Assembly: GCF_003014695.1 (NCBI RefSeq)
Contig: NZ_PYAS01000003.1
Span: forward strand, 496,001 to 560,000
DNA: 64,000 nt
Source: Dyadobacter jiangsuensis
GTDB taxonomy: Bacteria > Bacteroidota > Bacteroidia > Cytophagales > Spirosomataceae
Direction: 5' to 3'
Positions 1 to 64,000 of this stretch are shown here, piece by piece. The notes beneath the pieces are model-generated. The model was not told the origin of the DNA and ran no database searches. It worked only from the letters and a program-made list of their open reading frames with translations. Every line of letters starts with the position of its first letter. The first letter of the stretch is position 1. A program made the translations under genes and the position numbers.

Positions 1-128
1 CGAAATTATCGATGCTCGCCGGTGAACAGGCATCGCTCAGCCCGGGATTTGCCCGGTTCAATGCCGGTGGGAACCGGCTTGGCTGGGTAGGAGGTAATGC
101 AGGTATTCGTTGGCATTACAGGGAATAG
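1..128 (+). CDS. C-terminal end of an unidentified protein (cut by window edge)
   Basis: Reading from base 3, one plus-strand frame stays open for 41 codons and stops with TAG at 126-128; the other two forward frames stop by base 25 and base 90. The residues are Gly, Asn and aromatic rich and end in GIRWHYRE, which looks like genuine protein. The end lacks the terminal Phe of an outer-membrane barrel and the basic tail of a T9SS sorting domain. I do not recognise the family. It faces the minus-strand SusD gene, with a hairpin between them. Confidence 0.45.
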   Translation, partial: KLSMLAGEQASLSPGFARFNAGGNRLGWVGGNAGIRWHYRE

Positions 129-139
129 GGAAAGCAATA

Positions 140-178
140 ATTTTGACAGACCCGCCCTTAAATGCAGGACGGGTCTGT
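140..178 (-). terminator. Rho-independent terminator of the sigma/SusCD operon
   Basis: A 12-bp stem (146-157 with 167-178) encloses a 9-nt loop. The one imperfect position is a G-U wobble only in the minus-strand transcript, and a weak U-rich stretch follows on that strand. It lies 7 bp past the SusD stop codon. Confidence 0.55.
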
Positions 179-184
179 ATCCCC

Positions 185-1945
185 TTAATCAATCCATCCC
201 GGGTTTTGCACCAGCTTTGGATTCATTTGAATCTCACTGGTAGGGATCGGCCAGGTCATGAGGAAATCTCCTTTGTAGGAATAATCGCTCACATTGGCGC
301 CCCAGATCTGTTTCTTGCCGTTTCCGGTATAGAACACTTTCTCGCCCCAGGTTTTCCAACGCAGTTCATCGAAATAGTTAATGCCTTCACCCGGCAGTTC
401 GACTCTCCGTTCGTTGCGGATTCTTTGCCGCAAATCTTCCTGGCCCTTTACGGCCGTCGCCGCATTCGAATTCAGCAGTGCCACCCCGGCTCTTTTTCGT
501 ACTTCGTTCACTTTCTCTACCGCCTCGGCAGTGGCCCTGGACTCGTTCAGTGCTTCGGCCCACATCAGCAGCACGTCGCCGTATCGCAGGATCGGGAAAT
601 CGGTAGGCCCGTAGTTGCGGTCGATCAGACCCGAAACGCCCTCGATCACGAACTTCCGGTAGAAATAGTAAAAGTTGATCTGCGTATCGCTCTGGATATC
701 ACCGCCCGTGGCGGCCTGTCCCCGGAAAGGCCACCGCATCGTTTGCAGGCTTTCCACATCGGTAAAATTGAACGCACCGCGGAACGTGGCATAAGGCGTA
801 ACTACATTGGCCTGTAAACGAGGGTCCCTGTTTTCGTAGGCTTTTTTAATTCGCTCCTCATTCCCCTGTGGCAGGTACAAACTCATCTTAGCGCCCCGTG
901 CACTCGCCGCGGCATATTCTTCGGTGGTGATATTGTTTCTCAGGAAAAATACCTCGCGTTCTGCCGCAGTAAGGCCGGAAAAGCCGGGGATGATATCGTC
1001 CCATTTGAACCGGGTGCCGTCGATATTTTCGTGGAGGTCCACCAGATTCGGGGAGGGCATGTAATAGTTCCAGCCCCGGCGAAATGCCGAAGGCCAACCG
1101 ATAAACAGCTGAAAGTTGTTTCCATATCCCTGCTCGCCGCGGTGCTGGATGGAGAAAATCATCTCAGGGCATTGTTCGTTGGCTTCGGTAAATAATGCCT
1201 TGTAGTCGCCGAACAGCGTATGCCCGGCATCTTTTACCTTCTGAAAATCGGCTGATGCTTTTTCCCACTGTTTCAGGTACATGTAGACTTTCCCGCGCAA
1301 TGCGTAGGCGGCAGCTTTGGTTGCATGGCCGTAGTCCACATTCCCGCTGGCATAGCGGTCGGGCAGATTCGGTTCATTGATGCAATCGTTGAGGTCGGCA
1401 ATTACCTGGTTCCAGACCTCCGCCTCGGTAGCCCTCGCTTTGGTCGCTTCGGTAGGGGTAAAGGGTTCGAGGTAAATAGGTACGCCTTTGTACACCTGAT
1501 TGAGCCGGAAATAAAAATAGGCGCGCAGGAATTTACATTCAGCCAGGTAGCGCGCTTTCTTCTTCTCGGTGGAAGGTGATTTTGCCGGAATATTCAAAAG
1601 GGCGTCATTGGCGCGCTGAATACCTTCGTACATATGCTGCCACACTTTCGAGAACATGGCGTAGCCGGCGGTAATAGTGCCCCGTAGCAGCGGTTCATCC
1701 CAGCGCCCCTGCCCGGTGTACCCAAAGCGGTCGGTCTGGTAGAGCTCATGCACGGTCGTGAGGCCGCTGTGACCCATTTCAAGCCTGAAAGTATTGTAAA
1801 CACCGGCCACGCCAAGATCGGTCAGGTTATCGGTCGTCCACATGGTTGCATTGGAAACAGAGGAGTAGGGGGCTGTATCCAGCAGATTATCCTGGCAGCT
1901 GCCCAGGCAGAGCGCAATGATTATAGCAAAATATTTTTTCATCAC
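185..1945 (-). CDS. SusD/RagB-family glycan-binding outer-membrane lipoprotein
   Basis: A 586-residue surface lipoprotein that would bind oligosaccharides and lid the SusC channel encoded just upstream. The N terminus is a lipoprotein signal ending in LGSC, with the acylated Cys at residue 17. The helical TPR-like SusD pattern follows, with 'LAECKFLRAYFYFRLNQVYKGVP' -like helix around residues 133-155 given here only by its key parts (AECKFLRAYFYF), then 'PILRYGDVLLMWAEALNE' near residue 450 and 'RNERRVELPGEG' near 515, all diagnostic of RagB/SusD proteins. It starts 9 bp after SusC and clearly shares its transcript. The substrate cannot be read from the sequence; neighbouring LacI, lyase and GntR genes make an acidic (uronate-containing) glycan a guess only. 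Confidence 0.95.
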   Translation of the reverse strand: MMKKYFAIIIALCLGSCQDNLLDTAPYSSVSNATMWTTDNLTDLGVAGVYNTFRLEMGHSGLTTVHELYQTDRFGYTGQGRWDEPLLRGTITAGYAMFSKVWQHMYEGIQRANDALLNIPAKSPSTEKKKARYLAECKFLRAYFYFRLNQVYKGVPIYLEPFTPTEATKARATEAEVWNQVIADLNDCINEPNLPDRYASGNVDYGHATKAAAYALRGKVYMYLKQWEKASADFQKVKDAGHTLFGDYKALFTEANEQCPEMIFSIQHRGEQGYGNNFQLFIGWPSAFRRGWNYYMPSPNLVDLHENIDGTRFKWDDIIPGFSGLTAAEREVFFLRNNITTEEYAAASARGAKMSLYLPQGNEERIKKAYENRDPRLQANVVTPYATFRGAFNFTDVESLQTMRWPFRGQAATGGDIQSDTQINFYYFYRKFVIEGVSGLIDRNYGPTDFPILRYGDVLLMWAEALNESRATAEAVEKVNEVRKRAGVALLNSNAATAVKGQEDLRQRIRNERRVELPGEGINYFDELRWKTWGEKVFYTGNGKKQIWGANVSDYSYKGDFLMTWPIPTSEIQMNPKLVQNPGWID

Positions 1946-1954
1946 TTATCTTCT

Positions 1955-4900
1955 TTAAAATGAAACATTCAACCCCAGCGAGAACTGGCGCATGGTTGGG
2001 TAATTGGGGTTAGGCCCGATTTCAGGATCCAGTCCGGGAAACTTCGTGAGCGTCAGCAGGTTTTCGCCGGCCAGGTAAACCCGCAGTTTGCTCATGGCCA
2101 GTTTGCCCGTCAGCCGGTTGGGGACGGTGTACCCGAGTTGAAGGTTGCGGAGTTTTGCAAATGAGGCATTGTACAGGTAGAAATCACTCGTACGGCCGTT
2201 CTGTGCGTCCGTTACCCCTTTGAGGCGCGGGTAATGCCCGTTCAGGTTATTGGCGGGGTCGGTGGCGTTGGATTCATTGTAATAATAGTGGTTGTCCGCC
2301 ACGAGTGTCGGTACCGATTTCCCCTGTGCCACAATCGATTGGTTCAGGTAAATGGTGTTCCAATAGTAATGCATGCCTGCCGCCCCCGACCAGATCATCG
2401 AAAGGTCGAACCCGCGGTAAGACAGGTTGAGCGTGAGCCCGTAGTTAATGGAAGGGGTGGCGCGTTTTCCGGTAAACTGCTGGTCATACACGTTGCCGTA
2501 GATGCCGTCGCCATTGGTGTCTGCATAAATCAAATCCCCGTACCAGATTTTGGTCGGGTCGATGCCGTCCGCAGGCTGAAACCGGTATCCGGCATCGACC
2601 ATTCCGCGTAACCACGTCAGATCTTCTGCCGTACGGATCATCCCGTCGCGCGGGCCTCCGTTGACATCCAGAGAACCATCGGAATGCCGGTAATTGCCCG
2701 AACCTTTATAAACCGGGTACAAGTAAAGTTCGTTGATGGCATGTCCTTCCAGGATGCGTTCGGTACCGCCTGTCGACACCGTGCCGATATTGGACTGGTA
2801 AACGCGACTCCCCGAAACGTCCGCATATCCTTCCTGCAACTTGCCTTTATAGGTGTCGACACGGTTGGTGTTGTAGGCAAAATTTCCCGAGATCGAGTAC
2901 TGGAAGTCGTTGATCCGGTCCTGATATCCGACACTCAGTTCGATACCGCGTTTGGTTACCTCGGCTATGTTCATCGTGGCCGGACTGGCAGTGCCGACAA
3001 TCAGCGGAACATTGGGAGCGAAAAGGATACCATCCGTAAAGCCTTTGTACAGATCCAGTTCGAAATTCAATCTACGCCGGAGTGCAAAGCCACTGAGCCC
3101 GATGTTGGTCGTGGTGGTTGTTTCCCATCTCAGGTTCCGGTTACCGGTTTTGGTTTGGGCGAGGCCTTTGATTGCCGTGTTGTTGAAAGAGTAATTCACC
3201 GTTCCGTACGCAGGCAGATGATCATAGTTGCCTGCGGCATTGTTTCCGGTACGTCCCCAGGAGGCACGGATACGGATATCGTCGAAAATGTCGGTCAGCG
3301 GCTGCATAAAAGCTTCCTCCGAAATGCGCCAGCCCGCCGAAAATGCGGGGAAAAAGCCCCACCGGCTCGACTCGCCGAAACGCGACGATCCGTCGTACCG
3401 GAATACGGCCTCGGCCAGGTAGCGTTTTTGGAAGGAATAGTTGAGCCGCCCGAAAACCGATTTCAGTCCGTAGTCCGTCTCGTCGCCGTTGATGCCCGTC
3501 ATGGTAGTCCCCGAATTCAGTGTCGTCAGGTCGGGATGTGTCAGGCCTTGCTTGGATGCGTCAAAATTGTATTGGTTGAAATACTGCTGGTTGTAGCCCA
3601 CGAGTGCGCCTACTTCGTGATGGGTAAATTCCCGGTTGTAGCGGAGCACATTGTCCAGGATCATATTCCGGCTTTTATACAAAGAGTACCGGGTGGTCAT
3701 TTGCGCGGCAGGCTGCGCGGCGGTACTCAATGTGTTGGTGGCGAAGTTCCACTTTTCGTACGGGATAGGGTTCGTATTGTTCTCGGTATAACCCTGATTG
3801 TAATGCACTTTGGATTCAAATTCCAGTCCTTTGAAAATATCGACCTTCGCAAACAATGTCGTATTGATGCGGCTCACACGGTTGTTGCCGCCTTGTCCGT
3901 ACAGCCAGGCGATGGCGTTGTTGGCCGTTGCCGATTCCTCCGCAGCTGCCGGAAAGCCATATTTGCCCTGGTAGACCGGATAAACGCCGGGCACCGTCTG
4001 GGTAAGGTAGGAGTAGGCGGTAGCCACGTCGGCCACGCTGGTATTCTGAAGGTCGCCGAAAGTTTGTGTACCCACGGTCAGGAATTTGGCCACTTTGGAT
4101 TGCAGGTTGATCCGCATCCGTACATTGTCGGCGCCGGTTTCGGGCATGGTACCCGGGTTGTTCAGATAACCCACCGAAAACAGGTACTGCGTATTTTCCG
4201 AGCCGCCGTTGAGGGTCAGGTTATGGTTTTGCAAAAGCCTGCGCTCCCCGAACAGCACCTTTCCCCAGTTGGTATTCGGATAAGCCACACTGTTGGGAAT
4301 GCCCTGGTCGGTCAATGCGTCGGGGTTAGCCCTCGCCGTTTCCCATTTTTCAATCGTGGGATTGGAATACACCGACGCTTGCCCAAGGTTGTTAAAACCC
4401 TCGTTGACCAGGCGCATATGGCGGGCATAATCGGTCACAAACTCCGGCACATTGTTGGGGCGCAGGAGGGAGGTCATCACCGTGTAATTCACCGAGGTTT
4501 TGCCCTTGGTACCCTTTTTAGTCGTGATAAGGATAACACCATTGGACGCAAGGGAGCCGTAAATAGCCGCAGTGGCTGCGTCTTTGAGCACCGAAATGCT
4601 CTCCACGTCATTTGGGTTCACGGCGTCCATCGAGCCTACCACGCCGTCGATCACGACCAATGGAGAGGTGCTGTTCAATGTGCCCGTACCCCGTATGCGT
4701 ATACTGGACCCGTCCGCGCCCGGCCTGCCCGTGGTTGCCTGCACGTTGACGCCCGCGGCCAGCCCCGCCAGCGAAGAAGATAAGGTCGAAGCCGACCTGT
4801 TTTCGACAGATTGCGCATTGATGGTGGCCACGGAGCCGATCACGTTCCCCTTTTTCTGAGTACCGTATCCCACTACCACCACCTCGTCCAGGCTCCGCTC

Positions 4901-5596
4901 GTCTACTTTCAAAGAAACCTCGATCAATGTCTTGTTCCCGACCGCCTGGATTTCCTTGCTTACATAACCGACAAATGAGAACACCAGAATGGCATTTTCA
5001 TCGGGTACTTCCAGACTGAAATTCCCATCGCGGTCGGAAGTCGTCCCTTGCTGCGTGCCTTTGATGATGACATTGACGCCCGGGAGCGCTTCTCCTTTTT
5101 CGTCGGTCACTTTTCCTTTCACGGGCAGGGTTTTCGTTTCGGGACGCTCGTCCTGCGAATCTTTTGGCGGCATGGTCGTCGGCCCCCCTGTCTCTTTGCC
5201 ATTCTGGGAGCTTTTGAGGATGTACACCATGCTACCGGTATTCATATACGTTAAATGCAGCGAGCCGAGCATTCTATCGAGCAGCTCCGTTACCCGGTAG
5301 GTGCCTTTGCCGACGACAAAGCGGGCTTCGGCGTCGACCTGGTTCTCGATGAAGGCAAAGCGAAGCGGGGTTTGCTTCTCGATTTTGCGGAACAGATCCC
5401 GCACACCTTCGTTTTTCAGCTGAATGGTAACCTGGATCTCGGCCAGGGGCTGAGCTTCGGAAGGTCGTGCGGCCATGAGCTGAATGCAGCTTATAGCGAT
5501 GATTATGTAGGATAAACCTAAGCGCATAAGAAATCGGAGACCGGGCTGATGGTTGGAAAGTGCATACCTTCCCCCGATGATAAAGTTTTTGTACAT
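1955..5596 (-). CDS. SusC/RagA TonB-dependent receptor with N-terminal STN signalling domain
   Basis: A 1213-residue outer-membrane importer. In order: a signal region (about 1-48), an STN domain (about 55-128) that in this family contacts a FecR anti-sigma factor, a carboxypeptidase-regulatory-like domain (about 158-232, with GKVTDEKGEALPGVNV), a TonB-box-like stretch (DEVVVVGYGT, 237-246), the plug with VLKDAATAAIYGSLASNGVI, and a 22-strand barrel ending in the aromatic FSLGLNVSF. Having an STN domain while the upstream genes are a sigma factor and FecR shows that this is a transducing receptor: substrate binding outside should release the sigma factor inside. The ATG at 5596 gives a long n-region; the Met at residue 24 is an alternative start with a more ordinary signal peptide. 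The partner SusD follows after 9 bp. Confidence 0.96.
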   Translation of the reverse strand: MYKNFIIGGRYALSNHQPGLRFLMRLGLSYIIIAISCIQLMAARPSEAQPLAEIQVTIQLKNEGVRDLFRKIEKQTPLRFAFIENQVDAEARFVVGKGTYRVTELLDRMLGSLHLTYMNTGSMVYILKSSQNGKETGGPTTMPPKDSQDERPETKTLPVKGKVTDEKGEALPGVNVIIKGTQQGTTSDRDGNFSLEVPDENAILVFSFVGYVSKEIQAVGNKTLIEVSLKVDERSLDEVVVVGYGTQKKGNVIGSVATINAQSVENRSASTLSSSLAGLAAGVNVQATTGRPGADGSSIRIRGTGTLNSTSPLVVIDGVVGSMDAVNPNDVESISVLKDAATAAIYGSLASNGVILITTKKGTKGKTSVNYTVMTSLLRPNNVPEFVTDYARHMRLVNEGFNNLGQASVYSNPTIEKWETARANPDALTDQGIPNSVAYPNTNWGKVLFGERRLLQNHNLTLNGGSENTQYLFSVGYLNNPGTMPETGADNVRMRINLQSKVAKFLTVGTQTFGDLQNTSVADVATAYSYLTQTVPGVYPVYQGKYGFPAAAEESATANNAIAWLYGQGGNNRVSRINTTLFAKVDIFKGLEFESKVHYNQGYTENNTNPIPYEKWNFATNTLSTAAQPAAQMTTRYSLYKSRNMILDNVLRYNREFTHHEVGALVGYNQQYFNQYNFDASKQGLTHPDLTTLNSGTTMTGINGDETDYGLKSVFGRLNYSFQKRYLAEAVFRYDGSSRFGESSRWGFFPAFSAGWRISEEAFMQPLTDIFDDIRIRASWGRTGNNAAGNYDHLPAYGTVNYSFNNTAIKGLAQTKTGNRNLRWETTTTTNIGLSGFALRRRLNFELDLYKGFTDGILFAPNVPLIVGTASPATMNIAEVTKRGIELSVGYQDRINDFQYSISGNFAYNTNRVDTYKGKLQEGYADVSGSRVYQSNIGTVSTGGTERILEGHAINELYLYPVYKGSGNYRHSDGSLDVNGGPRDGMIRTAEDLTWLRGMVDAGYRFQPADGIDPTKIWYGDLIYADTNGDGIYGNVYDQQFTGKRATPSINYGLTLNLSYRGFDLSMIWSGAAGMHYYWNTIYLNQSIVAQGKSVPTLVADNHYYYNESNATDPANNLNGHYPRLKGVTDAQNGRTSDFYLYNASFAKLRNLQLGYTVPNRLTGKLAMSKLRVYLAGENLLTLTKFPGLDPEIGPNPNYPTMRQFSLGLNVSF

Positions 5597-5666
5597 TTAC
5601 CAGACGTTTTTAGTGATAGCCAATTATTAAAAGCGACACCCGTTCGTTACGCCTAACTTGCGGGTT

Positions 5667-5699
5667 AAAAAGCCTTTCGGTTCCCGCCGAAGGGCTTTT
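5667..5699 (-). terminator. Hairpin terminator/attenuator between fecR and susC
   Basis: A 13-bp stem (5668-5680 with 5687-5699, one wobble) around a 6-nt loop is followed on the minus strand by five U residues (5671-5667). It lies in the 236-bp gap between fecR and susC. The gap and hairpin suggest that susCD has its own promoter within 5597-5666, or that the hairpin attenuates read-through. No clear TAnnTTTG was found there. Confidence 0.6.
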
Positions 5700-5832
5700 G
5701 CTTGAATGCGGTATGAGTTTTCAGGTACAAAGGCGGCATTCAGCCGTCTCTGGGGAAAATCGTAAGATCTGCTCCGTACGACATCGTTTTCAGGGTTTAG
5801 TAATGATAATCAGGGTTCATAGCGGCATTGCA

Positions 5833-6876
5833 CTAATCACAGGAGCCACCTTCTATTGAGACATGGCCGTTGTCGATGGTGTACGTTGCGCCAATCATTT
5901 TAGAAAGTACCGTTAGGACGGTTTCCAGGTTCTCATGATGCATGAATGAGGCGGTAATCCGGCATTTCTTGACTTCCGCGCGGCTAAAAGCCAGTTTTAC
6001 ACCGTAATGTTCGCCGATGAGCTGGCCCGCTTTTTCGAGATCGATATTGTCGAGTACCAGGTAAGCGTCTTTCCAGGCGGTTTCTTCGGTGGCACTCACC
6101 GAGGCCGTATTGTATTGTTCCGTACGGGTATTGACGGTAATCTGCTCGTCCGGCTTTATTTTCGCATATACGCGCTCCGTGCTGCCGACTTCCACCAATC
6201 CCCGGGTAACTGTGACGACCACTTTGTTTTCCTGCATGTTCACATTGAATGCCGTCCCGAGTACCCGCGTCACAACCGTTCCCGATTTCACCCGGAAGGG
6301 CTTCGCCGGGTCGTGAGCAATGTCAAAATAGGCTTCTCCGTGCAAGGTCACGTCGCGTGACCCGTTCCGGAATGACGCCGGCGAATAAGTGAGCTCTGCA
6401 TCCTCGTTCATAAGCACCGTGCTTCCGTCCGGTAGCGTTAAGAATTGCTTTCCCCGCACTACCTGTGTTTCGTCTTGCCGGGACGGCTGGTCGTTGCGGG
6501 TAATGTTCATTTCGGCGGTTTGGCTGCTCCGTAATGTCAGCCACATGAAGCCGCCCAGGGCCAAAAGGACAGCCGCAGCCCAGCTCCACCACATGGTAGC
6601 GCGTTTGGCCTGGGGGCGTGTAGTACCTAGGATATTGGTCAGGATTTCCTCGCGCGCCTTTCCGGGCAAGGTTGTTTCTGCGGGATCCTCGTCGGAATGC
6701 GCGTCCAGCCACTCCTGAAAGCGGAACTCATAACCGTTTTCGGTCAATCGCCGGAGCTCTTCTTTTTCCGGGTCTGAAGCGTCTCCTGCCAGATACCTGG
6801 TCATGAGGAAATCAAATCTTTCCATTCCCGATTGCGGGAAATCGTTGGCGGCATTCGAATGGGTGTCAATGCTCAT
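5833..6876 (-). CDS. FecR-family anti-sigma factor (inner-membrane)
   Basis: 347 residues. A cytosolic N-terminal part (1-93) would hold the ECF sigma factor. One transmembrane segment lies near 94-114 (Trp/Ala/Leu rich). A periplasmic FecR domain spans about 138-230 (LPDGSTVLMNEDAELTY, GEAYFDIAHDPAKPFRV), and a C-terminal DUF4974/secretin-like module about 270-345 would touch the STN domain of the receptor. The order sigma, FecR, STN-SusC, SusD is the classic Bacteroidota cell-surface signalling array. The gene starts 109 bp after the sigma factor gene and shares its direction. The C terminus ends in GGSCD, a lone Cys near the end that is unusual but not obviously functional. Confidence 0.95.
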   Translation of the reverse strand: MSIDTHSNAANDFPQSGMERFDFLMTRYLAGDASDPEKEELRRLTENGYEFRFQEWLDAHSDEDPAETTLPGKAREEILTNILGTTRPQAKRATMWWSWAAAVLLALGGFMWLTLRSSQTAEMNITRNDQPSRQDETQVVRGKQFLTLPDGSTVLMNEDAELTYSPASFRNGSRDVTLHGEAYFDIAHDPAKPFRVKSGTVVTRVLGTAFNVNMQENKVVVTVTRGLVEVGSTERVYAKIKPDEQITVNTRTEQYNTASVSATEETAWKDAYLVLDNIDLEKAGQLIGEHYGVKLAFSRAEVKKCRITASFMHHENLETVLTVLSKMIGATYTIDNGHVSIEGGSCD

Positions 6877-6985
6877 GAGGGCATTTGTTTTTCTGCGAAC
6901 ATAGAACTGTATCAGGACCGGGAATGGCCCTTTACTTCACATGTCTCCTGAAAAAGCGGTAGGGGGCAATTTTTTCTAAAAAAAA

Positions 6986-7579
6986 TTATTTTGCCGTGAA
7001 GATCAGCAGCCAAAAGAGGGTTTCGGCCTTTAAAACAGGGTCGAGGCGGGTGCGGATAAAACGGAGAATGCGCTTCATATGCGCTTTGACCGCCAATCTC
7101 GAAAGGTTCATCCGCTCGGCGATGGCCTCGTGGGTGAGGCCTTCCTCCCTTGCCAATTGGAAAATCTCCTGCTGATGGTCGGGCAGACTGCGGATCGCCT
7201 CTTGCAACAGCCTCTCACGTTCGTCTTCCTGGACCATCCGTTCCGTAGCATTATCGGCTTGTTCCTGGTAGCCGATTTCGCGGATCATTTCGATGAAGTT
7301 AGATTTGCGACGGTAGGCGTCGAAAACCTGTTTTTTGGCCATTCCGTGCAGATATGCCCCAAAATTCAGGACGTCGGGCATTTTATTTCGTCTTAACCAT
7401 ACATCCATGAAAACGTCCTGCACAACTTCCTCCGCGGCGTGTGTAGAGTTCAGAAATTTCAGGGCAAGCCGGTAAACCTTGGGGCTGTATGCATCGAAAA
7501 TCCACACAAAGGCTGATTCGCTCCCCTCGGATAGCTCGCGCAGCACCTCGCGCTCGTTCTCTGATTTGTGCGTAGCCAT
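6986..7579 (-). CDS. ECF RNA polymerase sigma factor, FecI-like
   Basis: 197 residues, the usual size. Region 2 covers about 28-63 (Y-P-x-V-Y-x-L-A-L-K-F followed by AEEVVQDVFMDVWLRR), the core-binding and -10 recognition part. Region 4 covers about 123-178 with a helix-turn-helix (LTHEAIAERMNLSRLAVKAH) for the -35 element. It is followed by its FecR anti-sigma gene. It should activate its own operon or susCD when the surface receptor is occupied. It is divergent from the LacI-type gene, with 128 bp between starts. Confidence 0.95.
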   Translation of the reverse strand: MATHKSENEREVLRELSEGSESAFVWIFDAYSPKVYRLALKFLNSTHAAEEVVQDVFMDVWLRRNKMPDVLNFGAYLHGMAKKQVFDAYRRKSNFIEMIREIGYQEQADNATERMVQEDERERLLQEAIRSLPDHQQEIFQLAREEGLTHEAIAERMNLSRLAVKAHMKRILRFIRTRLDPVLKAETLFWLLIFTAK

Positions 7580-7604
7580 GATGAGGGAAAATTGGTTTTT
7601 GGGG

Positions 7605-7640
7605 CAAAACTATTACAATTTTTATAAAATTTATTCAAAT
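7605..7640 (-). promoter_or_regulatory. Candidate housekeeping promoter of the sigma factor gene
   Basis: On the minus strand TAGTTTTG (7612-7605) matches the Bacteroidota -7 consensus TAnnTTTG, and ATTTG (7640-7636) supplies the -33 TTTG with a 23-bp spacer, at the long end of the accepted range. It ends 25 bp before the ATG at 7579. Confidence 0.45.
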
Positions 7641-7707
7641 AGATTGACTGGCCCTACTTTTATTTAAATCAGGGAGTCGCTCCGAATTTTAATGAAGCAC
7701 ATTGTTT

Positions 7708-8721
7708 ATGAAGGAGTTAGTTACGATCAAGGAAATTGCCCGTCAACTAAGCGTTTCCGTTTCTACTGTTTCCCGCGCTCTTCAGAATAACCCCCGGATT
7801 GGTTTGAAAACCCGTGAGAGTGTTCAGGCGCTTGCCGGCCAGCTTAAATATTCCCCTAATGCAGCGGCGCTTCATTTTCGGTCGGGGAAGTCGGGTATCA
7901 TTGGCGTTGTGCTGCCCGAGATCAGGGAGAATTTCTTTTCCGAAGCACTTAACGGCATCGAGACGATCGCGCTGGATCAGAAATTTCTCGTTGCCTTGTA
8001 CCAATCGCATGACTCTTTTGAACGGGAAAAGCAGATTTTGGCGGCTTTGACTGCAAACCGTGTGGAAGGGATTCTGCTTTCGGCCGCCAAAGAATCACAA
8101 AGTTTTCAGCACGTTCAGGACGTTATTACCCAGCAAATTCCCGTGGTGTTGTTCGACCGCATACCGCCTGGTATTCAGACCCACCAGGTAGGATGTGACG
8201 TCAAAAGCGGGGCATATCAGGCTACGAAATGGCTGGGTGCACAAGGTTTCAGGCGCATTGCCCTGCTGAATGGCCCGGCAACGCTGGTTGCCTGTGACGA
8301 CCGGTACGAGGGATACATTAGGGCGCTGGTGGAGAATGGCTTGGCTGTCGAGAATGCCCTGATAAAGCGGGTTGACCTGACACCGGAGGATACAGCCAGG
8401 AAAATGGCACAGTTGCTCACCCTGGACTGCCGGCCGGACGCTGTTCTGGCATTCAACGATTATGTTGCCCTCGACGCGATGCGGGTATGCCGGAACCAGG
8501 GCGTGATCATCAACAGGGATATTTCGTTTGCCAGCTTCGCCAATTTACCGATGAATATGTATCTCGAACAGCCTCCCCTGGTTTCCGTCGAGCAGCATCC
8601 TTTTGCGATTGGGCAAAAGGCGGCCGAGATTTTGATAAAAAGTATCCGGTCGGGTAGCGGACCTGGTTCGGACGGGTATGAGCGTGTGATCATCGATTCC
8701 CAGCTCAAAGTTTGGCAGTAG
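7708..8721 (+). CDS. LacI-family transcriptional regulator
   Basis: 337 residues from the ATG at 7708; an in-frame TTG at 7702 is a less likely start. The N-terminal helix-turn-helix (ITIKEIARQLSVSVSTVSRAL-type, residues about 3-24) and hinge (YSPNAAAL, giving the Leu lever used to open the operator) are canonical. The rest is a periplasmic-binding-protein-like sugar sensor (IIGVVLPEI, VEGILLSA, IPVVLFDRI, DAVLAFNDYVALDAM). Such proteins repress or activate sugar genes in response to a carbohydrate effector. Two near-identical palindromes of LacI type lie 46 and 67 bp after its stop codon, before the lyase gene, which makes that lyase its probable target. Autoregulation is not visible. Confidence 0.95.
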   Translation: MKELVTIKEIARQLSVSVSTVSRALQNNPRIGLKTRESVQALAGQLKYSPNAAALHFRSGKSGIIGVVLPEIRENFFSEALNGIETIALDQKFLVALYQSHDSFEREKQILAALTANRVEGILLSAAKESQSFQHVQDVITQQIPVVLFDRIPPGIQTHQVGCDVKSGAYQATKWLGAQGFRRIALLNGPATLVACDDRYEGYIRALVENGLAVENALIKRVDLTPEDTARKMAQLLTLDCRPDAVLAFNDYVALDAMRVCRNQGVIINRDISFASFANLPMNMYLEQPPLVSVEQHPFAIGQKAAEILIKSIRSGSGPGSDGYERVIIDSQLKVWQ

Positions 8722-8764
8722 CATTTACCTTCCCGGGTGTTCAACCCTTACAAGGCATTATTTT

Positions 8765-8780
8765 GCGCAACCGGTTGCTC
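8765..8780. promoter_or_regulatory. LacI-type operator, copy 1
   Basis: GCAACCGGTTGC (8767-8778) is a perfect 12-bp palindrome with the central CG pair typical of LacI/PurR-family operators. It is the same core as copy 2, with centres 21 bp apart, i.e. two helical turns and therefore on the same DNA face. Location between the lacI-type gene and the lyase supports control of the lyase. Confidence 0.7.
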
Positions 8781-8782
8781 AG

Positions 8783-8804
8783 GCTACGCAACCGGTTGCG
8801 TAGC
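8783..8804. promoter_or_regulatory. LacI-type operator, copy 2 (22-bp perfect palindrome)
   Basis: The 22 bp are perfectly self-complementary; the inner 20 are CTACGCAACCGGTTGCGTAG. Without a loop it is a poor terminator, so an operator for a dimeric regulator is the better reading. It lies about 197 bp upstream of the lyase start codon, so it could work as a repressor site near a promoter or as an activator site. Confidence 0.75.
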
Positions 8805-9000
8805 GTGTTTATTGTGATTAACATGCTTTTGCGCTTTCCCAATACTTTCATTACCTGCGCGATATCCTTTAATTAGCAGGTGTTCTAATACCATCGCCCT
8901 CTTCTTAGCATACTTCCACTCCTGGCAGGATTTCCTGACAAAGCAATTCCTATTTCGCATACCTGATAAATTCGATTGCTATTGCTAACCTTAAACCTAG

Positions 9001-12000
9001 ATGAATATGAAGCGAAGAGTTGTACTGTTTTTTGCATTATTCCTATTAGTAAGTTCGGGGGGCTTTGCCCAGGTTTACATTGATTCGACCCATTTCAATT
9101 GGTCGCGGATCGAGAGTGCCGACCCGGTTGCCCCACTCGTAACGAGCGATGCGGACAATGGTGACGGCGTTGCGGACGGCGCCATGGTGTTAAAGACGGC
9201 TGCCACTACACCCGCATTGCAAGGCGTCCAGTATCAGTTGGGGGGAACCGCGGCATTGGGGCAAGTTTTGAATCTCGAAACCAAGTATTACCAGATCGGC
9301 GCGTCGTACCTGAAATTCAAGATGCAGGTATATAACAATACCGATAATGTTGTCCTGGCGCAGACGGGTGATTTCACCACTGCCACAGGCGTTGTGGGAA
9401 CAGGGACATTGTCTTACACATTCACTACGGCAAGTGTCGGGGATCAGATAACCGTGAGATTTCTCAGGTCCGATGACCTGAATCCGGTACGTTCCGCGGG
9501 CATCGATTACCTGAAAATCAATACGAAGTTTGCCCGTATGACGCCGCCGGTCGTTGTGGGGCAGTTGATGATCGACGAGGAGAATTTCAACTGGTCGAGA
9601 ATAGAGAATGCGAATCCGGTGGCCGCCATTGTCAAGAACGACCAGGATAACGGCGACGGCCTGGGCGACGGTGCTTTGCAGATTAAAGGCACAGCCAATA
9701 CGCCCGCTGTGCAAGGGATACAGTATATGCTGGGCGGAACTCCCGTGGAATACGAAAAGCTGGACCTCGAGATCAAGTATTATGCCAATTCGACTTCCTA
9801 TACGAATTTTCGAATGCAGGTTTACAATGTGACCGATGATGCAATATTGGCCGAAACCGCAACACTGGGCGTAACGGGCGTGGCCGCCGGTACCGTGGCG
9901 CCGGTCTTCGCAGCCTCATTGACCTATTACTTCACGCAGGCCAGTGTAGGCGACCAGATCGCCGTACGATTTGTTCGGAAGGACGATCTCAATCCGGTTC
10001 GCATTGTGGCGATCGATTATCTGAAGGTGAACTCGAAGTTTACGAATATGCTGCCCATCTGCAAGCCTGATTTCAGTTTTGATCTTCCGCTCACCGCCGC
10101 GACTCCCACTGAAATCAGCGACCTGGAAACAATCCGGAACAGCCTCTTCAACCAATTGTATACCTCGGTACCACCCACGACCGAAGAAGTAAATACGGCA
10201 TTGGCGCAATATGATTTGCTGAATATTCAGGCTACCGGTACCGACATTACCGGAACGCCCGTCACAGCTCCCGGCCAGTTTGCATTTCTGGCCACATTTG
10301 CGCGATATCTCAAATTCAACCCGTCGGATACAGCTGTCGGTCATAAGGCTTCCAACGCCGTTTGGTATCTCGCCAAGCAAAACTGTAATAACACCAACGC
10401 CGCCCTTACTTTTTATAACTTTCCCCGCTTTTCCCGACCTGCCATTTTTCTGAATGACTACCTCTCGCCCAAGGTGAAAGCCCTCTTTGGCAACACGCTG
10501 TCGACGGAAACGGCGCTGTTTCAATACATCTTCGACGAAAATTATGATTTTGCGACCACTGCAACCAAAGGTGCCATCAATACCGATGTGATTTACCTCG
10601 ATCTGGACGTGTTGTTCGCATATGCCGACTGGTTCGATACGAACGATGAGAAAATCAGGTACCTGAAAACGATCAAGAGGTTTTTGGAGCGTTTCGTGAT
10701 CCACACCAATGGCAAGGCCGACGGGTTGAAAAAGGACGGTTCGGGCTTCCATCACGGGTCGGCGTACGATGGTTATATGTACGCATTCAGCACCGCCGCG
10801 ACTGTCATTAAATCGTTGGAGAATACTGTTTTTCAGATCGACCTGGCTTCGTACACCCGTTTCAGGGACGCGATTTATGCACAATCCATTTACAGCAGCG
10901 ATTCGGGGATTATACCGCTTTCCATGACGGGAAGGAATCCGCAGACAAGAACGACCTCACTCGCGGCTTCGACGCTCGCCAAACTTGCCATTTCGGGCGG
11001 TAAGATACTGGGGCTGTCCACCGCAGACCCTATACTGGCGGGTAACTACAACCGGAAGTACGGGGTTAACAGCGAGTTCAATCTGAATACGGTAACGCCT
11101 TTTGAAGAAGGGTACATTCAGTTTAACTACGGAAACCTGGGCGTTTACCGGAAGAACAACTGGGTTGCTACGTCGCGGGGATTTTCCCGGGAGTTGTTTG
11201 GAGCGGAGATTTACATCAAACAAAACCGTTTCGGCAGGTACCAGAGCTACGGCACATTGGATATTGCTTACCCGGGGAATACGGTAACCGGCAACGGGTT
11301 TGACCTGGCAGGGTGGGATTGGAATTTCAATCCGGGTGCGACGACGATCGTTCTGCCATGGGATAGCTTAGGGGCCGAAAAGAGCCGCGTCGACGAACTT
11401 AACACATACAGCTTTGCCGGATCGCTGGTTTTGAAGCAAGCGGGCAAAGCGGTGCTTTCCAAAACAATGGGAGAGAGCGGCTTGTTCGCGATGAGGTTTA
11501 AGGAGCGGGGTGATCTGGGCTTTGGAACGACTTACGGACCGCCTACCCACAATGCAACCTTTGAATTTACCAAAACCTATTTTGCCATCGAAGATTACAT
11601 CATTTGTCTCGGCAGCGGAATCAAAAATAACGACGTCAACCACCCGACGGTTACCACATTGTCGCAAAGATTGAACAACAATGCCAATGACTTGTTTGTC
11701 AATGGGGCTGTTAAATCCAGCCAAAGTGCGGAGGCATTTGCGGGTTCGGGGCCAAACTGGGTATTGGATAATTACAAAACAGGATATTATATCGCACCGG
11801 GCTCGGGGACGCTCAAAATCCGGAATTCGCTGCAACAGAGTCCCTATCAGAACCAGGAGTTTCCGTCGGACTCTCTCATTGCCACGAACGGATCCAACAA
11901 TTACCGGCTGGCCTACCTGGACCACGGTACCGCACCGGTGGACAATGCATACCAGTTTGTTTGCCTTCCCGGTTCGGATACCGCAAGAATGGCACAGTTC

Positions 12001-13065
12001 AGCCAGGCGATGCAGGATGAGCAAACCAGGCCCTTCACGGTTCACGCGAATACGCCTGCGGCGCAGATCATCGAGCATAGATCGTCCAAAACATGGGCAT
12101 ATGCGCTCCCGCTGGCTAATGCATCGATCGACAGCGGTATCGTGGCGTCCAATGATACCCCATGCCTGGTGATGTACCGCGGTGTGAACAACAGTTACAG
12201 CCAGATCCTGCTCTCGATCAGCAACCCCGATATGGGGACGTCGCCGTCGACGCCCAAGACCGTCAGGTTGAAGCTCCGTTACGAATGGACGCTCTCCGGT
12301 GACCCGAATGCCGCCATCGTATCGTCTGACTCTACCGGTACTGTTATTGACTTCGTACTTGCGGATGGCTTCCCTGTGGAGGTGACTTTGACAGCCGTAT
12401 GCGCGCCCGTGCAGGTAACCATCGCCGACGTGTACGCGATGAACCCCACGGTGGATTTGAAAAATACCATTTACCTTGGCTACGGGCCAGCGTCACTCAC
12501 CACCACCGCCACGGCTGCCGGTGCGCAAGGCTACGCATACAGTTGGAATACGGGACAACGGACGCAGGCGATCTCGGTTTCGCAGGCTGGTACCTACACT
12601 GCGACAGTTTCTTATGCCGGTGTCTGCGAGGCGAAGGCGTCGGTCAACATTGGTGTACTGGACGTGAGATGCGGCAATGGCAACGATAAGGTGATGATTT
12701 GTCATAACGGCAAGACGATCTGTGTGGCACCGGCGGCTGTTGAGGCCCATCTGGGACATGGGGATAGTCTTGGCTCGTGTGGCGCCGGAGCGCGCCTGGG
12801 TGTGTCCGCGGATGAGGAAATCAAGTTGGCTTCAAGTATTGCGGTTTATCCTAACCCCGCGCCCGAGAAGTTCTATATTACTGTGCCGAAATTGGAGGCT
12901 AATGCAGCGGTAACGTTGTATAATGCACGTGGAGAGGCCGTTCGTACTTTCCGTTTGGCTAACGTAAGACAAGAAGTGTCGCTTAAAGGGCTGCCGACCG
13001 GAATGTATCTGGTAAATATCCGCAACGGGAATCAGACTACCGTTAAAAAGATCATCAAACACTGA
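9001..13065 (+). CDS. Secreted polysaccharide lyase family 8-like enzyme with T9SS sorting domain
   Basis: 1354 residues. Signal peptide 1-24 (ending GGFAQ). Two tandem copies of a beta-rich module follow (about 25-175 and 186-350); both start with FNWSRIE and contain DNGDG..DGA and DDLNPVR..IDYLK, and look like carbohydrate-binding domains. An alpha/alpha-toroid catalytic domain (about 360-700) has DGSGFHHGSAYDGYMY at about 579-594, matching the His/Tyr catalytic segment of chondroitin AC/ABC and hyaluronan lyases. PL8 beta-sandwich domains follow (about 700-1120), then an Ig-like stretch, a Cys/His motif (ICHNGKTICV ... AHLGHGDSLGSC, about 1232-1261) and a T9SS type A domain (VYPNPAPEKFYI to the end). 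PL8 enzymes beta-eliminate uronate-containing chains; the exact substrate is open. It is likely controlled by the LacI-type protein upstream. Confidence 0.85.
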   Translation: MNMKRRVVLFFALFLLVSSGGFAQVYIDSTHFNWSRIESADPVAPLVTSDADNGDGVADGAMVLKTAATTPALQGVQYQLGGTAALGQVLNLETKYYQIGASYLKFKMQVYNNTDNVVLAQTGDFTTATGVVGTGTLSYTFTTASVGDQITVRFLRSDDLNPVRSAGIDYLKINTKFARMTPPVVVGQLMIDEENFNWSRIENANPVAAIVKNDQDNGDGLGDGALQIKGTANTPAVQGIQYMLGGTPVEYEKLDLEIKYYANSTSYTNFRMQVYNVTDDAILAETATLGVTGVAAGTVAPVFAASLTYYFTQASVGDQIAVRFVRKDDLNPVRIVAIDYLKVNSKFTNMLPICKPDFSFDLPLTAATPTEISDLETIRNSLFNQLYTSVPPTTEEVNTALAQYDLLNIQATGTDITGTPVTAPGQFAFLATFARYLKFNPSDTAVGHKASNAVWYLAKQNCNNTNAALTFYNFPRFSRPAIFLNDYLSPKVKALFGNTLSTETALFQYIFDENYDFATTATKGAINTDVIYLDLDVLFAYADWFDTNDEKIRYLKTIKRFLERFVIHTNGKADGLKKDGSGFHHGSAYDGYMYAFSTAATVIKSLENTVFQIDLASYTRFRDAIYAQSIYSSDSGIIPLSMTGRNPQTRTTSLAASTLAKLAISGGKILGLSTADPILAGNYNRKYGVNSEFNLNTVTPFEEGYIQFNYGNLGVYRKNNWVATSRGFSRELFGAEIYIKQNRFGRYQSYGTLDIAYPGNTVTGNGFDLAGWDWNFNPGATTIVLPWDSLGAEKSRVDELNTYSFAGSLVLKQAGKAVLSKTMGESGLFAMRFKERGDLGFGTTYGPPTHNATFEFTKTYFAIEDYIICLGSGIKNNDVNHPTVTTLSQRLNNNANDLFVNGAVKSSQSAEAFAGSGPNWVLDNYKTGYYIAPGSGTLKIRNSLQQSPYQNQEFPSDSLIATNGSNNYRLAYLDHGTAPVDNAYQFVCLPGSDTARMAQFSQAMQDEQTRPFTVHANTPAAQIIEHRSSKTWAYALPLANASIDSGIVASNDTPCLVMYRGVNNSYSQILLSISNPDMGTSPSTPKTVRLKLRYEWTLSGDPNAAIVSSDSTGTVIDFVLADGFPVEVTLTAVCAPVQVTIADVYAMNPTVDLKNTIYLGYGPASLTTTATAAGAQGYAYSWNTGQRTQAISVSQAGTYTATVSYAGVCEAKASVNIGVLDVRCGNGNDKVMICHNGKTICVAPAAVEAHLGHGDSLGSCGAGARLGVSADEEIKLASSIAVYPNPAPEKFYITVPKLEANAAVTLYNARGEAVRTFRLANVRQEVSLKGLPTGMYLVNIRNGNQTTVKKIIKH

Positions 13066-13120
13066 AATGTATTCTAAATGCGCTGGTTAGTGTTGCCTTC
13101 AAGTAAGTTCTGACAAGTTA

Positions 13121-13152
13121 AATCGGGCCTCGTTTTGGAGGCCCGATTCATT
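13121..13152 (+). terminator. Terminator of the lyase gene
   Basis: An 11-bp perfect GC-rich stem (13121-13131 with 13138-13148) closes a 6-nt GTTTTG loop. The T tail is short (ATTCATTTA). It lies 56 bp past the lyase stop. Confidence 0.7.
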
Positions 13153-13185
13153 TAGCCGCGGGCGTATTCCTGTTTTTTTTGACTC

Positions 13186-13220
13186 TTTGCAGTATTTTTT
13201 CCGAAACCCATCTATCTTTG
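13186..13220 (+). promoter_or_regulatory. Promoter of the FadR/GntR-type gene
   Basis: TATCTTTG (13213-13220) is an exact TAnnTTTG -7 element, and TTTG (13186-13189) lies 23 bp upstream as the -33 element. Transcription would begin near 13224, about 9 nt before the ATG at 13233, giving a very short leader. It also excludes the longer frame that opens upstream at 13179. Confidence 0.6.
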
Positions 13221-13223
13221 TCG

Positions 13224-13242
13224 TCAGATGATATGATGAATA
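13224..13242. promoter_or_regulatory. Candidate GntR operator, copy 1 (autoregulation)
   Basis: TCAGATGATATGATGAATA is repeated exactly at 13912-13930. It contains a TCA-GA-TGA inverted repeat of the kind bound by winged-helix GntR dimers, and sits at the predicted transcription start and start codon of the regulator gene. Confidence 0.5.
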
Positions 13243-13892
13243 CGCCGATAACTAAAAGATCCTTAGCCGACGAGGTAGCGAACCAGATCAAGGCCTATAT
13301 CCGGTCGGGACATTACGTGGCCGGTCAGCGGCTGCCTACGGAACCCGAATTGATGAAGCAATATGGGGTAGGGCGGTCTTCCATTCGTGAGGCCGTCAGG
13401 ATGCTGGCGAATTCCGGTTTGCTGCGTGTGCAGCAAGGGCTTGGGACATTCATCAATGAGTTTGTAGAGGATAATGAAACCTTACACCAGCGTTTGAACC
13501 GTGCTGCGGCAAAGGACATTGACGAGGTAAGGCAGCTCCTGGAAGTGAAGATCGCGCAAAAAGCCGCGCTCAACCGCACGCAGCAGCAACTCGACGAAAT
13601 CGAAGGTTTCCTGAACGAGCGCATCCAGGCGGCTCACCAGGCAAAAATCGAGGAATGCATCCAGGCGGATATCAACTTTCACGTCAGCATCGCCAGGGCG
13701 GCGGGTAATGAAATTCTGGCCGATATGTATGCTGCATTTTCGTCCCGACTGAAAAGCTGGTTTTTACAAATTCACTCCGACACCAGCTCGTTCATTCAGA
13801 CCAATGATCTGCATAAATCGCTGTTTCTGAGCATCAGAGATGGGAACGAAGAGCAGGCATTGCGCTTTGCCAGAGAAATTTTAAGACACTAA
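13233..13892 (+). CDS. FadR-subfamily (GntR/FCD) transcriptional regulator
   Basis: 219 residues from the ATG at 13233. The winged helix-turn-helix fills about residues 8-72 (LADEVANQIKAYIRSG, LPTEPELMKQYGVGRSSIRE, GLGTFI). The C-terminal FCD domain has the expected metal/effector residues Asp and His in ADINFHVSIARAAGN, and a further His in NDLHKSL. FCD regulators commonly respond to sugar acids, lactate or other small carboxylates. The gene is followed after 28 bp by an MFS transporter that begins with the same 19-bp element, so both are likely controlled by this protein in one unit. Confidence 0.93.
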   Translation: MMNTPITKRSLADEVANQIKAYIRSGHYVAGQRLPTEPELMKQYGVGRSSIREAVRMLANSGLLRVQQGLGTFINEFVEDNETLHQRLNRAAAKDIDEVRQLLEVKIAQKAALNRTQQQLDEIEGFLNERIQAAHQAKIEECIQADINFHVSIARAAGNEILADMYAAFSSRLKSWFLQIHSDTSSFIQTNDLHKSLFLSIRDGNEEQALRFAREILRH

Positions 13893-13911
13893 ATTTTTTT
13901 AATATTAAACA

Positions 13912-13930
13912 TCAGATGATATGATGAATA
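13912..13930. promoter_or_regulatory. Candidate GntR operator, copy 2 (at the transporter start)
   Basis: An exact second copy of the 19-bp element at 13224-13242. Here the left half is ACATCAGATGAT, improving the inverted repeat to ATCA-GA-TGAT. Its last ten bases are the first codons of the transporter gene, so part of the identity may come from a shared Met-Met-Asn start. Confidence 0.5.
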
Positions 13931-15132
13931 ATCCGACCGCCGAGCAATTACCCGCATCCGTTTTGCCACCCGCCAAAACGGTGTACCCGATCCTCTTTGC
14001 GATCAGTTTCGCACATTTGTTGAATGATACGATGCAGGCAGTCATTGCGTCGATTTATCCCTTGCTCAAAGTTGACTTTCACCTGAGTTTCGCCCAGATA
14101 GGTCTGGTGACATTGTGCTATCAAATCACGGCCTCTCTGTTGCAGCCGTTTGTGGGGCTTTATACCGACAAAAATCCTAAACCTTTCTCGATAGCTGTGG
14201 GCATGGCTTTCTCGCTCATCGGGGTTCTGTCGCTGGCCTGGGCAGATTCCTTCGGGCTGGTGTTAATCGCTGTGAGTCTGATCGGTATTGGTTCTTCCAT
14301 TTTTCACCCGGAGTCGTCACGCATTGCCCATTTGGCTTCCGGCGGCAAGCGGGGGTTCGCGCAGTCGTTTTTCCAGCTGGGCGGCAATAGCGGTAGCGCC
14401 CTGGGGCCGTTGCTGGCAGCATTAATTGTCGCTCCATTTGGTCAGCACGGCATTATGTGGTTTTCAGTTGCCGCGATTCTGGGCGTGATGCTGGCCATCC
14501 ATATCGGGAAATGGTACAAAGGCAGCGCATCGCAGAGAGCGGCCAAAACAGTGTCCGCTGTCCACAGTTCGCTGAGTCAGAATAAAGTGGTTTTCTCGCT
14601 TGTGATCCTGCTTATCCTGATTTTCTCCAAATATGTGTATCTGGCGGGCATGACGAGCTACTATACCTTCTTTCTGATGAATAAATTCGGCCTGACCATT
14701 CAGGAGTCTCAGATTCAATTGTTTATATTCTCGTCAGCCGTTGCCATCGGCACAGTCGCCGGCGGGCCGATAGGGGACCGGTTCGGACGTAAGTATGTGA
14801 TCTGGATTTCGATTCTTGGAGCTGCCCCGTTCACGATGCTGCTGCCGTATGCCAATCTGTTTTGGACCACCATTCTCGCAGTTTGCATCGGCCTGATTAT
14901 CTCTTCTGCCTTTTCGGCCATTGTGGTTTATGCCCAGGAGTTGGTGCCCGGCAAAGTAGGGTTGATTGGCGGCTTATTTTTTGGATTATCTTTCGGTATG
15001 GGCGGGCTCGGTTCAGCATTGCTGGGTACCCTGGCGGATCATACGAGTATCGAATATGTGTTTCAACTTTGCGCGTTTTTGCCGCTGATCGGTATTATCA
15101 CCGGGCTCTTGCCGAAACTGAAAAACGGGTGA
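13921..15132 (+). CDS. MFS transporter, fosmidomycin-resistance (FSR) family
   Basis: 403 residues, about 12 membrane segments. The family signature is seen in FAHLLNDTMQAVIASIYP near residue 30 and the IGSSIFHPESSRIA loop near residue 125, both characteristic of Fsr-type exporters. A second MFS loop (GGPIGDRFGRKYV, near residue 280) is present. Inner-membrane proton-driven efflux is the family role; the real substrate here is unknown. It directly follows the FCD-type GntR gene and begins with the same putative operator, so export of a compound sensed by that regulator is likely. An ATG-ATG start at 13921 is used. Confidence 0.92.
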   Translation: MMNNPTAEQLPASVLPPAKTVYPILFAISFAHLLNDTMQAVIASIYPLLKVDFHLSFAQIGLVTLCYQITASLLQPFVGLYTDKNPKPFSIAVGMAFSLIGVLSLAWADSFGLVLIAVSLIGIGSSIFHPESSRIAHLASGGKRGFAQSFFQLGGNSGSALGPLLAALIVAPFGQHGIMWFSVAAILGVMLAIHIGKWYKGSASQRAAKTVSAVHSSLSQNKVVFSLVILLILIFSKYVYLAGMTSYYTFFLMNKFGLTIQESQIQLFIFSSAVAIGTVAGGPIGDRFGRKYVIWISILGAAPFTMLLPYANLFWTTILAVCIGLIISSAFSAIVVYAQELVPGKVGLIGGLFFGLSFGMGGLGSALLGTLADHTSIEYVFQLCAFLPLIGIITGLLPKLKNG

Positions 15133-15180
15133 TTGTCCAATGGATTGACTTGAAAATTAGTGCAGGTTAATGAATGAAAA

Positions 15181-15369
15181 TCATTTCCATTTTTTAATTC
15201 TGCTCCAATAAATGTCTCCTATAACTGCAACAATCAGAATGCCTAAAACAACATATAAAGTCGGTCCTACTTTCCAATGTTGCAATTTGAATTGTATAAG
15301 CAACAGGAGAATTGCCGCTATTGCAATCAATACTATCACACGAGCTGCATTAATGTAAATCCTTTGCAT
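15181..15369 (-). CDS. Small two-helix membrane protein
   Basis: 62 residues with two hydrophobic helices (about 8-26 and 33-51) joined by a short LQHWKVGP linker, and a basic tail (SRIKKWK). Small proteins of this look are common in Cytophagales but I know no function. It is convergent with the MFS gene (48 bp) and has no clear operon partner. Confidence 0.6.
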   Translation of the reverse strand: MQRIYINAARVIVLIAIAAILLLLIQFKLQHWKVGPTLYVVLGILIVAVIGDIYWSRIKKWK

Positions 15370-15461
15370 GTTGGTAGCCTGTTTGTTAAATGTGCGTCAA
15401 GATAATGTAATAAGTATTGAAATATTGAAAAATCAATGATTATTGAGAATTCTTTCAATAA

Positions 15462-18101
15462 TCAAAAAGGAATTCGGACACTCATCATGACCTGCCTTGG
15501 CCTGAGTTGGAAGCCGCTTTCCGCAGTCGTAAATGTTGAATTTATGATCGATACATAGTTTTGTGCATTTGTCAGGTTCATTCCCCGGATTTCGAGATCG
15601 ATTTTCCTTTTCCCGAAAGTGTAACGATAGCGCAGGTTTAAATAAAACTGGTTTTGATTTGCGCTTCCCCGTGTGGCGTAATGCTCCGCGTCGAGCCGCA
15701 ATGCATGTGCATTAGCCGGATAGACATCCACACCCAATTGCAGTTGCGAAATGCCCGATGTTTTACTGCGCTGATTAGCGACCCGACTTTGCAAGAAATG
15801 ACTGATTGCGGAAAGCTCGATACCGAGGTAACTGGTAAATAGTGTCGAGGCTGATAGCCCGACGCGGTAATTCCCGTTTCGAATGGTAACCCGGCGATCG
15901 GTCAGGATCTGTTCGGACCGGGTAAATCCGGCGTCGCTGTTCAGCTTAATGGAGGTTTTGATTCCGCCAAAATATTTTCCAATGCCTAAATGAATATTCT
16001 TAGAAAGCTGGATATTGTTGTTCCGGATAAAAGTAAGTTCCGCAGCACCCGTTGAATCGATGCCGGTGCGGTATTGCAAGTTGTGATTAATCCGCATCAA
16101 AGAGCCCGCCAGATTTAAGAATATCAGTGAAAGGGGGTTTTTATAGTTAATTCCGATCCTGCCCGTGAGGATTCTGTTAACCGGAATGGCCCCGTACATC
16201 TTCTGTATGTTTCTGTATGACCTGAGAATGAATCCGCTGTATACCTGTGATGGATTTCCGAAGTCATAAGAATAGCTCGCGCCGGAGGTGAAGTCGGTGT
16301 ACTCTGTGATCCGGTATCTTGCCGTTAACGAAGGTTCGAAGGCCAGCTGTGTCCGTTTTTGAAGGCTGTCCTTTATGAAATCCGATATGCTGAATGCATG
16401 CATTCTGAGCGGAAGACTCAGTTCTATCTGCCATTTCGAAGATTCGTAATAGCTGCCTATTTGTGCGAATGGTGCCAGGTGCGTGTATTTCAAATCGTTC
16501 CGAAATGCATTGTCGTGCATACGGATGCTATCGCCTGCGGAGGTATGTATCGCGCTTTCGAATTGATGATTGCGGAAGTTCAATCCTGCCGATGGCGTGA
16601 ATGCGATCCGTGAAAATTGCCGGGTAATGCTGATTGTGTTTCTGGTATCCAACTCGGTGGTACGGATATTCTGCGAGATTGACTGGAAATCTTTCCCTGC
16701 ATTGAAGAGCGACGGGAAAACACCGGGCTGGATGGTCAGCGTTTCCGGGCGCCGGTTGAAAGCCGTTTGTGAGTGGATGTTTAAGAGCTGTTTGCCCGCG
16801 TGCGTAATGATGGCAAGGCTGTTTTGCAGCTGCGTTTGTTTAGTTGTTAAATCCTGATTGGTTTGAAGCAGGTTCCGGCTCAGGCCACCGGTGCCATCGA
16901 TTTGTCCGAACTGCCCGCTGGCGTTATTTTTCAGAAAAAGGCGTTCCGTGTTTTTTTCGACCACCAAATTGCCATTCAATACCTTTGCATCCGAGCGGTT
17001 TGCGATCCTTTCGTCGATTTCGACAACCCCGCCGGGCGTCAACAGCCGCGTATAGTTCCTTCCGGCTTGTTGCTGCATCTCGTCCCGTACGCCCAGTCCG
17101 AGTTTCAATTCGGTTTGATTCTTTGTTTTTTTGATCAGGTTGAATGAGGCAAGGTGAGATCTGTTGTCGAGCCATCGGTCGGGGCTGGTGTTGGGGGTAT
17201 TCAACGACTGAATGCTTAGTACCGGACCCGGAATCCTTGTTTGCGACGATTGGGTCAGCACATCCAGCTGCCTGGAAAGGTCCGTCCCGACATTGTTGCT
17301 TTGCAAGCTCGTTATCGCCTGGAAACTTCGGTTGAACAGCATCGGAGTGAGGTTCGCGTCCCATAAAGCCGGGCTTAATCCTATGCCGGCTTTCGCGCTT
17401 CCGGTGGTTGTGACCTTTTTAAGTTGAATATTCAGGGAAGCGCTTTCTGAAAACACTTTTGATTTCAAAATTTTAATCGGCTGATCGTTTTCCATCACCT
17501 GCACTTTTCTGACAGCGTCGGCCGGGAGGTTCTCGTTGGCGAGATTGTACCTGCCTTCCAGCAAATCCAGACCGTTGATGTAGTATTTTCCGATCGGGTT
17601 ACCCTGGTAAAGGATCTGGCCGTTATCCTTGATTTCAATGCCGGGCATTCGTTTGATCACATCCGCAATCGTCCGGTCGCCTTCCGCCTTGAAAGCGCTG
17701 ACCTGGTAATCGATCGTGTCTTTTCGTAGAATAACCGGAGGTGCCTTTACCGTCAGTTCTTGCAATTTTAATGCACTTTCCTTTAAAACTAACTGCGTAG
17801 CCTGTGATTTGTTGGGAAGCAGGAAGAGCCCGGGTTCGAACCCGAGGCGCGTAGCCTTGATCGTCAGCGTGTCGACTGCGAGAGCCGTTTTCAAAGTAAA
17901 ACTCCCGTCATTGGCACTGAATGTGAATGCGGATATCGTATTGTTTTTGTTGATGATCGCGACATTCGCGTTAGGGATAACCGTGCCGCGCTCATCCACG
18001 ACCTTGCCCGAAATCGTCGTTTGGGCAAAGGAACGGCAGCACCCGATCTGAATGAAGAAGAACAGGGCTGCGATGATTTGGTTGGCTATTCCAATTTTCA
18101 A
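15462..18101 (-). CDS. TonB-dependent receptor-like outer-membrane protein, partner of a GLPGLI protein
   Basis: 879 residues. Signal peptide to about 26 (RSFAQ). A carboxypeptidase-regulatory-like beta domain follows at about 29-105 (ISGKVVDERGTVIPNANV), then a plug-like part with DVIKRMPGIEIKDNGQILYQG at about 150-170, and a long barrel ending in the aromatic SVRIPF. It lacks the VLKDASAAAIYG signature of SusC proteins, so it is a distinct receptor class. It overlaps the upstream GLPGLI gene by 4 bp, which means translational coupling. In Bacteroidota these two families are often neighbours; peptide or metal handling at the surface has been proposed but is unproven. Confidence 0.88.
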   Translation of the reverse strand: MKIGIANQIIAALFFFIQIGCCRSFAQTTISGKVVDERGTVIPNANVAIINKNNTISAFTFSANDGSFTLKTALAVDTLTIKATRLGFEPGLFLLPNKSQATQLVLKESALKLQELTVKAPPVILRKDTIDYQVSAFKAEGDRTIADVIKRMPGIEIKDNGQILYQGNPIGKYYINGLDLLEGRYNLANENLPADAVRKVQVMENDQPIKILKSKVFSESASLNIQLKKVTTTGSAKAGIGLSPALWDANLTPMLFNRSFQAITSLQSNNVGTDLSRQLDVLTQSSQTRIPGPVLSIQSLNTPNTSPDRWLDNRSHLASFNLIKKTKNQTELKLGLGVRDEMQQQAGRNYTRLLTPGGVVEIDERIANRSDAKVLNGNLVVEKNTERLFLKNNASGQFGQIDGTGGLSRNLLQTNQDLTTKQTQLQNSLAIITHAGKQLLNIHSQTAFNRRPETLTIQPGVFPSLFNAGKDFQSISQNIRTTELDTRNTISITRQFSRIAFTPSAGLNFRNHQFESAIHTSAGDSIRMHDNAFRNDLKYTHLAPFAQIGSYYESSKWQIELSLPLRMHAFSISDFIKDSLQKRTQLAFEPSLTARYRITEYTDFTSGASYSYDFGNPSQVYSGFILRSYRNIQKMYGAIPVNRILTGRIGINYKNPLSLIFLNLAGSLMRINHNLQYRTGIDSTGAAELTFIRNNNIQLSKNIHLGIGKYFGGIKTSIKLNSDAGFTRSEQILTDRRVTIRNGNYRVGLSASTLFTSYLGIELSAISHFLQSRVANQRSKTSGISQLQLGVDVYPANAHALRLDAEHYATRGSANQNQFYLNLRYRYTFGKRKIDLEIRGMNLTNAQNYVSIINSTFTTAESGFQLRPRQVMMSVRIPF

Positions 18102-18916
18102 TGGGTGGAAAACTCGATCGGGTTGTTGTCGGATTTGATCTTTTGCTGTATTCGCTGCGTGATTTCACTTCGGCCCGATGTGAAAACCACGCCGGATTGT
18201 TCAGCTATCCCGACGGGATTTGCCCGATATTCCTGCCGTTTTCTGAAAAAAGTCCGTTTATCGGTTTTGACGGTTTTCAGCGGTGTCGTATCAGGTATTT
18301 CGCGCCGTGACTGCTTTAAGCCATTTAAAACAAAGTCGTATTGTTTTTTGGAATCGGTGAGGCGGATGATCAGGCCCGGTAGCCCGCAAAATTTATAGGG
18401 CCCCTCACTGACCGGTACCCTTTCTGTAAACCAGGCTTCCCATTTTCTTCCGCCAAACTCCGTAGTGGCCCGCTGGGCGGGATAGCCGGAAACGGTCGTG
18501 GTGTCCTGCGTCAAAGCCCATTGCAGGTGGCCCTCGGCCTCAGCGTATGAAAAATAATCATGGTAGATCCGGTCTGTGGTGCGGATCGCATTACAGCCGT
18601 GTTTGACAATGTTGAAATCGAAATCTGTTCGATGTTTTTGCAGAAATGAAATCAGATTCTGGCGGTTTGCGCCATCGCTGCTTGCCGAGATTGCCGAATC
18701 CTGCAAATACCTGTTTTGACTCTTGAACAGGGATTGCTCCTGGTTGATGAATAGGAGAAACGGCTCCGTTTTGGAAACTGTGCTTGTGCTGTCGGGATAA
18801 AATGTCAGTTGGAAAGTACAGGCGATGTCGTAGGAAACAACGGGAGGTACTTTGTCCTGGCCCATTGCAAATTCACAGGTCAACATCAGGAATGCGACGC
18901 AAGCAAATCGTAACAT
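18098..18916 (-). CDS. GLPGLI-family protein
   Basis: 272 residues with a cleavable signal (MLRFACVAFLMLTCEFAMGQ). The family signature GLPGLIIRL occurs near residue 180, within KFCGLPGLIIRLTDSKKQY. The preceding WEAWFTERVPVSEGPY is also typical. The function is unknown; members are periplasmic or surface proteins almost always beside a TonB-dependent receptor. It overlaps the receptor gene by 4 bp. Confidence 0.92.
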   Translation of the reverse strand: MLRFACVAFLMLTCEFAMGQDKVPPVVSYDIACTFQLTFYPDSTSTVSKTEPFLLFINQEQSLFKSQNRYLQDSAISASSDGANRQNLISFLQKHRTDFDFNIVKHGCNAIRTTDRIYHDYFSYAEAEGHLQWALTQDTTTVSGYPAQRATTEFGGRKWEAWFTERVPVSEGPYKFCGLPGLIIRLTDSKKQYDFVLNGLKQSRREIPDTTPLKTVKTDKRTFFRKRQEYRANPVGIAEQSGVVFTSGRSEITQRIQQKIKSDNNPIEFSTH

Positions 18917-18975
18917 ATCAGATACTTTTATGTTTTAAGTATGAATATATTATAATTTACTTATAGATTACAATG

Positions 18976-19374
18976 TCAGGGGCATTCACTTTCGCTCACA
19001 CCGTCATAGACGACCATTTTCGCCGGGGCGATATTAGCGTTGCAATACCCGACGGCTTTGTTTTGTTGTTCAGCCTCAGGGTCATAATGAAATTGCAGTT
19101 GAAAAATCGTATCCCTTTTGATTAGCGATTGCGGAAGATTTATCACGGCTGCCACGTAGAATTCGCCTTGGCTGCCACCTTCCATCCGGGTGGCGTGCGG
19201 CGTCGGCCTCAGGAGCCGAACCAGATGTGTTTCTGTTTTGGTTGGACAGTATTGCGTCAGGTAAACGGCTGGAATGCATTGGATTTCCGACACCGGTTCT
19301 GTTTTGTCCTTCTTGCAGCTAATCAATGCCAGCAGTCCCAATGCAATGGGCATTATATGTTTTTTCATATTCAT
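18976..19374 (-). CDS. Hypothetical lipoprotein
   Basis: 132 residues. A lipoprotein signal ends LLALISC with the acylated Cys at residue 20, followed by KKDK. The mature part holds four further Cys residues (IQC, QYC, GYC, SEC), suggesting two disulfides. No family is recognised. It lies 59 bp upstream of the GLPGLI gene on the same strand and may be co-transcribed. It is divergent from another lipoprotein gene, with a near-palindrome between them. Confidence 0.75.
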   Translation of the reverse strand: MNMKKHIMPIALGLLALISCKKDKTEPVSEIQCIPAVYLTQYCPTKTETHLVRLLRPTPHATRMEGGSQGEFYVAAVINLPQSLIKRDTIFQLQFHYDPEAEQQNKAVGYCNANIAPAKMVVYDGVSESECP

Positions 19375-19453
19375 AGCGGTTCATACAGATTTCATAGCGA
19401 AGGATTTGAGTACTATTTTTAAAAGACGTCAAAACACTTGTAATCGTTGTAAT

Positions 19454-19489
19454 TCAAAATACGGTTACTTAATATTAACGGTATTTTGA
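19454..19489. promoter_or_regulatory. Near-perfect palindrome between two divergent lipoprotein genes
   Basis: TCAAAATACGGTTA (19454-19467) and TAACGGTATTTTGA (19476-19489) are reverse complements except for one base, around an 8-bp AT core. It lies midway between the two start codons (80 and 69 bp away). Each arm carries an outward-facing TATTTTG, one base short of the -7 consensus. A shared operator or divergent promoter is plausible. Confidence 0.4.
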
Positions 19490-19557
19490 GGATTCGCAAC
19501 GATGACCATCGAAATAAGTGTCTGGCAGAATATGAGAGAAAATCGGAGACACCGGCC

Positions 19558-20220
19558 ATGAAAAAGCTATTCTGTTTTATTATTGTCGCTATGGTTGCCG
19601 CATTAATTGCAGTATCCTGTAAAAAAAAGGAGGCACCCGCGATAGAAGTTTCGGCCAGATTGAACAGGGATTCGGTCAATCTGGGTGTTTTGTATGTCGA
19701 TCAGGCATATCGGCATATTGGTAAGGACTCGGCCAATCTCTTTGAAATAGATACTATTTATAAGATTTATCAAAAGCGGGTATTCCTTGCCTTTCCTTAC
19801 AAAGGAGAAGGCTCGATCATGCTGTATTTCGGGGATGAGTTTCTGAATACCGAAATAGAAGGGCCTGCAAGAACTTTCGCGTTGTTCAATAGGGTGTCGT
19901 ACCCGTCCGGATTGGCTTGCGCATGGGACGAAGAAAAAGGTACGTTGGTTGTTACCTCCAAGTACACGCCCGATTTGCTCAAAATGGTCTTTCCCGGCAA
20001 ATCCGCTTATATAGACCCGGCCAGTTCCAGAATACATCATAGCCTGGCAAGTGCCAGGGCGGTGAATAAGGCCGGAGGCCAATCATTTATCACCTTCATT
20101 TATCACGATGATGATCCGAAACTGGGCCAGGTTACCTACAAGCTCAGATTGAAACAGCTGTTTGTGTATGTTCCGCAAGCGGGATTTCAGGGATACGACT
20201 CCTGGTATGCTATGTATTGA
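19558..20220 (+). CDS. Hypothetical lipoprotein
   Basis: 220 residues from the ATG at 19558, chosen because it begins a proper lipoprotein signal (MKKLFCFIIVAMV ... AVSC, then KKK); 24 extra upstream codons are open but lack signal character. The mature part is about 195 residues of mixed alpha/beta character. I do not recognise a domain. It is convergent with the Rnk-like gene (40 bp). Confidence 0.75.
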   Translation: MKKLFCFIIVAMVAALIAVSCKKKEAPAIEVSARLNRDSVNLGVLYVDQAYRHIGKDSANLFEIDTIYKIYQKRVFLAFPYKGEGSIMLYFGDEFLNTEIEGPARTFALFNRVSYPSGLACAWDEEKGTLVVTSKYTPDLLKMVFPGKSAYIDPASSRIHHSLASARAVNKAGGQSFITFIYHDDDPKLGQVTYKLRLKQLFVYVPQAGFQGYDSWYAMY

Positions 20221-20260
20221 TCCTATTGAATTCGTTTTTAGGGAATTAGCTGCCTTTCGT

Positions 20261-20647
20261 TCAAGCGGAACGCACGTCCAGGATCTTCAATTTACGAATA
20301 CCGGCAGGCATTTTCCACTCTACGGTTTCGCCCTTGCAGAGACCGATCAAAGCGGCGCCCATCGGGGTAAGTACAGATATTCGTTGTTGCGAAATATCGG
20401 CCAGATTGGGCATGACGATGCTGAATTCCATTTCCCTGTTTGTGGTCAATTCCAAAACTTTTACCTGTGAGTTCAGACGGATGCTATCCGCCGGAAGCTG
20501 ATCGTCTTCCACGACTATCGCCCGGTTCAGCTCGTAGGCAAGTGACATTTCAATTGCGGCCGGGCTGTCGGAGAAGTTGCTTGCAAACTGTTTGAGAAGG
20601 CGAAAATCATTTTTTCCAAGTATGACTGGGCTGGTGTTGCTGCTCAT
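20261..20647 (-). CDS. GreA/GreB-type C-terminal domain protein, Rnk-like
   Basis: 128 residues. The N-terminal part (1-45) is a short helical arm. The C-terminal FKBP-like domain (about 50-125) has VKVLELTTNREMEFSIVMP, SVLTPMGAALIGLCKGE and LKILDV, which match Rnk/GreA C-terminal domains. Rnk-like proteins bind RNA polymerase but lack the long coiled-coil finger needed to stimulate transcript cleavage; this one also lacks it. The role is likely modulation of transcription, inferred from the fold only. Confidence 0.85.
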   Translation of the reverse strand: MSSNTSPVILGKNDFRLLKQFASNFSDSPAAIEMSLAYELNRAIVVEDDQLPADSIRLNSQVKVLELTTNREMEFSIVMPNLADISQQRISVLTPMGAALIGLCKGETVEWKMPAGIRKLKILDVRSA

Positions 20648-20802
20648 GATTCGGTTGGGTTTGTTGGTTGTCCACGGAGTGGTTTCAAGATTAAGGGTTA
20701 AGGAATAGCCTAGCAGTTCACCGCAACTCCGGGGAGATACGATGAAACTGCGGTCTATGATAGCGTTATGTGTTTGATGCTGAATGTTAAATGTCCCGGC
20801 TG

Positions 20803-21156
20803 CTATTTCGCGGGAACGGTATTTTGGAGGTCGGACCAGTATTGGTTGACGAAAATTCTCTCTTGCCGCGACAGCCCCTCGTTGGCTTTGGTAAGCCGGG
20901 CCAATATCCTGAGAAATCGCTCGGTGGCGATTTTGTACGAGTTTGCCGTTCGGTTCCCGACGGGACCTTGTCGTTGTGTCGCACCTGTTTTGTCAAGAAC
21001 GTCGGCATTCTCACGGATAAAGTTGGTGATGATGGACATATCAGGCCGATGATGCGGCAAGTCAGCTTCCTGCTGGCGAAACTGGCCATGTGTGCTGAAA
21101 AGTTGCTGGATTTTTTCCAGTGCCGGTGAAATTCCCATTTTATCCATGCATTGCAA
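20803..21156 (-). CDS. Small helical hypothetical protein
   Basis: 117 residues, no signal. The composition is mainly helix-forming. I prefer this minus-strand frame to two overlapping open frames (20787-21221 minus and 20791-21129 plus) because those are rich in Arg, Pro and Cys. It lies between the Rnk-like and DUF932-like genes on the same strand (155 and 42 bp gaps). No family is recognised. Confidence 0.55.
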   Translation of the reverse strand: MQCMDKMGISPALEKIQQLFSTHGQFRQQEADLPHHRPDMSIITNFIRENADVLDKTGATQRQGPVGNRTANSYKIATERFLRILARLTKANEGLSRQERIFVNQYWSDLQNTVPAK

Positions 21157-21198
21157 ATCGTTTGGTACTCAGTACTTATCCTCGCTTGTTGATAGGGT

Positions 21199-22164
21199 TT
21201 AGTTAAATGCCAGTGCCGCAAACTGATGGAACACCTTTTCGTCGAGTTTGTAGCGATCGTTTAGGGTGAGGCTGCTGCGGGCGTTAAAAAGCGCATAATT
21301 TACCGCATTGTACATCAGCCAATAGGAGGGAGCCACTCCCAGCAGGTTCTGTTCAATCCTCAGGCGCTCGCGTGCCTGCCGGGCCAGCTGCACCGGGATT
21401 GGCAAGCTGCTAAGCAGGTTCTCCTCTTTGCGGCTCATCGATTTTTTTTGAAAATACTCATACACCATCGCTGTCAGCGTAAGATCCTGTTGTGTGACGG
21501 AGCTTAACAGGTCGATCAGCTGCTGCTGAAGTGCGTCCAAATCTATCTTGCGATTACCCTTTGGTCTGCGTAATTGCGGCAATGCATCCGGACTACCGGA
21601 AGCACCGCTTTTTCTTTGCTGCCCTTTGAAAGCGCCGGGTAACTTTCCGCGCAGCCAATCCTGGTAGTGGTCGAGTTCCGTGAAGGAATCTGCCCAGCCC
21701 ATTAATCCATTCTGGCATACTGCCCGGTACATGCTTCCGCCGGGCAGCCCGTTGTCGGCCGTGAGCGTGCGTCCCTGTATGCTGAAAGGCGTTTTGCCGT
21801 TATAGCCATTGGTAACAATAATGCTCCGTTTCAGGCGCTCACCACCAATCGGCAGTTCTTCGGGGAGGATAATGCTGATGCTGAATTCTCCGGTAATGGT
21901 ATGCTTGATCTGCAATTCATATTGATCGAACAGATTGTCAACGGCCTGCCTGATCATTTGGTTAGGAATGATGGTGTAGCCGGAGCTCTGTATTCCGAAG
22001 ATTGTTTTTCGGTGCCCGGGCGGTGTCCCTACGATCAGCTGCTGCCGATCGGTGGCGATGATGTCATACTCGGGCAACATGTCGGACAGCAACACCGAAT
22101 CTACCGGATAACAAATCTCCTCCCAGGATGTAGCCGTTTGCGGCATTGCAGTTAGATAAGTCAT
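21199..22164 (-). CDS. DUF932-like protein
   Basis: 321 residues. The layout is that of DUF932: an N-terminal region (YDIIATDRQQLIVGTP), then 'SSGYTIIPNQMIRQAVDNLF' near 80-100, a mid-part with IIVTNGYNGKTPFSIQG, and 'MYRAVCQNGLMGW' near 145, followed by a helical C-terminal half. DUF932 proteins are best known from phages and plasmids and have unknown function. No phage structural or integrase gene is nearby. It starts 21 bp after a TGTAAATTTACA palindrome. Confidence 0.6.
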   Translation of the reverse strand: MTYLTAMPQTATSWEEICYPVDSVLLSDMLPEYDIIATDRQQLIVGTPPGHRKTIFGIQSSGYTIIPNQMIRQAVDNLFDQYELQIKHTITGEFSISIILPEELPIGGERLKRSIIVTNGYNGKTPFSIQGRTLTADNGLPGGSMYRAVCQNGLMGWADSFTELDHYQDWLRGKLPGAFKGQQRKSGASGSPDALPQLRRPKGNRKIDLDALQQQLIDLLSSVTQQDLTLTAMVYEYFQKKSMSRKEENLLSSLPIPVQLARQARERLRIEQNLLGVAPSYWLMYNAVNYALFNARSSLTLNDRYKLDEKVFHQFAALAFN

Positions 22165-22184
22165 TCCAATTGCTTTTTTACAGT

Positions 22185-22196
22185 TGTAAATTTACA
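22185..22196. promoter_or_regulatory. TGTAAATTTACA palindrome upstream of the DUF932-like gene
   Basis: A perfect 12-bp palindrome 20 bp before the start codon at 22164. It shares the TGTAA-N2-TTACA core with the site at 28028-28043. A direct repeat CTGTAAA also occurs here on the minus strand. Confidence 0.3.
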
Positions 22197-22212
22197 GCCG
22201 GGAATTGAATTT

Positions 22213-22247
22213 CCAATCTTTGCCCGTAATATTTAGGCAAAGATTGG
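22213..22247 (-). terminator. Perfect 12-bp inverted repeat after the deacetylase gene
   Basis: CCAATCTTTGCC (22213-22224) pairs exactly with GGCAAAGATTGG (22236-22247) around an 11-nt AT loop. It follows the deacetylase stop by 91 bp. No real U tract follows on the minus strand, so an RNA hairpin or operator role is also possible. Confidence 0.4.
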
Positions 22248-22338
22248 TTTGGACTTACGCGGTTATTCGATCGGCTATGCGGCTCGCGCTGTCATGTGAA
22301 GGCAACTTTTCCTCCTGCTCAAACTGCATTCGCACGCT

Positions 22339-23571
22339 CTATCGGGCAGGCGTAAGCACTATTTTGCGCAGATCAAGCAGCGCACCGTCTGCGAATGCCT
22401 GACCAGGCCTGAATTTTACTTTTTGAGTGCCGCCGGTAAGGCGCAGGGTGCCCACAGACTTGCTTTGGAAAGTCTCCCAACCACCACTCCGGGCGACTTT
22501 TCCGGATAGCGAGACCTTCTCTGCCTCTAACACGAACGCTTTCCCGGCTTCTTTATCATCGACGGACCATTCCATGCGCACTTCAAATACGCCGCCTTTG
22601 GGAACGTCGATCTCCCATTCGACGGCATCCTTGGCGCCAAACCAGCCAAAGGCTTTCCATTTGGGCATATACTGAATTTTTGGGCCCGTGCCTTTGCCTT
22701 TTTCGGCTGTTAGATGAAGGACGCCTTTTGCGTCGGCGTACACAAGCTCGGGAATATTGATAGTGTCGCGTACCGCCTTCACGTAACCAGCGATTTCACT
22801 TACAGGAGCGATCCAGATGCCATTGTTGGGATCTTTGGCATATTCACAGAGTTTGCGAAGCATTGCCAGGCGGGTAGTTTGGGGGCCGGAGTCGGCCATC
22901 TCGTGCCCTGCGAGCACGAGCCATTGTCCCGATTTTCTGGCGGCTTCGATGATCGGAAGGATTTGTTCGAAGTCTTTACCGTCGGTTTCCATGCCCGTCA
23001 GCTGCGCGAAATCGCAATAGGCAGGGTCTACGGGCGCTTCGTCCAACCAGCCGCGTCCCGTCCCGAATAGTTCAGAGATGAGTGGTACAAAGCTCCGTGT
23101 CCCGCGCCCGCGACCTACGAACGTGTGTCCGCACGGATATGCGTAGGAGACAGGTGTTACCCCAAGCATGGCCTGGATCTGGCGATTGGTTTCTGTGAGT
23201 TCGAAGCGCATTTGGTCGAGTGTGTAAGTTTCGAGCGCCTTTTCCCTGGACCACACGAAATTACCGCTGCAAGGATGATGCAATGAATGATTGCCCATCT
23301 CGTGCCCGCTGGCTACGGCTTTTTTCCAGCCTTCCAGCTGTTTTTGAACGGCAGAGGGGACGAGGTAAAATGTCCCTTTTACACCGTACTCGTTGAGGAG
23401 CGGCACGCCCGCTGTCGCCTGACTGCCGCGTGCATCGTCGAAGGTAAGGCTGATCGCCATCTTTTTCCCTTCGGGCCACCGCAAGGTTTGCGAGCGGGCC
23501 GGGGACGTGACGAGCCCGAGGATGGCCAGGCAGGAAAAACTCAGATTGCGAAGCGAATATTTGTATTTCAT
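22339..23571 (-). CDS. Secreted polysaccharide deacetylase (CE4, NodB domain) with C-terminal beta domain
   Basis: 410 residues with a signal peptide ending near ARSQ (28). The NodB domain (about 35-265) shows motif 1 TFDDARG (Asp pair for catalysis and metal), motif 2 GNHSLHHP (metal His pair), motif 3-like YAYPCGH, and a late LVLAGHE as motif 5. It would remove N- or O-acetyl groups from a polysaccharide in the periplasm or outside. A C-terminal domain (about 290-410, WEIDVPKGGVFEVRMEW, LRLTGGTQKVKFRPG) resembles a carbohydrate-binding beta-sandwich. It follows the dehydrogenase/cytochrome gene after 30 bp on the same strand, so co-transcription is likely. Confidence 0.9.
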   Translation of the reverse strand: MKYKYSLRNLSFSCLAILGLVTSPARSQTLRWPEGKKMAISLTFDDARGSQATAGVPLLNEYGVKGTFYLVPSAVQKQLEGWKKAVASGHEMGNHSLHHPCSGNFVWSREKALETYTLDQMRFELTETNRQIQAMLGVTPVSYAYPCGHTFVGRGRGTRSFVPLISELFGTGRGWLDEAPVDPAYCDFAQLTGMETDGKDFEQILPIIEAARKSGQWLVLAGHEMADSGPQTTRLAMLRKLCEYAKDPNNGIWIAPVSEIAGYVKAVRDTINIPELVYADAKGVLHLTAEKGKGTGPKIQYMPKWKAFGWFGAKDAVEWEIDVPKGGVFEVRMEWSVDDKEAGKAFVLEAEKVSLSGKVARSGGWETFQSKSVGTLRLTGGTQKVKFRPGQAFADGALLDLRKIVLTPAR

Positions 23572-23601
23572 AAGGGTAGGATGTTAGGATTGGATGGTCG
23601 C

Positions 23602-26600
23602 TTATTTAGCGCCTTTGATAAAGGCAAGCAAGTCGGCCATTTGTTGTTTATCGATGGATGCTTCGAGCCCGACCGGCATGCTCGACATGCCCAATGTTTT
23701 CAATGACTTGATATCCTTGCGTGCGATCACCCTTTTCTGGCCTCCGTAGTTGGAAAGCGTCAGGGCGGAAGGTGTTTCGCTGGATATTAATCCCTGCGCC
23801 GATTCGCCGGAGCTGAGTTCGATTTGCCAGAGATCATAGCCGTCGGCAATGGAAAAGTTGGGATCCAGGATATCTCCCATAATCGATTCGGGGCGCCTGT
23901 TTCGGATCGTGCCAAGGTCCGGTCCGAAGGCCACACCGCCTGCGCCGCCGACCTGGTGGCAAATCGAGCACTGCTGCTCGAACACCCGCTTGCCGGCTTG
24001 CGGATTTCCCGGCAAGGTCATGACCGGCTTGTAGGATTGTATCACAACCTGGCGCTGGCTTTCTTTCTGCGTCAAAAGCTGCCTCGCACGGTTGCGGATT
24101 GTTTCGTTCTGATGAGCCATCAGCGATACACTGCGCGGCCACCCCAGACTCGCCTGATCGATTTTGCCTTGTTCCAGTCCGTCAAGCAGGAGGGTAATCC
24201 GCCTGGGATCGGAAATGAAGAATCCTATGGCCGATTCACGTACATCGCGTGTTAATGACGCCCATCTTTCCAGCAGTAACACGCACACTGTCTCGTCCGG
24301 TATAGCGCTGAGCGTTTTTAACGCCGCGATTTGTACCTGACGCGGTTCGTTCGGCACTACCAGTTTTTTAAGTTTATCGGAATACTCCGCCGGGTTTTTG
24401 AAAGAAAGAAACTGAATGGCTTCTGCCCGTTTTTCCGGCGTTGCGCTATTATGGGAGGCTGTCAGTAGGGCCGTTTTGATAGCGGCCTGGGTCTCCGGTC
24501 CGGCCGGGAGACCGGTTTTTCGCAGGAGCTGCATGCTCGCCTGCCTTATTTCCGTATTGGGGTTTTTCAATGATGCATTCAGTAACAGCGTTTTTCGGCT
24601 TCGAGTTGGGCAAGATCTGTTTTCTTGTTCAGGCTTTCGGCGAGCCCACGTAACACGGGCGCCTGCCACCCCTGCGTGCTCGCGGGAGCCACTGTTTTCC
24701 GGATGATCGAACGGATAGCGGCAGCATCGCCCCGAGCGCCGGTTAACGTGCTCAGCCGTTGCACCAGCGCCGCATATGCTCCGTTCCCCGGTTTGTAGCG
24801 TTTTAAAGTTTCAGCAAACAGCACATCGTTCCCATAGGCCGAAGTGAGCGCGGCGGTTTGTACCCAAGGGTCCCGCAGGTCTTTGAACAGAATTGTTTCG
24901 CGAGCTTTGAGCGCCTCAGCCGATTGTATTTCGCCCAGGGTCAGGAGCGCCTGAAAGCGAACTTTTGCATTTGCGTGATTCGCCAGGGTAGTGAGGGCAG
25001 GTATTAGCTCCGGAAACTCCGTCAGGTGCAGCTCAGCGATCTTGACGGAGTTTTCTGCTACACCCGCTTGTGGGTCCCTGAGCGCACGTTGCAGGTCGTC
25101 TGCGCGGAGCGCACCCAGGCCCTCCAAAGCCCATAATGCGTGTAACCGGCCTTTGGGGTCTTTGCCATTGGCCATGCTTCTCAACAGCGGAATAGCTGTT
25201 TCATGATGGCGGTCCAGCAGCAGTCGTTGCGCATTGCGGCGCCACCAGATGTTCTTGTCTGCCAGTTTTTGGACCAGATCAGCATCCGTCAATGCATTCA
25301 GATCCAGCTTGCCCGACCACGACAACCGGGGAGTACCTTTGGGTGAAATGCGGTAAATTCGTCCCATGTCCCGGCCATTATAAAGCGCCCCGGATTTCAC
25401 GACCTCGTCGGCCATCCACTCCGGATGCTCGATAATCTGGCGGTAGTAGTCCACGACGTACAATGCACCATCCGGCCCGATGTACATATTCACCGGCCTG
25501 AACCAGGAGTCGGTGGAAGCGAGGAACTCTTTTTTATCCTGCATACGGCTGGCCGTAAAACTCGCCCCGTTATCGCGGATAATATCGGCATGGACCAGGT
25601 TGCTGACCGGTTCCGCAACGAATGCGACGCTATCGTAAGGACTTGGAAACAGACCGCCCTGATAGCTCGTCAGCCCGCAGGCGGAGGTAAATACACCCAG
25701 GTCGGTGAGCAATTGATGCTGCGGGCTCTTTGTAATGGGAAACACTTCCGAGGAATGATCCGATAGGGTCTGGGTTACTTTGGAAACCAGCAGATCGGGG
25801 TTACGCTGCAAGTAGCGGTTGGCAATTACTTCGTGATAACCGGGGTTAGCATTGCTTACGAGCAGATAATGCCCCCACTGATCGAATGTATGGCCAAATT
25901 GTGTGTAGCTGCTCAATACTTCCAGTCCCTTGGTATCAGGCTGGAAACGTACACCTCTTCCCAAACCATTTTCGGGTAGACGGGGGCTGTCGGCGAGATG
26001 CGGATAGCGGATTTCCCCGCCGCGGTCGCCGAATTCCTTTTGAAAAGTTTTGGTCGTAACGGCTGGTTCATGTCCGAGGTAAATCCAGTTGTCGATGCCC
26101 AGGATCGGGTTGTTGAAGTTATGTTGCGGGTTGGACATCGCGAAACCCGTCAGGAGCGTGTCGCGGGTATCTGCCTTCCCGTCGCCATTGGTGTCTTCCA
26201 GGTAGAGTACATTGGGCGGGTCCGTTACCAATACGCCCTTCTTCCACCGCAGGATACCGGTCGGCAGCACCAGATTTTCGGCAAAGATGACCGAGCGATC
26301 CATTTTTCCGTCGCCGTCGGTATCTTGCAGCGTCCTCACCTTGCCCGTACCACTTTTATCGAGCGGATAGCCGTGCATTTCGACGACATACATTACTCCG
26401 TTTTCATCGATTTCCATCGCCACCGGATCGGAGATTACCGGCTCACTGGCCACCATTTCGATCTGAAATCCATCCGGGATTTCAAATGTGGCGATTGCAT
26501 CTTCGGGCTTTACCTCCCGGGGAGGCAAGTCTTTTCGCTCTATGGCAAATGCACATACCCCGCCGCAAAGCGCCAGGACAGCCAGAAAGCGTTTCATACT

Positions 26601-26612
26601 GGTATTGTTCAT
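23602..26612 (-). pseudogene. PVC-type membrane-bound dehydrogenase with HEAT repeats and cytochrome c, split by a frameshift
   Basis: One gene of about 1000 codons is read in two frames. The first (26612 to 24579, 677 residues) has a signal peptide, a sorbosone-dehydrogenase-like propeller (about 35-430; FEIPDGFQIEMVASEP, DTDGDGKMDRS, GPDGALYVVDYYR) and HEAT-type helices. It ends AQLEAEKRCY. The second frame continues at about 24590 with TLLLNASLKNPN, more HEAT repeats, a c-type haem site CSICHQ and the Pirellula-type haem-binding domain to 23602. The junction lies at five A residues on the coding strand (24595-24591); one extra A would rejoin the frames as AEKTLLLNAS. This is either a real disabling mutation or a homopolymer error. 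The family oxidises sugars or similar compounds and passes electrons to its own cytochrome. Confidence 0.88.
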
Positions 26613-26731
26613 GGGTAATATAGCTCTGCCGGCGCCAATAGTATTTGGTATTCGCCGCGTGACTAATATTACTTGGTTCTGCCGAACTTCGGCTACTCAG
26701 TACTAAATTTATATGTTAATAGGGATTTGAA

Positions 26732-26747
26732 ATAGGATTGATCCTAT
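26732..26747. repeat. Short inverted repeat ATAGGAT-TG-ATCCTAT
   Basis: A perfect 7-bp inverted repeat with a 2-bp centre in the gap between the SDR gene and the dehydrogenase gene. GCCGAACTTCGGC (26681-26693) is another short palindrome in the same gap. Either may be an operator for the dehydrogenase gene that starts at 26612; the evidence is weak. Confidence 0.25.
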
Positions 26748-26754
26748 ATCAGGC

Positions 26755-26784
26755 AATGCGGATCCACCCGGCTGGACCCGCATT
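26755..26784 (-). terminator. Terminator of the SDR gene
   Basis: A 12-bp stem (26755-26766 with 26773-26784) with a 6-nt loop lies 12 bp past the SDR stop. Its one imperfect pair is a G-U wobble in the minus-strand RNA. The U tract is poor. Confidence 0.5.
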
Positions 26785-26796
26785 GAAATTGAGTAA

Positions 26797-27555
26797 CTAG
26801 CGGGTCGTGTAACCGCCATTGGCAAAAATGGTCTGGCCGGTAATCCACCAGCCGTCTGTAACGAGGAACTCTACGAGCGGAGCGATATCCTTGATATCCG
26901 TCAATCCTCCGAGCGCGGAAGCTGATTTGTGATAGGCTACCGCGTCAGCGCTTTCCTGGCCGTAAAAGAACGGCGTATCCATCGGGCCGGGAGCGACGGC
27001 CGTTACAGAAATGCTCCTGGTGCCAAACTCCTTGGAAGCGGCGCGGGTATAATGCTCAACGGGAGCTTTTTGCCCGGCATAAGTTGCGTACAACCCGGTA
27101 TAGGCGGCCAAAAGCGAGGTGACGATCGTGCATATTTTGCCGTTTTCATTGAGTTTTTTGCCGGCTTCCCCGATAAAGAAGTAGGCCACTTTGGAGTTAA
27201 TATCCGCCATGCTGTCATATTCAGCCTCCGTAGTTTCGGTGAATGGCTTTTTCAAAACCTTGCCAACGGTATTAATGGCGATGTCGATGCCGCCGAATCG
27301 CGTAATCGTTTCATCGAAAAAGCGGGTGATGTTGCTAATCCGGGTAAGGTCGCCCTGGAATAGGAACCCGTCCGCTCCTTCGGCCTCTACGGCTGCAAGT
27401 GTTTCCTCCGCTTCGGAGCGGGAGCTTTCGCTATTGTAATGAATCGCAAGTTTGGAGGCACCCTTCTTTGCAAAATCACGGGCCAGCAAACCTCCGAGGT
27501 TCTTCCCACCACCCGCAATCAGTACTACTTTGCCTTTGAGATCGTTTCTTGACAT
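26797..27555 (-). CDS. Short-chain dehydrogenase/reductase (SDR)
   Basis: 252 residues, the usual length for a classical SDR. A Rossmann fold has GGGKNLGG at about 15-22 for NAD(P). An INTVGK stretch stands where NNAG normally sits. The catalytic YAGQK (Tyr/Lys of YxxxK) lies near residue 160, with a Ser in TSLLAAY before it, and PGPMDTPFF follows. The acidic/basic pattern after strand 2 (HYNSESSRSEAE) suits NADPH, without proof. The reaction is unknown. The AraC-type gene lies 76 bp upstream on the same strand and probably controls it. Confidence 0.92.
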   Translation of the reverse strand: MSRNDLKGKVVLIAGGGKNLGGLLARDFAKKGASKLAIHYNSESSRSEAEETLAAVEAEGADGFLFQGDLTRISNITRFFDETITRFGGIDIAINTVGKVLKKPFTETTEAEYDSMADINSKVAYFFIGEAGKKLNENGKICTIVTSLLAAYTGLYATYAGQKAPVEHYTRAASKEFGTRSISVTAVAPGPMDTPFFYGQESADAVAYHKSASALGGLTDIKDIAPLVEFLVTDGWWITGQTIFANGGYTTR

Positions 27556-27631
27556 TATTTCTGATTTTTAGTTAATAATGCCAAAGGTAGACCGTCCGTT
27601 CGGGGCGGTTATGGTGAACTTTTCAGATTTT

Positions 27632-28012
27632 TCAGTCGACGACCGATACCCTTTGCCGGTATTGTCCCGGCGTTATTCCTGCATATTTTTTGTAGAATTT
27701 TGAGAAGTTGGAAGGGTCATAACTTAGCTTGCGGGCGATCTCAGCAGCCGGAATATCGGTTTCATCCATCATGCTATTCGCTTTTTCCAGGATCTTTTGA
27801 ATATAGAAATGGCAAGGGTGATTTCCGGTACCCTGCTTGACAACAGCAATCAGGTGTTTATGAGAAATACATAGCTCCTCCGCGATGTCGCTCAGCTCCA
27901 TCATTTCTGTTTGCCGTCCTGCCGCCAGGTCCGAAAGGTGTGAATCGATCAGTTTGAAATAAGCGGCGATCAATTCCATATGTCGTGCTGCGGTACTTTC
28001 TTCTGCTGCCAT
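27632..28012 (-). CDS. AraC-family DNA-binding domain protein
   Basis: 126 residues, consisting almost only of the two-HTH AraC domain: first HTH LSDIAEELCISHKHLIAVVK, second IPAAEIARKLSYDPSNFSKFYKKYAGITPGQYR. A short helical N terminus replaces a sensor domain. It lies just upstream of the SDR gene on the same strand. It may respond through another protein or be constitutive. A palindrome 15-31 bp upstream of its start is a candidate autoregulatory site. Confidence 0.9.
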   Translation of the reverse strand: MAAEESTAARHMELIAAYFKLIDSHLSDLAAGRQTEMMELSDIAEELCISHKHLIAVVKQGTGNHPCHFYIQKILEKANSMMDETDIPAAEIARKLSYDPSNFSKFYKKYAGITPGQYRQRVSVVD

Positions 28013-28027
28013 AGCCGGAGTTTTGAA

Positions 28028-28043
28028 AATGTAAAATTACATT
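28028..28043. promoter_or_regulatory. AATGTAA-AA-TTACATT inverted repeat upstream of the AraC-type gene
   Basis: 7-bp perfect arms around a 2-bp centre, 15 bp before the start codon at 28012. On the minus strand it contains TAATTTTA, one base off the TAnnTTTG -7 element, so a repressor bound here would block transcription. Confidence 0.35.
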
Positions 28044-28141
28044 AATAACCATCGTACTGAGCTTTTGAATTAAATCCGCAATGGAATTGGCATGCTCACT
28101 CAGTCAGGTTTCTCTCACGAGAAAATTCGGCGGCAATCTGG

Positions 28142-28897
28142 CTAAACGTCGTATTCCCCAATAAAGCTCGGGTATTTTCCTTCCGCGGGGTAGTAGTAGA
28201 ATGCAAAGAGCAGCTTGCTTCCCGGCGGGACCTTGTCGCCGTTTGCATCTAGTCCAATGCGGTCGCTTACCCATCGCGACTGTTTAAGAATTTCGATTAG
28301 TTTGTCGTCCAACGCCGGATTGAATCCCGTGATGGTCTTAACGGAATCCACTGTCAAATTGCCGTTAAAAGTAATTTCAAAAATTGCAAAACGCTTTCTT
28401 AATGTCTCGCCCCGAAAAACCGCAAGACGCTCGCCGAGGTCGGCACCGAAGCGTATTTTGCTGGTTGTGATAATATTGCGCTGCTTCAAAAAGTCAAGCA
28501 TTTCCAGTTCACGATCCTGGTTGTTGCGCCTGGGACTGGTTAATATCACATAGCCGGAGCATGAATCGAAAATATAACGGCCACCATCCGCTTTGCGCGC
28601 ATAGACCAGCATTTCCGTCCCTATTTCAAAGAAAACGTCGCAAGAGCTCCTCCGTTTTCCGTCGCTGCTTCCGTAAATAGATAAGGATTTGACCGGATCA
28701 CCCTTGAAAAGCTGATGAATGACGATGTTGGACTTATAATGAGGTGCCGAGCCTTGGTTGGGAAAAGTTTGGGTCACAGTTATTCTGGCGACAAAGTCGG
28801 ACTGGATGTATTTCTCCATAAACTTTGGTTCTAAGCAACTGCACGCATTTCCGTCAAAGGCAAGCGCCAAGGTTATGAGTAGAATAAGGTACTTCAT
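28142..28897 (-). CDS. Secreted TIMP/NTR-like domain protein with TonB-C-like tail
   Basis: 251 residues. Signal peptide to about 18, then CSCLEP at the mature start, the Cys-x-Cys entry seen in TIMP/netrin-like folds. SDFVARITVTQTF and LFKGDPVKSLSIYGS fit the beta-barrel of that fold, with two later Cys residues (SSC, DSCSGY). The C-terminal part (about 170-240: GFNPALDDKLIEILKQSRW, PPGSKLLFAFYY) resembles the C-terminal fold of energy-transducer TonB. Function is unknown. It has no obvious operon partner. Confidence 0.75.
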   Translation of the reverse strand: MKYLILLITLALAFDGNACSCLEPKFMEKYIQSDFVARITVTQTFPNQGSAPHYKSNIVIHQLFKGDPVKSLSIYGSSDGKRRSSCDVFFEIGTEMLVYARKADGGRYIFDSCSGYVILTSPRRNNQDRELEMLDFLKQRNIITTSKIRFGADLGERLAVFRGETLRKRFAIFEITFNGNLTVDSVKTITGFNPALDDKLIEILKQSRWVSDRIGLDANGDKVPPGSKLLFAFYYYPAEGKYPSFIGEYDV

Positions 28898-29062
28898 CAG
28901 GACACATGTAAGTAATCTACGGTAATATACGTAGGTAAATGTATAAATAAATTATATACTTCTGTGGGCAGCGCGGTTTGCAGCATTATTGTAATCGTTT
29001 GAAGCTTCTCGCACGAGGAATTGCGGTATATTCGGCCATTCATATCCATAACAATCTATCAC

Positions 29063-29440
29063 ATGAGTACAATAGAAAAGGCTTCTGCACCAGCAGTACC
29101 GATTTCAAAAGCATTGGTGTCCAACGGATTATTGTTCATTTCGGGTCAGATCGGTTCTGCCGGCGGGCAGTTGGTGACGAGTTCCTTCGAGGATGAGGTA
29201 AAGCAGGTGTTTACCAATATTGAGACGATTCTTCAAGAGTATGAGCTGACTTTCAGTCACATTGTGAGTGTGACGGTGTATCTGACAGATATGAGGTATT
29301 TCGACGAGCTGAATGCGGTGTATCAAACTTACTTTGCCGACCGCTATCCGACCCGTACCTGCATAGCCGTGGCAGGTTTGCCCAAACAAGCGCGGGTTGA
29401 ACTAACCACAATCGCCAGTTTAGAGCTGAAAGCGAGCTAG
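29063..29440 (+). CDS. RidA-family reactive enamine/imine deaminase
   Basis: 125 residues from the ATG at 29063; a longer open frame from 29021 adds 14 residues outside the family fold. The YjgF/RidA fold is complete: PISKALVSNGLLFISGQIG, VFTNIETILQEYELTFSHIVSVTVYLTDM in parts, and the active-site segment YPTRTCIAVAGLPKQARVE with the carboxylate-binding Arg before Thr-Cys and the terminal Glu. It would hydrolyse 2-aminoacrylate and similar imines in the cytosol. Confidence 0.95.
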   Translation: MSTIEKASAPAVPISKALVSNGLLFISGQIGSAGGQLVTSSFEDEVKQVFTNIETILQEYELTFSHIVSVTVYLTDMRYFDELNAVYQTYFADRYPTRTCIAVAGLPKQARVELTTIASLELKAS

Positions 29441-29489
29441 GCGGTGCTCACCGGCGAATGATCATTCCGGACGTCGGCGTGTAGCCTGG

Positions 29490-29528
29490 AAAAAATGGGA
29501 CTTGCAAGTTTACTAACCTGCAAGTCCC
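29490..29528 (-). terminator. Intrinsic terminator between convergent ridA-like and glycosyltransferase genes
   Basis: GGGACTTGCA (29497-29506) pairs perfectly with TGCAAGTCCC (29519-29528). On the minus strand it is followed by ATTTTTT, an excellent U tract, so it ends the glycosyltransferase transcript. It may also work, more weakly, on the plus strand. Confidence 0.8.
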
Positions 29529-29600
29529 TGTCAATTTCGGTTTCGATTCCGGCGGAGGAATCGTGCTGTATTCTGTGGTTTTCGTTAATAGGATTCGGCC

Positions 29601-30536
29601 TCAGCTCTTTCCGATTCGGATGCCTGAAAGCCCTTTCTTCATAACATCCTTCACCCTCGATTTCAGGGTTATAGCCAAATCTTCTTCTTCTAATTTCAAT
29701 ACGTAATAGTCCGCGTCGAGAATCGGGACAAAGTATCTCGGATGTTTGATTTCGGAGAAAGTCTCCACAGGGATATTGGCAAATTTATTGTTCTTATCCT
29801 TGGTGTGCGTCGCGCGCGAGTCGAATCCGATGTTGCTGATCAGGTTCACATTCGGGCATATGCAGAGACTGTTGTTCCAGAAATTCATAAATGCATACTG
29901 AAAATCCCAGGTATCGATGGCATTTGTCTTTACCATACTCAAAGTTTTGGCCAGGCGGTCGGTTACCTTTTTGCGGCCATAGACATATTTGAACAGGTCT
30001 TCCTGGACAAAACCGTCCATCAGCAGCAGATTCTCATCATAATTTTCCCAAACCCGGCGCCATGACGCCCAGCCCCATATGTAGGTGTATTTGGAAAAAT
30101 AATAGGTAGCCTCCCCGAATTTTTTGTTGTTGGCCATGCGGGTGCCGGCAATGTGGGCAACGCGCGTATCGTACCGGTATTTTTCAAGCAATGTATCGCA
30201 AAACGCGAAGAACCCTTCTCCCGGCAGGCAATCGTCTTCCAGGACAATGCCTTCCTCCTCATGCTCGAAAAACCATTTAACTGCTCCGCTCACACCCATT
30301 TTACATCCCAGATTCTCCGGCCTGTACAACAGGTGTACTTCGCAGTCCCAATCTATCTGGATCACGCTTCTGGTTTCCTCACACAACGCATCTTCACCTT
30401 TACGGTCCGGCCTGGGGCCGTCGGCAGCCACATAAAGTTTGCTTGGCTGTCCTTCTCTGATCTTTTCGAATACCCGTCGCGTAGTGTCGGGGCGGTTGAA
30501 AATATTTAATAAAACTGGCGATTTGATTTTATACAT
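29601..30536 (-). CDS. Glycosyltransferase (GT-A, nucleotide-diphospho-sugar transferase type)
   Basis: 311 residues from the ATG at 30536; an upstream GTG at 30560 adds 8 residues and is less likely. PVLLNIFNRPDTTRRVFE at the N terminus, YVAADGPR, RPENLGCKMGVSGAVKWFF and the metal-binding GIVLEDDCLP are typical of GT-A enzymes of this type in Bacteroidota. YIWGWASWRRVWENYD follows. It acts in the cytosol on surface-glycan or glycoprotein sugars. It lies downstream of the FkbM gene (63 bp) on the same strand. Confidence 0.85.
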   Translation of the reverse strand: MYKIKSPVLLNIFNRPDTTRRVFEKIREGQPSKLYVAADGPRPDRKGEDALCEETRSVIQIDWDCEVHLLYRPENLGCKMGVSGAVKWFFEHEEEGIVLEDDCLPGEGFFAFCDTLLEKYRYDTRVAHIAGTRMANNKKFGEATYYFSKYTYIWGWASWRRVWENYDENLLLMDGFVQEDLFKYVYGRKKVTDRLAKTLSMVKTNAIDTWDFQYAFMNFWNNSLCICPNVNLISNIGFDSRATHTKDKNNKFANIPVETFSEIKHPRYFVPILDADYYVLKLEEEDLAITLKSRVKDVMKKGLSGIRIGKS

Positions 30537-30599
30537 GGCTACTGAAATAATAACATACACACTGGGTAAATTTCATGCTGGCTGGGGTGCGATACATTG

Positions 30600-31319
30600 T
30601 TATTTACAGCTTTTAAAAATCAGACTCGTCAGCGTCTTGCCAACAAGCTCGTAATCTCTCGAAAACAGCAGGTTGCATACGGGCGAGGTATTTAAATTGG
30701 TCATGTTCAGGTCAAGGTCTTCTGCCACCACCATTGTAGGCCTGAATTTTTCCCAATTGTTGCTCTCCAATACCTGGATATCCAGTCCTTCCACATCGAC
30801 CGTCAGGAAGTCAATCTTCTTACCCTGAGGCAGGTAGTCTTCCAGTACCTTTTCAAGGCGGTACACCGGAATCTCTTTGGTACCGATGATCTTGTACTCC
30901 GTTTGCTGGTCGCGTTCGTCGGAAAGCTCCTGCGAAAAACTGTTCAGCGCAGGCTCGTCGAACATGTAGTATTTCAGCACTCCTTCTTCTCCGGCAATAC
31001 CCATTTCCAGGTTAGTATCGCCCGGGCGCAGCATGTTGAACAGCTTTTGCGTTCCGGGTTTGGGGTCGATATTGATACCCCGCCAGCCCTGCCGGTAGAA
31101 CAAGTAAGTATTCGAAAACCTGAACGGGTGATGTGCTCCCACATCCACGAAGACGCCCTTATATATACGTTGCAGGTAAGACATCAGGATAATGTCTTCG
31201 CCATGCTGCGCATAGGAGCTCCTTTTTGAAGCAAAATGAAAATAGTCACGAAAGGGCATAAATGTTAGGGGGTTGTAAATAAAAACTGATTCAAAATTTA
31301 CTTCATACACCACGGCCAT
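30600..31319 (-). CDS. FkbM-family SAM-dependent methyltransferase
   Basis: 239 residues. A SAM-binding Rossmann part starts at YKGVFVDVGAHHPFRFSNTYLF (key GxGA-like VDVGAHHP, near residue 58) and continues with GINIDPKPG. The FkbM pattern closes with IDFLTVDVEGLDIQVLES near residue 170. Such enzymes O-methylate sugars of surface polysaccharides. The start at 31319 is uncertain; the Met at residue 21 (31259) is possible. Confidence 0.88.
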   Translation of the reverse strand: MAVVYEVNFESVFIYNPLTFMPFRDYFHFASKRSSYAQHGEDIILMSYLQRIYKGVFVDVGAHHPFRFSNTYLFYRQGWRGINIDPKPGTQKLFNMLRPGDTNLEMGIAGEEGVLKYYMFDEPALNSFSQELSDERDQQTEYKIIGTKEIPVYRLEKVLEDYLPQGKKIDFLTVDVEGLDIQVLESNNWEKFRPTMVVAEDLDLNMTNLNTSPVCNLLFSRDYELVGKTLTSLIFKSCK

Positions 31320-31550
31320 GCGCTTTCAGGAGTACCACACCGGCGTCGTATTGACCCTTTGACTAAGCTTGTCGCCTATTAGTTGTAAAGGTGTCACATT
31401 CATTTTTGCCGGGGCCCTCTTAGAGCACCTTGTCATTTTTGCTATTGAGTCTGGAAAATTAAAGTTGAGTAAAAATCGTGCGGATCATGGCAAGTTTTTC
31501 ATCTCGCCCGGCATCATCATTCTGCGTAAGAAATCAATGTCATTTTTAAT

Positions 31551-32867
31551 TTATTTGTTGTTGAATGAAAAAAGCCTTTTAAATCCATCAATCTGATAAC
31601 CAAATAATTGTCGTGTCGCTGAGAACAATGCGTTTGTGAAAATCGCTGAGATATAGAATGAGATTAAAGTGGCTACCGCTGCACCGATCGCGCCCATTTC
31701 AGGTATCAGAATCACATTCAGGAGGAGGTTGATCCCCAACCCGATTCCCGTTTTGTAAATGTTATACCTTTGAAGGTTTTCGATCACCAGGTACTGCCCG
31801 GCTGCTACCCCGATAAACACCGGCACCAGAGCCCAGATATGAGCCACCAACACACCTTCGGCACCTGAAAATTTTGGCCCATACAAAACGTCAATTATCT
31901 GCTTGGAAAAAACGCTGACAAAGATCGCGATGGCAATTGAGATTTTAGTCATCCATTCAATAAAATTGCGGATCTTACCTACAAAGGCTTCGTCGCCTTG
32001 CTGCTGCTTGATTCGCACCAGGGTGGAAAGGTAACTGCCCGATATGGCCACGGGAATGAACAGGAAAATATCCGTTACCCGCGTGGCGCTGCTGAACAGG
32101 CCCAGCTGCGCCTCCCCGGCCAGGCGACCGATCATCAATTGGTCGACCCTCATGTAGAGAATCACCGCCAGATTGGACACCATAAACGGCCAGCCGGCCA
32201 CCAGCAGCTCCCGGACTTTTTCGCGGCTGAATGACCAGGCAAACAGGTTTTGGCGTCTCTGATAGTTATATATGAGCAGAATATAGGCAAACACCGTCTC
32301 ACAGCCAATGGCGGCTGCAAACCATAACAGCGATTTTTCCGTGAGCAGAAAGTAGACTTTGATGGCCGCCCCGATAAAGTACCCGATATTTTTGGAAATG
32401 ACTGTGAGCTTGCTTTGCAGCCTGGCTTGGAATTCCAGGTCGATCACGTCAAACGGCGCAATCAAAAAACTGGGTGACAGCAGTGCAAAAAGGAGGTAGT
32501 ATTGCCGGGGAGCATTGGAAAGGTAGAAATAGAGCCCTACTACCGCCAGGCCTATCGGAATGAAAGCCATGCGGCTTACAAACGCGGTACCGAGAATTTG
32601 CTCCTTTTGATGGGGCGCAGCTGTTATTTCCTTCACCAGAAAACCGTCCATTCCCAGGTTGGCAATCGCTGTTACGATGCTGATGATGGCGACAATGTAG
32701 TTTATTTCTCCCCACTGTGCTGGCCCAAGGTACCTGGCAACCCAGATCCCGACCACCATTCCGATGATCAGCCGGCTTGCTTTGTCAAAGGAAAGCCAAA
32801 CTATGTTCTTAACCACCGGGCTTTGAATAATTGCCCGGAACTTCTCCAGATAGATTGTATACGACAT
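31551..32867 (-). CDS. Oligosaccharide flippase (Wzx/MATE-like)
   Basis: 438 residues from the ATG at 32867, chosen because the 47 codons before it (open to 33008) show no membrane or family character. About 12-14 membrane helices. IVWLSFDKASRLIIGMVVGIWVARYLGPAQWG-type N terminus is the hallmark of polysaccharide exporters (RYLGPAQWGEINY). It would flip lipid-linked oligosaccharides across the inner membrane. With the FkbM and glycosyltransferase genes it makes a partial surface-glycan set on one strand. The 231-bp gap before the FkbM gene shows no gene. Confidence 0.9.
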   Translation of the reverse strand: MSYTIYLEKFRAIIQSPVVKNIVWLSFDKASRLIIGMVVGIWVARYLGPAQWGEINYIVAIISIVTAIANLGMDGFLVKEITAAPHQKEQILGTAFVSRMAFIPIGLAVVGLYFYLSNAPRQYYLLFALLSPSFLIAPFDVIDLEFQARLQSKLTVISKNIGYFIGAAIKVYFLLTEKSLLWFAAAIGCETVFAYILLIYNYQRRQNLFAWSFSREKVRELLVAGWPFMVSNLAVILYMRVDQLMIGRLAGEAQLGLFSSATRVTDIFLFIPVAISGSYLSTLVRIKQQQGDEAFVGKIRNFIEWMTKISIAIAIFVSVFSKQIIDVLYGPKFSGAEGVLVAHIWALVPVFIGVAAGQYLVIENLQRYNIYKTGIGLGINLLLNVILIPEMGAIGAAVATLISFYISAIFTNALFSATRQLFGYQIDGFKRLFSFNNK

Positions 32868-33164
32868 CAGTTTGTTGCGAATCCCGTAAGCCCGTTCCAC
32901 TTTTTGAAGCAGCGGTGCCTTGCGTGCGGCAAATATAGCTGAAAAGTCATACACATGGCTACAATCTGAGTGTGCGGAAATGAAGTGCTTCACGGTGTTA
33001 AATTCCATATTCAGGACCAGGTTTCGAAAATCTCTGGCGAAAAAAGTAAACTGGATACAAACGGGTCATTTACGTTCTATTTTTTGAGTGATGGGCTATT
33101 TAACATTGCAGGACGGCCACTGGTCCGGTGGTCGGCCGTAACATATTCATACATAAATACCTGC
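32868..33164. other. Divergent intergenic region, flippase / chrA
   Basis: 297 bp between the two preferred start codons. Both frames stay open part-way, so the flippase could begin at 33008 and the chrA-like gene at 32970. I see no palindrome, strong promoter or RNA element here. Confidence 0.4.
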
Positions 33165-34352
33165 ATGGAAACCCTGATACCCCCTGGAACAGCCCGTTAC
33201 AGCCTGATGAATCTGACGAAATACTTTCTCCGACTCGGAACATTGGGATTCGGCGGGCCGGTAGCCCTCATTGGCTACATGCACCGCGATCTCGTTGAAG
33301 ACCGCAAATGGATATCGGAAGATGAATACCGCGAAGGCCTCGCACTCGCGCAACTCGCGCCCGGCCCGCTGGCTGCACAGTTGGGTATCTATCTTGGGTA
33401 TGTGCATTACGGTGTGTGGGGAGCCACGCTCACGGGGCTGAGCTTTGTACTTCCGTCGTTTGTAATGGTTGTGCTGCTCGGGATGGCCTATCAGCTTTAT
33501 GGCGGCCTTGCGTGGATGCAGTCGGTTTTCTATGGCGTCGGCTCGGCGGTGATCGGCATTATTACGCTCAGTTGCTACAAGCTGACGATCAAATCGGTTA
33601 GCAAACTGGAAATGCAGGCTATCAGAAGCAAGTGGTTATTGTGGGTATTCTTTGTTTTAATGGCCGTGATCACCGCCATCACCCAGCGGGAAGAAGTCTG
33701 GCTTTTCATCATCCTGGGGCTGGTTTATATGCTGGTTAAAGCGCCTCCGAAGTGGATCAGAAAGTCGAATACCTCGTTGTCTGTCGTCCTGCTGGCCGGT
33801 ACGGGCTTCTGGCAGTTTGATGCCGACAAGCTTTGGCAGCTCGGGTTGTTTTTTACCGAAGCGGGTGCTTTTGTTTTTGGAAGCGGTCTCGCGATCATCC
33901 CGTTCTTGCAGGCTGGTGTGGTGGGCGAAATGGGTTGGCTTAATGAGCAGCAGTTTCTGGATTCGGTAGCAGTTGCGATGATTACGCCCGGGCCTGTGGT
34001 GATAACGGTTGGCTTTATCGGCTTTCTGGTGTCTGGTTTTGCCGGGGCTTGTGTTGCCGCATTGGGCGTTTTTCTTCCCTGTTTTGTATTTACCGTACTT
34101 CCGGCCCCTTACTTCAAAAAGATTTCAAAGAACGAGGGCATTAAGGCGTTTGTAGACGGCATTACCGCGGCTGTGGTTGGGGCGCTGGTGGGATCCGTAT
34201 TTGTGATTGCTACGCGGTCGATTGTGGACGTCACATCTGCATGCATAGCGCTGGCCTCAGTCTTAGCTTTGATTTACATTAAAAAATTGCAGGAACCCTA
34301 CCTCATTCTGGCTGCGGCTATTTTGGGTTATTGCCTCAAAACCTATTTGTGA
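33165..34352 (+). CDS. chrA: ChrA-type chromate transporter (CHR family, two-domain)
   Basis: 395 residues from the ATG at 33165; the open frame extends back to 32970 but the added residues do not fit the family. Two homologous CHR halves are present. The first has LGFGGPVALIGYM, WISEDEYREGLALAQLAPGPLAAQL; the second has GAFVFGSGLAIIPFLQ, WLNEQQFLDSVAVAMITPGPVVI. These FGGP and FGSG motifs and the PGP motifs are the family signature. It exports chromate across the inner membrane. No regulator is adjacent. Confidence 0.95.
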   Translation: METLIPPGTARYSLMNLTKYFLRLGTLGFGGPVALIGYMHRDLVEDRKWISEDEYREGLALAQLAPGPLAAQLGIYLGYVHYGVWGATLTGLSFVLPSFVMVVLLGMAYQLYGGLAWMQSVFYGVGSAVIGIITLSCYKLTIKSVSKLEMQAIRSKWLLWVFFVLMAVITAITQREEVWLFIILGLVYMLVKAPPKWIRKSNTSLSVVLLAGTGFWQFDADKLWQLGLFFTEAGAFVFGSGLAIIPFLQAGVVGEMGWLNEQQFLDSVAVAMITPGPVVITVGFIGFLVSGFAGACVAALGVFLPCFVFTVLPAPYFKKISKNEGIKAFVDGITAAVVGALVGSVFVIATRSIVDVTSACIALASVLALIYIKKLQEPYLILAAAILGYCLKTYL

Positions 34353-34383
34353 CAGCATTAGAGAAAACCGCGTAACTTCAATT

Positions 34384-34422
34384 ACTTCCATTGAGGCCGC
34401 GCATTCATGCCTCAATGGAAGT
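34384..34422. terminator. Bidirectional terminator between chrA and the copper-receptor gene
   Basis: A perfect 14-bp stem (34384-34397 with 34409-34422) with an 11-nt loop in the 74-bp gap between two convergent genes. Moderate A/T follows on both sides. Confidence 0.75.
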
Positions 34423-34426
34423 TAAT

Positions 34427-36484
34427 CTAAAATGAAAATGTGGCACGAACGACAACGTTCCGTCCGGGTCTCGGTACTTTCTGCACGTCGAGGTGCTGGA
34501 AGTACTTATTGTCGAAGAGGTTGTCAACTCCTGCAAAAAGCCGCAGCAGCCCTTTTTCTTCAAATGTGAATGTCCTGGCGGCGTTAAGGTTGAAGATCGC
34601 CGAACTTGGGGTGGTTTGCTCGCCGTATATTTCCGGGCTGGTTTTCTTTTGCGCCCCGTTCAGCACAGCTTCGGCGCTGAATGAGAATGCTTTGAGCTGA
34701 TAGTTAATGGTATTGACGGATCTGAACGGGGCGATCAGCGGCAGCCAGTTGCCTGCCCTGTCTTTTGCCTCCGTGTAAGTATTGTTGCTACTCAGTTTCA
34801 GATCGCTGACGGGCGACCATACCAGATTTAGGCTGGCGCCATACAACCGGGCGGATCCGATGTTTTCGTACCGTTTGACCCCGTACGCACCGATGGTCAT
34901 CACGCTGTAGTCGGGCAGCAATGCCCCGACAATGTAATTCCTGAAAAAGTACACGAAGGGATTGATGCTGGCTGAGAACCGTGAAGACTTATATTGATAG
35001 GTCAAATTGAGGTTGACGGAAGTTTCCTGTTTCAGATCCGGATTGCCCATGTAGTCGAAACCATCGGTTCTGTTGAAGATGTAAAATCCGTAACCTTCCT
35101 GCAAAGTAGCGGCGCGGGCTCCTCTTGATACATCGAGGGACAGCTTGTTGCGCTCCGAGAGCTGATAGTCCATGCCGGCACCAAGATTGCCGACCAGGCG
35201 ATCCCTGGACAAATCGCCGGGATAAATTCCGGACAGTTGTTCCTTACCCGCCTGAGAGAACTGATAATCATGCAGCCATTCCATCCGACCGCTCAGCCGA
35301 ACGCTGGCCAGCGCGGTAAGCGAGATATGGTCGTTGACAGCCGCGCCAATACCGGATCTTCCCAGATCAGGCAATGTGTACATAAACATTTCCGAAGCGC
35401 CGTCGGGGTACATTGTCATGGTAGCGCTCAGCTCATTGTTGAACCCATCCACACGAGCCTGGATATGATGCTTCTTGCGAAGCGTCTGGGAGAATGTGCT
35501 GTAAAAGCCCGCCGTTCTGCTCGTGCCCGGCATATCCATATGAATGGGCACCATGCTTTTGGGGCGTTTGGTGTCGTCCATGGCATGGTCGATGAAGTTG
35601 TAGTACAGCTTGGTTTCCCAGCGGGTATTGGTTTCCGGGTTTTCGGAGACAAACGCCACGGAACCGATCTTGGCCTTGGCAAATGCGACGTCCATCGGCA
35701 ATGCCGGATAGCCGATGTTATAGCCTTCATCCTGCAAATAGTCGCCTTTGATGAACGCATTTTTACCAACTCTTACTTTTCCAGCCAGATGCCCGTTCCA
35801 CTTTTCATATTGGGAGAAGAATACGGCATCGCCGCCGCCGGCTTTGTAATTTCCGCTCCGGCGGTAAATCCCGTCGATCTGTAAAGCGGTGTTCTGCCCG
35901 GTGATGGTCACGCCTGCAAAACCCTGCATGGCATTTCCATTGGTCTCGTAGCCACTTCCTGCGGAGCCCGACAGGGTACGCTCATTCGAGAATTCGGGCT
36001 CTTTCAGTTTAAAATTGATCCCGCCGCCCACGCTGCCGCCAACCTGGTTTTCTCCCGCATTCTCGGTGATGGCAATGCCCGAGAGGTTGTTTGGCTCGAT
36101 GTACGAGCTGACCGGGTCCATTCGATCGGTGCACGCGCCGAAGATGCGCATGCCGTCGATGGTCATCGTGATTTGGCCGTTGTTCAAACTGCGGATCGCA
36201 GGCTCCATAGCGAAATTCCCACGCCGGATCATCGTGATGCCCGGCGTGCTTTCCAGAACCTTATCTGTGGGTGTCAGGATATTCGTTTTCTTTTCTCCGT
36301 GGATACCTTTGACCACCAGCTCATCCAGTTGCAGTGAATCCTGCATAGGAGAATGTGCGTCGTGCTGCGCAAGAACAGTTCCCGATGAAATCGAGAGAAG
36401 GCCGATAAAGCAATGCATAACCCGCCGGCCGAAGTCTCCCCAACGGCCGGCCAAGCGATCAGAACAGTAAGTCAAGTGCAACAT
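34427..36484 (-). CDS. OprC/NosA-like copper TonB-dependent receptor
   Basis: 685 residues. Signal peptide ends near VLAQ (40). The plug carries GQITMTIDGMRIFGACTDRMDP (key part GACTDRMDP, near residue 115): CTDRM is the CxxxM copper site known from Pseudomonas OprC and NosA. PIHMDMPGTSRT near residue 315 may supply the His/Met half. The barrel ends VVVRATFSF. It imports copper ions across the outer membrane using TonB. The start overlaps the end of the lipoprotein gene by 26 bp; a Met at 36418 would avoid this but gives a signal with no positive charge. The context of a Met-rich lipoprotein and a CxGKC protein supports copper. Confidence 0.9.
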   Translation of the reverse strand: MLHLTYCSDRLAGRWGDFGRRVMHCFIGLLSISSGTVLAQHDAHSPMQDSLQLDELVVKGIHGEKKTNILTPTDKVLESTPGITMIRRGNFAMEPAIRSLNNGQITMTIDGMRIFGACTDRMDPVSSYIEPNNLSGIAITENAGENQVGGSVGGGINFKLKEPEFSNERTLSGSAGSGYETNGNAMQGFAGVTITGQNTALQIDGIYRRSGNYKAGGGDAVFFSQYEKWNGHLAGKVRVGKNAFIKGDYLQDEGYNIGYPALPMDVAFAKAKIGSVAFVSENPETNTRWETKLYYNFIDHAMDDTKRPKSMVPIHMDMPGTSRTAGFYSTFSQTLRKKHHIQARVDGFNNELSATMTMYPDGASEMFMYTLPDLGRSGIGAAVNDHISLTALASVRLSGRMEWLHDYQFSQAGKEQLSGIYPGDLSRDRLVGNLGAGMDYQLSERNKLSLDVSRGARAATLQEGYGFYIFNRTDGFDYMGNPDLKQETSVNLNLTYQYKSSRFSASINPFVYFFRNYIVGALLPDYSVMTIGAYGVKRYENIGSARLYGASLNLVWSPVSDLKLSSNNTYTEAKDRAGNWLPLIAPFRSVNTINYQLKAFSFSAEAVLNGAQKKTSPEIYGEQTTPSSAIFNLNAARTFTFEEKGLLRLFAGVDNLFDNKYFQHLDVQKVPRPGRNVVVRATFSF

Positions 36485-37247
36485 CCTGAGCCAATACCGT
36501 ACTGCCTTTAAGCACTTTGAAATGCAAGCGCCAGTCGCCGGTCATCGTAAAATTGACTTTACCTGCGTAGCGGCCGCCTGAGGTGAAGGCCGGATTGACA
36601 TTGTTAGGGGAGCCATGCCCCATGGAAGGCATTTCGGGAGTCACTTCGAGCGTAAGACCCTGAACCGCCGGAAACGACATCATCGACTCGCGTCGGTTAA
36701 CCAGCACTACGAGGTCGTTTAGGCCTATTTTTGGTCCGGAAGGGTCAACCAAAGTAATCGTATAAGCAGTACCGTCTGAACCTACAAATGTGGTTGTGTA
36801 TTTCGTGTTGGCAGGAGACGATTTGATATTGACCGGAAAGGTTACTTCTTCCTGATCTACCTTAGCCGTCACCGTCCAGGAACCCATGTCGCCCGACGGC
36901 ATGGAAAATACCACTCCGGCAGGATACAACTTCGTTGAAGCGTCGTACACCGGCTGCTCCACCGGGCTGGAATGCTTCATGGTTCCCATGTCCATCACGG
37001 GTGTTAAGGTTACGGCCGGGTCGCCTGTGTAAGAGCTATCGGCGTTTTGTACGCTCACGTACAGTTTGTTATAAGCAACGAGCAGATCCTTTTCTGCCGA
37101 CCAAAGCTTGACTTTTTTACCGGAAGCAGTCTTGCCTTCGGCCACCAGAAAATGATCCACGGTTGGGATTACATTGTTTTCATCGTCCTTACAAGAGGCG
37201 AAAAGGAATACAAAAAGACAAGCGAAGAGATATTGGATATTTTTCAT
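36459..37247 (-). CDS. Met/His-rich YtkA-like lipoprotein, copper-associated
   Basis: 262 residues from the ATG at 37247, which begins a lipoprotein signal (MKNIQYLFACLFVFLFASC, then KDDE); the frame extends to 37358 without signal character. Two YtkA/FixH-like beta domains each carry a metal-type cluster: PVMDMGTMKHSSP near residue 100 and TPEMPSMGHGSP near residue 215. YtkA-like domains are linked to copper delivery. It lies between the small CxGKC gene and the copper receptor gene in one operon, so it probably captures or hands over copper at the surface or in the periplasm. Confidence 0.85.
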   Translation of the reverse strand: MKNIQYLFACLFVFLFASCKDDENNVIPTVDHFLVAEGKTASGKKVKLWSAEKDLLVAYNKLYVSVQNADSSYTGDPAVTLTPVMDMGTMKHSSPVEQPVYDASTKLYPAGVVFSMPSGDMGSWTVTAKVDQEEVTFPVNIKSSPANTKYTTTFVGSDGTAYTITLVDPSGPKIGLNDLVVLVNRRESMMSFPAVQGLTLEVTPEMPSMGHGSPNNVNPAFTSGGRYAGKVNFTMTGDWRLHFKVLKGSTVLAQDVALDLLF

Positions 37248-37388
37248 AGAATCTTTTGCGCCGCATGGGGGCGCATATAGTAATGGCAGGCAACCATTGC
37301 CGGCTGCCGGAATAAGAAAATAAAACAATGGGATACCAGCCCGTAATACCGCAGTCAACTGAATGCAGGTACAAGCGTCACGCGTGGA

Positions 37389-37790
37389 CTAGGCGTAAAG
37401 AGGTGGGCGAAAAACCTGCCTTGCGGCTACTTGCGGAATAAATGGAGAAGTATAAGCGAATTCGGCAGATTCGGTATGCAACGCGTGCGGCACGGGTTGC
37501 AGTGTAAACAATCCGGGATTCGCAGTGTCCATTACCTGGTAAATTAAGCTTGCCAGATAGGTGTTTTCGGCAGATTGTTCTTCCTGTTTTTGACTTTCGG
37601 CCAGCTTTTTGGCCAGGTAACATTTCCCGTCGCAATGCAGCTGCGGCCGGTTGCGGTTTACGCAAATGTTCTTGGTAATGTATTCCTTACGAAGCTCGTA
37701 ATCAAGGCAAATAGCCGGCATCACCGCCGCTTTGACGACAATCAATAGCAGCAGCAAGAGGCATATCCAGTTGATTTTTGGGCTTGTCAA
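37389..37790 (-). CDS. Small membrane-anchored CxGKC-motif protein of the copper operon
   Basis: 133 residues. One N-terminal hydrophobic helix (ICLLLLLLIVVKAAV, about 9-23), then Cys28, NICVNRNRPQLHCDGKCYLAKKL (key CDGKCYL, near residue 53) and a Gln/Glu-rich linker. Proteins of this type with a CxGKCYL motif lie next to copper receptors in many Bacteroidota; function unknown, metal or haem binding by the Cys pair is an inference. First gene of the operon; the lipoprotein gene follows after 141 bp. Confidence 0.8.
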   Translation of the reverse strand: MTSPKINWICLLLLLLIVVKAAVMPAICLDYELRKEYITKNICVNRNRPQLHCDGKCYLAKKLAESQKQEEQSAENTYLASLIYQVMDTANPGLFTLQPVPHALHTESAEFAYTSPFIPQVAARQVFRPPLYA

Positions 37791-37816
37791 GAGTGGTTTG
37801 TGTTCAGTAATTCCTG

Positions 37817-37824
37817 CAAATATA
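37817..37824 (-). promoter_or_regulatory. Candidate -7 element for the copper operon
   Basis: TATATTTG on the minus strand (37824-37817) is an exact TAnnTTTG, 27 bp before the ATG at 37790. A clear -33 TTTG is missing, which would suit a promoter needing an activator. Confidence 0.35.
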
Positions 37825-37997
37825 GGCTAAAAGGCGCTTTTGCCTGAATTTAAACACAGATGTTTTGCCTGCGCAAATGGGAGGGGAGGGAGGGGCGCAT
37901 CGTCAGTGAATCTCCATTTGTAGACTAAATTCGATAGTTAAATTCTGTATTTTCGACGAAATATTTCAGTTTACACATTCAGGTGTAACGTGGTTGC

Positions 37998-40367
37998 ATG
38001 CCTAACACCTTGAAGATCGTCGAGATTATGGTTCTTTTCAAATTCTGCAATAAGCCCTTTTTTACTTCTCTTTTTCTATGCTTTTTTTCTCAATACCGAG
38101 AGGTTGTATTTGCGCAGCCACAATACGCTGTTCAGCATTTTACGACTGAAAGCGGCTTGCCCAAAAATAGTATCAAGGATCTTTCAGTCGATTCAAAGGG
38201 TTTTATGTGGCTTGCTACCGAGGGTGGTTTGGCACGTTTCGACGGGCGTAACTTTCGGGTATACGATAAAAGAAATACGGATACGTACAGCAATCAGGTG
38301 AAAGCGATTGCGCCAGGAATACGCAATCCCCATAATCAGAGCAGATTGGAAGTTGCTTACGTATCGTTTTCAAACAATGAACGGGCCAATATTATGAATG
38401 GGGACGCGGTACCGGTTGGAGATGAAATACACATTCGCGATGAAAAGCTGGCGGAGCTTCGTAACCAAAAATTGAGCTTCGACTTTATCAACGGACTGCC
38501 GGAACGATGGGGCAGAGTAATTTCGCCCGATCAATCCACGATGGTCGCGACCAATTTTGGAGATGGAGAATTTTACCTTTGCAGTCGATCTTCGGTAACC
38601 CATTATCGCGGATGGGAGAAGCAGTATGAAGTCCCCAACTTTGTAACTGAACGTCTGAACTACTTTACATTAGCGGGGCGGCTATATTATTTAAACCCTG
38701 ACAGGTCATTTACCCATATTTATGACAACAAGAAATTTTCATTCCCCCTGCAAGGCGATATTGTTCGAAACGAGCACTTTGCAAGGAATAAGGAAGCAGT
38801 CAAGCTCTACTGGAACAACAAAACCGCCCAGGCTTTCCTTTGCATCGACAATGCGGTATTTGAGCTGATTCAGGAGCCCGACGGGATGCTCAGCACGCGT
38901 CTTTTGATACCATATTTTGATCTGTACTCCGAGCACATAGACATTCTGTATCATGATCACCTGAATGGAAAGGTGTTTTTGGCCAGCAGCACAAGTGGCT
39001 TGTTTGAGATTACGCTTCCAAGGTTCGAACGGATCAAACCGATGGGAACAGACGTCGAAGCCTTTCGCGGCGGGTCTGTTTCTTTACCGGCACCCGAAGG
39101 ATTGGCCTGGTTCAAGGCGCAATTGACGCAGCAGGATGGTGTCAACGATGACATTGTCTTCGATCAGATAACGGTAGACGGCAGAAAATTGGCAGTGAGC
39201 GGCGACACTATTCGATTGTTTTCGAAGCAGGAAAACGTGAAGCTGTATTTCTCGACGGCTTATTTTGGCCAGCCTGAGAGTTTAAAAATATCCTATTCGC
39301 TGACAAATTCGGGCGAGCGAATGAGTAATGCAAATTGGCAGGAAGTCGATGCAAAAGATAAGGATCTGGTGATTTCCTATGCCAGTTTCCCTACTGGCAC
39401 GTTTACCTTTACTATCCGAAAAAAAACAGGATTCGGGGGCGGCAACCTTGCCAGCAAGCATTTAACAATCATCATAACCGAGCCCTGGTATAAAAACGGG
39501 TGGCTGTATCTCGCCTTCGGGCTCCTCATCCCGGGTTTCGGGTTCTGGATTTTGAGATACCGATTTAGAAAAATCGAAACCCGCAATCAATTGCTGGAGT
39601 TGCAGGTCGCGGCGCGCACAGACGAATTAAGGCAGACCCTACTGACACTAGAAGCATCACAAGGCGATTTACTCCACCAGTTTCATTTACAATCGCGTTT
39701 GCTGACATCGTTAGCGCATGATCTACGCTCGCCGCTTTTAGCCGCCGGATTGGTAACGGGCGAAGTGGGGCGATTAATTAAAAATCATGACCTGGCCCAG
39801 GCGAGCTTGCTCAATCGACAGGTCGAAGACGCTGTTGGTATGATCAGGCAATCCCTTGACGAGCTGCTTGCTTACATTAAGGTGCAAGTGTACAGCAAGG
39901 AGGTGAAAATTGAGCGGGTAGCTCTGGCAGACGTGATTGACAAGTGCTTTGGTTTTTTTGAGAAGGCCGCGCGAATTAACGCCAATTCTTTCCAGAACAA
40001 TGTTCCGAGAGATGTTACCGTACCGACTAATTCTCTAATGCTCGACATTATCATCCGGAATTTGGCCGACAACGCTAACAAGTTTACAGAAAACGGGACT
40101 ATCTCTGCGCACTGGATAGCGCATGAAACATCGGGTTCTTTAACCATTCGCGATACCGGCAGGGGGCTGCCAGCGGCGCAGGTAGCATGGTTTGAGCAGA
40201 TCGGATCGACATCCATACCTGAAAAATTCAACGGCTTGGGACTCGTGATCGTGAAAGAGCTGGCTCCCTTTGCAATGATCCGGCTGAATATTCAAAGCCG
40301 ACGAGGGGAAACCCAAGTCACCTTGCATTTTCTCAATCGTAACGCGCAGAGTATGAATCTTGAGTAA
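37998..40367 (+). CDS. Sensor histidine kinase with a reduced periplasmic propeller
   Basis: 789 residues. Signal/anchor to about 40 (start at 37998; the Met at 38028 gives a tighter signal). The sensor begins with one clear regulator-propeller repeat (LPKNSIKDLSVDSKGFMWLA, GGLARFDG near 55-85); further repeats are not recognisable. Y_Y_Y-like strands precede a membrane helix near 500-520 (WLYLAFGLLIPGFGFWIL). The kinase has LAHDLRSP (His near 575), NLADNANKFT, RDTGRGLP and GLGLVIV. It lacks a receiver and AraC domain, so it needs a separate response regulator; two NarL-type regulators lie 2.5 kb downstream, an unproven pairing. Confidence 0.88.
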   Translation: MPNTLKIVEIMVLFKFCNKPFFTSLFLCFFSQYREVVFAQPQYAVQHFTTESGLPKNSIKDLSVDSKGFMWLATEGGLARFDGRNFRVYDKRNTDTYSNQVKAIAPGIRNPHNQSRLEVAYVSFSNNERANIMNGDAVPVGDEIHIRDEKLAELRNQKLSFDFINGLPERWGRVISPDQSTMVATNFGDGEFYLCSRSSVTHYRGWEKQYEVPNFVTERLNYFTLAGRLYYLNPDRSFTHIYDNKKFSFPLQGDIVRNEHFARNKEAVKLYWNNKTAQAFLCIDNAVFELIQEPDGMLSTRLLIPYFDLYSEHIDILYHDHLNGKVFLASSTSGLFEITLPRFERIKPMGTDVEAFRGGSVSLPAPEGLAWFKAQLTQQDGVNDDIVFDQITVDGRKLAVSGDTIRLFSKQENVKLYFSTAYFGQPESLKISYSLTNSGERMSNANWQEVDAKDKDLVISYASFPTGTFTFTIRKKTGFGGGNLASKHLTIIITEPWYKNGWLYLAFGLLIPGFGFWILRYRFRKIETRNQLLELQVAARTDELRQTLLTLEASQGDLLHQFHLQSRLLTSLAHDLRSPLLAAGLVTGEVGRLIKNHDLAQASLLNRQVEDAVGMIRQSLDELLAYIKVQVYSKEVKIERVALADVIDKCFGFFEKAARINANSFQNNVPRDVTVPTNSLMLDIIIRNLADNANKFTENGTISAHWIAHETSGSLTIRDTGRGLPAAQVAWFEQIGSTSIPEKFNGLGLVIVKELAPFAMIRLNIQSRRGETQVTLHFLNRNAQSMNLE

Positions 40368-40722
40368 AAGACTGAGTTTCAGAATGTAGTCATCTGCTTG
40401 GTTTTCTTGTATAAATAGTTCACTACAAAAAGCGAATTATTTGTAAATGCAACCCTACGTGCATGTAGGGGAAATATCCTCCTGCCCCTACAACCCGTCA
40501 TTAAGACCAGGCCTACATTTGTGTACGACATGTCGAAGTAGCTCCCTGATATCGATCGGGCAGAATGGCGGGATCTATTCCAGTGTGCGGCATTGAGCTG
40601 TGAGCACCTTTCAGTTCCCCAATTTAAATCTTGTCAAGCTTAGTTTCCTGGCAGGCTGGCCACCAGGCACAGGAAAGCTATGCCCCAATTTCAATAGAAA
40701 ATTCACTTAAAAGTTTAGCATT
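40368..40722. other. 355-bp intergenic region upstream of the C1q-like gene
   Basis: No open gene. It holds CCCTAC (40453-40458), GTAGGGG (40465-40471) and CCCCTAC (40485-40491), which can form two mutually exclusive hairpins. CCTACA occurs again near 40513. No clear TAnnTTTG promoter was seen before the gene at 40723. Confidence 0.4.
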
Positions 40723-41445
40723 ATGACAACGAAAAGAACGATCAAAGGGTTAATCGGCGGCGCTGTCGCAACGATATTTCTCGCAGCGGCACCCGACCAT
40801 GCATTTGCACAGGTAAAAATCGGCTCGAACCCAACGGTAATTGGCTCAAATTCCAATCTGGAAGTGGAAGCTACCAATGCGAAGAAAGTGATTGTGCACA
40901 AAAGCGATGGCACGGTGGTGATTGAAAACACTCCTCAGGGCGCAGCTACCGACAAATTAATGTCCGTGGATGCTGCCGGAAACGTGAGAGCGCTTACTCT
41001 TGACGAAGTTAATACGCCAGTTGCAACCCGCCCATACCTCCGTCTCAAAGGAGCCGTTATCACAGCGGTAACAGGCTCAAATGTATTTGTTACCAACCTG
41101 GCAGCTGAATTACAAAACAACGTCAATTACACTGCGGGCACAGGTGCGATCACAATACAAGAAGCGGGAGTGTATTATTATGCAGTAACGGCATTAGGCC
41201 CCGGGCAAGCTGGCGCGCCGGGTACCGTTTTTGACTACTGTCATGCGATAACCGCAAACAATGCGACGCTTGATCAGACCTGCGGGCGCTCGAACCGCGG
41301 TGAGGGAACTTCAAGTACCAATACAGGAATCTACAAGCTGAATGCCGGAGATGTTGTAAGAATCAATCTGACGACATCGTCTGCCTGGGTTGGAGGAACC
41401 GGACAGTACAACTTCAGTGTGGCATTGTATAAACTGAGCAACTAA
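40723..41445 (+). CDS. Secreted C1q/TNF-like beta protein
   Basis: 240 residues. Signal peptide to about 29 (DHAFAQ), then KIGSNPTVIGSNSNLEVEA, and VDAAGNVRALT near 85, a linker seen before C1q-like heads in Bacteroidota. The C-terminal part (about 100-240) is a jelly-roll: FVTNLAAELQNNVNYT, ITIQEAGVYYYAVTA, FSVALYKLSN, resembling C1q/TNF domains. Likely a surface or extracellular binding protein. The T9SS protein gene follows after 35 bp on the same strand. Confidence 0.75.
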   Translation: MTTKRTIKGLIGGAVATIFLAAAPDHAFAQVKIGSNPTVIGSNSNLEVEATNAKKVIVHKSDGTVVIENTPQGAATDKLMSVDAAGNVRALTLDEVNTPVATRPYLRLKGAVITAVTGSNVFVTNLAAELQNNVNYTAGTGAITIQEAGVYYYAVTALGPGQAGAPGTVFDYCHAITANNATLDQTCGRSNRGEGTSSTNTGIYKLNAGDVVRINLTTSSAWVGGTGQYNFSVALYKLSN

Positions 41446-41480
41446 TCCGGACAATTGATGCGAACGAAACGACTTCTACC

Positions 41481-42809
41481 ATGAAACACCTATTCGATTA
41501 TATTTCCGGGGTATGCGGCATCAAAACCGGCACGGCAGTTCTTACGGTTGCAGCTATAATCTGCGGAACGGTCGCCCATGGGCAAGAAGGCAGTTCCGGG
41601 AATACCACTATCTTCAATGGTGCTGAAATGACATTTTTCGGCAACCATGATTTTACAACGGGGGGAGGCGGAACGCAGCCCGGTGTGATCAACACCATTC
41701 GCACCGCGCCCTTCGGTATCCTGAACTTTGCCGCTTCCGCAACGACTTCGACCGGCGGGGACGACGCAAATTATGTGGACGGCTACGTCCGTAAATTTGG
41801 CACGTCACCGTTCATTTTCCCGGTTGGCGACAATGCACACTTCGGCCCATTTGGGGCACAAGGCGATGGCACGATGGGGGCATACTATTTTGTGGATCCG
41901 ACAAGTGCGGTTACCAGCATGCTTCCATCCGGCAATTATCCTGTGCTGCCGGCAAGCGGGCCATTTCCGTCTGCCACATTTGAAGAAGCGCTCGACGCCG
42001 TGAGCACGATCGAGTATTGGGACATCGACGGGTCGAATGCGACGCCTGTCACGCTTACCTGGGATGCAGCCAGTGCTATTAATGCGCTCACGACCAGCCA
42101 GCTGAACAAATTGACCATTGCAGGGTGGAATGGCACGCAATGGGTAGCGATACCATCAAAGGTCGATGCAACCTCAATTCTTGGAGGAACGAGCGATCTG
42201 ACAGCCGGGTCGATCACCACAACCGGAAGCCTCGCTCCCGACACATATGTGGCGTATACGTTCGCCTCCCTGGATACGCCTATGCCTGTAACGCTCACTG
42301 CATTCACCGCGCAGGCGGAAGGTAAAACTGCGCTTTTGCGCTGGGCAACCACAGAGGAGACAAACAGCGATTTCTTCGAAATCCAGCGAAGCCCGGATGG
42401 TAAAAGCTGGACTGAACTGGGCCGTCAGGTTTCGCAGGGAGAAAGCAAAGTACTGGTCTCGTACCAGTTTACGGACGTAAAGCCGGAAGCCGGCACAAAT
42501 CTCTATCGTCTGCGGATGGTCGATAAGGACGGGACTTTTGCGTTCAGCTCGATTAAGCCTGTTCGTTTCGGTGGTGAGCCGAGACGTGTTGTGTACCCCA
42601 ATCCGGCAACCGATGTGCTCTTCCTGAACTCCCCGGAATCGATCGGTAAGATCAGGATTATTAATGCGAACGGTGTTGAGGTGTATAAAGCCGCCAAAAA
42701 GTTCGAATCCGAGCTCAACATCTCGGCGCTTCAAAACGGCATACACCTGGTTGAATTGACAACCGTAACGGGCTCGATCGTCACTGAGAAAGTCCTGATC
42801 CGTAAGTAA
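41481..42809 (+). CDS. Surface protein with T9SS type A sorting domain
   Basis: 442 residues. Signal peptide to about 35 (AHGQ). The middle part has VDGYVRKFGTSPFIFPVGD, a beta pattern frequent in T9SS cargo. An Ig/fibronectin-like domain follows (about 270-365: PVTLTAFTAQAEGKTALLRW, TNLYRLRMVDKDGTFAFSS). The C terminus is the sorting domain (RRVVYPNPATDVLFL to VTEKVLIRK). It is exported and anchored by the gliding/T9SS system. The C1q-like neighbour suggests a shared surface role, such as adhesion; this is inference. Confidence 0.88.
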   Translation: MKHLFDYISGVCGIKTGTAVLTVAAIICGTVAHGQEGSSGNTTIFNGAEMTFFGNHDFTTGGGGTQPGVINTIRTAPFGILNFAASATTSTGGDDANYVDGYVRKFGTSPFIFPVGDNAHFGPFGAQGDGTMGAYYFVDPTSAVTSMLPSGNYPVLPASGPFPSATFEEALDAVSTIEYWDIDGSNATPVTLTWDAASAINALTTSQLNKLTIAGWNGTQWVAIPSKVDATSILGGTSDLTAGSITTTGSLAPDTYVAYTFASLDTPMPVTLTAFTAQAEGKTALLRWATTEETNSDFFEIQRSPDGKSWTELGRQVSQGESKVLVSYQFTDVKPEAGTNLYRLRMVDKDGTFAFSSIKPVRFGGEPRRVVYPNPATDVLFLNSPESIGKIRIINANGVEVYKAAKKFESELNISALQNGIHLVELTTVTGSIVTEKVLIRK

Positions 42810-42826
42810 CGCTATGTAATAATTAG

Positions 42827-42864
42827 AAACGCATCTTTCCGCTTGTGGAGAGATGCGTTTTCAA
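42827..42864 (+). terminator. Terminator of the C1q-like / T9SS protein operon
   Basis: A 10-bp perfect stem (42827-42836 with 42851-42860) extended by four inner pairs with one wobble, followed by TTTT. It ends only a few bases before the next start codon. Confidence 0.8.
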
Positions 42865-42868
42865 ATGA

Positions 42869-43519
42869 ATGAGCATCCCACCGATGAAGGTTTTATTGAT
42901 CGCCGACAGCCCTTTAATCAATGCAGGCCTGCGCTCTGTTATACGCGACACTATACACACAACCTATTTCTCCGAGACAGCCTCCCTGATAGAAGCCTCG
43001 GAGCTTTGCCATCGGGAAACATTTCAGCTTGCAATAGTGGATATCCGAAATCTCAGCATTCCCGATATCAGTATGATTGCCAGCCTTAAAGAAGCAGTAC
43101 CGGAGCTAACGATCTGGGTAAATTTGAGAACCGACTTTACACTCCTCCGTTCCCTATTGAAGGCGCGGGTTCATGGCGTTTTTTCCAGCAAATCGTCCAC
43201 CAGCGAATTTGAACGTGCTTTACGTAAGATTAATGCGGGCACAACATTCGTAAGCGACGAAATTCAGGAGCAAATGGTTTCCGCCGTAATCGGGAATATT
43301 CCCTGGCCGGCTTTGACCGAGCGACAAGAGCATGTAGCTGATCTTCTTGCTGCCGGAATGAGCCGTCACGGGATCGCGGAACAAATCGGGGTAAAGCCCT
43401 CGACTGTAAGTCATTATCGCAAAATCATATTTAAAAAACTGGGCATTGCATCTATGAAGGAATTGAGGCAAAAGCGGGGTGCCATTGAGCCAACGGCAAA
43501 GTCCGGCCTTCCCGGATGA
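42869..43519 (+). CDS. NarL/LuxR-type response regulator
   Basis: 216 residues; the ATG at 42884 (MKVLLIADSPLINAG) is an equally good start. The receiver domain keeps the phosphate-accepting Asp in LAIVDIRN and a Lys in FSSKSS, but the acidic pair near the start is reduced to a single Asp (IAD). The LuxR HTH is complete: LTERQEHVADLLAAGMSRHGIAEQIGVKPSTVSHYR in parts. Overall similar to the regulator gene 127 bp downstream. The partner kinase is not adjacent in the strict sense. Confidence 0.9.
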   Translation: MSIPPMKVLLIADSPLINAGLRSVIRDTIHTTYFSETASLIEASELCHRETFQLAIVDIRNLSIPDISMIASLKEAVPELTIWVNLRTDFTLLRSLLKARVHGVFSSKSSTSEFERALRKINAGTTFVSDEIQEQMVSAVIGNIPWPALTERQEHVADLLAAGMSRHGIAEQIGVKPSTVSHYRKIIFKKLGIASMKELRQKRGAIEPTAKSGLPG

Positions 43520-43646
43520 CTTCTTACCCGCAGTCGCGATGTGTCATGAGGGTTTACAGTTTTTGTCCTATTTTTAAGCGATCAACCGGAAAGCTTTAAG
43601 TATCGCAAATGCATTTGCCTTGAAGTCACCTTGAAAATCAGAGATA

Positions 43647-44378
43647 GTGAAGAAAGTATTGATTGTTGAAGATCATTTCCTGACAAGTACCGGCATCAGG
43701 ATTTTGTTGAACGAAATAATAGACGAATCGGAAATCTACGAGGCGATATCCTTCGAAGGAGCGCTTGAAACGTGCGCGTCGCACAAGCTTGATCTGATCA
43801 TCCTCGACATCGATATACCCGGCGGCGCCGATGCCGATATGATCCCCCAGCTCAGACGCATACAACCCGAGGTCAAAATTCTGGTCTGCACCGGCTTTGA
43901 TGAAAAGAAATACGCATTGGAATACATCGCTGCCGGTGCCTCGGGCTTTGTCTCGAAATCTTCGGAAAGGCCCAAAATGCGTCTGGCCATCGAAACAGTG
44001 CTGGAAAACAAACGCTATGTGAGCGATGTCATCCAGCAAAGGTTTCTCGAAGAGATTTATCAAAAAACAAACGAGTCTGCCGTCTCATCGGAGGTATCGC
44101 GCCTTTCAACCCGTGAAGAAGAGATCATGAAATTGATACTGGACGGTAAATGGAGGAAGGAGATAGCCTCGCTGCTGAGAATCAGCCCCAATACCGTAAG
44201 TACCTATAAGTCACGTATCTTCGAAAAGATGAAAGTCAGCACGGTTATCACCCAAGTCGAAATTCGGAACCGATCAGTAAAGGTTGAACGCCGGTTGTAT
44301 CATGGCGCAAGCCGATGGATGGTAACCCCTTTCGAATGCATGGCTGTCAACAGCAGCCGTTGGCCTTTCGGACCTTGA
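43647..44378 (+). CDS. NarL/LuxR-type response regulator, GTG start
   Basis: 243 residues, starting at GTG 43647 with MKKVLIVEDHFLTSTGIRIL. The receiver is canonical: acidic EDH, phospho-Asp in LIILDIDIPGG, Thr in VCTGFDEK, Lys in FVSKSSE. The LuxR HTH covers about 150-210 (LSTREEEIMKLILDGKWRKEIASLL, NTVSTYKSRIFEKM). The last 26 codons run past the usual end of the family and overlap the 3' end of the convergent VCBS gene by 79 bp, so the true stop may have been lost. Confidence 0.92.
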   Translation: MKKVLIVEDHFLTSTGIRILLNEIIDESEIYEAISFEGALETCASHKLDLIILDIDIPGGADADMIPQLRRIQPEVKILVCTGFDEKKYALEYIAAGASGFVSKSSERPKMRLAIETVLENKRYVSDVIQQRFLEEIYQKTNESAVSSEVSRLSTREEEIMKLILDGKWRKEIASLLRISPNTVSTYKSRIFEKMKVSTVITQVEIRNRSVKVERRLYHGASRWMVTPFECMAVNSSRWPFGP

Positions 44379-47300
44379 AGCAGTGTGCTGGAACGGGCAT
44401 CGCCTTGGAGCAGCAGCCCGCTTTTCCCCGGTTTCTGAGGTGAAAATGCGCCTTTGCCGTCGCCGAGGAGTAAAAGGCCGGTCGAGGCGTCCTGTCTGCC
44501 CATGTTGACCTCGTTCGCGTAAAAGTTGCCGGACAGGATCACATCCGGGTTGTGATCCGCATTCACGTCCGTCACCACGATCCCGAATACCGGTGCTACC
44601 TGCGCTTCGACGGGCAAAGCCTTTACTTCGAAGCGGCCATTACCCTTGTTCTCAATGTAAGCGGTTTGCAAAAAGGTCGCTTGTACGCTGTGAGCGCCTT
44701 TCTTCTCTTCGGCACTCAGCAGATCGTCGAAGGTTGCTTTGGCATAATCGATATAATGCGGGTATTTCCTGCGAAACTGGATAACCTGCTGGTTCAATGC
44801 ATCGCGCGGAACGCTCGGGTAGGAAACTCCCTGAATGAAATAGCCCATGAGCGGGTCAAAGGTACCGTCGTTGTTAAAGTCCTTTGCTATCAGCGTTATT
44901 GGTTCGCGGTCCGATGCCCTGTAAAATGTGTTGGTCCCTTCGTTGCCCGCGATGAAGTCGATATCGCCGTCACGATCAAAATCGCCCGCTGCCAGGCTGT
45001 TCCACCAGCCGGAATAGGGGGACAGGGAGTTTTTGACGGATTCCGTTTCCCGGAGTTTTGTCTTCTGATTTTTGAATACGCGTACCGGCATCCATTCCCC
45101 GGCGATCACCAGGTCGTCCAGGCCGTCCTTATCCGTGTCAGCCCATAATGCAGCGCATACCATCCCGGCCGATAGCAGCTCGGGGCAATGCGATGCGGTC
45201 ATATCAGTAAATGCCGGTTTCCCGTGTTGCGAATCGTTCCGCAGGAGGTAGCTGCGCGTAGGGAGCGGGTATTTGCCGGGGACCATCCGCCCTCCTATAA
45301 ACAGGTCGGCGTCGCCATCCTGATCAAAATCATGGGCAGCCACGCAAGAGCCGCTAACGGAAATAGCGGGAAAGCCGCCCGCCGGTACTGGTTTGAAATT
45401 GCCGCGGCCGTCGTTCAAGTACAATTGCACCTGATAAAATGCCTGATCTGTCACAGGTCGTTCGCTGCCTCCATTCACCACAATCAAATCCTGGTCCCGA
45501 TCTCCGTCCGCATCAAAAAACGTTGCAGATATGTTTTCATGGAGTGAATCCTGCGCGATTTCGCGTTTGATGAATGCGCCTGATGCTTGTTGAATGTAAA
45601 TGCAGGGTTTACCTTTCTGATAACTTGCCCCCGCGAAAAAGTCGTCCAGACCGTCCAGATTCACGTCGCCTGCCGCTATGGCAAATCCGCTTTTGGAGAG
45701 CATTTTGTGCAATGCCGCGGTTTGTTTGAAGTCGATGTAGGTCGATTTTTTGTGTAGGAAATCGACCTTTAACTCATCCGTAACATCTTTAAAGAAAGGC
45801 CGGGAGACCTGGGGGGCTTGGAGAGGAGCATTGCGCGCGTCTTTTTGTCTGAGCACCAAATGCTGGTTAGCAGCAACTTTATAGCGCTTTTGAGACATTC
45901 CGCCCGGCCAGGTTACGAGTAGGCTATCGACCGTCCCGTTGTTCCCCAGCCCGAAATGCAATCCGGAGCCGACGGAGGAGATAAAGCCGCGCGCAACATA
46001 CATTTCTGCATACTGTGCGTGTTTGCCCTGCCATATTGTAGCGGTACAGCCGATCCCGTCCAGGTTTCCTTTTTCACCTTTAAACGATACGGAAAGAAAG
46101 CGGCTATGCTCTTTTTCGCAGCTCTGGTTTTGGTATATCAGTGGCTCCGAATCAATATTATTCACCACCAGATCCAAGTCGCCGTCGCCGTCCAGGTCGG
46201 CATAGGCGGCTCCGTTTGAATAGGATAATTCATCTAGCCCCCATTCCTTTGACGCATTCTGAAAGGCCAGGTTGCCGGCGTTTTTATAGGCATAATTGCA
46301 GATCTTTACTTCGGGTACTTTCTGAATCAATTCCAGGGCATTTTGTTGCTTGAAATCGTTAGTGCCGAAGTTTGAAAAATCCTCTTTGAACTGAATAAAA
46401 TCGCGATCTGTCACATCGCGCCGGTAGCCGTTTGTGATGAATATGTCTTTCAGACCGTCGTTGTCATAATCGGCGATGAGCGGTGCCCAGCTCCAATCCG
46501 TTTTGGAAATACCCGCCAGCAATCCGATTTCCGAGAACCGGGGCGCTGCACGGCCGTTTACACTTTTTCCATCAAGAGGTCCCAAGTTTAATTGAAGCAT
46601 ATTCCGCATGTACTGCAACTGGTAGCCATACTGCTCCGAAATGCTCATTTCCTTCCGGTCGTAGTCCTGCCCGGCCAGCATTTTTTTCTGCCTCAAATTG
46701 TCCTCCGGCAGCATATCGAGCTGGAATATGTCGGGATAGGTATCATTATTGATGTCGGCGATGTCTACGCCCATGCCGAACAGGCTGGTGTGGGCAGTGG
46801 CCTCCCTGATCACATTGCTGAACAGCGGTTTTGCCCGTGACCCGGTGTTGAGATAGAGCATGTCGCTGCTGATGAAGTCGTTGGAACAATAAATGTCCGG
46901 GTAACCGTCCTTGTTCATATCACTTACAGCCAGACCCAGGCCGAGGCCTTCGTACTTTACTCCGGCTTCCTTGGAAACGTCGGTGTATTTGGGCATGCCA
47001 TTTTCCTGCAAGCCTTCATTAATAAAAAATTTGCCCGTGCTGGGATAGGAGCCGTCGTGGTAGGTTTTGCGGATGAAATTCGGATTTTGAAGGTCCGGAG
47101 CGGTATTCATCAGGTAGGCGTCCAGATCGCCGTCCAGGTCCGCGTCGAAGAAAGCGGTTTGGGTGGTGAATGCACGGCTGTTCAGTCCGTATGCCTCTGC
47201 GAGCTCCTTAAACGTCGGCACGCCGTCGGCCCCGTTACCTTGATTGACAAAAAGCAGGTTTTCAGAATCCGGCATTTTGACATGACTGGCCACACTGATG

Positions 47301-47725
47301 TAAATGTCGAGCAAGCCATCCTGGTTGATATCGACCATCGAAATGCCGCTGCACCAGCGGGTAGTGGTTACGCCTGCCTTTTGAGTAATATCTTCGAATG
47401 CCCATTTTCGGGAAAGGGTATCAATCCTGCTCAAATAGAGTTTGCTGCTGACCTGGTTGCCGCCGAAGAAAATATCAGGCTTCCCGTCGCCGTTCACATC
47501 CCCGATCCCGACGCCGCCGCCGTTGTAAAAATTGGTAAATGTGAAGGGATTAATGGAGTCATTGGGCGTTAGCCGGTTTACAAAATTGACTCCTGTTTCA
47601 TCCGGCGTGTGCAGCCGGAACAGCGCATCGCTTTTGTTTTTGCATGAAAATAATGCATTGATAGTCAATAGGGATAGCAAGCAGAAGACACCGGTAGCGA
47701 ACCGGTGCCTTTTTGCATTTGCCAT
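44300..47725 (-). CDS. Giant VCBS/FG-GAP surface lipoprotein with ASPIC/UnbV domain
   Basis: About 1141 residues from the ATG near 47725; the frame extends to 47779 but would overlap SusD. A lipoprotein signal ends NALFSC. Many FG-GAP/VCBS repeats with Ca-binding DxNxDG loops follow (IGDVNGDGKPDIFFGG, VDINQDGLLDIYIS, DADLDGDLDAYLMN, DLDGDGDLDLVVNN, ADTDKDGLDDLVIAG). An ASPIC/UnbV domain lies in the middle (GIGCTATIWQGKHAQ, GLHFGLGNNGTVDSLLVTWPGG). Together they predict a large propeller pair on the cell surface. It follows SusD after about 13 bp, in the place where a SusE/F-type glycan-binding lipoprotein would be expected. Binding of xylan fragments is inference. Confidence 0.88.
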   Translation of the reverse strand: MANAKRHRFATGVFCLLSLLTINALFSCKNKSDALFRLHTPDETGVNFVNRLTPNDSINPFTFTNFYNGGGVGIGDVNGDGKPDIFFGGNQVSSKLYLSRIDTLSRKWAFEDITQKAGVTTTRWCSGISMVDINQDGLLDIYISVASHVKMPDSENLLFVNQGNGADGVPTFKELAEAYGLNSRAFTTQTAFFDADLDGDLDAYLMNTAPDLQNPNFIRKTYHDGSYPSTGKFFINEGLQENGMPKYTDVSKEAGVKYEGLGLGLAVSDMNKDGYPDIYCSNDFISSDMLYLNTGSRAKPLFSNVIREATAHTSLFGMGVDIADINNDTYPDIFQLDMLPEDNLRQKKMLAGQDYDRKEMSISEQYGYQLQYMRNMLQLNLGPLDGKSVNGRAAPRFSEIGLLAGISKTDWSWAPLIADYDNDGLKDIFITNGYRRDVTDRDFIQFKEDFSNFGTNDFKQQNALELIQKVPEVKICNYAYKNAGNLAFQNASKEWGLDELSYSNGAAYADLDGDGDLDLVVNNIDSEPLIYQNQSCEKEHSRFLSVSFKGEKGNLDGIGCTATIWQGKHAQYAEMYVARGFISSVGSGLHFGLGNNGTVDSLLVTWPGGMSQKRYKVAANQHLVLRQKDARNAPLQAPQVSRPFFKDVTDELKVDFLHKKSTYIDFKQTAALHKMLSKSGFAIAAGDVNLDGLDDFFAGASYQKGKPCIYIQQASGAFIKREIAQDSLHENISATFFDADGDRDQDLIVVNGGSERPVTDQAFYQVQLYLNDGRGNFKPVPAGGFPAISVSGSCVAAHDFDQDGDADLFIGGRMVPGKYPLPTRSYLLRNDSQHGKPAFTDMTASHCPELLSAGMVCAALWADTDKDGLDDLVIAGEWMPVRVFKNQKTKLRETESVKNSLSPYSGWWNSLAAGDFDRDGDIDFIAGNEGTNTFYRASDREPITLIAKDFNNDGTFDPLMGYFIQGVSYPSVPRDALNQQVIQFRRKYPHYIDYAKATFDDLLSAEEKKGAHSVQATFLQTAYIENKGNGRFEVKALPVEAQVAPVFGIVVTDVNADHNPDVILSGNFYANEVNMGRQDASTGLLLLGDGKGAFSPQKPGKSGLLLQGDARSSTLLQGPKGQRLLLTAMHSKGVTIHRLAP

Positions 47726-47738
47726 CTTGTTTTCAGGA

Positions 47739-49280
47739 TCAATATCCCGGGTTCTGGTCTTTGGCGTCAATCTTCGCATTGTTATCTACTTCCTGTTGAG
47801 GGATAGGGAGTAATTCATGTTTTTTAGCCTGGAAATAGGCAATGGGCTCGGATTTGAGCTTTCCGTTTTTACGCCATCTCAGGATATCGCGGTTGCGGAT
47901 CTGCTCCCCGCTCAGCTCTACCCGGCGTTCGTGCATGACTGCGGCAAATACCTGATCTTTGGTCGTAACCGGATATTTTGCGGTGGGGTAGGCCGGCATG
48001 GAGACGCTCTTCCGCGCACGCGTCATGTTCAGGTATTTGACAGCCTGCGGGATGTTACCGAGCTCGTTTTCCACTTCGGCGAGGGAAAGAATGGTTTCCG
48101 CAAACCGCATAATCCGCTGATTGATTCCTCCGGTCAGAAACGACTCGTTCATTTTGTACATCAGCGAATATTTTTGCCAGCTTATCTTTTTGGTAACACC
48201 ATCCACCACCGACGAACTGCCGTTCTGCTGGCCGTCGGTCAGGGTCGACATGCCATTGTTGTATTTTTCGCCCGTGAAGTAAAAGGAATCCTCATAACGC
48301 GGGTCGGTCTTGGCATCGCCTTTGGTGGTTTTCTCGAAATCGTTGAGCAACCCATTTGACGGAATCACGTTGCGCCAGCCAATGGCCGAATACTCCTGCG
48401 TGCGCACGGTTTCGGTCCCGGCCGTGGCGCCGTTGCCGTCGCCATCCCAGTTGTAGACCCCGCCGGAAGGATAGAAATTGACCTCGAAAATGGATTCCTT
48501 ATTGAATTCGGTTTCTTCCAGGTAGTTATCGTTGTAGTTGTCGACCAATGCGTACAGGTTGGAATCGTACACTTTCAATAATTCCGTTTTGGCATTGGCA
48601 TAGTCGCCCTGCTGCATGAAAACCCGCGCCAGCAGCATTTGCGCGGCGCCTTTGGTGGCTCTTCCCTGGTTTGCGGCATTGTAGGTTGCCGGAAGTTGTT
48701 CCTGAATTTCTTTTAATTCGGCAATTACGTAGGCGTATACTTCGGCATCGGTAGACCTTGGCAGACTGCCGTCAACGGTCAATACGTAGCTTTTATACAA
48801 GGGCACGCCGCCCCACATGCTCACGAGCTCATAATAGGCATACGCACGCAGGAAGCGGGCTTCGGCAAGCAGGCGGGCCTTGTCGGCAGCCGGAATGTCG
48901 GACACTGCCGTGGAGTTGTCCACCACCGAGTTCGCGCGGTGGATCAGCCGGTAATAGGCCAGCCACACGGTACCCATAATCGAATTGCCGCTATCGTGCG
49001 TGCCGAGCAGCAACTGATTGCGGGGTGTTTCCAGCTGGCCACCGCCGGCGGCCATATCGTCGCCGCGAAGATCGTGCAGAAAGAACCATTCGCGTGCCAC
49101 GAGGTTGTTGGCTTTGAGCATCGAGTACACGCTCGTCACGCCGCTTGTGAGTTCGGCGCCGTTTTTATAGTAATTCTCTACGGTAACGCCGTTCGGATTG
49201 GTCTTTTCCAACACGTCCTGATTACAGGAGAGGACCATGCCCAGTAAAAGCGTCGACGCCAGTATGATATGTCTTTTCAT
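47739..49280 (-). CDS. SusD/RagB-family lipoprotein of the xylan-type locus
   Basis: 513 residues. A lipoprotein signal ends LGMVLSC (Cys at 19). LLAEARFLRAYAYYELVSMWGGVPLY near 138-163 (key AEARFLRAYAYYELV), GRATKGAAQMLLARVFMQQGDY, and AVMHERRVELSGEQIRNRDILRW near the end (key HERRVELSGE) are diagnostic. It binds oligosaccharides for SusC, which lies 22 bp upstream. The closing YFQAKKHELLPIPQQE, NPGY is the usual SusD C terminus. Confidence 0.96.
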   Translation of the reverse strand: MKRHIILASTLLLGMVLSCNQDVLEKTNPNGVTVENYYKNGAELTSGVTSVYSMLKANNLVAREWFFLHDLRGDDMAAGGGQLETPRNQLLLGTHDSGNSIMGTVWLAYYRLIHRANSVVDNSTAVSDIPAADKARLLAEARFLRAYAYYELVSMWGGVPLYKSYVLTVDGSLPRSTDAEVYAYVIAELKEIQEQLPATYNAANQGRATKGAAQMLLARVFMQQGDYANAKTELLKVYDSNLYALVDNYNDNYLEETEFNKESIFEVNFYPSGGVYNWDGDGNGATAGTETVRTQEYSAIGWRNVIPSNGLLNDFEKTTKGDAKTDPRYEDSFYFTGEKYNNGMSTLTDGQQNGSSSVVDGVTKKISWQKYSLMYKMNESFLTGGINQRIMRFAETILSLAEVENELGNIPQAVKYLNMTRARKSVSMPAYPTAKYPVTTKDQVFAAVMHERRVELSGEQIRNRDILRWRKNGKLKSEPIAYFQAKKHELLPIPQQEVDNNAKIDAKDQNPGY

Positions 49281-49302
49281 TGCAATGCTTTTTCAAATGT
49301 GG

Positions 49303-52300
49303 TTAGAAGCCAAAACTCAATCCTACCTGCAAGGTCCTCGGCTGCGGGTACATTCCGTAGTCAATTCCGTTGATCAGCTGTGTGCCGGTAGCCGTGGATG
49401 AACCGTTGGCGCCGATTTCCGGGTCGAGGCCCGAATACTTGGTGAATGTGAGCAAGTTGGTTGCCGATACATACACCCGGGCTTTGGTAATGGTATTCCG
49501 GGTCAGCGCGGAAAGTCCTTTGGAAGGGATCGTGTAACCGATGCTGAAATTTTTGATCCGCATGTAGGAGCCGTTTTCAATGAACCGGTCACTCGTTTTG
49601 CTGTTGTTGTTCGGGTCGCCGCTCACAGCGCGGGGTACGTCGGTTTGGGTATTGGTTGGGGTCCAGGCATTGAGCACATCCGTTCCCGCATTGAATAACC
49701 GCAGCATGCCCTGCTCGATCACCTTGGTGCCATTGTAGATCTTGTTGCCCTGAACACCCTGCAGATACAGCGTTACATCAAAACCCTTGTAGCTGCCGCC
49801 GAAGTTACCGCCGTAGCTGAATTTCGGAATAAAACTACCGAGGTACTGGCGGTCGTTGCCGTCGATGATGCCGTCGCCGTTCAGGTCTTTGAACCGGATG
49901 TCGCCCGGTGCTGCGGCTGGTTGATATTTGGTCTTATCGTCTCCGTCAAGGGCATTGGCCTGGTCAATCTCGGCCTGGCTTTGGAAAATGCCGTCGACTT
50001 TCCATCCGTAGAACGACTGGATAGGGTGCCCTGCCTCCGTTTTCGTGATGTCGAAGCCGCCGAAGTCGTCATTTTTTCCCGAGAATATGGAGGCATTCTC
50101 CGTCGCAAGGCTCACTACTTTGTTTCTGGTAATGTCAAGATTCACAGAAGCATTCCACTTGAAATCGCCGTCGTTTTTATTGAAACCCAATTGAAATTCA
50201 TACCCCCAGTTTTTCATTTTTCCAATGTTGGACAATGGGGAGGACGAATAGCCGAGCGAGTTGGGGATCGGTACTTCCAGCAAAAGCCCGTCGGTGTTGC
50301 GGTTGTAGCGCTCGGCAGTAAATGTGAGGCTGTTGTTGAACAAAGCCAGGTCGATACCGACGTTGGTCATGGCCGTACTTTCCCATTTCAGCTGGGTGTT
50401 GCCCAGGGCGCTGAAATAGGACCCCAACAGCTTGCTTCCTCCGAATACATAATTGGAGTTGTCCGCTTGCACAAGCGATTGCCAGGCATAACTTCCGATT
50501 CCGTTGAAACCGGTCTGACCGTAGCTGGCCCGGATTTTAAGTTCTGAAATTTCCGGAACGTTTTTCAAAAATTCCTCCTCGCTGACGCGCCAGCCCAGGG
50601 ACACAGACGGGAAAGTACCCCATTTGTTGCCAGGCGCAAACCGCGAGGAACCATCCCGGCGAACCGAACCACTGAGCAGGTATTTGCCGTCATATTCGTA
50701 GTTCAAACGGCCGACGTACGAAATGAGCGCGCTTTCGTCGAGTGAGCTGCTGGCATTCGGGTTGGAAATACCCTGCATTTGGTCAATATCGTTGTTGGGC
50801 CGGTAACCCGAGCCGTTGAGCGTGTTGGTGCGGAATGTCTGTTTGTCGACGATGGCGGTGACGTTCAGCATATGCTTGCCGAATGTCTTATCAAACGTCA
50901 GCTGGTTGGTAATCACCGGCGAGTAGTAAGCGGTGCGGCCGTTCCGGATCTCGAATTGCGTGCGTGATTTGTACCCGTCATTGTAGATCGGGAACTGATC
51001 GTTGGATAGTGCGCTCACCACATCGGCTCCGAAGCTGAAACGGTATTTGAGAAAGCTCGTCAGATTCAGTTCCGCGAACAGTGAGCCAAGTACTTTAATG
51101 CGCTGGCTGCGCGAGACGTCCATTTGCGCTATCCGCAGCGGGTTATCCGGGTCGCTACCGTCGGCCGCTGTCGGGGAGCTGTATCCGCCCACCTTGGTAG
51201 GGTCGGTGACGGGCCAGTAGGGGAGGTTGCGGATGGCCTGCATGACAAGCGTGCGTCCACCGCCAAAACCCTGCTCTCCGCGGCTTTTGTCATACGAAAA
51301 TGTGAGCGTCTGGCCGATTTTGAGGAATTTGGTGATCTGATGATCGGAGTTGATCCGGAAATTGGCGCGTTTGTAATTCGTGCCTACCAGAATACCTTCC
51401 TGATCGAAATATCCCGCAGAGGTAAAAAAGCGGGACACGCTATTACCGCCGCTTATCGAAACCTGGTGCTGCTGCACGGGGGCATTTCTGAAAAGCACGT
51501 CCTGCCAGTCGGTATGCGTCTGGGCAAATGTCTGCGTAGCTCCGTCGTAAATGGGTTTATTCAGGTCGGAAAGCCTGCCCGGCATGGCGATACCGGCATT
51601 CCCCAGCAATGCGGTCGCATATTGAATATACTGATCTGTGTTGAGTAGGTCCAGCTTTTTCCAGGCCGATTGCGTGCCGAAATAGGTGTCCACATTCACA
51701 TGCAGCTTGCCATCCTGCGATCCTTTTTTAGTGGTAATGATGATCACCCCGTTGGACGCGCGTGAACCATAAATCGCCGCCGAACTGGCATCTTTGAGGA
51801 CTTCCATGGACTCAATATCCTTCGGGTCCAGGTTGTTCAGGTCGCCGGAAGGAATCCCGTCGATTACGTAGAGCGGCCCGGAAGCGTAGTTGATCGAGCC
51901 GATCCCGCGAATGCGGACGATCGGCGTTTGACCCGGACTACCATTGTTCACTACCCGCACACCCGGCACGCGCCCTTGCAGCGCCTGCTCTGCGCTCACG
52001 ACCGGAAGGGCCGTCAGTTCTTTGGGGGAAACGGAAGATACCGCGCCGGTCAGCGATGATTTCTTCTGGGAGCCGTATCCGATCACGACCATTTCTTCCA
52101 GTGCCTGGTTTTCGGTCGCGAGCTTTACTTCAATACGCGTCTTGGTTCCTACTTCGACTTCCTGTTTACCAAATCCGATAAAGCTGAATACCAATATGCT
52201 GCTTTCGGAGGGCACATTGATCGTGAAATCGCCTTTCGTATCGGTGGTTGTTCCGATGCTTGACCCCTTTAATGTTACGTTGACACCCGGCAGCGCGTCC

Positions 52301-52443
52301 CCATCTTCCGACGTTACCCGGCCGGTTACCTGTTTGTCGGCCACCTTTGCCAGCGCCAGGTTGACCGAGGCGATTGCTATGAATATCGTTAACAGCCATT
52401 GCCTGGGTCTTTTCAAATGTAATTCTAGTAGAAGGTCTTTCAT
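49303..52443 (-). CDS. SusC/RagA TonB-dependent oligosaccharide importer of the xylan-type locus
   Basis: 1046 residues. Signal peptide to about 32, carboxypeptidase-regulatory-like domain (about 38-112; VTGRVTSEDGDALPGVNVTL), TonB-box-like EEMVVIGYGSQ (117-127), plug with VLKDASSAAIYGSRASNGVI, then the barrel ending in LQVGLSFGF. It has no STN domain, fitting control by the hybrid two-component sensor just upstream (143 bp) and not by a sigma factor. A forward partner is the SusD gene 22 bp downstream. Substrate taken as xylo-oligosaccharides from the linked GH10 and esterase genes. Confidence 0.96.
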   Translation of the reverse strand: MKDLLLELHLKRPRQWLLTIFIAIASVNLALAKVADKQVTGRVTSEDGDALPGVNVTLKGSSIGTTTDTKGDFTINVPSESSILVFSFIGFGKQEVEVGTKTRIEVKLATENQALEEMVVIGYGSQKKSSLTGAVSSVSPKELTALPVVSAEQALQGRVPGVRVVNNGSPGQTPIVRIRGIGSINYASGPLYVIDGIPSGDLNNLDPKDIESMEVLKDASSAAIYGSRASNGVIIITTKKGSQDGKLHVNVDTYFGTQSAWKKLDLLNTDQYIQYATALLGNAGIAMPGRLSDLNKPIYDGATQTFAQTHTDWQDVLFRNAPVQQHQVSISGGNSVSRFFTSAGYFDQEGILVGTNYKRANFRINSDHQITKFLKIGQTLTFSYDKSRGEQGFGGGRTLVMQAIRNLPYWPVTDPTKVGGYSSPTAADGSDPDNPLRIAQMDVSRSQRIKVLGSLFAELNLTSFLKYRFSFGADVVSALSNDQFPIYNDGYKSRTQFEIRNGRTAYYSPVITNQLTFDKTFGKHMLNVTAIVDKQTFRTNTLNGSGYRPNNDIDQMQGISNPNASSSLDESALISYVGRLNYEYDGKYLLSGSVRRDGSSRFAPGNKWGTFPSVSLGWRVSEEEFLKNVPEISELKIRASYGQTGFNGIGSYAWQSLVQADNSNYVFGGSKLLGSYFSALGNTQLKWESTAMTNVGIDLALFNNSLTFTAERYNRNTDGLLLEVPIPNSLGYSSSPLSNIGKMKNWGYEFQLGFNKNDGDFKWNASVNLDITRNKVVSLATENASIFSGKNDDFGGFDITKTEAGHPIQSFYGWKVDGIFQSQAEIDQANALDGDDKTKYQPAAAPGDIRFKDLNGDGIIDGNDRQYLGSFIPKFSYGGNFGGSYKGFDVTLYLQGVQGNKIYNGTKVIEQGMLRLFNAGTDVLNAWTPTNTQTDVPRAVSGDPNNNSKTSDRFIENGSYMRIKNFSIGYTIPSKGLSALTRNTITKARVYVSATNLLTFTKYSGLDPEIGANGSSTATGTQLINGIDYGMYPQPRTLQVGLSFGF

Positions 52444-52586
52444 ATGCGTGATAGATATGGACTAAAATGACAAAAACTTGCACCAATCAAAGGTTGAGCA
52501 AATTTTATGAAATGTCAACACCACACTTAACCACCACGGCGCAGTAACCGCCGAATTGAACATTTGTTCCCTTCATTCTAACATAT

Positions 52587-55500
52587 TTACCCTTGGAAAG
52601 ACAAAAAATTCCGACGGGCCTGTATGTATTCGGAAGGCAGGACGCCGAATTTTGCCTTGAAAGATTTGGTGAAATAGTTGGGTGTGGCAAATCCGGTGGC
52701 ATAGGAAATTTGGGCGATATTCAGATCGCTTTTTTCGAGCAGCAGCGCCGCCTTTTCCAGCTTGATTGCCTTGATGAATTCGATGGGCGTTTGCCCGGTG
52801 ATTTCCAGAAGTTTGCTGTATAATGTCCCCCGGCTCATTCCCAGCTGCTTACTCAGTTTTTCGACGCTGAGCTGAGAACTGTTATCAATATGCTCATCAA
52901 TGTAGGCCAGAATGTTCTTGATCAGCTTTTCATTGCCCGATACGATCTGAGGTTCGGGCCGGCTAACGTCGATTTGCTTGGTATAGGCGTTTTTCAATAG
53001 CCGGTTGAGCAGCAGCAGGTTGTTGATCTTGGCATTTAAAATGTCAAAGTTGAAAGGTTTGGTAAGGTAATCGTTGGCGCCGGAGTTCAGCCCGCGTAGC
53101 TCGTGTTCCTCGCCGGTGGAAGCGGTCAACAGAATGATCGGGATATGCGCCGTACGTTTATCGGATTTAATTTTCCGGGCGAGTTCGTTACCGTCCATTT
53201 CGGGCATGGCAATATCGCTGATGATAATTTGCGGGTGCTGTGCGAGCGCTTTTTGCCAGCCCTCCGATCCGGTAGCTGCTTCGATGACCCGGTAATGGTA
53301 TTCCAGACTGCTTTTGAGATAATGCCGGAACTCGTCGTTATCCTCGATAATCAGAATTTCGGCAGGCAGTTCAACAGCGGGCACGGGCACACCCGGGGTC
53401 TTGGAAACGTTGGCGTGCTGCGGCTGATCACCAGAACTTACCGTAATGGCAGGTTCTGTTCCCACATTAGCTACCGAAATGGCGCAAGGGAGCATTACGG
53501 TAAATGTGCTTCCTTTGCCTGGTGTGCTATCCACGTGAATCGACCCGTGGTGCATTTGCACAAATTCCCTGACGATGGAAAGGCCGATCCCGCTTCCCTG
53601 ATTAAGAATCGAAGCAGCGGCGTCGTGCTGGAAAAAACGTTCGAAGATTTTTGCGTGCTTCTCGGCAGGGATGCCCACACCGGTATCCGACACTTTAATA
53701 TACAGCCATTGCCCGGCATCTTCCGCTTGCGATAGCGATAGCGTTACCTTTCCGCCCCTGCGGGTATATTTAAATGCATTGGACAGCAGGTTCAGGATAA
53801 TACGTTCGATTTTGTTGGCATCGAAATCCATATACATGCTGCTTACCTGGCTTTCGAAAACGTAGTCAATGCCCTTTGTTTGAGATAAATACCGGAATGA
53901 CTCCGAAGTTTCCTGAATGAAGGAAACGATCTCACCCTTCATGGGTTCGAGCTTCGATTCATGTTCTTGAAGATTCTTAAAATCAAGCAGTTGATCGACC
54001 AGGTTAAGCAGCCGCCGTGCATTCCGCTTGATACCCTGTAAATGCGGTGTGTTCTCGGCAGCGGCCGCCCGGTTGAGCAGCTGGTCCAGCGGTGCCAGTA
54101 TCAGGGAAATAGGCGTTCTGAACTCGTGGCTGAGGTTGGTCAGGAACTTGATTTTCATTTCATCGAGCTCCCTCTTGCGTTCAATTTCCCGTTCGAGCTG
54201 TTCCTGCCTGAACTTGTTTTTAAGCCTCTGAATGCCTCTGTGCCTGATCAGAAGCATTAATCCAAGAAAGCTCAGCGCGTAAAAAACGTACGCATAAACA
54301 GTCATATAGAATGGCGGCTCCACCACGATTTCAACGGCAGCGCCCCGGCTGTTCCAGTTCCCGTTGTGGTTTTTGGCCTGTACTTCAAACCGGTAAGTGC
54401 CGGGAGACAGGTTTGTATAGCCGGCAGTTTGGGAAGTGCCGGCATCGTGCCATTCGCTGTCGAACCCGTCGAGCCGGTAGCGGTATACGGTTTGCGACGG
54501 GTCGGAGTAATTGAGCGCCGCGTAGGAGAGGGTAAAGTTCTGCTTGTAAGCCAGATGTATGGATTTCGCGACCGAAATATGCTCGCTAAGCGTAGCCGAA
54601 TCGGCGGGCGTGATGGATTTATTGCCCACCCGGAGCTCTTTCAATAGCACGGGTATCGGGTTGGTGTTCTGTCTGAGTGTGCTGGTATTCAGGTAATTAA
54701 ATCCCTGAATGCCGCCGAAAAACAGCAGGCTGTCCTGCGTTCTGATACCGGCGCCGAGAATAAAGGTATTGTTCTGCAAACCATTGTGGGGCGAGTAGTT
54801 GGTAAACTTTTTGGTGGTTTGATCGAGGTAGCTCACGCCCTGATCGGTACTCACCCAGATACGCCCCTGAGCGTCTTCGAGAATTTTGTTGATGACCCCG
54901 CTGGTAAGTCCTGCTCCTTGATCAAAAACTGTAAAGCTGTGTGTTTTGGCATTGAATCGGGCCAACCCTTCGCCGGCGGTACCGAGCCAGATAGCGCCGT
55001 TGCTATCCTCGTGAAGCGAAAGCACGTTGTTCCCCGGCAAGGTACTGTTCAGCTTGTCGTACTGGACCGACTTTTTCCGCACCGGGTCAAACATTGCGAC
55101 GCCCGTGCCGTGGGAGGCAATCCAGATATTGCCGTTTTTGTCCTGCAAAATATCCCTGATGTAGCCATTCAGCGGAATCATACGTTTGGCTGTGGGGATA
55201 CCGGCATCAAAATAGCGTTCAAATTGCTGCGTGACCGGGTCGAATACATTGATACCGCCGCCATTGGTGCCGACCCAAAGCTTGCCTTGCTTATCGGTCA
55301 TCAAGGCGAAAATGTCGTTGTTGTTCAGCGATGACAGGCTCGGGCCTTGTATAAATTGCCGGTATTGCCCGGTTTGCGTATTCAATGCGAAAAGCCCGTC
55401 CTGGAAGCTGCCGATCCACAGCTTGTCAGCCGACAGCTCCAGCGACATAATCGCCAGACCCGAGCATCCGGGCCTGTTTTGCGGCAGAACTGGGATTTTG

Positions 55501-56693
55501 GTAAACAGGTTTGTTTTCCGGTGATAAAGGTTCAGGCCGCCTCCGTCCGTACCCACGAACAGGTCGCCATTGCTTTTCTCGGCAAAAGAGGTTACAAATG
55601 AGGCGCTGAGCCCGTGGGGGTCGTAAGGATTGGAGCGTTTCAGTGCAAAGGTGGTGAGGTTTTTATCGAACTTGTTGACGCCTCCCTTATAAGTGCCCAG
55701 CCAGAAAATCCCCTGTTTGTCGATGAGAATGCTCCGTATCGACTTGTTTGTCAGACTGAAAGACGAGCGGGCGTCCGGCGCGTAGCGGGTTACTTTTCCG
55801 GTTTGGGTATCCATGAGGTTCAGGCCGCCGTCCGTGCAGATCCAGAGCGTCTGGCGGTTTTCGGCTGCCACGGCGTAAATCATATCGCTGCTGATCGAAT
55901 GCGCGTCGTTTGCCTGGTATTTAAAGCTTTGGAGCAGGGTACCGTCAGGCGCGAATTTGAATAGGCCATTGAATGTCCCGACCCAGATGTGGCCCGTTTG
56001 GTCGCCATTGATTGTCTTTACCTGGTTGGCACTGACAGTGACCGCATTCTCCCCGTAGGCGATACGTGCGAAGCGGTTTGTTGTAAAGTCGAACCGGAAC
56101 AGGCCGGTTTCTGTCCCTACCCACATATGCCCTTGCCGATCCTCGAAAAAGCTCTGCACGAGTCCGTTTCGGAGTTGGTCGGGCACGCCCGTGCGCTGAC
56201 TCGGCCGCGTCGCCTTGAATGTGACCGGGTCGACAAGGATCAGCCCCGTGGTGGTAGCCACCCATAACTGGCCTGTATGATCGCTCGTAATCGCCGTGAC
56301 GCTTTCGCTGCCGATGACACGAACAAAAGCATCCTTTCGGCGGTCGTACAAATGCAGGGAGCCCTGTATCGTGCCGATCCAGATGCGGCCCGCTTTATCT
56401 TCGTGGAGTGAAGAAATGTCGTTGGAGGCCACGCTCGACGGGTTTGACCTGTCGTGCCGGTAAATGGTGAAATCGGTCCCGTCGTATTTGTTCAGGCCGT
56501 CGTCGGTACCGAACCAAAGCAAGCCGTACCGGTCTTTCAAAATCGTGTGAACCGTGTTGGATGAGAGTCCGTCCATGGAAGTGATGGCGGTAAAGTTCAG
56601 CTGCAAATCGTTCTGGCCCGCATTGCAGGCGAAGGACAGCGCAAGCAGCAAGGAGGTCAGAACGATCATCAAGGATTTCAGGGACGCTGACAT
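52587..56693 (-). CDS. Hybrid two-component system sensor/regulator (HTCS)
   Basis: 1368 residues in one chain. Signal peptide to about 25; two seven-bladed regulator propellers (about 30-690; repeats such as LSSNTVHTILKDRYGLLWFG, HEDKAGRIWIGT, ILEDAQGRIWVSTDQGV); a Y_Y_Y domain (about 700-785); one membrane helix near 795-818; HisKA with LSHEFRTP (His near 855); HATPase with NLLSNAFKYT, VSDTGVGIP, GSGIGLSIV; a receiver from about 1110 with phospho-Asp in IISDIAMPEMDG (near 1160) and Lys in YLTKPFN; an AraC domain to the end. It senses an oligosaccharide in the periplasm and activates the locus. It is divergent from the esterase/xylanase operon. Confidence 0.97.
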   Translation of the reverse strand: MSASLKSLMIVLTSLLLALSFACNAGQNDLQLNFTAITSMDGLSSNTVHTILKDRYGLLWFGTDDGLNKYDGTDFTIYRHDRSNPSSVASNDISSLHEDKAGRIWIGTIQGSLHLYDRRKDAFVRVIGSESVTAITSDHTGQLWVATTTGLILVDPVTFKATRPSQRTGVPDQLRNGLVQSFFEDRQGHMWVGTETGLFRFDFTTNRFARIAYGENAVTVSANQVKTINGDQTGHIWVGTFNGLFKFAPDGTLLQSFKYQANDAHSISSDMIYAVAAENRQTLWICTDGGLNLMDTQTGKVTRYAPDARSSFSLTNKSIRSILIDKQGIFWLGTYKGGVNKFDKNLTTFALKRSNPYDPHGLSASFVTSFAEKSNGDLFVGTDGGGLNLYHRKTNLFTKIPVLPQNRPGCSGLAIMSLELSADKLWIGSFQDGLFALNTQTGQYRQFIQGPSLSSLNNNDIFALMTDKQGKLWVGTNGGGINVFDPVTQQFERYFDAGIPTAKRMIPLNGYIRDILQDKNGNIWIASHGTGVAMFDPVRKKSVQYDKLNSTLPGNNVLSLHEDSNGAIWLGTAGEGLARFNAKTHSFTVFDQGAGLTSGVINKILEDAQGRIWVSTDQGVSYLDQTTKKFTNYSPHNGLQNNTFILGAGIRTQDSLLFFGGIQGFNYLNTSTLRQNTNPIPVLLKELRVGNKSITPADSATLSEHISVAKSIHLAYKQNFTLSYAALNYSDPSQTVYRYRLDGFDSEWHDAGTSQTAGYTNLSPGTYRFEVQAKNHNGNWNSRGAAVEIVVEPPFYMTVYAYVFYALSFLGLMLLIRHRGIQRLKNKFRQEQLEREIERKRELDEMKIKFLTNLSHEFRTPISLILAPLDQLLNRAAAAENTPHLQGIKRNARRLLNLVDQLLDFKNLQEHESKLEPMKGEIVSFIQETSESFRYLSQTKGIDYVFESQVSSMYMDFDANKIERIILNLLSNAFKYTRRGGKVTLSLSQAEDAGQWLYIKVSDTGVGIPAEKHAKIFERFFQHDAAASILNQGSGIGLSIVREFVQMHHGSIHVDSTPGKGSTFTVMLPCAISVANVGTEPAITVSSGDQPQHANVSKTPGVPVPAVELPAEILIIEDNDEFRHYLKSSLEYHYRVIEAATGSEGWQKALAQHPQIIISDIAMPEMDGNELARKIKSDKRTAHIPIILLTASTGEEHELRGLNSGANDYLTKPFNFDILNAKINNLLLLNRLLKNAYTKQIDVSRPEPQIVSGNEKLIKNILAYIDEHIDNSSQLSVEKLSKQLGMSRGTLYSKLLEITGQTPIEFIKAIKLEKAALLLEKSDLNIAQISYATGFATPNYFTKSFKAKFGVLPSEYIQARRNFLSFQG

Positions 56694-58931
<2,238 letters not shown>

Positions 58932-58949
58932 CATTTTATCAATAATACC

Positions 58950-60041
58950 ATGATGATCCTAAATCCAACCCGGTACTCAGCGCTGGTATCATGCATTGGC
59001 CTGTTTGCAATGCTGGCGGGAAGCGAAAAAGTGCTGGCACAAAAAACCTTGAAGGAGGCTTATAAAGACTACTTTCCTATCGGGGTGGCCGTGGCTCCGA
59101 GGAATCTTTCAGGACCGGAGGCGGAACTGATCGTAAAGCAATTCAGCAGCGTGACGCCGGAAAACGCCATGAAAATGGGCCCCATACACCCGGAGCCCGG
59201 GCGCTATAACTGGCAGGACGCCGACGCGATCGTAGCATTCGCGCAGAAGAACGGCATGAAAGTACGCGGGCATACGCTATGCTGGCACAACCAGACCCCG
59301 AAGTGGTTTTTTACCGACGATGAAGGAAAGCAGGTGAGCCGCGAGGTGCTGCTCGATCGCCTGAAAGAGCATATTAACAATGTGGTTGGCCGCTACAAGG
59401 GAAAAATCTATGCCTGGGATGTCGTTAACGAAGCGGTGCCCGACACGAGTTCGAGCATTTACCGGGAGTCGAAGTTTTTCCAGATCATCGGGGAGGATTA
59501 CATTGAAAAGGCATTCGAATTTGCCCACGCCGCCGATCCCGACGCCCAATTGTTTTACAACGACTACAACACGGAGAGTGCTTTAAAACGGGAGAAGATT
59601 TTCCGGCTATTGAAAAAACTGAAAGAGAAAAACGTGCCGGTGCACGGTGTGGGGCTGCAAGGGCATTGGTCTGTGTATGAGCCCACGGCGGCGGAGCTGG
59701 AAAAATCGATTACCCAATTTGCCGGCCTGGGTTTGGTAGTACAGATTACCGAGCTGGACGTTTCCGTCCATCCCAAAGAGCATGAACGCCGGCAGAAAAA
59801 GCCGACGGACAGCGCCATGCTGACACCAGAAATGACCGCCAGGCAAACCGCACAGTACAAAATGCTATTCGACGTTTTCAGAAAACACAAGGGAACACTC
59901 ACCGGCGTCACTTTCTGGAACGTTTCCGACAAATCGACCTGGCTGGACAACTTCCCGGTAATGGGCCGGAAGGATTATCCGTTGTTATTTGATCAGACCT
60001 ATCACCCCAAACCGGCATATTTCCAGGTGACGGACTTCTGA
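58950..60041 (+). CDS. GH10 endo-beta-1,4-xylanase
   Basis: 363 residues, a single GH10 barrel after a signal peptide (cut near VLAQ, 31). Substrate and catalytic motifs: TPENAMKMGPIHP, RGHTLCWHNQTPKW, acid/base Glu in WDVVNEAVPD (near 161), FYNDYNTE, GVGLQGHW, nucleophile Glu in ITELDVSVHP (near 268), TFWNVSDKSTWL with the Trp that closes the cleft. It cuts xylan backbones into oligosaccharides outside the inner membrane. It lacks a T9SS domain or lipobox, so it is probably periplasmic or released. Likely translated from the esterase transcript. Confidence 0.97.
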   Translation: MMILNPTRYSALVSCIGLFAMLAGSEKVLAQKTLKEAYKDYFPIGVAVAPRNLSGPEAELIVKQFSSVTPENAMKMGPIHPEPGRYNWQDADAIVAFAQKNGMKVRGHTLCWHNQTPKWFFTDDEGKQVSREVLLDRLKEHINNVVGRYKGKIYAWDVVNEAVPDTSSSIYRESKFFQIIGEDYIEKAFEFAHAADPDAQLFYNDYNTESALKREKIFRLLKKLKEKNVPVHGVGLQGHWSVYEPTAAELEKSITQFAGLGLVVQITELDVSVHPKEHERRQKKPTDSAMLTPEMTARQTAQYKMLFDVFRKHKGTLTGVTFWNVSDKSTWLDNFPVMGRKDYPLLFDQTYHPKPAYFQVTDF

Positions 60042-60096
60042 TATTTGTAAGTAAACCCTCGCCATTCAGAACATGAATCGAGCATAAGGAAACCTG

Positions 60097-60126
60097 GGAC
60101 TTCGGTTTTGTACCGGAGTTCTTTTA
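60097..60126 (+). terminator. Terminator of the esterase/xylanase operon
   Basis: A 9-bp stem (60097-60105 with 60113-60121) with two G-U wobbles valid on the plus strand, a 7-nt loop and TTTT after it, 55 bp past the xylanase stop. Confidence 0.65.
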
Positions 60127-60208
60127 GATGTGGTAGTTAACTTTGGCCGGAGGGGATGCTTCGGTCAATTTTGTTTACGATGCTCCCTTTAATTGTGTAA
60201 ATAAATTG

Positions 60209-60245
60209 AAGGAGTTGCCCGAGTCATAATAGTGACCAACTCCTT
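60209..60245 (-). terminator. Hairpin spanning the stop codon of the 151-residue gene
   Basis: AAGGAGTTG (60209-60217) pairs with CAACTCCTT (60237-60245); the 19-nt loop contains the gene's stop codon. On the minus strand a U-rich run (TCAATTTATTT) follows. A translating ribosome would cover the arm. Confidence 0.45.
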
Positions 60246-60679
60246 GACCTGGTCGGGATTTCATCAAGACGTTCTTCCGGAAAAGGCCTCAGGAATTCAT
60301 GAAGCTTATGGGCAGGTATGCTATGGTCTGCAATCATGTTGAGCTCCGCTGGCGTTGCATAGTAAAAAAATGACCAGCCATCGGCAGTACCTATGAAAAG
60401 TGCCTGGTGCTTCTTGTTGTAATTTGCATAAATCCGGAGCCCTGAGCTCGTTTCAATGGAACTTGCTTCATAATAATCTCTGTCGAGAAAGTTGGCCTGG
60501 ACAAGTCCATTTAGCGCCCGGATAGCCGGAACATCCCCGCCGGTACCGCCGACGTCGTCGGTTTTTACAAATGTATGATCTACGGTTGCCGAATTACTTT
60601 TAGAAAGCGCTGAAATAATACAGACGATCGAAATGAAGACGCACAAATAGGCAACTCCTTTTAAATTCCTTAAACTCAT
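60224..60679 (-). CDS. Hypothetical exported or membrane-anchored protein
   Basis: 151 residues. A hydrophobic N-terminal helix (YLCVFISIVCIISAL, about 11-25) acts as signal or anchor. The rest is soluble, with SGLRIYANYNKKHQALFIGTADGW and a basic tail. I recognise no family. It is convergent with the xylanase operon and divergent from the Ada-type gene. Confidence 0.6.
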   Translation of the reverse strand: MSLRNLKGVAYLCVFISIVCIISALSKSNSATVDHTFVKTDDVGGTGGDVPAIRALNGLVQANFLDRDYYEASSIETSSGLRIYANYNKKHQALFIGTADGWSFFYYATPAELNMIADHSIPAHKLHEFLRPFPEERLDEIPTRSRSWSLL

Positions 60680-60890
60680 AGCAGCAAATTGTAAATCAAT
60701 GTCGGAGATGCAGGCAAACGCTATTCAATAAGCGGATTGCAATATGAACTGGTTCAACCAAACACCGTAAAGATATTTCGATTTGTGAGGTTATGGTGAA
60801 AAAAGTCGTTCAGAAAATAGTTGTCAATTTTTCGGTTGCCGGCCTTGTATGCTCAGCCTAATTTTGGGCATCAACTTAAAAACGGGTTCC

Positions 60891-61931
60891 ATGAATCTTT
60901 CAAAGGAAAGGATGTATCGGGCTATCATCGAAAAGGATAGCCAATTTGAAGGGATTTTCTTTACTGGCGTAAAAACCACAGGCATTTTTTGCCGGCCGAC
61001 TTGTACGGCGCGGAAACCCAGGATTGAAAATGTCGAATTTGTATTTTCTGCCAAAGAAGCATTTCAAAGAGGGTACAGGCCATGTAAGGTTTGCAGGCCG
61101 TTGGAACATTCCAATCAGACGCCGGGCGGGATCCGCTCACTTCTGGACGAGCTGAATAGTGATCCGGCCCTGAAATTTAAGGATGCAGACCTGCTGGCCC
61201 GCGGGCTGGAACCGCATTCGGTGCGACGCTGGTTTTTGAAAAACCACCAGATGACTTTTCATGCCTACCAAAGAATGTACCGCATTAATTCCGCTTTTAA
61301 ACACATTCAGCAAGGCCAGTCGGTTACAACAGCGGCATTTGACTCCGGCTTCGATTCCCTGAGCGGCTTCGGAGACTCCTTTAAGAGTATCTTTGGATTT
61401 TCTCCGATGAAAGGGAAGTCGCAGCGCGTGATAGACCTGACAAGGCTTGAAACACCGCTCGGAACCATGTTTGCGTGCGCGGTACAGGAAGGGTTGTGCC
61501 TGTTGGAGTTTACAGACAGGAAAATGCTCGAAACCGAGTTCAGGTTGCTTTCCAAAGCACTGAATGCGACTATTGTCCAGGGGCATAATGCCCATTTCGC
61601 CACGCTTGAAAACGAGCTTGCGGCATATTTTGCGGGAGGGAAGAAGGATTTTTCGGTCCCTGTGTTCTCGGTCGGTTCGAACTTCCAGAGCAGGGTTTGG
61701 CAGGCATTGCAATCGATACCCTATGGTGAAACCCGAAGCTATCAGCAGCAAGCTGCCATGATCGCCAGTCCGAATGCCATTCGCGCGGTAGCGAATGCCA
61801 ACGGCATGAACAAAATATCCATTCTGGTACCCTGTCACAGGGTCGTGGGTGCAGACGGGAACCTGACCGGCTACGGCGGCGGGATCTGGCGCAAGCAATG
61901 GCTGCTCGATATGGAGAGGGCCAACAAGTAA
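60891..61931 (+). CDS. ada: Ada-type bifunctional DNA repair protein and transcription regulator
   Basis: 346 residues from the ATG at 60891; an earlier ATG at 60849 adds 14 residues before the conserved start (ERMYRAIIEKDSQFEG). The N-terminal zinc domain has FFTGVKTTGIFCRPTCTARKP and RPCKVCRP, four Cys ligands, the first being the methylphosphotriester acceptor. An AraC-type HTH lies at about 95-180 (ADLLARGLEPHSVRRWFLKN, FDSGFDSLSGFGDSFKSIFG). The O6-methylguanine methyltransferase part ends with SIPYGETRSYQQQA, NAIRAVANANG and the active-site ILVPCHRVVG. It repairs alkylated DNA and, once methylated, activates genes. An MFS exporter follows after 35 bp. Confidence 0.96.
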   Translation: MNLSKERMYRAIIEKDSQFEGIFFTGVKTTGIFCRPTCTARKPRIENVEFVFSAKEAFQRGYRPCKVCRPLEHSNQTPGGIRSLLDELNSDPALKFKDADLLARGLEPHSVRRWFLKNHQMTFHAYQRMYRINSAFKHIQQGQSVTTAAFDSGFDSLSGFGDSFKSIFGFSPMKGKSQRVIDLTRLETPLGTMFACAVQEGLCLLEFTDRKMLETEFRLLSKALNATIVQGHNAHFATLENELAAYFAGGKKDFSVPVFSVGSNFQSRVWQALQSIPYGETRSYQQQAAMIASPNAIRAVANANGMNKISILVPCHRVVGADGNLTGYGGGIWRKQWLLDMERANK

Positions 61932-61966
61932 ATCCAACTATTTCTTATCGACAAATTACTCATTCC

Positions 61967-63391
61967 ATGAATACTTTACATTCAAGGTGGCTGATGCTAT
62001 GCGTCATTCTCACGGCCCCATTGCTTTATGTGATCGATATTTTTATTATCAATATGGCCTTGCCGGTCATTAAGCAAAAGCTGGATGCCAGCCAAAGTGA
62101 TGTGCAACTGATTATTGCCGGATACTTGCTGGGTAGCGCCTGCTTCCTGATTCCGGCAGCCAGGGCGGGAGATTTCCTCGGCAGAAAGAAAGTTTTCTTT
62201 TGGGGCATGTTTGCTTTCACGGTGACCTCGTGCTTTTGCGGGCTAGCGCAAAGTCCGCTTGCATTAAACATCGCCCGTTTCTTTCAGGGAATCAGCTCAG
62301 CCTTCATGGTAACCCAGTCGCTGTCGCTCATCCAGGAGCTGTTTCCGCAGCCCGCAGAAAGGGCGAAGGCCATCGGCTGGTATGGGATGACCTTGAGCAT
62401 TGCCGCGATAATCGGGCAGATCCTGGGAGGATACCTGGTTGAACTGGATTCTACCATTGCAGGATGGCGATTGATTTTCCTTATTAACGCACCCATGGGA
62501 CTGGCTTCTATGTGGGCAATCGAAAAATGGATTGGAGAGAGCTCCAAGGTATCTGTTGGAAAATTCGATGTTGCGGGAACTATGATGCTGGTGGTGGGGC
62601 TCGGTGCGTTGATTTACGCGCTCACAGCAGGCAGGGAAGCTGGTTGGCCGTTTTGGAGTGTTCTGGTTGCCATAACGGGAGCGTTTCTGTTAATCTTTTT
62701 CCTTCGTTACCAAAGTCTAAGAATCGAGCGAAATCAAGCGCCTTTGATGGATGTACGCATATTCGGGCATCGTCAATTTGTAATCGGGCTGATCGCCCTT
62801 TTGTTTCATTTTATGCTGCACACCGCTTATTTGCTTATGATGGCCGTTTATCTGCAATCGGGTATGGGTATTTCCGCGCTGGGCTGCGGCACGTACTTTA
62901 TTCCGCACGCGCTGCTGTTCATGTTATCCTCATTCGCAGCCTCGAAATTGCTTCCGCGCTTTGGTAAAAATGTTTTGCTGGCCGGTTTGGGAATAATTAT
63001 CATTTCCTTCTTTTTACACATTCTCTGGCTGGATTACCAGACAGAAGCCCTGGCGGTCATCTCGCTGATTGGCCTTTATGGTCTGGGTAACGGGATGGTG
63101 CTGCCATTTCTTCTCAATGTGGTGCTGGATCGGGTCCCCGTCGCGGATGCGGGAATAGCGTCGGGCATTTTCTCGACATTCCAGCAAATCGCCTCCGCAT
63201 TGGGAATCGGTATCATTGGAGGGGTTTTCTACGAAACGCTCACCGGCGCATCAGCCGACTATAAATTGGCACTCGATAACGGTTTGTTTGTTGGACTGGG
63301 CTTTGCAGTAATAGTTGCCGGGATGTTGTTGCTAACTCAGAATAGCAGCGTGTCAGGGCAAAGGGAAAGTGTGGTATTGGATATACTGTAA
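61967..63391 (+). CDS. MFS drug exporter, DHA2 (EmrB/QacA) family
   Basis: 474 residues from the ATG at 61967; the frame is open back to 61898, overlapping ada, but adds no membrane sequence. About 14 helices. DIFIINMALPVIKQKL is the DHA2 motif D1 equivalent, with GDFLGRKKVFFWGM as MFS loop A and GWYGMTLSIAAIIGQILGGYL as motif C. It should expel toxic compounds by proton antiport. The 35-bp gap after ada makes them an operon, suggesting induction by alkylating agents. Confidence 0.93.
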   Translation: MNTLHSRWLMLCVILTAPLLYVIDIFIINMALPVIKQKLDASQSDVQLIIAGYLLGSACFLIPAARAGDFLGRKKVFFWGMFAFTVTSCFCGLAQSPLALNIARFFQGISSAFMVTQSLSLIQELFPQPAERAKAIGWYGMTLSIAAIIGQILGGYLVELDSTIAGWRLIFLINAPMGLASMWAIEKWIGESSKVSVGKFDVAGTMMLVVGLGALIYALTAGREAGWPFWSVLVAITGAFLLIFFLRYQSLRIERNQAPLMDVRIFGHRQFVIGLIALLFHFMLHTAYLLMMAVYLQSGMGISALGCGTYFIPHALLFMLSSFAASKLLPRFGKNVLLAGLGIIIISFFLHILWLDYQTEALAVISLIGLYGLGNGMVLPFLLNVVLDRVPVADAGIASGIFSTFQQIASALGIGIIGGVFYETLTGASADYKLALDNGLFVGLGFAVIVAGMLLLTQNSSVSGQRESVVLDIL

Positions 63392-63412
63392 GGTTGATTA
63401 GAAATAGGGTGA

Positions 63413-63895
63413 CTACTCTTCCCTACGTGCGACGATTTCTACACGCCCCCCGCCTGGTTCCGAGGTGCCTTCCAGCGGATAGTTGTCAGGCAGCAAGATA
63501 AATCCCAGGCCTGCCAGTGAAGTATGTTCAGTGTAAACACCCCGGGAAATCGTGCCTTCATAAAAAAGTGGCGGGGCCGATGACCTGGCGAGCTGATATT
63601 GATCGTCCTTGCCTGATAAACGTAATTGTCTGATTAATACAGCATTCGGTTTCGATTTCCTGATCCATGAATACCAAATACTGAGCGAATCGGCACTCTT
63701 TCTGCTCACATTCACTTTAAAATCAGTGACATCTATCTTATTGATTCTGCCTGCCGAAAAGAGTGTATCATGATTAACGACGTAAGATTGCACGGAATAT
63801 TCGCCTCGCAAGCGGGCCGCATCGTCGTCAATTAAATGCCCCTTGTCACAGGCACCGAGAACGAGAAGCAGCAGCGGTAACAGTAATCTTTGCAT
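63413..63895 (-). CDS. Hypothetical lipoprotein
   Basis: 160 residues. A lipoprotein signal ends LLVLGAC (Cys at 16), followed by Asp, which in Enterobacteria would mean inner-membrane retention but is not known to apply here. The mature part is beta-rich and contains no further Cys. No family is recognised. It is convergent with the MFS exporter gene (21 bp). Its 105-bp upstream region, to the window end, shows no clear promoter. Confidence 0.75.
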   Translation of the reverse strand: MQRLLLPLLLLVLGACDKGHLIDDDAARLRGEYSVQSYVVNHDTLFSAGRINKIDVTDFKVNVSRKSADSLSIWYSWIRKSKPNAVLIRQLRLSGKDDQYQLARSSAPPLFYEGTISRGVYTEHTSLAGLGFILLPDNYPLEGTSEPGGGRVEIVARREE

Positions 63896-64000
63896 GAACA
63901 GAAGACTTTGTAACTAAAAGTATCCTAATTTAAACTATTCATATGGATAATCAATGTTTTGTCAGGGTGAACGGCGTTAAATCGGAATAGGTCACTTCAA

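Follow-up and report, generated by a model that had tools for sequence, protein, structure and literature searches.

Gene content of the locus

The plus strand of the window (the whole 64,000-nucleotide stretch of Dyadobacter jiangsuensis DNA that was analysed) carries a LacI-family regulator, a pair of palindromic sites, a PL8 lyase, a GntR/FCD regulator, and an MFS gene, in this order. A SusCD array with its sigma and anti-sigma factor genes lies on the opposite strand (Table 1).

Table 1. Features of the locus in window coordinates
Feature	Position	Strand	Remarks
SusD, SusC, FecR-type anti-sigma factor, ECF sigma factor	185–7579	−	
LacI-family regulator	7708–8721	+	PF00356, PF00532 and PF13377 above cut-off
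Block identical to D. fermentans	8759–8805	.	47 bp; intergenic alignment
Operator 1 (putative)	8767–8778	.	GCAACCGGTTGC, central CG, centre 8772.5; same letters in D. fermentans
Operator 2 (putative)	8783–8804	.	perfect 22-bp palindrome GCTACGCAACCGGTTGCGTAGC, centre 8793.5; same letters in D. fermentans
PL8 lyase (predicted target)	9001–13065	+	PF02278, PF09093; type IX sorting tail
GntR/FCD regulator	13179–13892	+	
MFS	13921–15132	+	

The regulator combines an N-terminal LacI helix-turn-helix with a periplasmic-binding-protein-like sensor domain, which places it in the LacI/GalR family. Its recognition-helix region, VSVSTVSRA, spans residues 16–24, and its hinge has the conserved Ala (Ala54, invariant) and the hydrophobic wedge residue (mostly Leu) of the family; the latter is Phe57 in the window protein. 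Among 87 distinct LacI proteins, the wedge place is occupied by Leu (78), Phe (6), or Ser (3, probably a one-residue shift in numbering). A structure model, used for the fold only, has a mean pLDDT of 84.6, with values below 50 in the hinge (residues 51–60), and its nearest solved folds are CcpA, RbsR, and PurR. Residues 71–77, 150–153, 199, 250–252, 276, 277, and 279 are the same in each of the 21 orthologues aligned and, by comparison with LacI and PurR, presumably line the sugar pocket.

The nearest solved relatives of the lyase by sequence are the chondroitinases 2q1f and chondroitinase ABC (7eip, 1hn0), and its alignment to 2q1f retains the FHH...Y and PLSM.GR segments. The N-terminus (window positions 9001–10050) contains two similar modules, IDSTHFNWSRIES... 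and IDEENFNWSRIEN..., about 165 residues apart and ahead of the PL8 catalytic part.

A unique pair of LacI-type sites

The sequence-only reading described GCAACCGGTTGC as present twice, once within a perfect 22-bp palindrome, with centres 21 bp (two DNA turns) apart; direct reading of the sequence bears this out. The second copy occupies positions 8788–8799. Perfect palindromy extends over all 22 bp of operator 2 but is confined to the 12-bp core of operator 1. An even palindrome of 16–22 bp with a central CG, located beside a regulator gene as found here, is characteristic of a LacI-family operator. The even palindrome, the central CG, and the combination of a TVSR motif with a G at the sixth base from the centre are also among the LacI-family features in the published descriptions available (PMC2978694, PMC4052901).

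In the 8.27-Mb genome, there are only two exact copies of GCAACCGGTTGC, both of which belong to the pair. Matches to GCAACCGGTTGC with up to two mismatches are not enriched in the window (6 versus 3.55 expected; a count of 6 or more in 17 of 100 shuffles). An isolated loose match is therefore meaningless, and it is the pair that counts. The genome has one match to the relaxed pair CAANCGNTTG-N11-CAANCGNTTG, at this locus, and of the 222 family genomes 22 have such a match. A version with 22-bp spacing, absent from the window's genome, is present in 48 of the 222, whereas the reversed controls gave no match for either spacing (0/222 for the 21-bp pattern). With a chance expectation of 0.002 per genome by plain arithmetic, the operator pair is not a product of chance.

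Additional targets elsewhere in the genome were considered and rejected. Of 48 copies of GCAACCGGTTGC with one mismatch, 47 fall inside open reading frames of at least 90 amino acids (six-frame ORFs, not curated genes), a second exact pair is absent, and the cluster of GHMP kinase and GH109 genes discussed below has no pair. The sole intergenic copy is a hybrid site, GCAAACGGTTGC, between a DUF5723 and an ATP-grasp gene (L195:1230).

Only one other genome searched, that of Dyadobacter fermentans JDP9 (L001), has the same gene run (regulator 88% and lyase 92% identical). The palindromes should persist where both genes are kept, and in this one case they do: the 40 columns from 8765 to 8804 are all identical, compared with 163 of 241 in the rest of the intergenic alignment. 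Lyase matches at E = 1e-60 or better were found in 4 of the 222 family genomes. One (G152; 61% identity) lies in a sigma/FecR/SusCD locus that also encodes another PL8-like and a GH88-like protein, where the 19 kb read contain no LacI gene, exact site, or pair. The 12 kb read around a lyase match of 35% in G104 contain neither a pair nor a LacI relative. With sigma/FecR/SusCD, two PL8-like, GH88-like, and GH16 genes, the G152 locus (L207, G152:C18) is a fuller glycosaminoglycan-type locus than that of the window.

Paired sites accompany the regulator lineage

Orthologues of the regulator, defined by at least 57% identity, were compared first at 20 loci from named records (Dyadobacter, Spirosoma, Larkinella, Rudanella, Fibrella, Arsenicibacter, Siphonobacter, and a metagenome-assembled genome of Spirosomataceae). 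An exact pair lies within 260 bp of the regulator in 18 of them; in L009 the pair is 4 kb away, before a GH109-like gene, and in L020 (Siphonobacter) there is only a pair with one mismatch per site, downstream of the regulator. Among all 37 distinct orthologues, 29 have a pair at 21–22 bp within this distance; the eight others are L009, L083, and six Siphonobacter-type loci (L020, L103–L107). Pairs with this spacing are thus conserved across orthologues, in the manner of a double operator.

An exact pair at 21 or 22 bp is present somewhere in all 37 genomes with an orthologue but in only 27 of the 185 genomes without one (Fisher p = 4e-25, kinship ignored). Because of these 27, the pair alone does not name its regulator. 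Near pairs also accompany 10 of the 24 fetched LacI proteins with 40–57% identity, and 2 of the 26 fetched with less than 40%; the latter count is biased, because the last two loci were fetched for their pairs. Pairs at 21 bp that read CAAACGTTTG were also observed in five genomes of genus g8 (L063–L067 and L137), with no LacI relative in the stretches read. Together, the pair in the window, its uniqueness in the genome, its conservation, and its link to the lineage, all obtained by computation, back the assignment of the pair to the adjacent regulator in the sequence-only reading. That the regulator lineage goes with paired sites is well supported by the sequence comparisons, and the system in the window appears to be an ordinary local switch whose target and site sequence are unusual.

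The position of the pair differs among the relatives. In the 27 near-pair orthologues outside the two Dyadobacter species, it precedes the regulator, in most cases by about 85 bp. A downstream position, before the next gene, was found in the window, in D. fermentans, and in four genomes of the same genus with a relative of 41–45% identity. When the first near pairs of 41 regulators are considered, all six downstream pairs are spaced by 21 bp, whereas 31 of the 35 upstream pairs are spaced by 22 bp and 4 by 21 bp. At L128 (G019:C13:40278–40330), a LacI and a GHMP kinase gene are separated by three successive LacI-type sites with spacings of 21 and 22 bp, the third site forming a second downstream pair at 22 bp.

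The double-site architecture itself is of a kind already known. Even palindromes paired at 21–22 bp have been described for RafR of Enterobacteriales and ScrR of Burkholderiales and were read as obligatory cooperative binding, and the histogram of site distances in the LacI family peaks at 22 bp (PMC4052901). The similarity to these cases lies in the two even palindromes and their spacing, whereas the regulators, sugars, and phyla are different; here, the pair sits between the regulator and a PL8 lyase.

Predicted control of the lyase

The two palindromes are very probably the operators of the adjacent LacI regulator, with the lyase as their target. One regulator dimer would occupy each palindrome, and the spacing of two helical turns would place the dimers on the same face of the DNA; judging from the spacing alone, they would probably bind cooperatively. 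In the absence of the effector, the dimers would hold off transcription of the lyase, and they would come off in response to a sugar derived from breakdown of the glycan, constituting a single-target local switch in the window's genome. We infer binding, cooperativity, repression over activation, the lyase as the target, and the effector; repression is assumed from the family of the regulator. In the other near-pair orthologues, where the pair lies upstream of the regulator and before a divergent neighbour (GH109-like in those examined), the regulator would also control its own gene.

The proposed control of the lyase is in keeping with the position of the pair, whose last base is separated from the ATG by 196 bases, and the lyase is retained as the candidate target. 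The same cannot be said of the SusCD array, which had been suggested as a possible second target: ECF sigma and FecR genes of its own stand at its head, and about 1.2 kb, with the regulator gene in between, separates it from the pair. Between the sigma factor and the regulator gene there is neither an exact site nor a pair; the one other exact site, at 2332, falls within SusC.

The promoter of the lyase was not recognised. Between regulator and lyase, neither the window's genome nor D. fermentans has a match with up to one mismatch to the Bacteroidetes-type promoter (consensus TTG, 17–23, TAnnTTTG), and sigma-70-like matches between the genes are at chance level only; the point of repression is therefore not placed. 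From the operator centres to the start codon of the lyase it is 207 and 228 bp, which is long for the family: in a published survey of LacI regulators, more than 75% of the sites lie at 30–140 bp and about 7% beyond 200 bp (PMC4052901).

Instead of repressing a promoter that overlaps or follows the pair, the regulator could, though this is unlikely, activate the lyase or stop transcripts that run on from its own gene. The distance of more than 200 bp to the start codon and the unrecognised promoter would agree with such a role, as would the lack of an exact site before the regulator, so that the usual autorepression is not seen. However, most members of the LacI family that control local sugar genes act as repressors, and the conservation extends about 25 bp downstream of the pair, which leaves room for a promoter.

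The possibility that the inverted repeats form the terminator of the regulator gene, with the two copies pairing as an RNA hairpin, is very unlikely. The RNA of 8722–8830 does fold at −43 kcal/mol, compared with a shuffle mean of −24.8 kcal/mol (z = −5.9), and there is one terminator-like match, at 8783–8804, 61 bases past the stop codon. Perfect DNA palindromes, however, fold by construction; the region's single match compares with a shuffle mean of 1.8, and the stem is followed by the tail GTGTTTATTG, which lacks the U run of an intrinsic terminator. Moreover, termination is impossible in 27 of the 29 distinct near-pair orthologues, where the pair lies upstream of the regulator.

Hardly any probability attaches to operators of another protein, be it the GntR/FCD regulator in the same gene run or a LacI paralogue: although the genome holds 12 LacI-type matches in all and the pairs in the 27 genomes without an orthologue indicate that other LacI proteins use such pairs, the pairs follow the lineage of the adjacent regulator across genera, the fetched loci have no relative of the GntR gene, and the genome contains no second pair for a paralogue.

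The preferred reading, operators of the adjacent regulator, would put a chondroitinase-like PL8 lyase of Bacteroidota under a one-component switch. In Bacteroides thetaiotaomicron, where a regulator has likewise been assigned to glycosaminoglycan use, chondroitin and hyaluronan are under the hybrid two-component system BT3334, according to the available part of the report (PMC3878776), rather than under a one-component LacI regulator. Among the titles and abstract openings of the open-licence literature, no LacI regulator of chondroitin or N-acetylgalactosamine (GalNAc) loci and no tandem sites in Bacteroidetes or Dyadobacter were recognised as the same system.

Targets in relatives and the putative effector

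Outside the two Dyadobacter species, the pairs of the orthologues examined front GH109-like or kinase genes or the regulator itself. GH109-like proteins are encoded beside the orthologues in L004 (with SusCD and a DUF3472 gene), L008, and L016 (with a sulfatase). A galactokinase-like GHMP kinase occurs together with a GH109-like gene in L009, L014, L020, L128, and L129 and with a nucleotidyltransferase in L020, L113, L132, and L134; the kinase is present also in L121 and L131. The kinases that were tested matched galactokinase and mevalonate kinase models alike, below every NCBIfam cut-off, and the tested GH109-like protein matched a glycoside 3-dehydrogenase model, also below the cut-off.

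In Fibrella, a second pair (L014:11821–11852; 22 bp, one mismatch) is located just before a minus-strand run of GH109-like and GHMP kinase genes, which were identified in L014; L015 has a similar second pair, some 3.8 kb past the start of the regulator gene. On the basis of these sites, the run is likely a second target of the orthologue.

An effector with galacto-configured amino sugar structure, such as GalNAc, is our first guess, with uronates as the second. It is suggested by the kinase and GH109-like targets of the relatives in combination with the GalNAc locus of B. thetaiotaomicron (BT4240–4250), which comprises a GalNAc kinase, an MFS transporter, and a GH109 alpha-N-acetylgalactosaminidase; the kinase is said to serve also the GalNAc of chondroitin sulfate (PMC11992087). 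The grouping of sugar kinase, MFS, and GH109 genes recurs in the window's own genome, and pairs of several relatives front kinase or GH109-like genes, but the B. thetaiotaomicron kinase belongs to the APH family, unlike GHMP, and a LacI regulator is absent from the portion of the description available. A GalNAc-type effector would fit a chondroitinase-like target. The reading is weakened by the window's own genome, where a GHMP galactokinase-like gene, an MFS gene, and a GH109 gene form one run (L151, G000:C4) that has no LacI-type pair. Assignment to a class of GalNAc-responsive regulators, which would control GalNAc-type genes in their own genome, was rejected for this reason; a response to GalNAc is kept as a hypothesis from the relatives.

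An effector in line with the lyase product proposed in the sequence-only reading, a uronate either unsaturated or free, is rather unlikely. PL8 lyases produce unsaturated uronides, a GH88-like gene accompanies the G152 lyase, and four LacI regulators of Bacteroides have been assigned to uronates by comparative genomics, as far as the available part of that study indicates (PMC3878776). By contrast, the targets examined in relatives include galactokinase-like kinases, nucleotidyltransferases, and GH109-like proteins, and none was recognised as a uronate gene. The amidohydrolases fronted in L108 and L116 fit neither reading clearly. In L126, the pair fronts a SusC gene, and pairs without a LacI gene nearby (L208, L209, L133) have phosphodiesterase/sulfatase-like, SusC, and YceI neighbours.

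Half-site sequence and the recognition helix

The two Dyadobacter species differ from the other orthologues in the letters of the site. Whereas most pairs of the latter read CAAACGTTTG, with the half-site GCAAAC, those before the PL8 lyase in the window and in D. fermentans read CAACCGGTTG, with the half-site GCAACC; a CAACCGGTTG pair was found in no other orthologue examined. The base at ±2 seems to track residue 18 of the window protein in the recognition helix (position 15 of the published LacI numbering). With Pro at this residue, the base is A in 106 of 116 half-sites; Val goes with C or T in 34 of 40, and Ile with A in 5 of 8. In Fibrella (Pro), the outer half-sites have C and the inner ones A, and the same arrangement is present in L113 (Val).

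This agrees with the code published by Camas et al. (2010, PMC2978694), who reported a correlation of base −2 with domain residues 55, 15, and 5. The resemblance concerns residue 15; the comparison covers a single branch of Bacteroidota, and the window's regulator has Phe rather than Leu at position 54. The link is suggestive only, because there are few independent changes: residue 18 changes at least twice in a tree of the sensor domain, which yields one independent contrast with base ±2 on supported branches and two on all branches, so that significance is unreachable. According to a warning of the tree program, long branches meet at the Dyadobacter pair, whose placement is unsure. By raw mutual information, window residues 49 and 15 rank above 18, but many different letters occur at both. 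The idea that the Phe wedge brings about C at ±2 was rejected, because L108, L113, L116, L118, and L121, which have a Leu wedge and Val at position 15, also have C or T.

It is possible, though on balance doubtful, that one lineage occurs in two states that have kept the double-site spacing: one with GCAAAC, Pro15, a Leu wedge, and GH109-like and kinase targets, and another with GCAACC, Val15, a Phe wedge, and a chondroitinase-like lyase, with Fibrella as a possible intermediate. Both kinds of regulator co-occur in three genomes of one genus, probably Larkinella (G132, G133, and G134), each of which has an orthologue with a CAAACGTTTG pair and a relative of 47–49% identity with a C/T pair. Pro or Val at a single recognition residue, matched against A or C/T at a single base and with both kinds present in the same cell, provides a natural series for testing the published LacI code.
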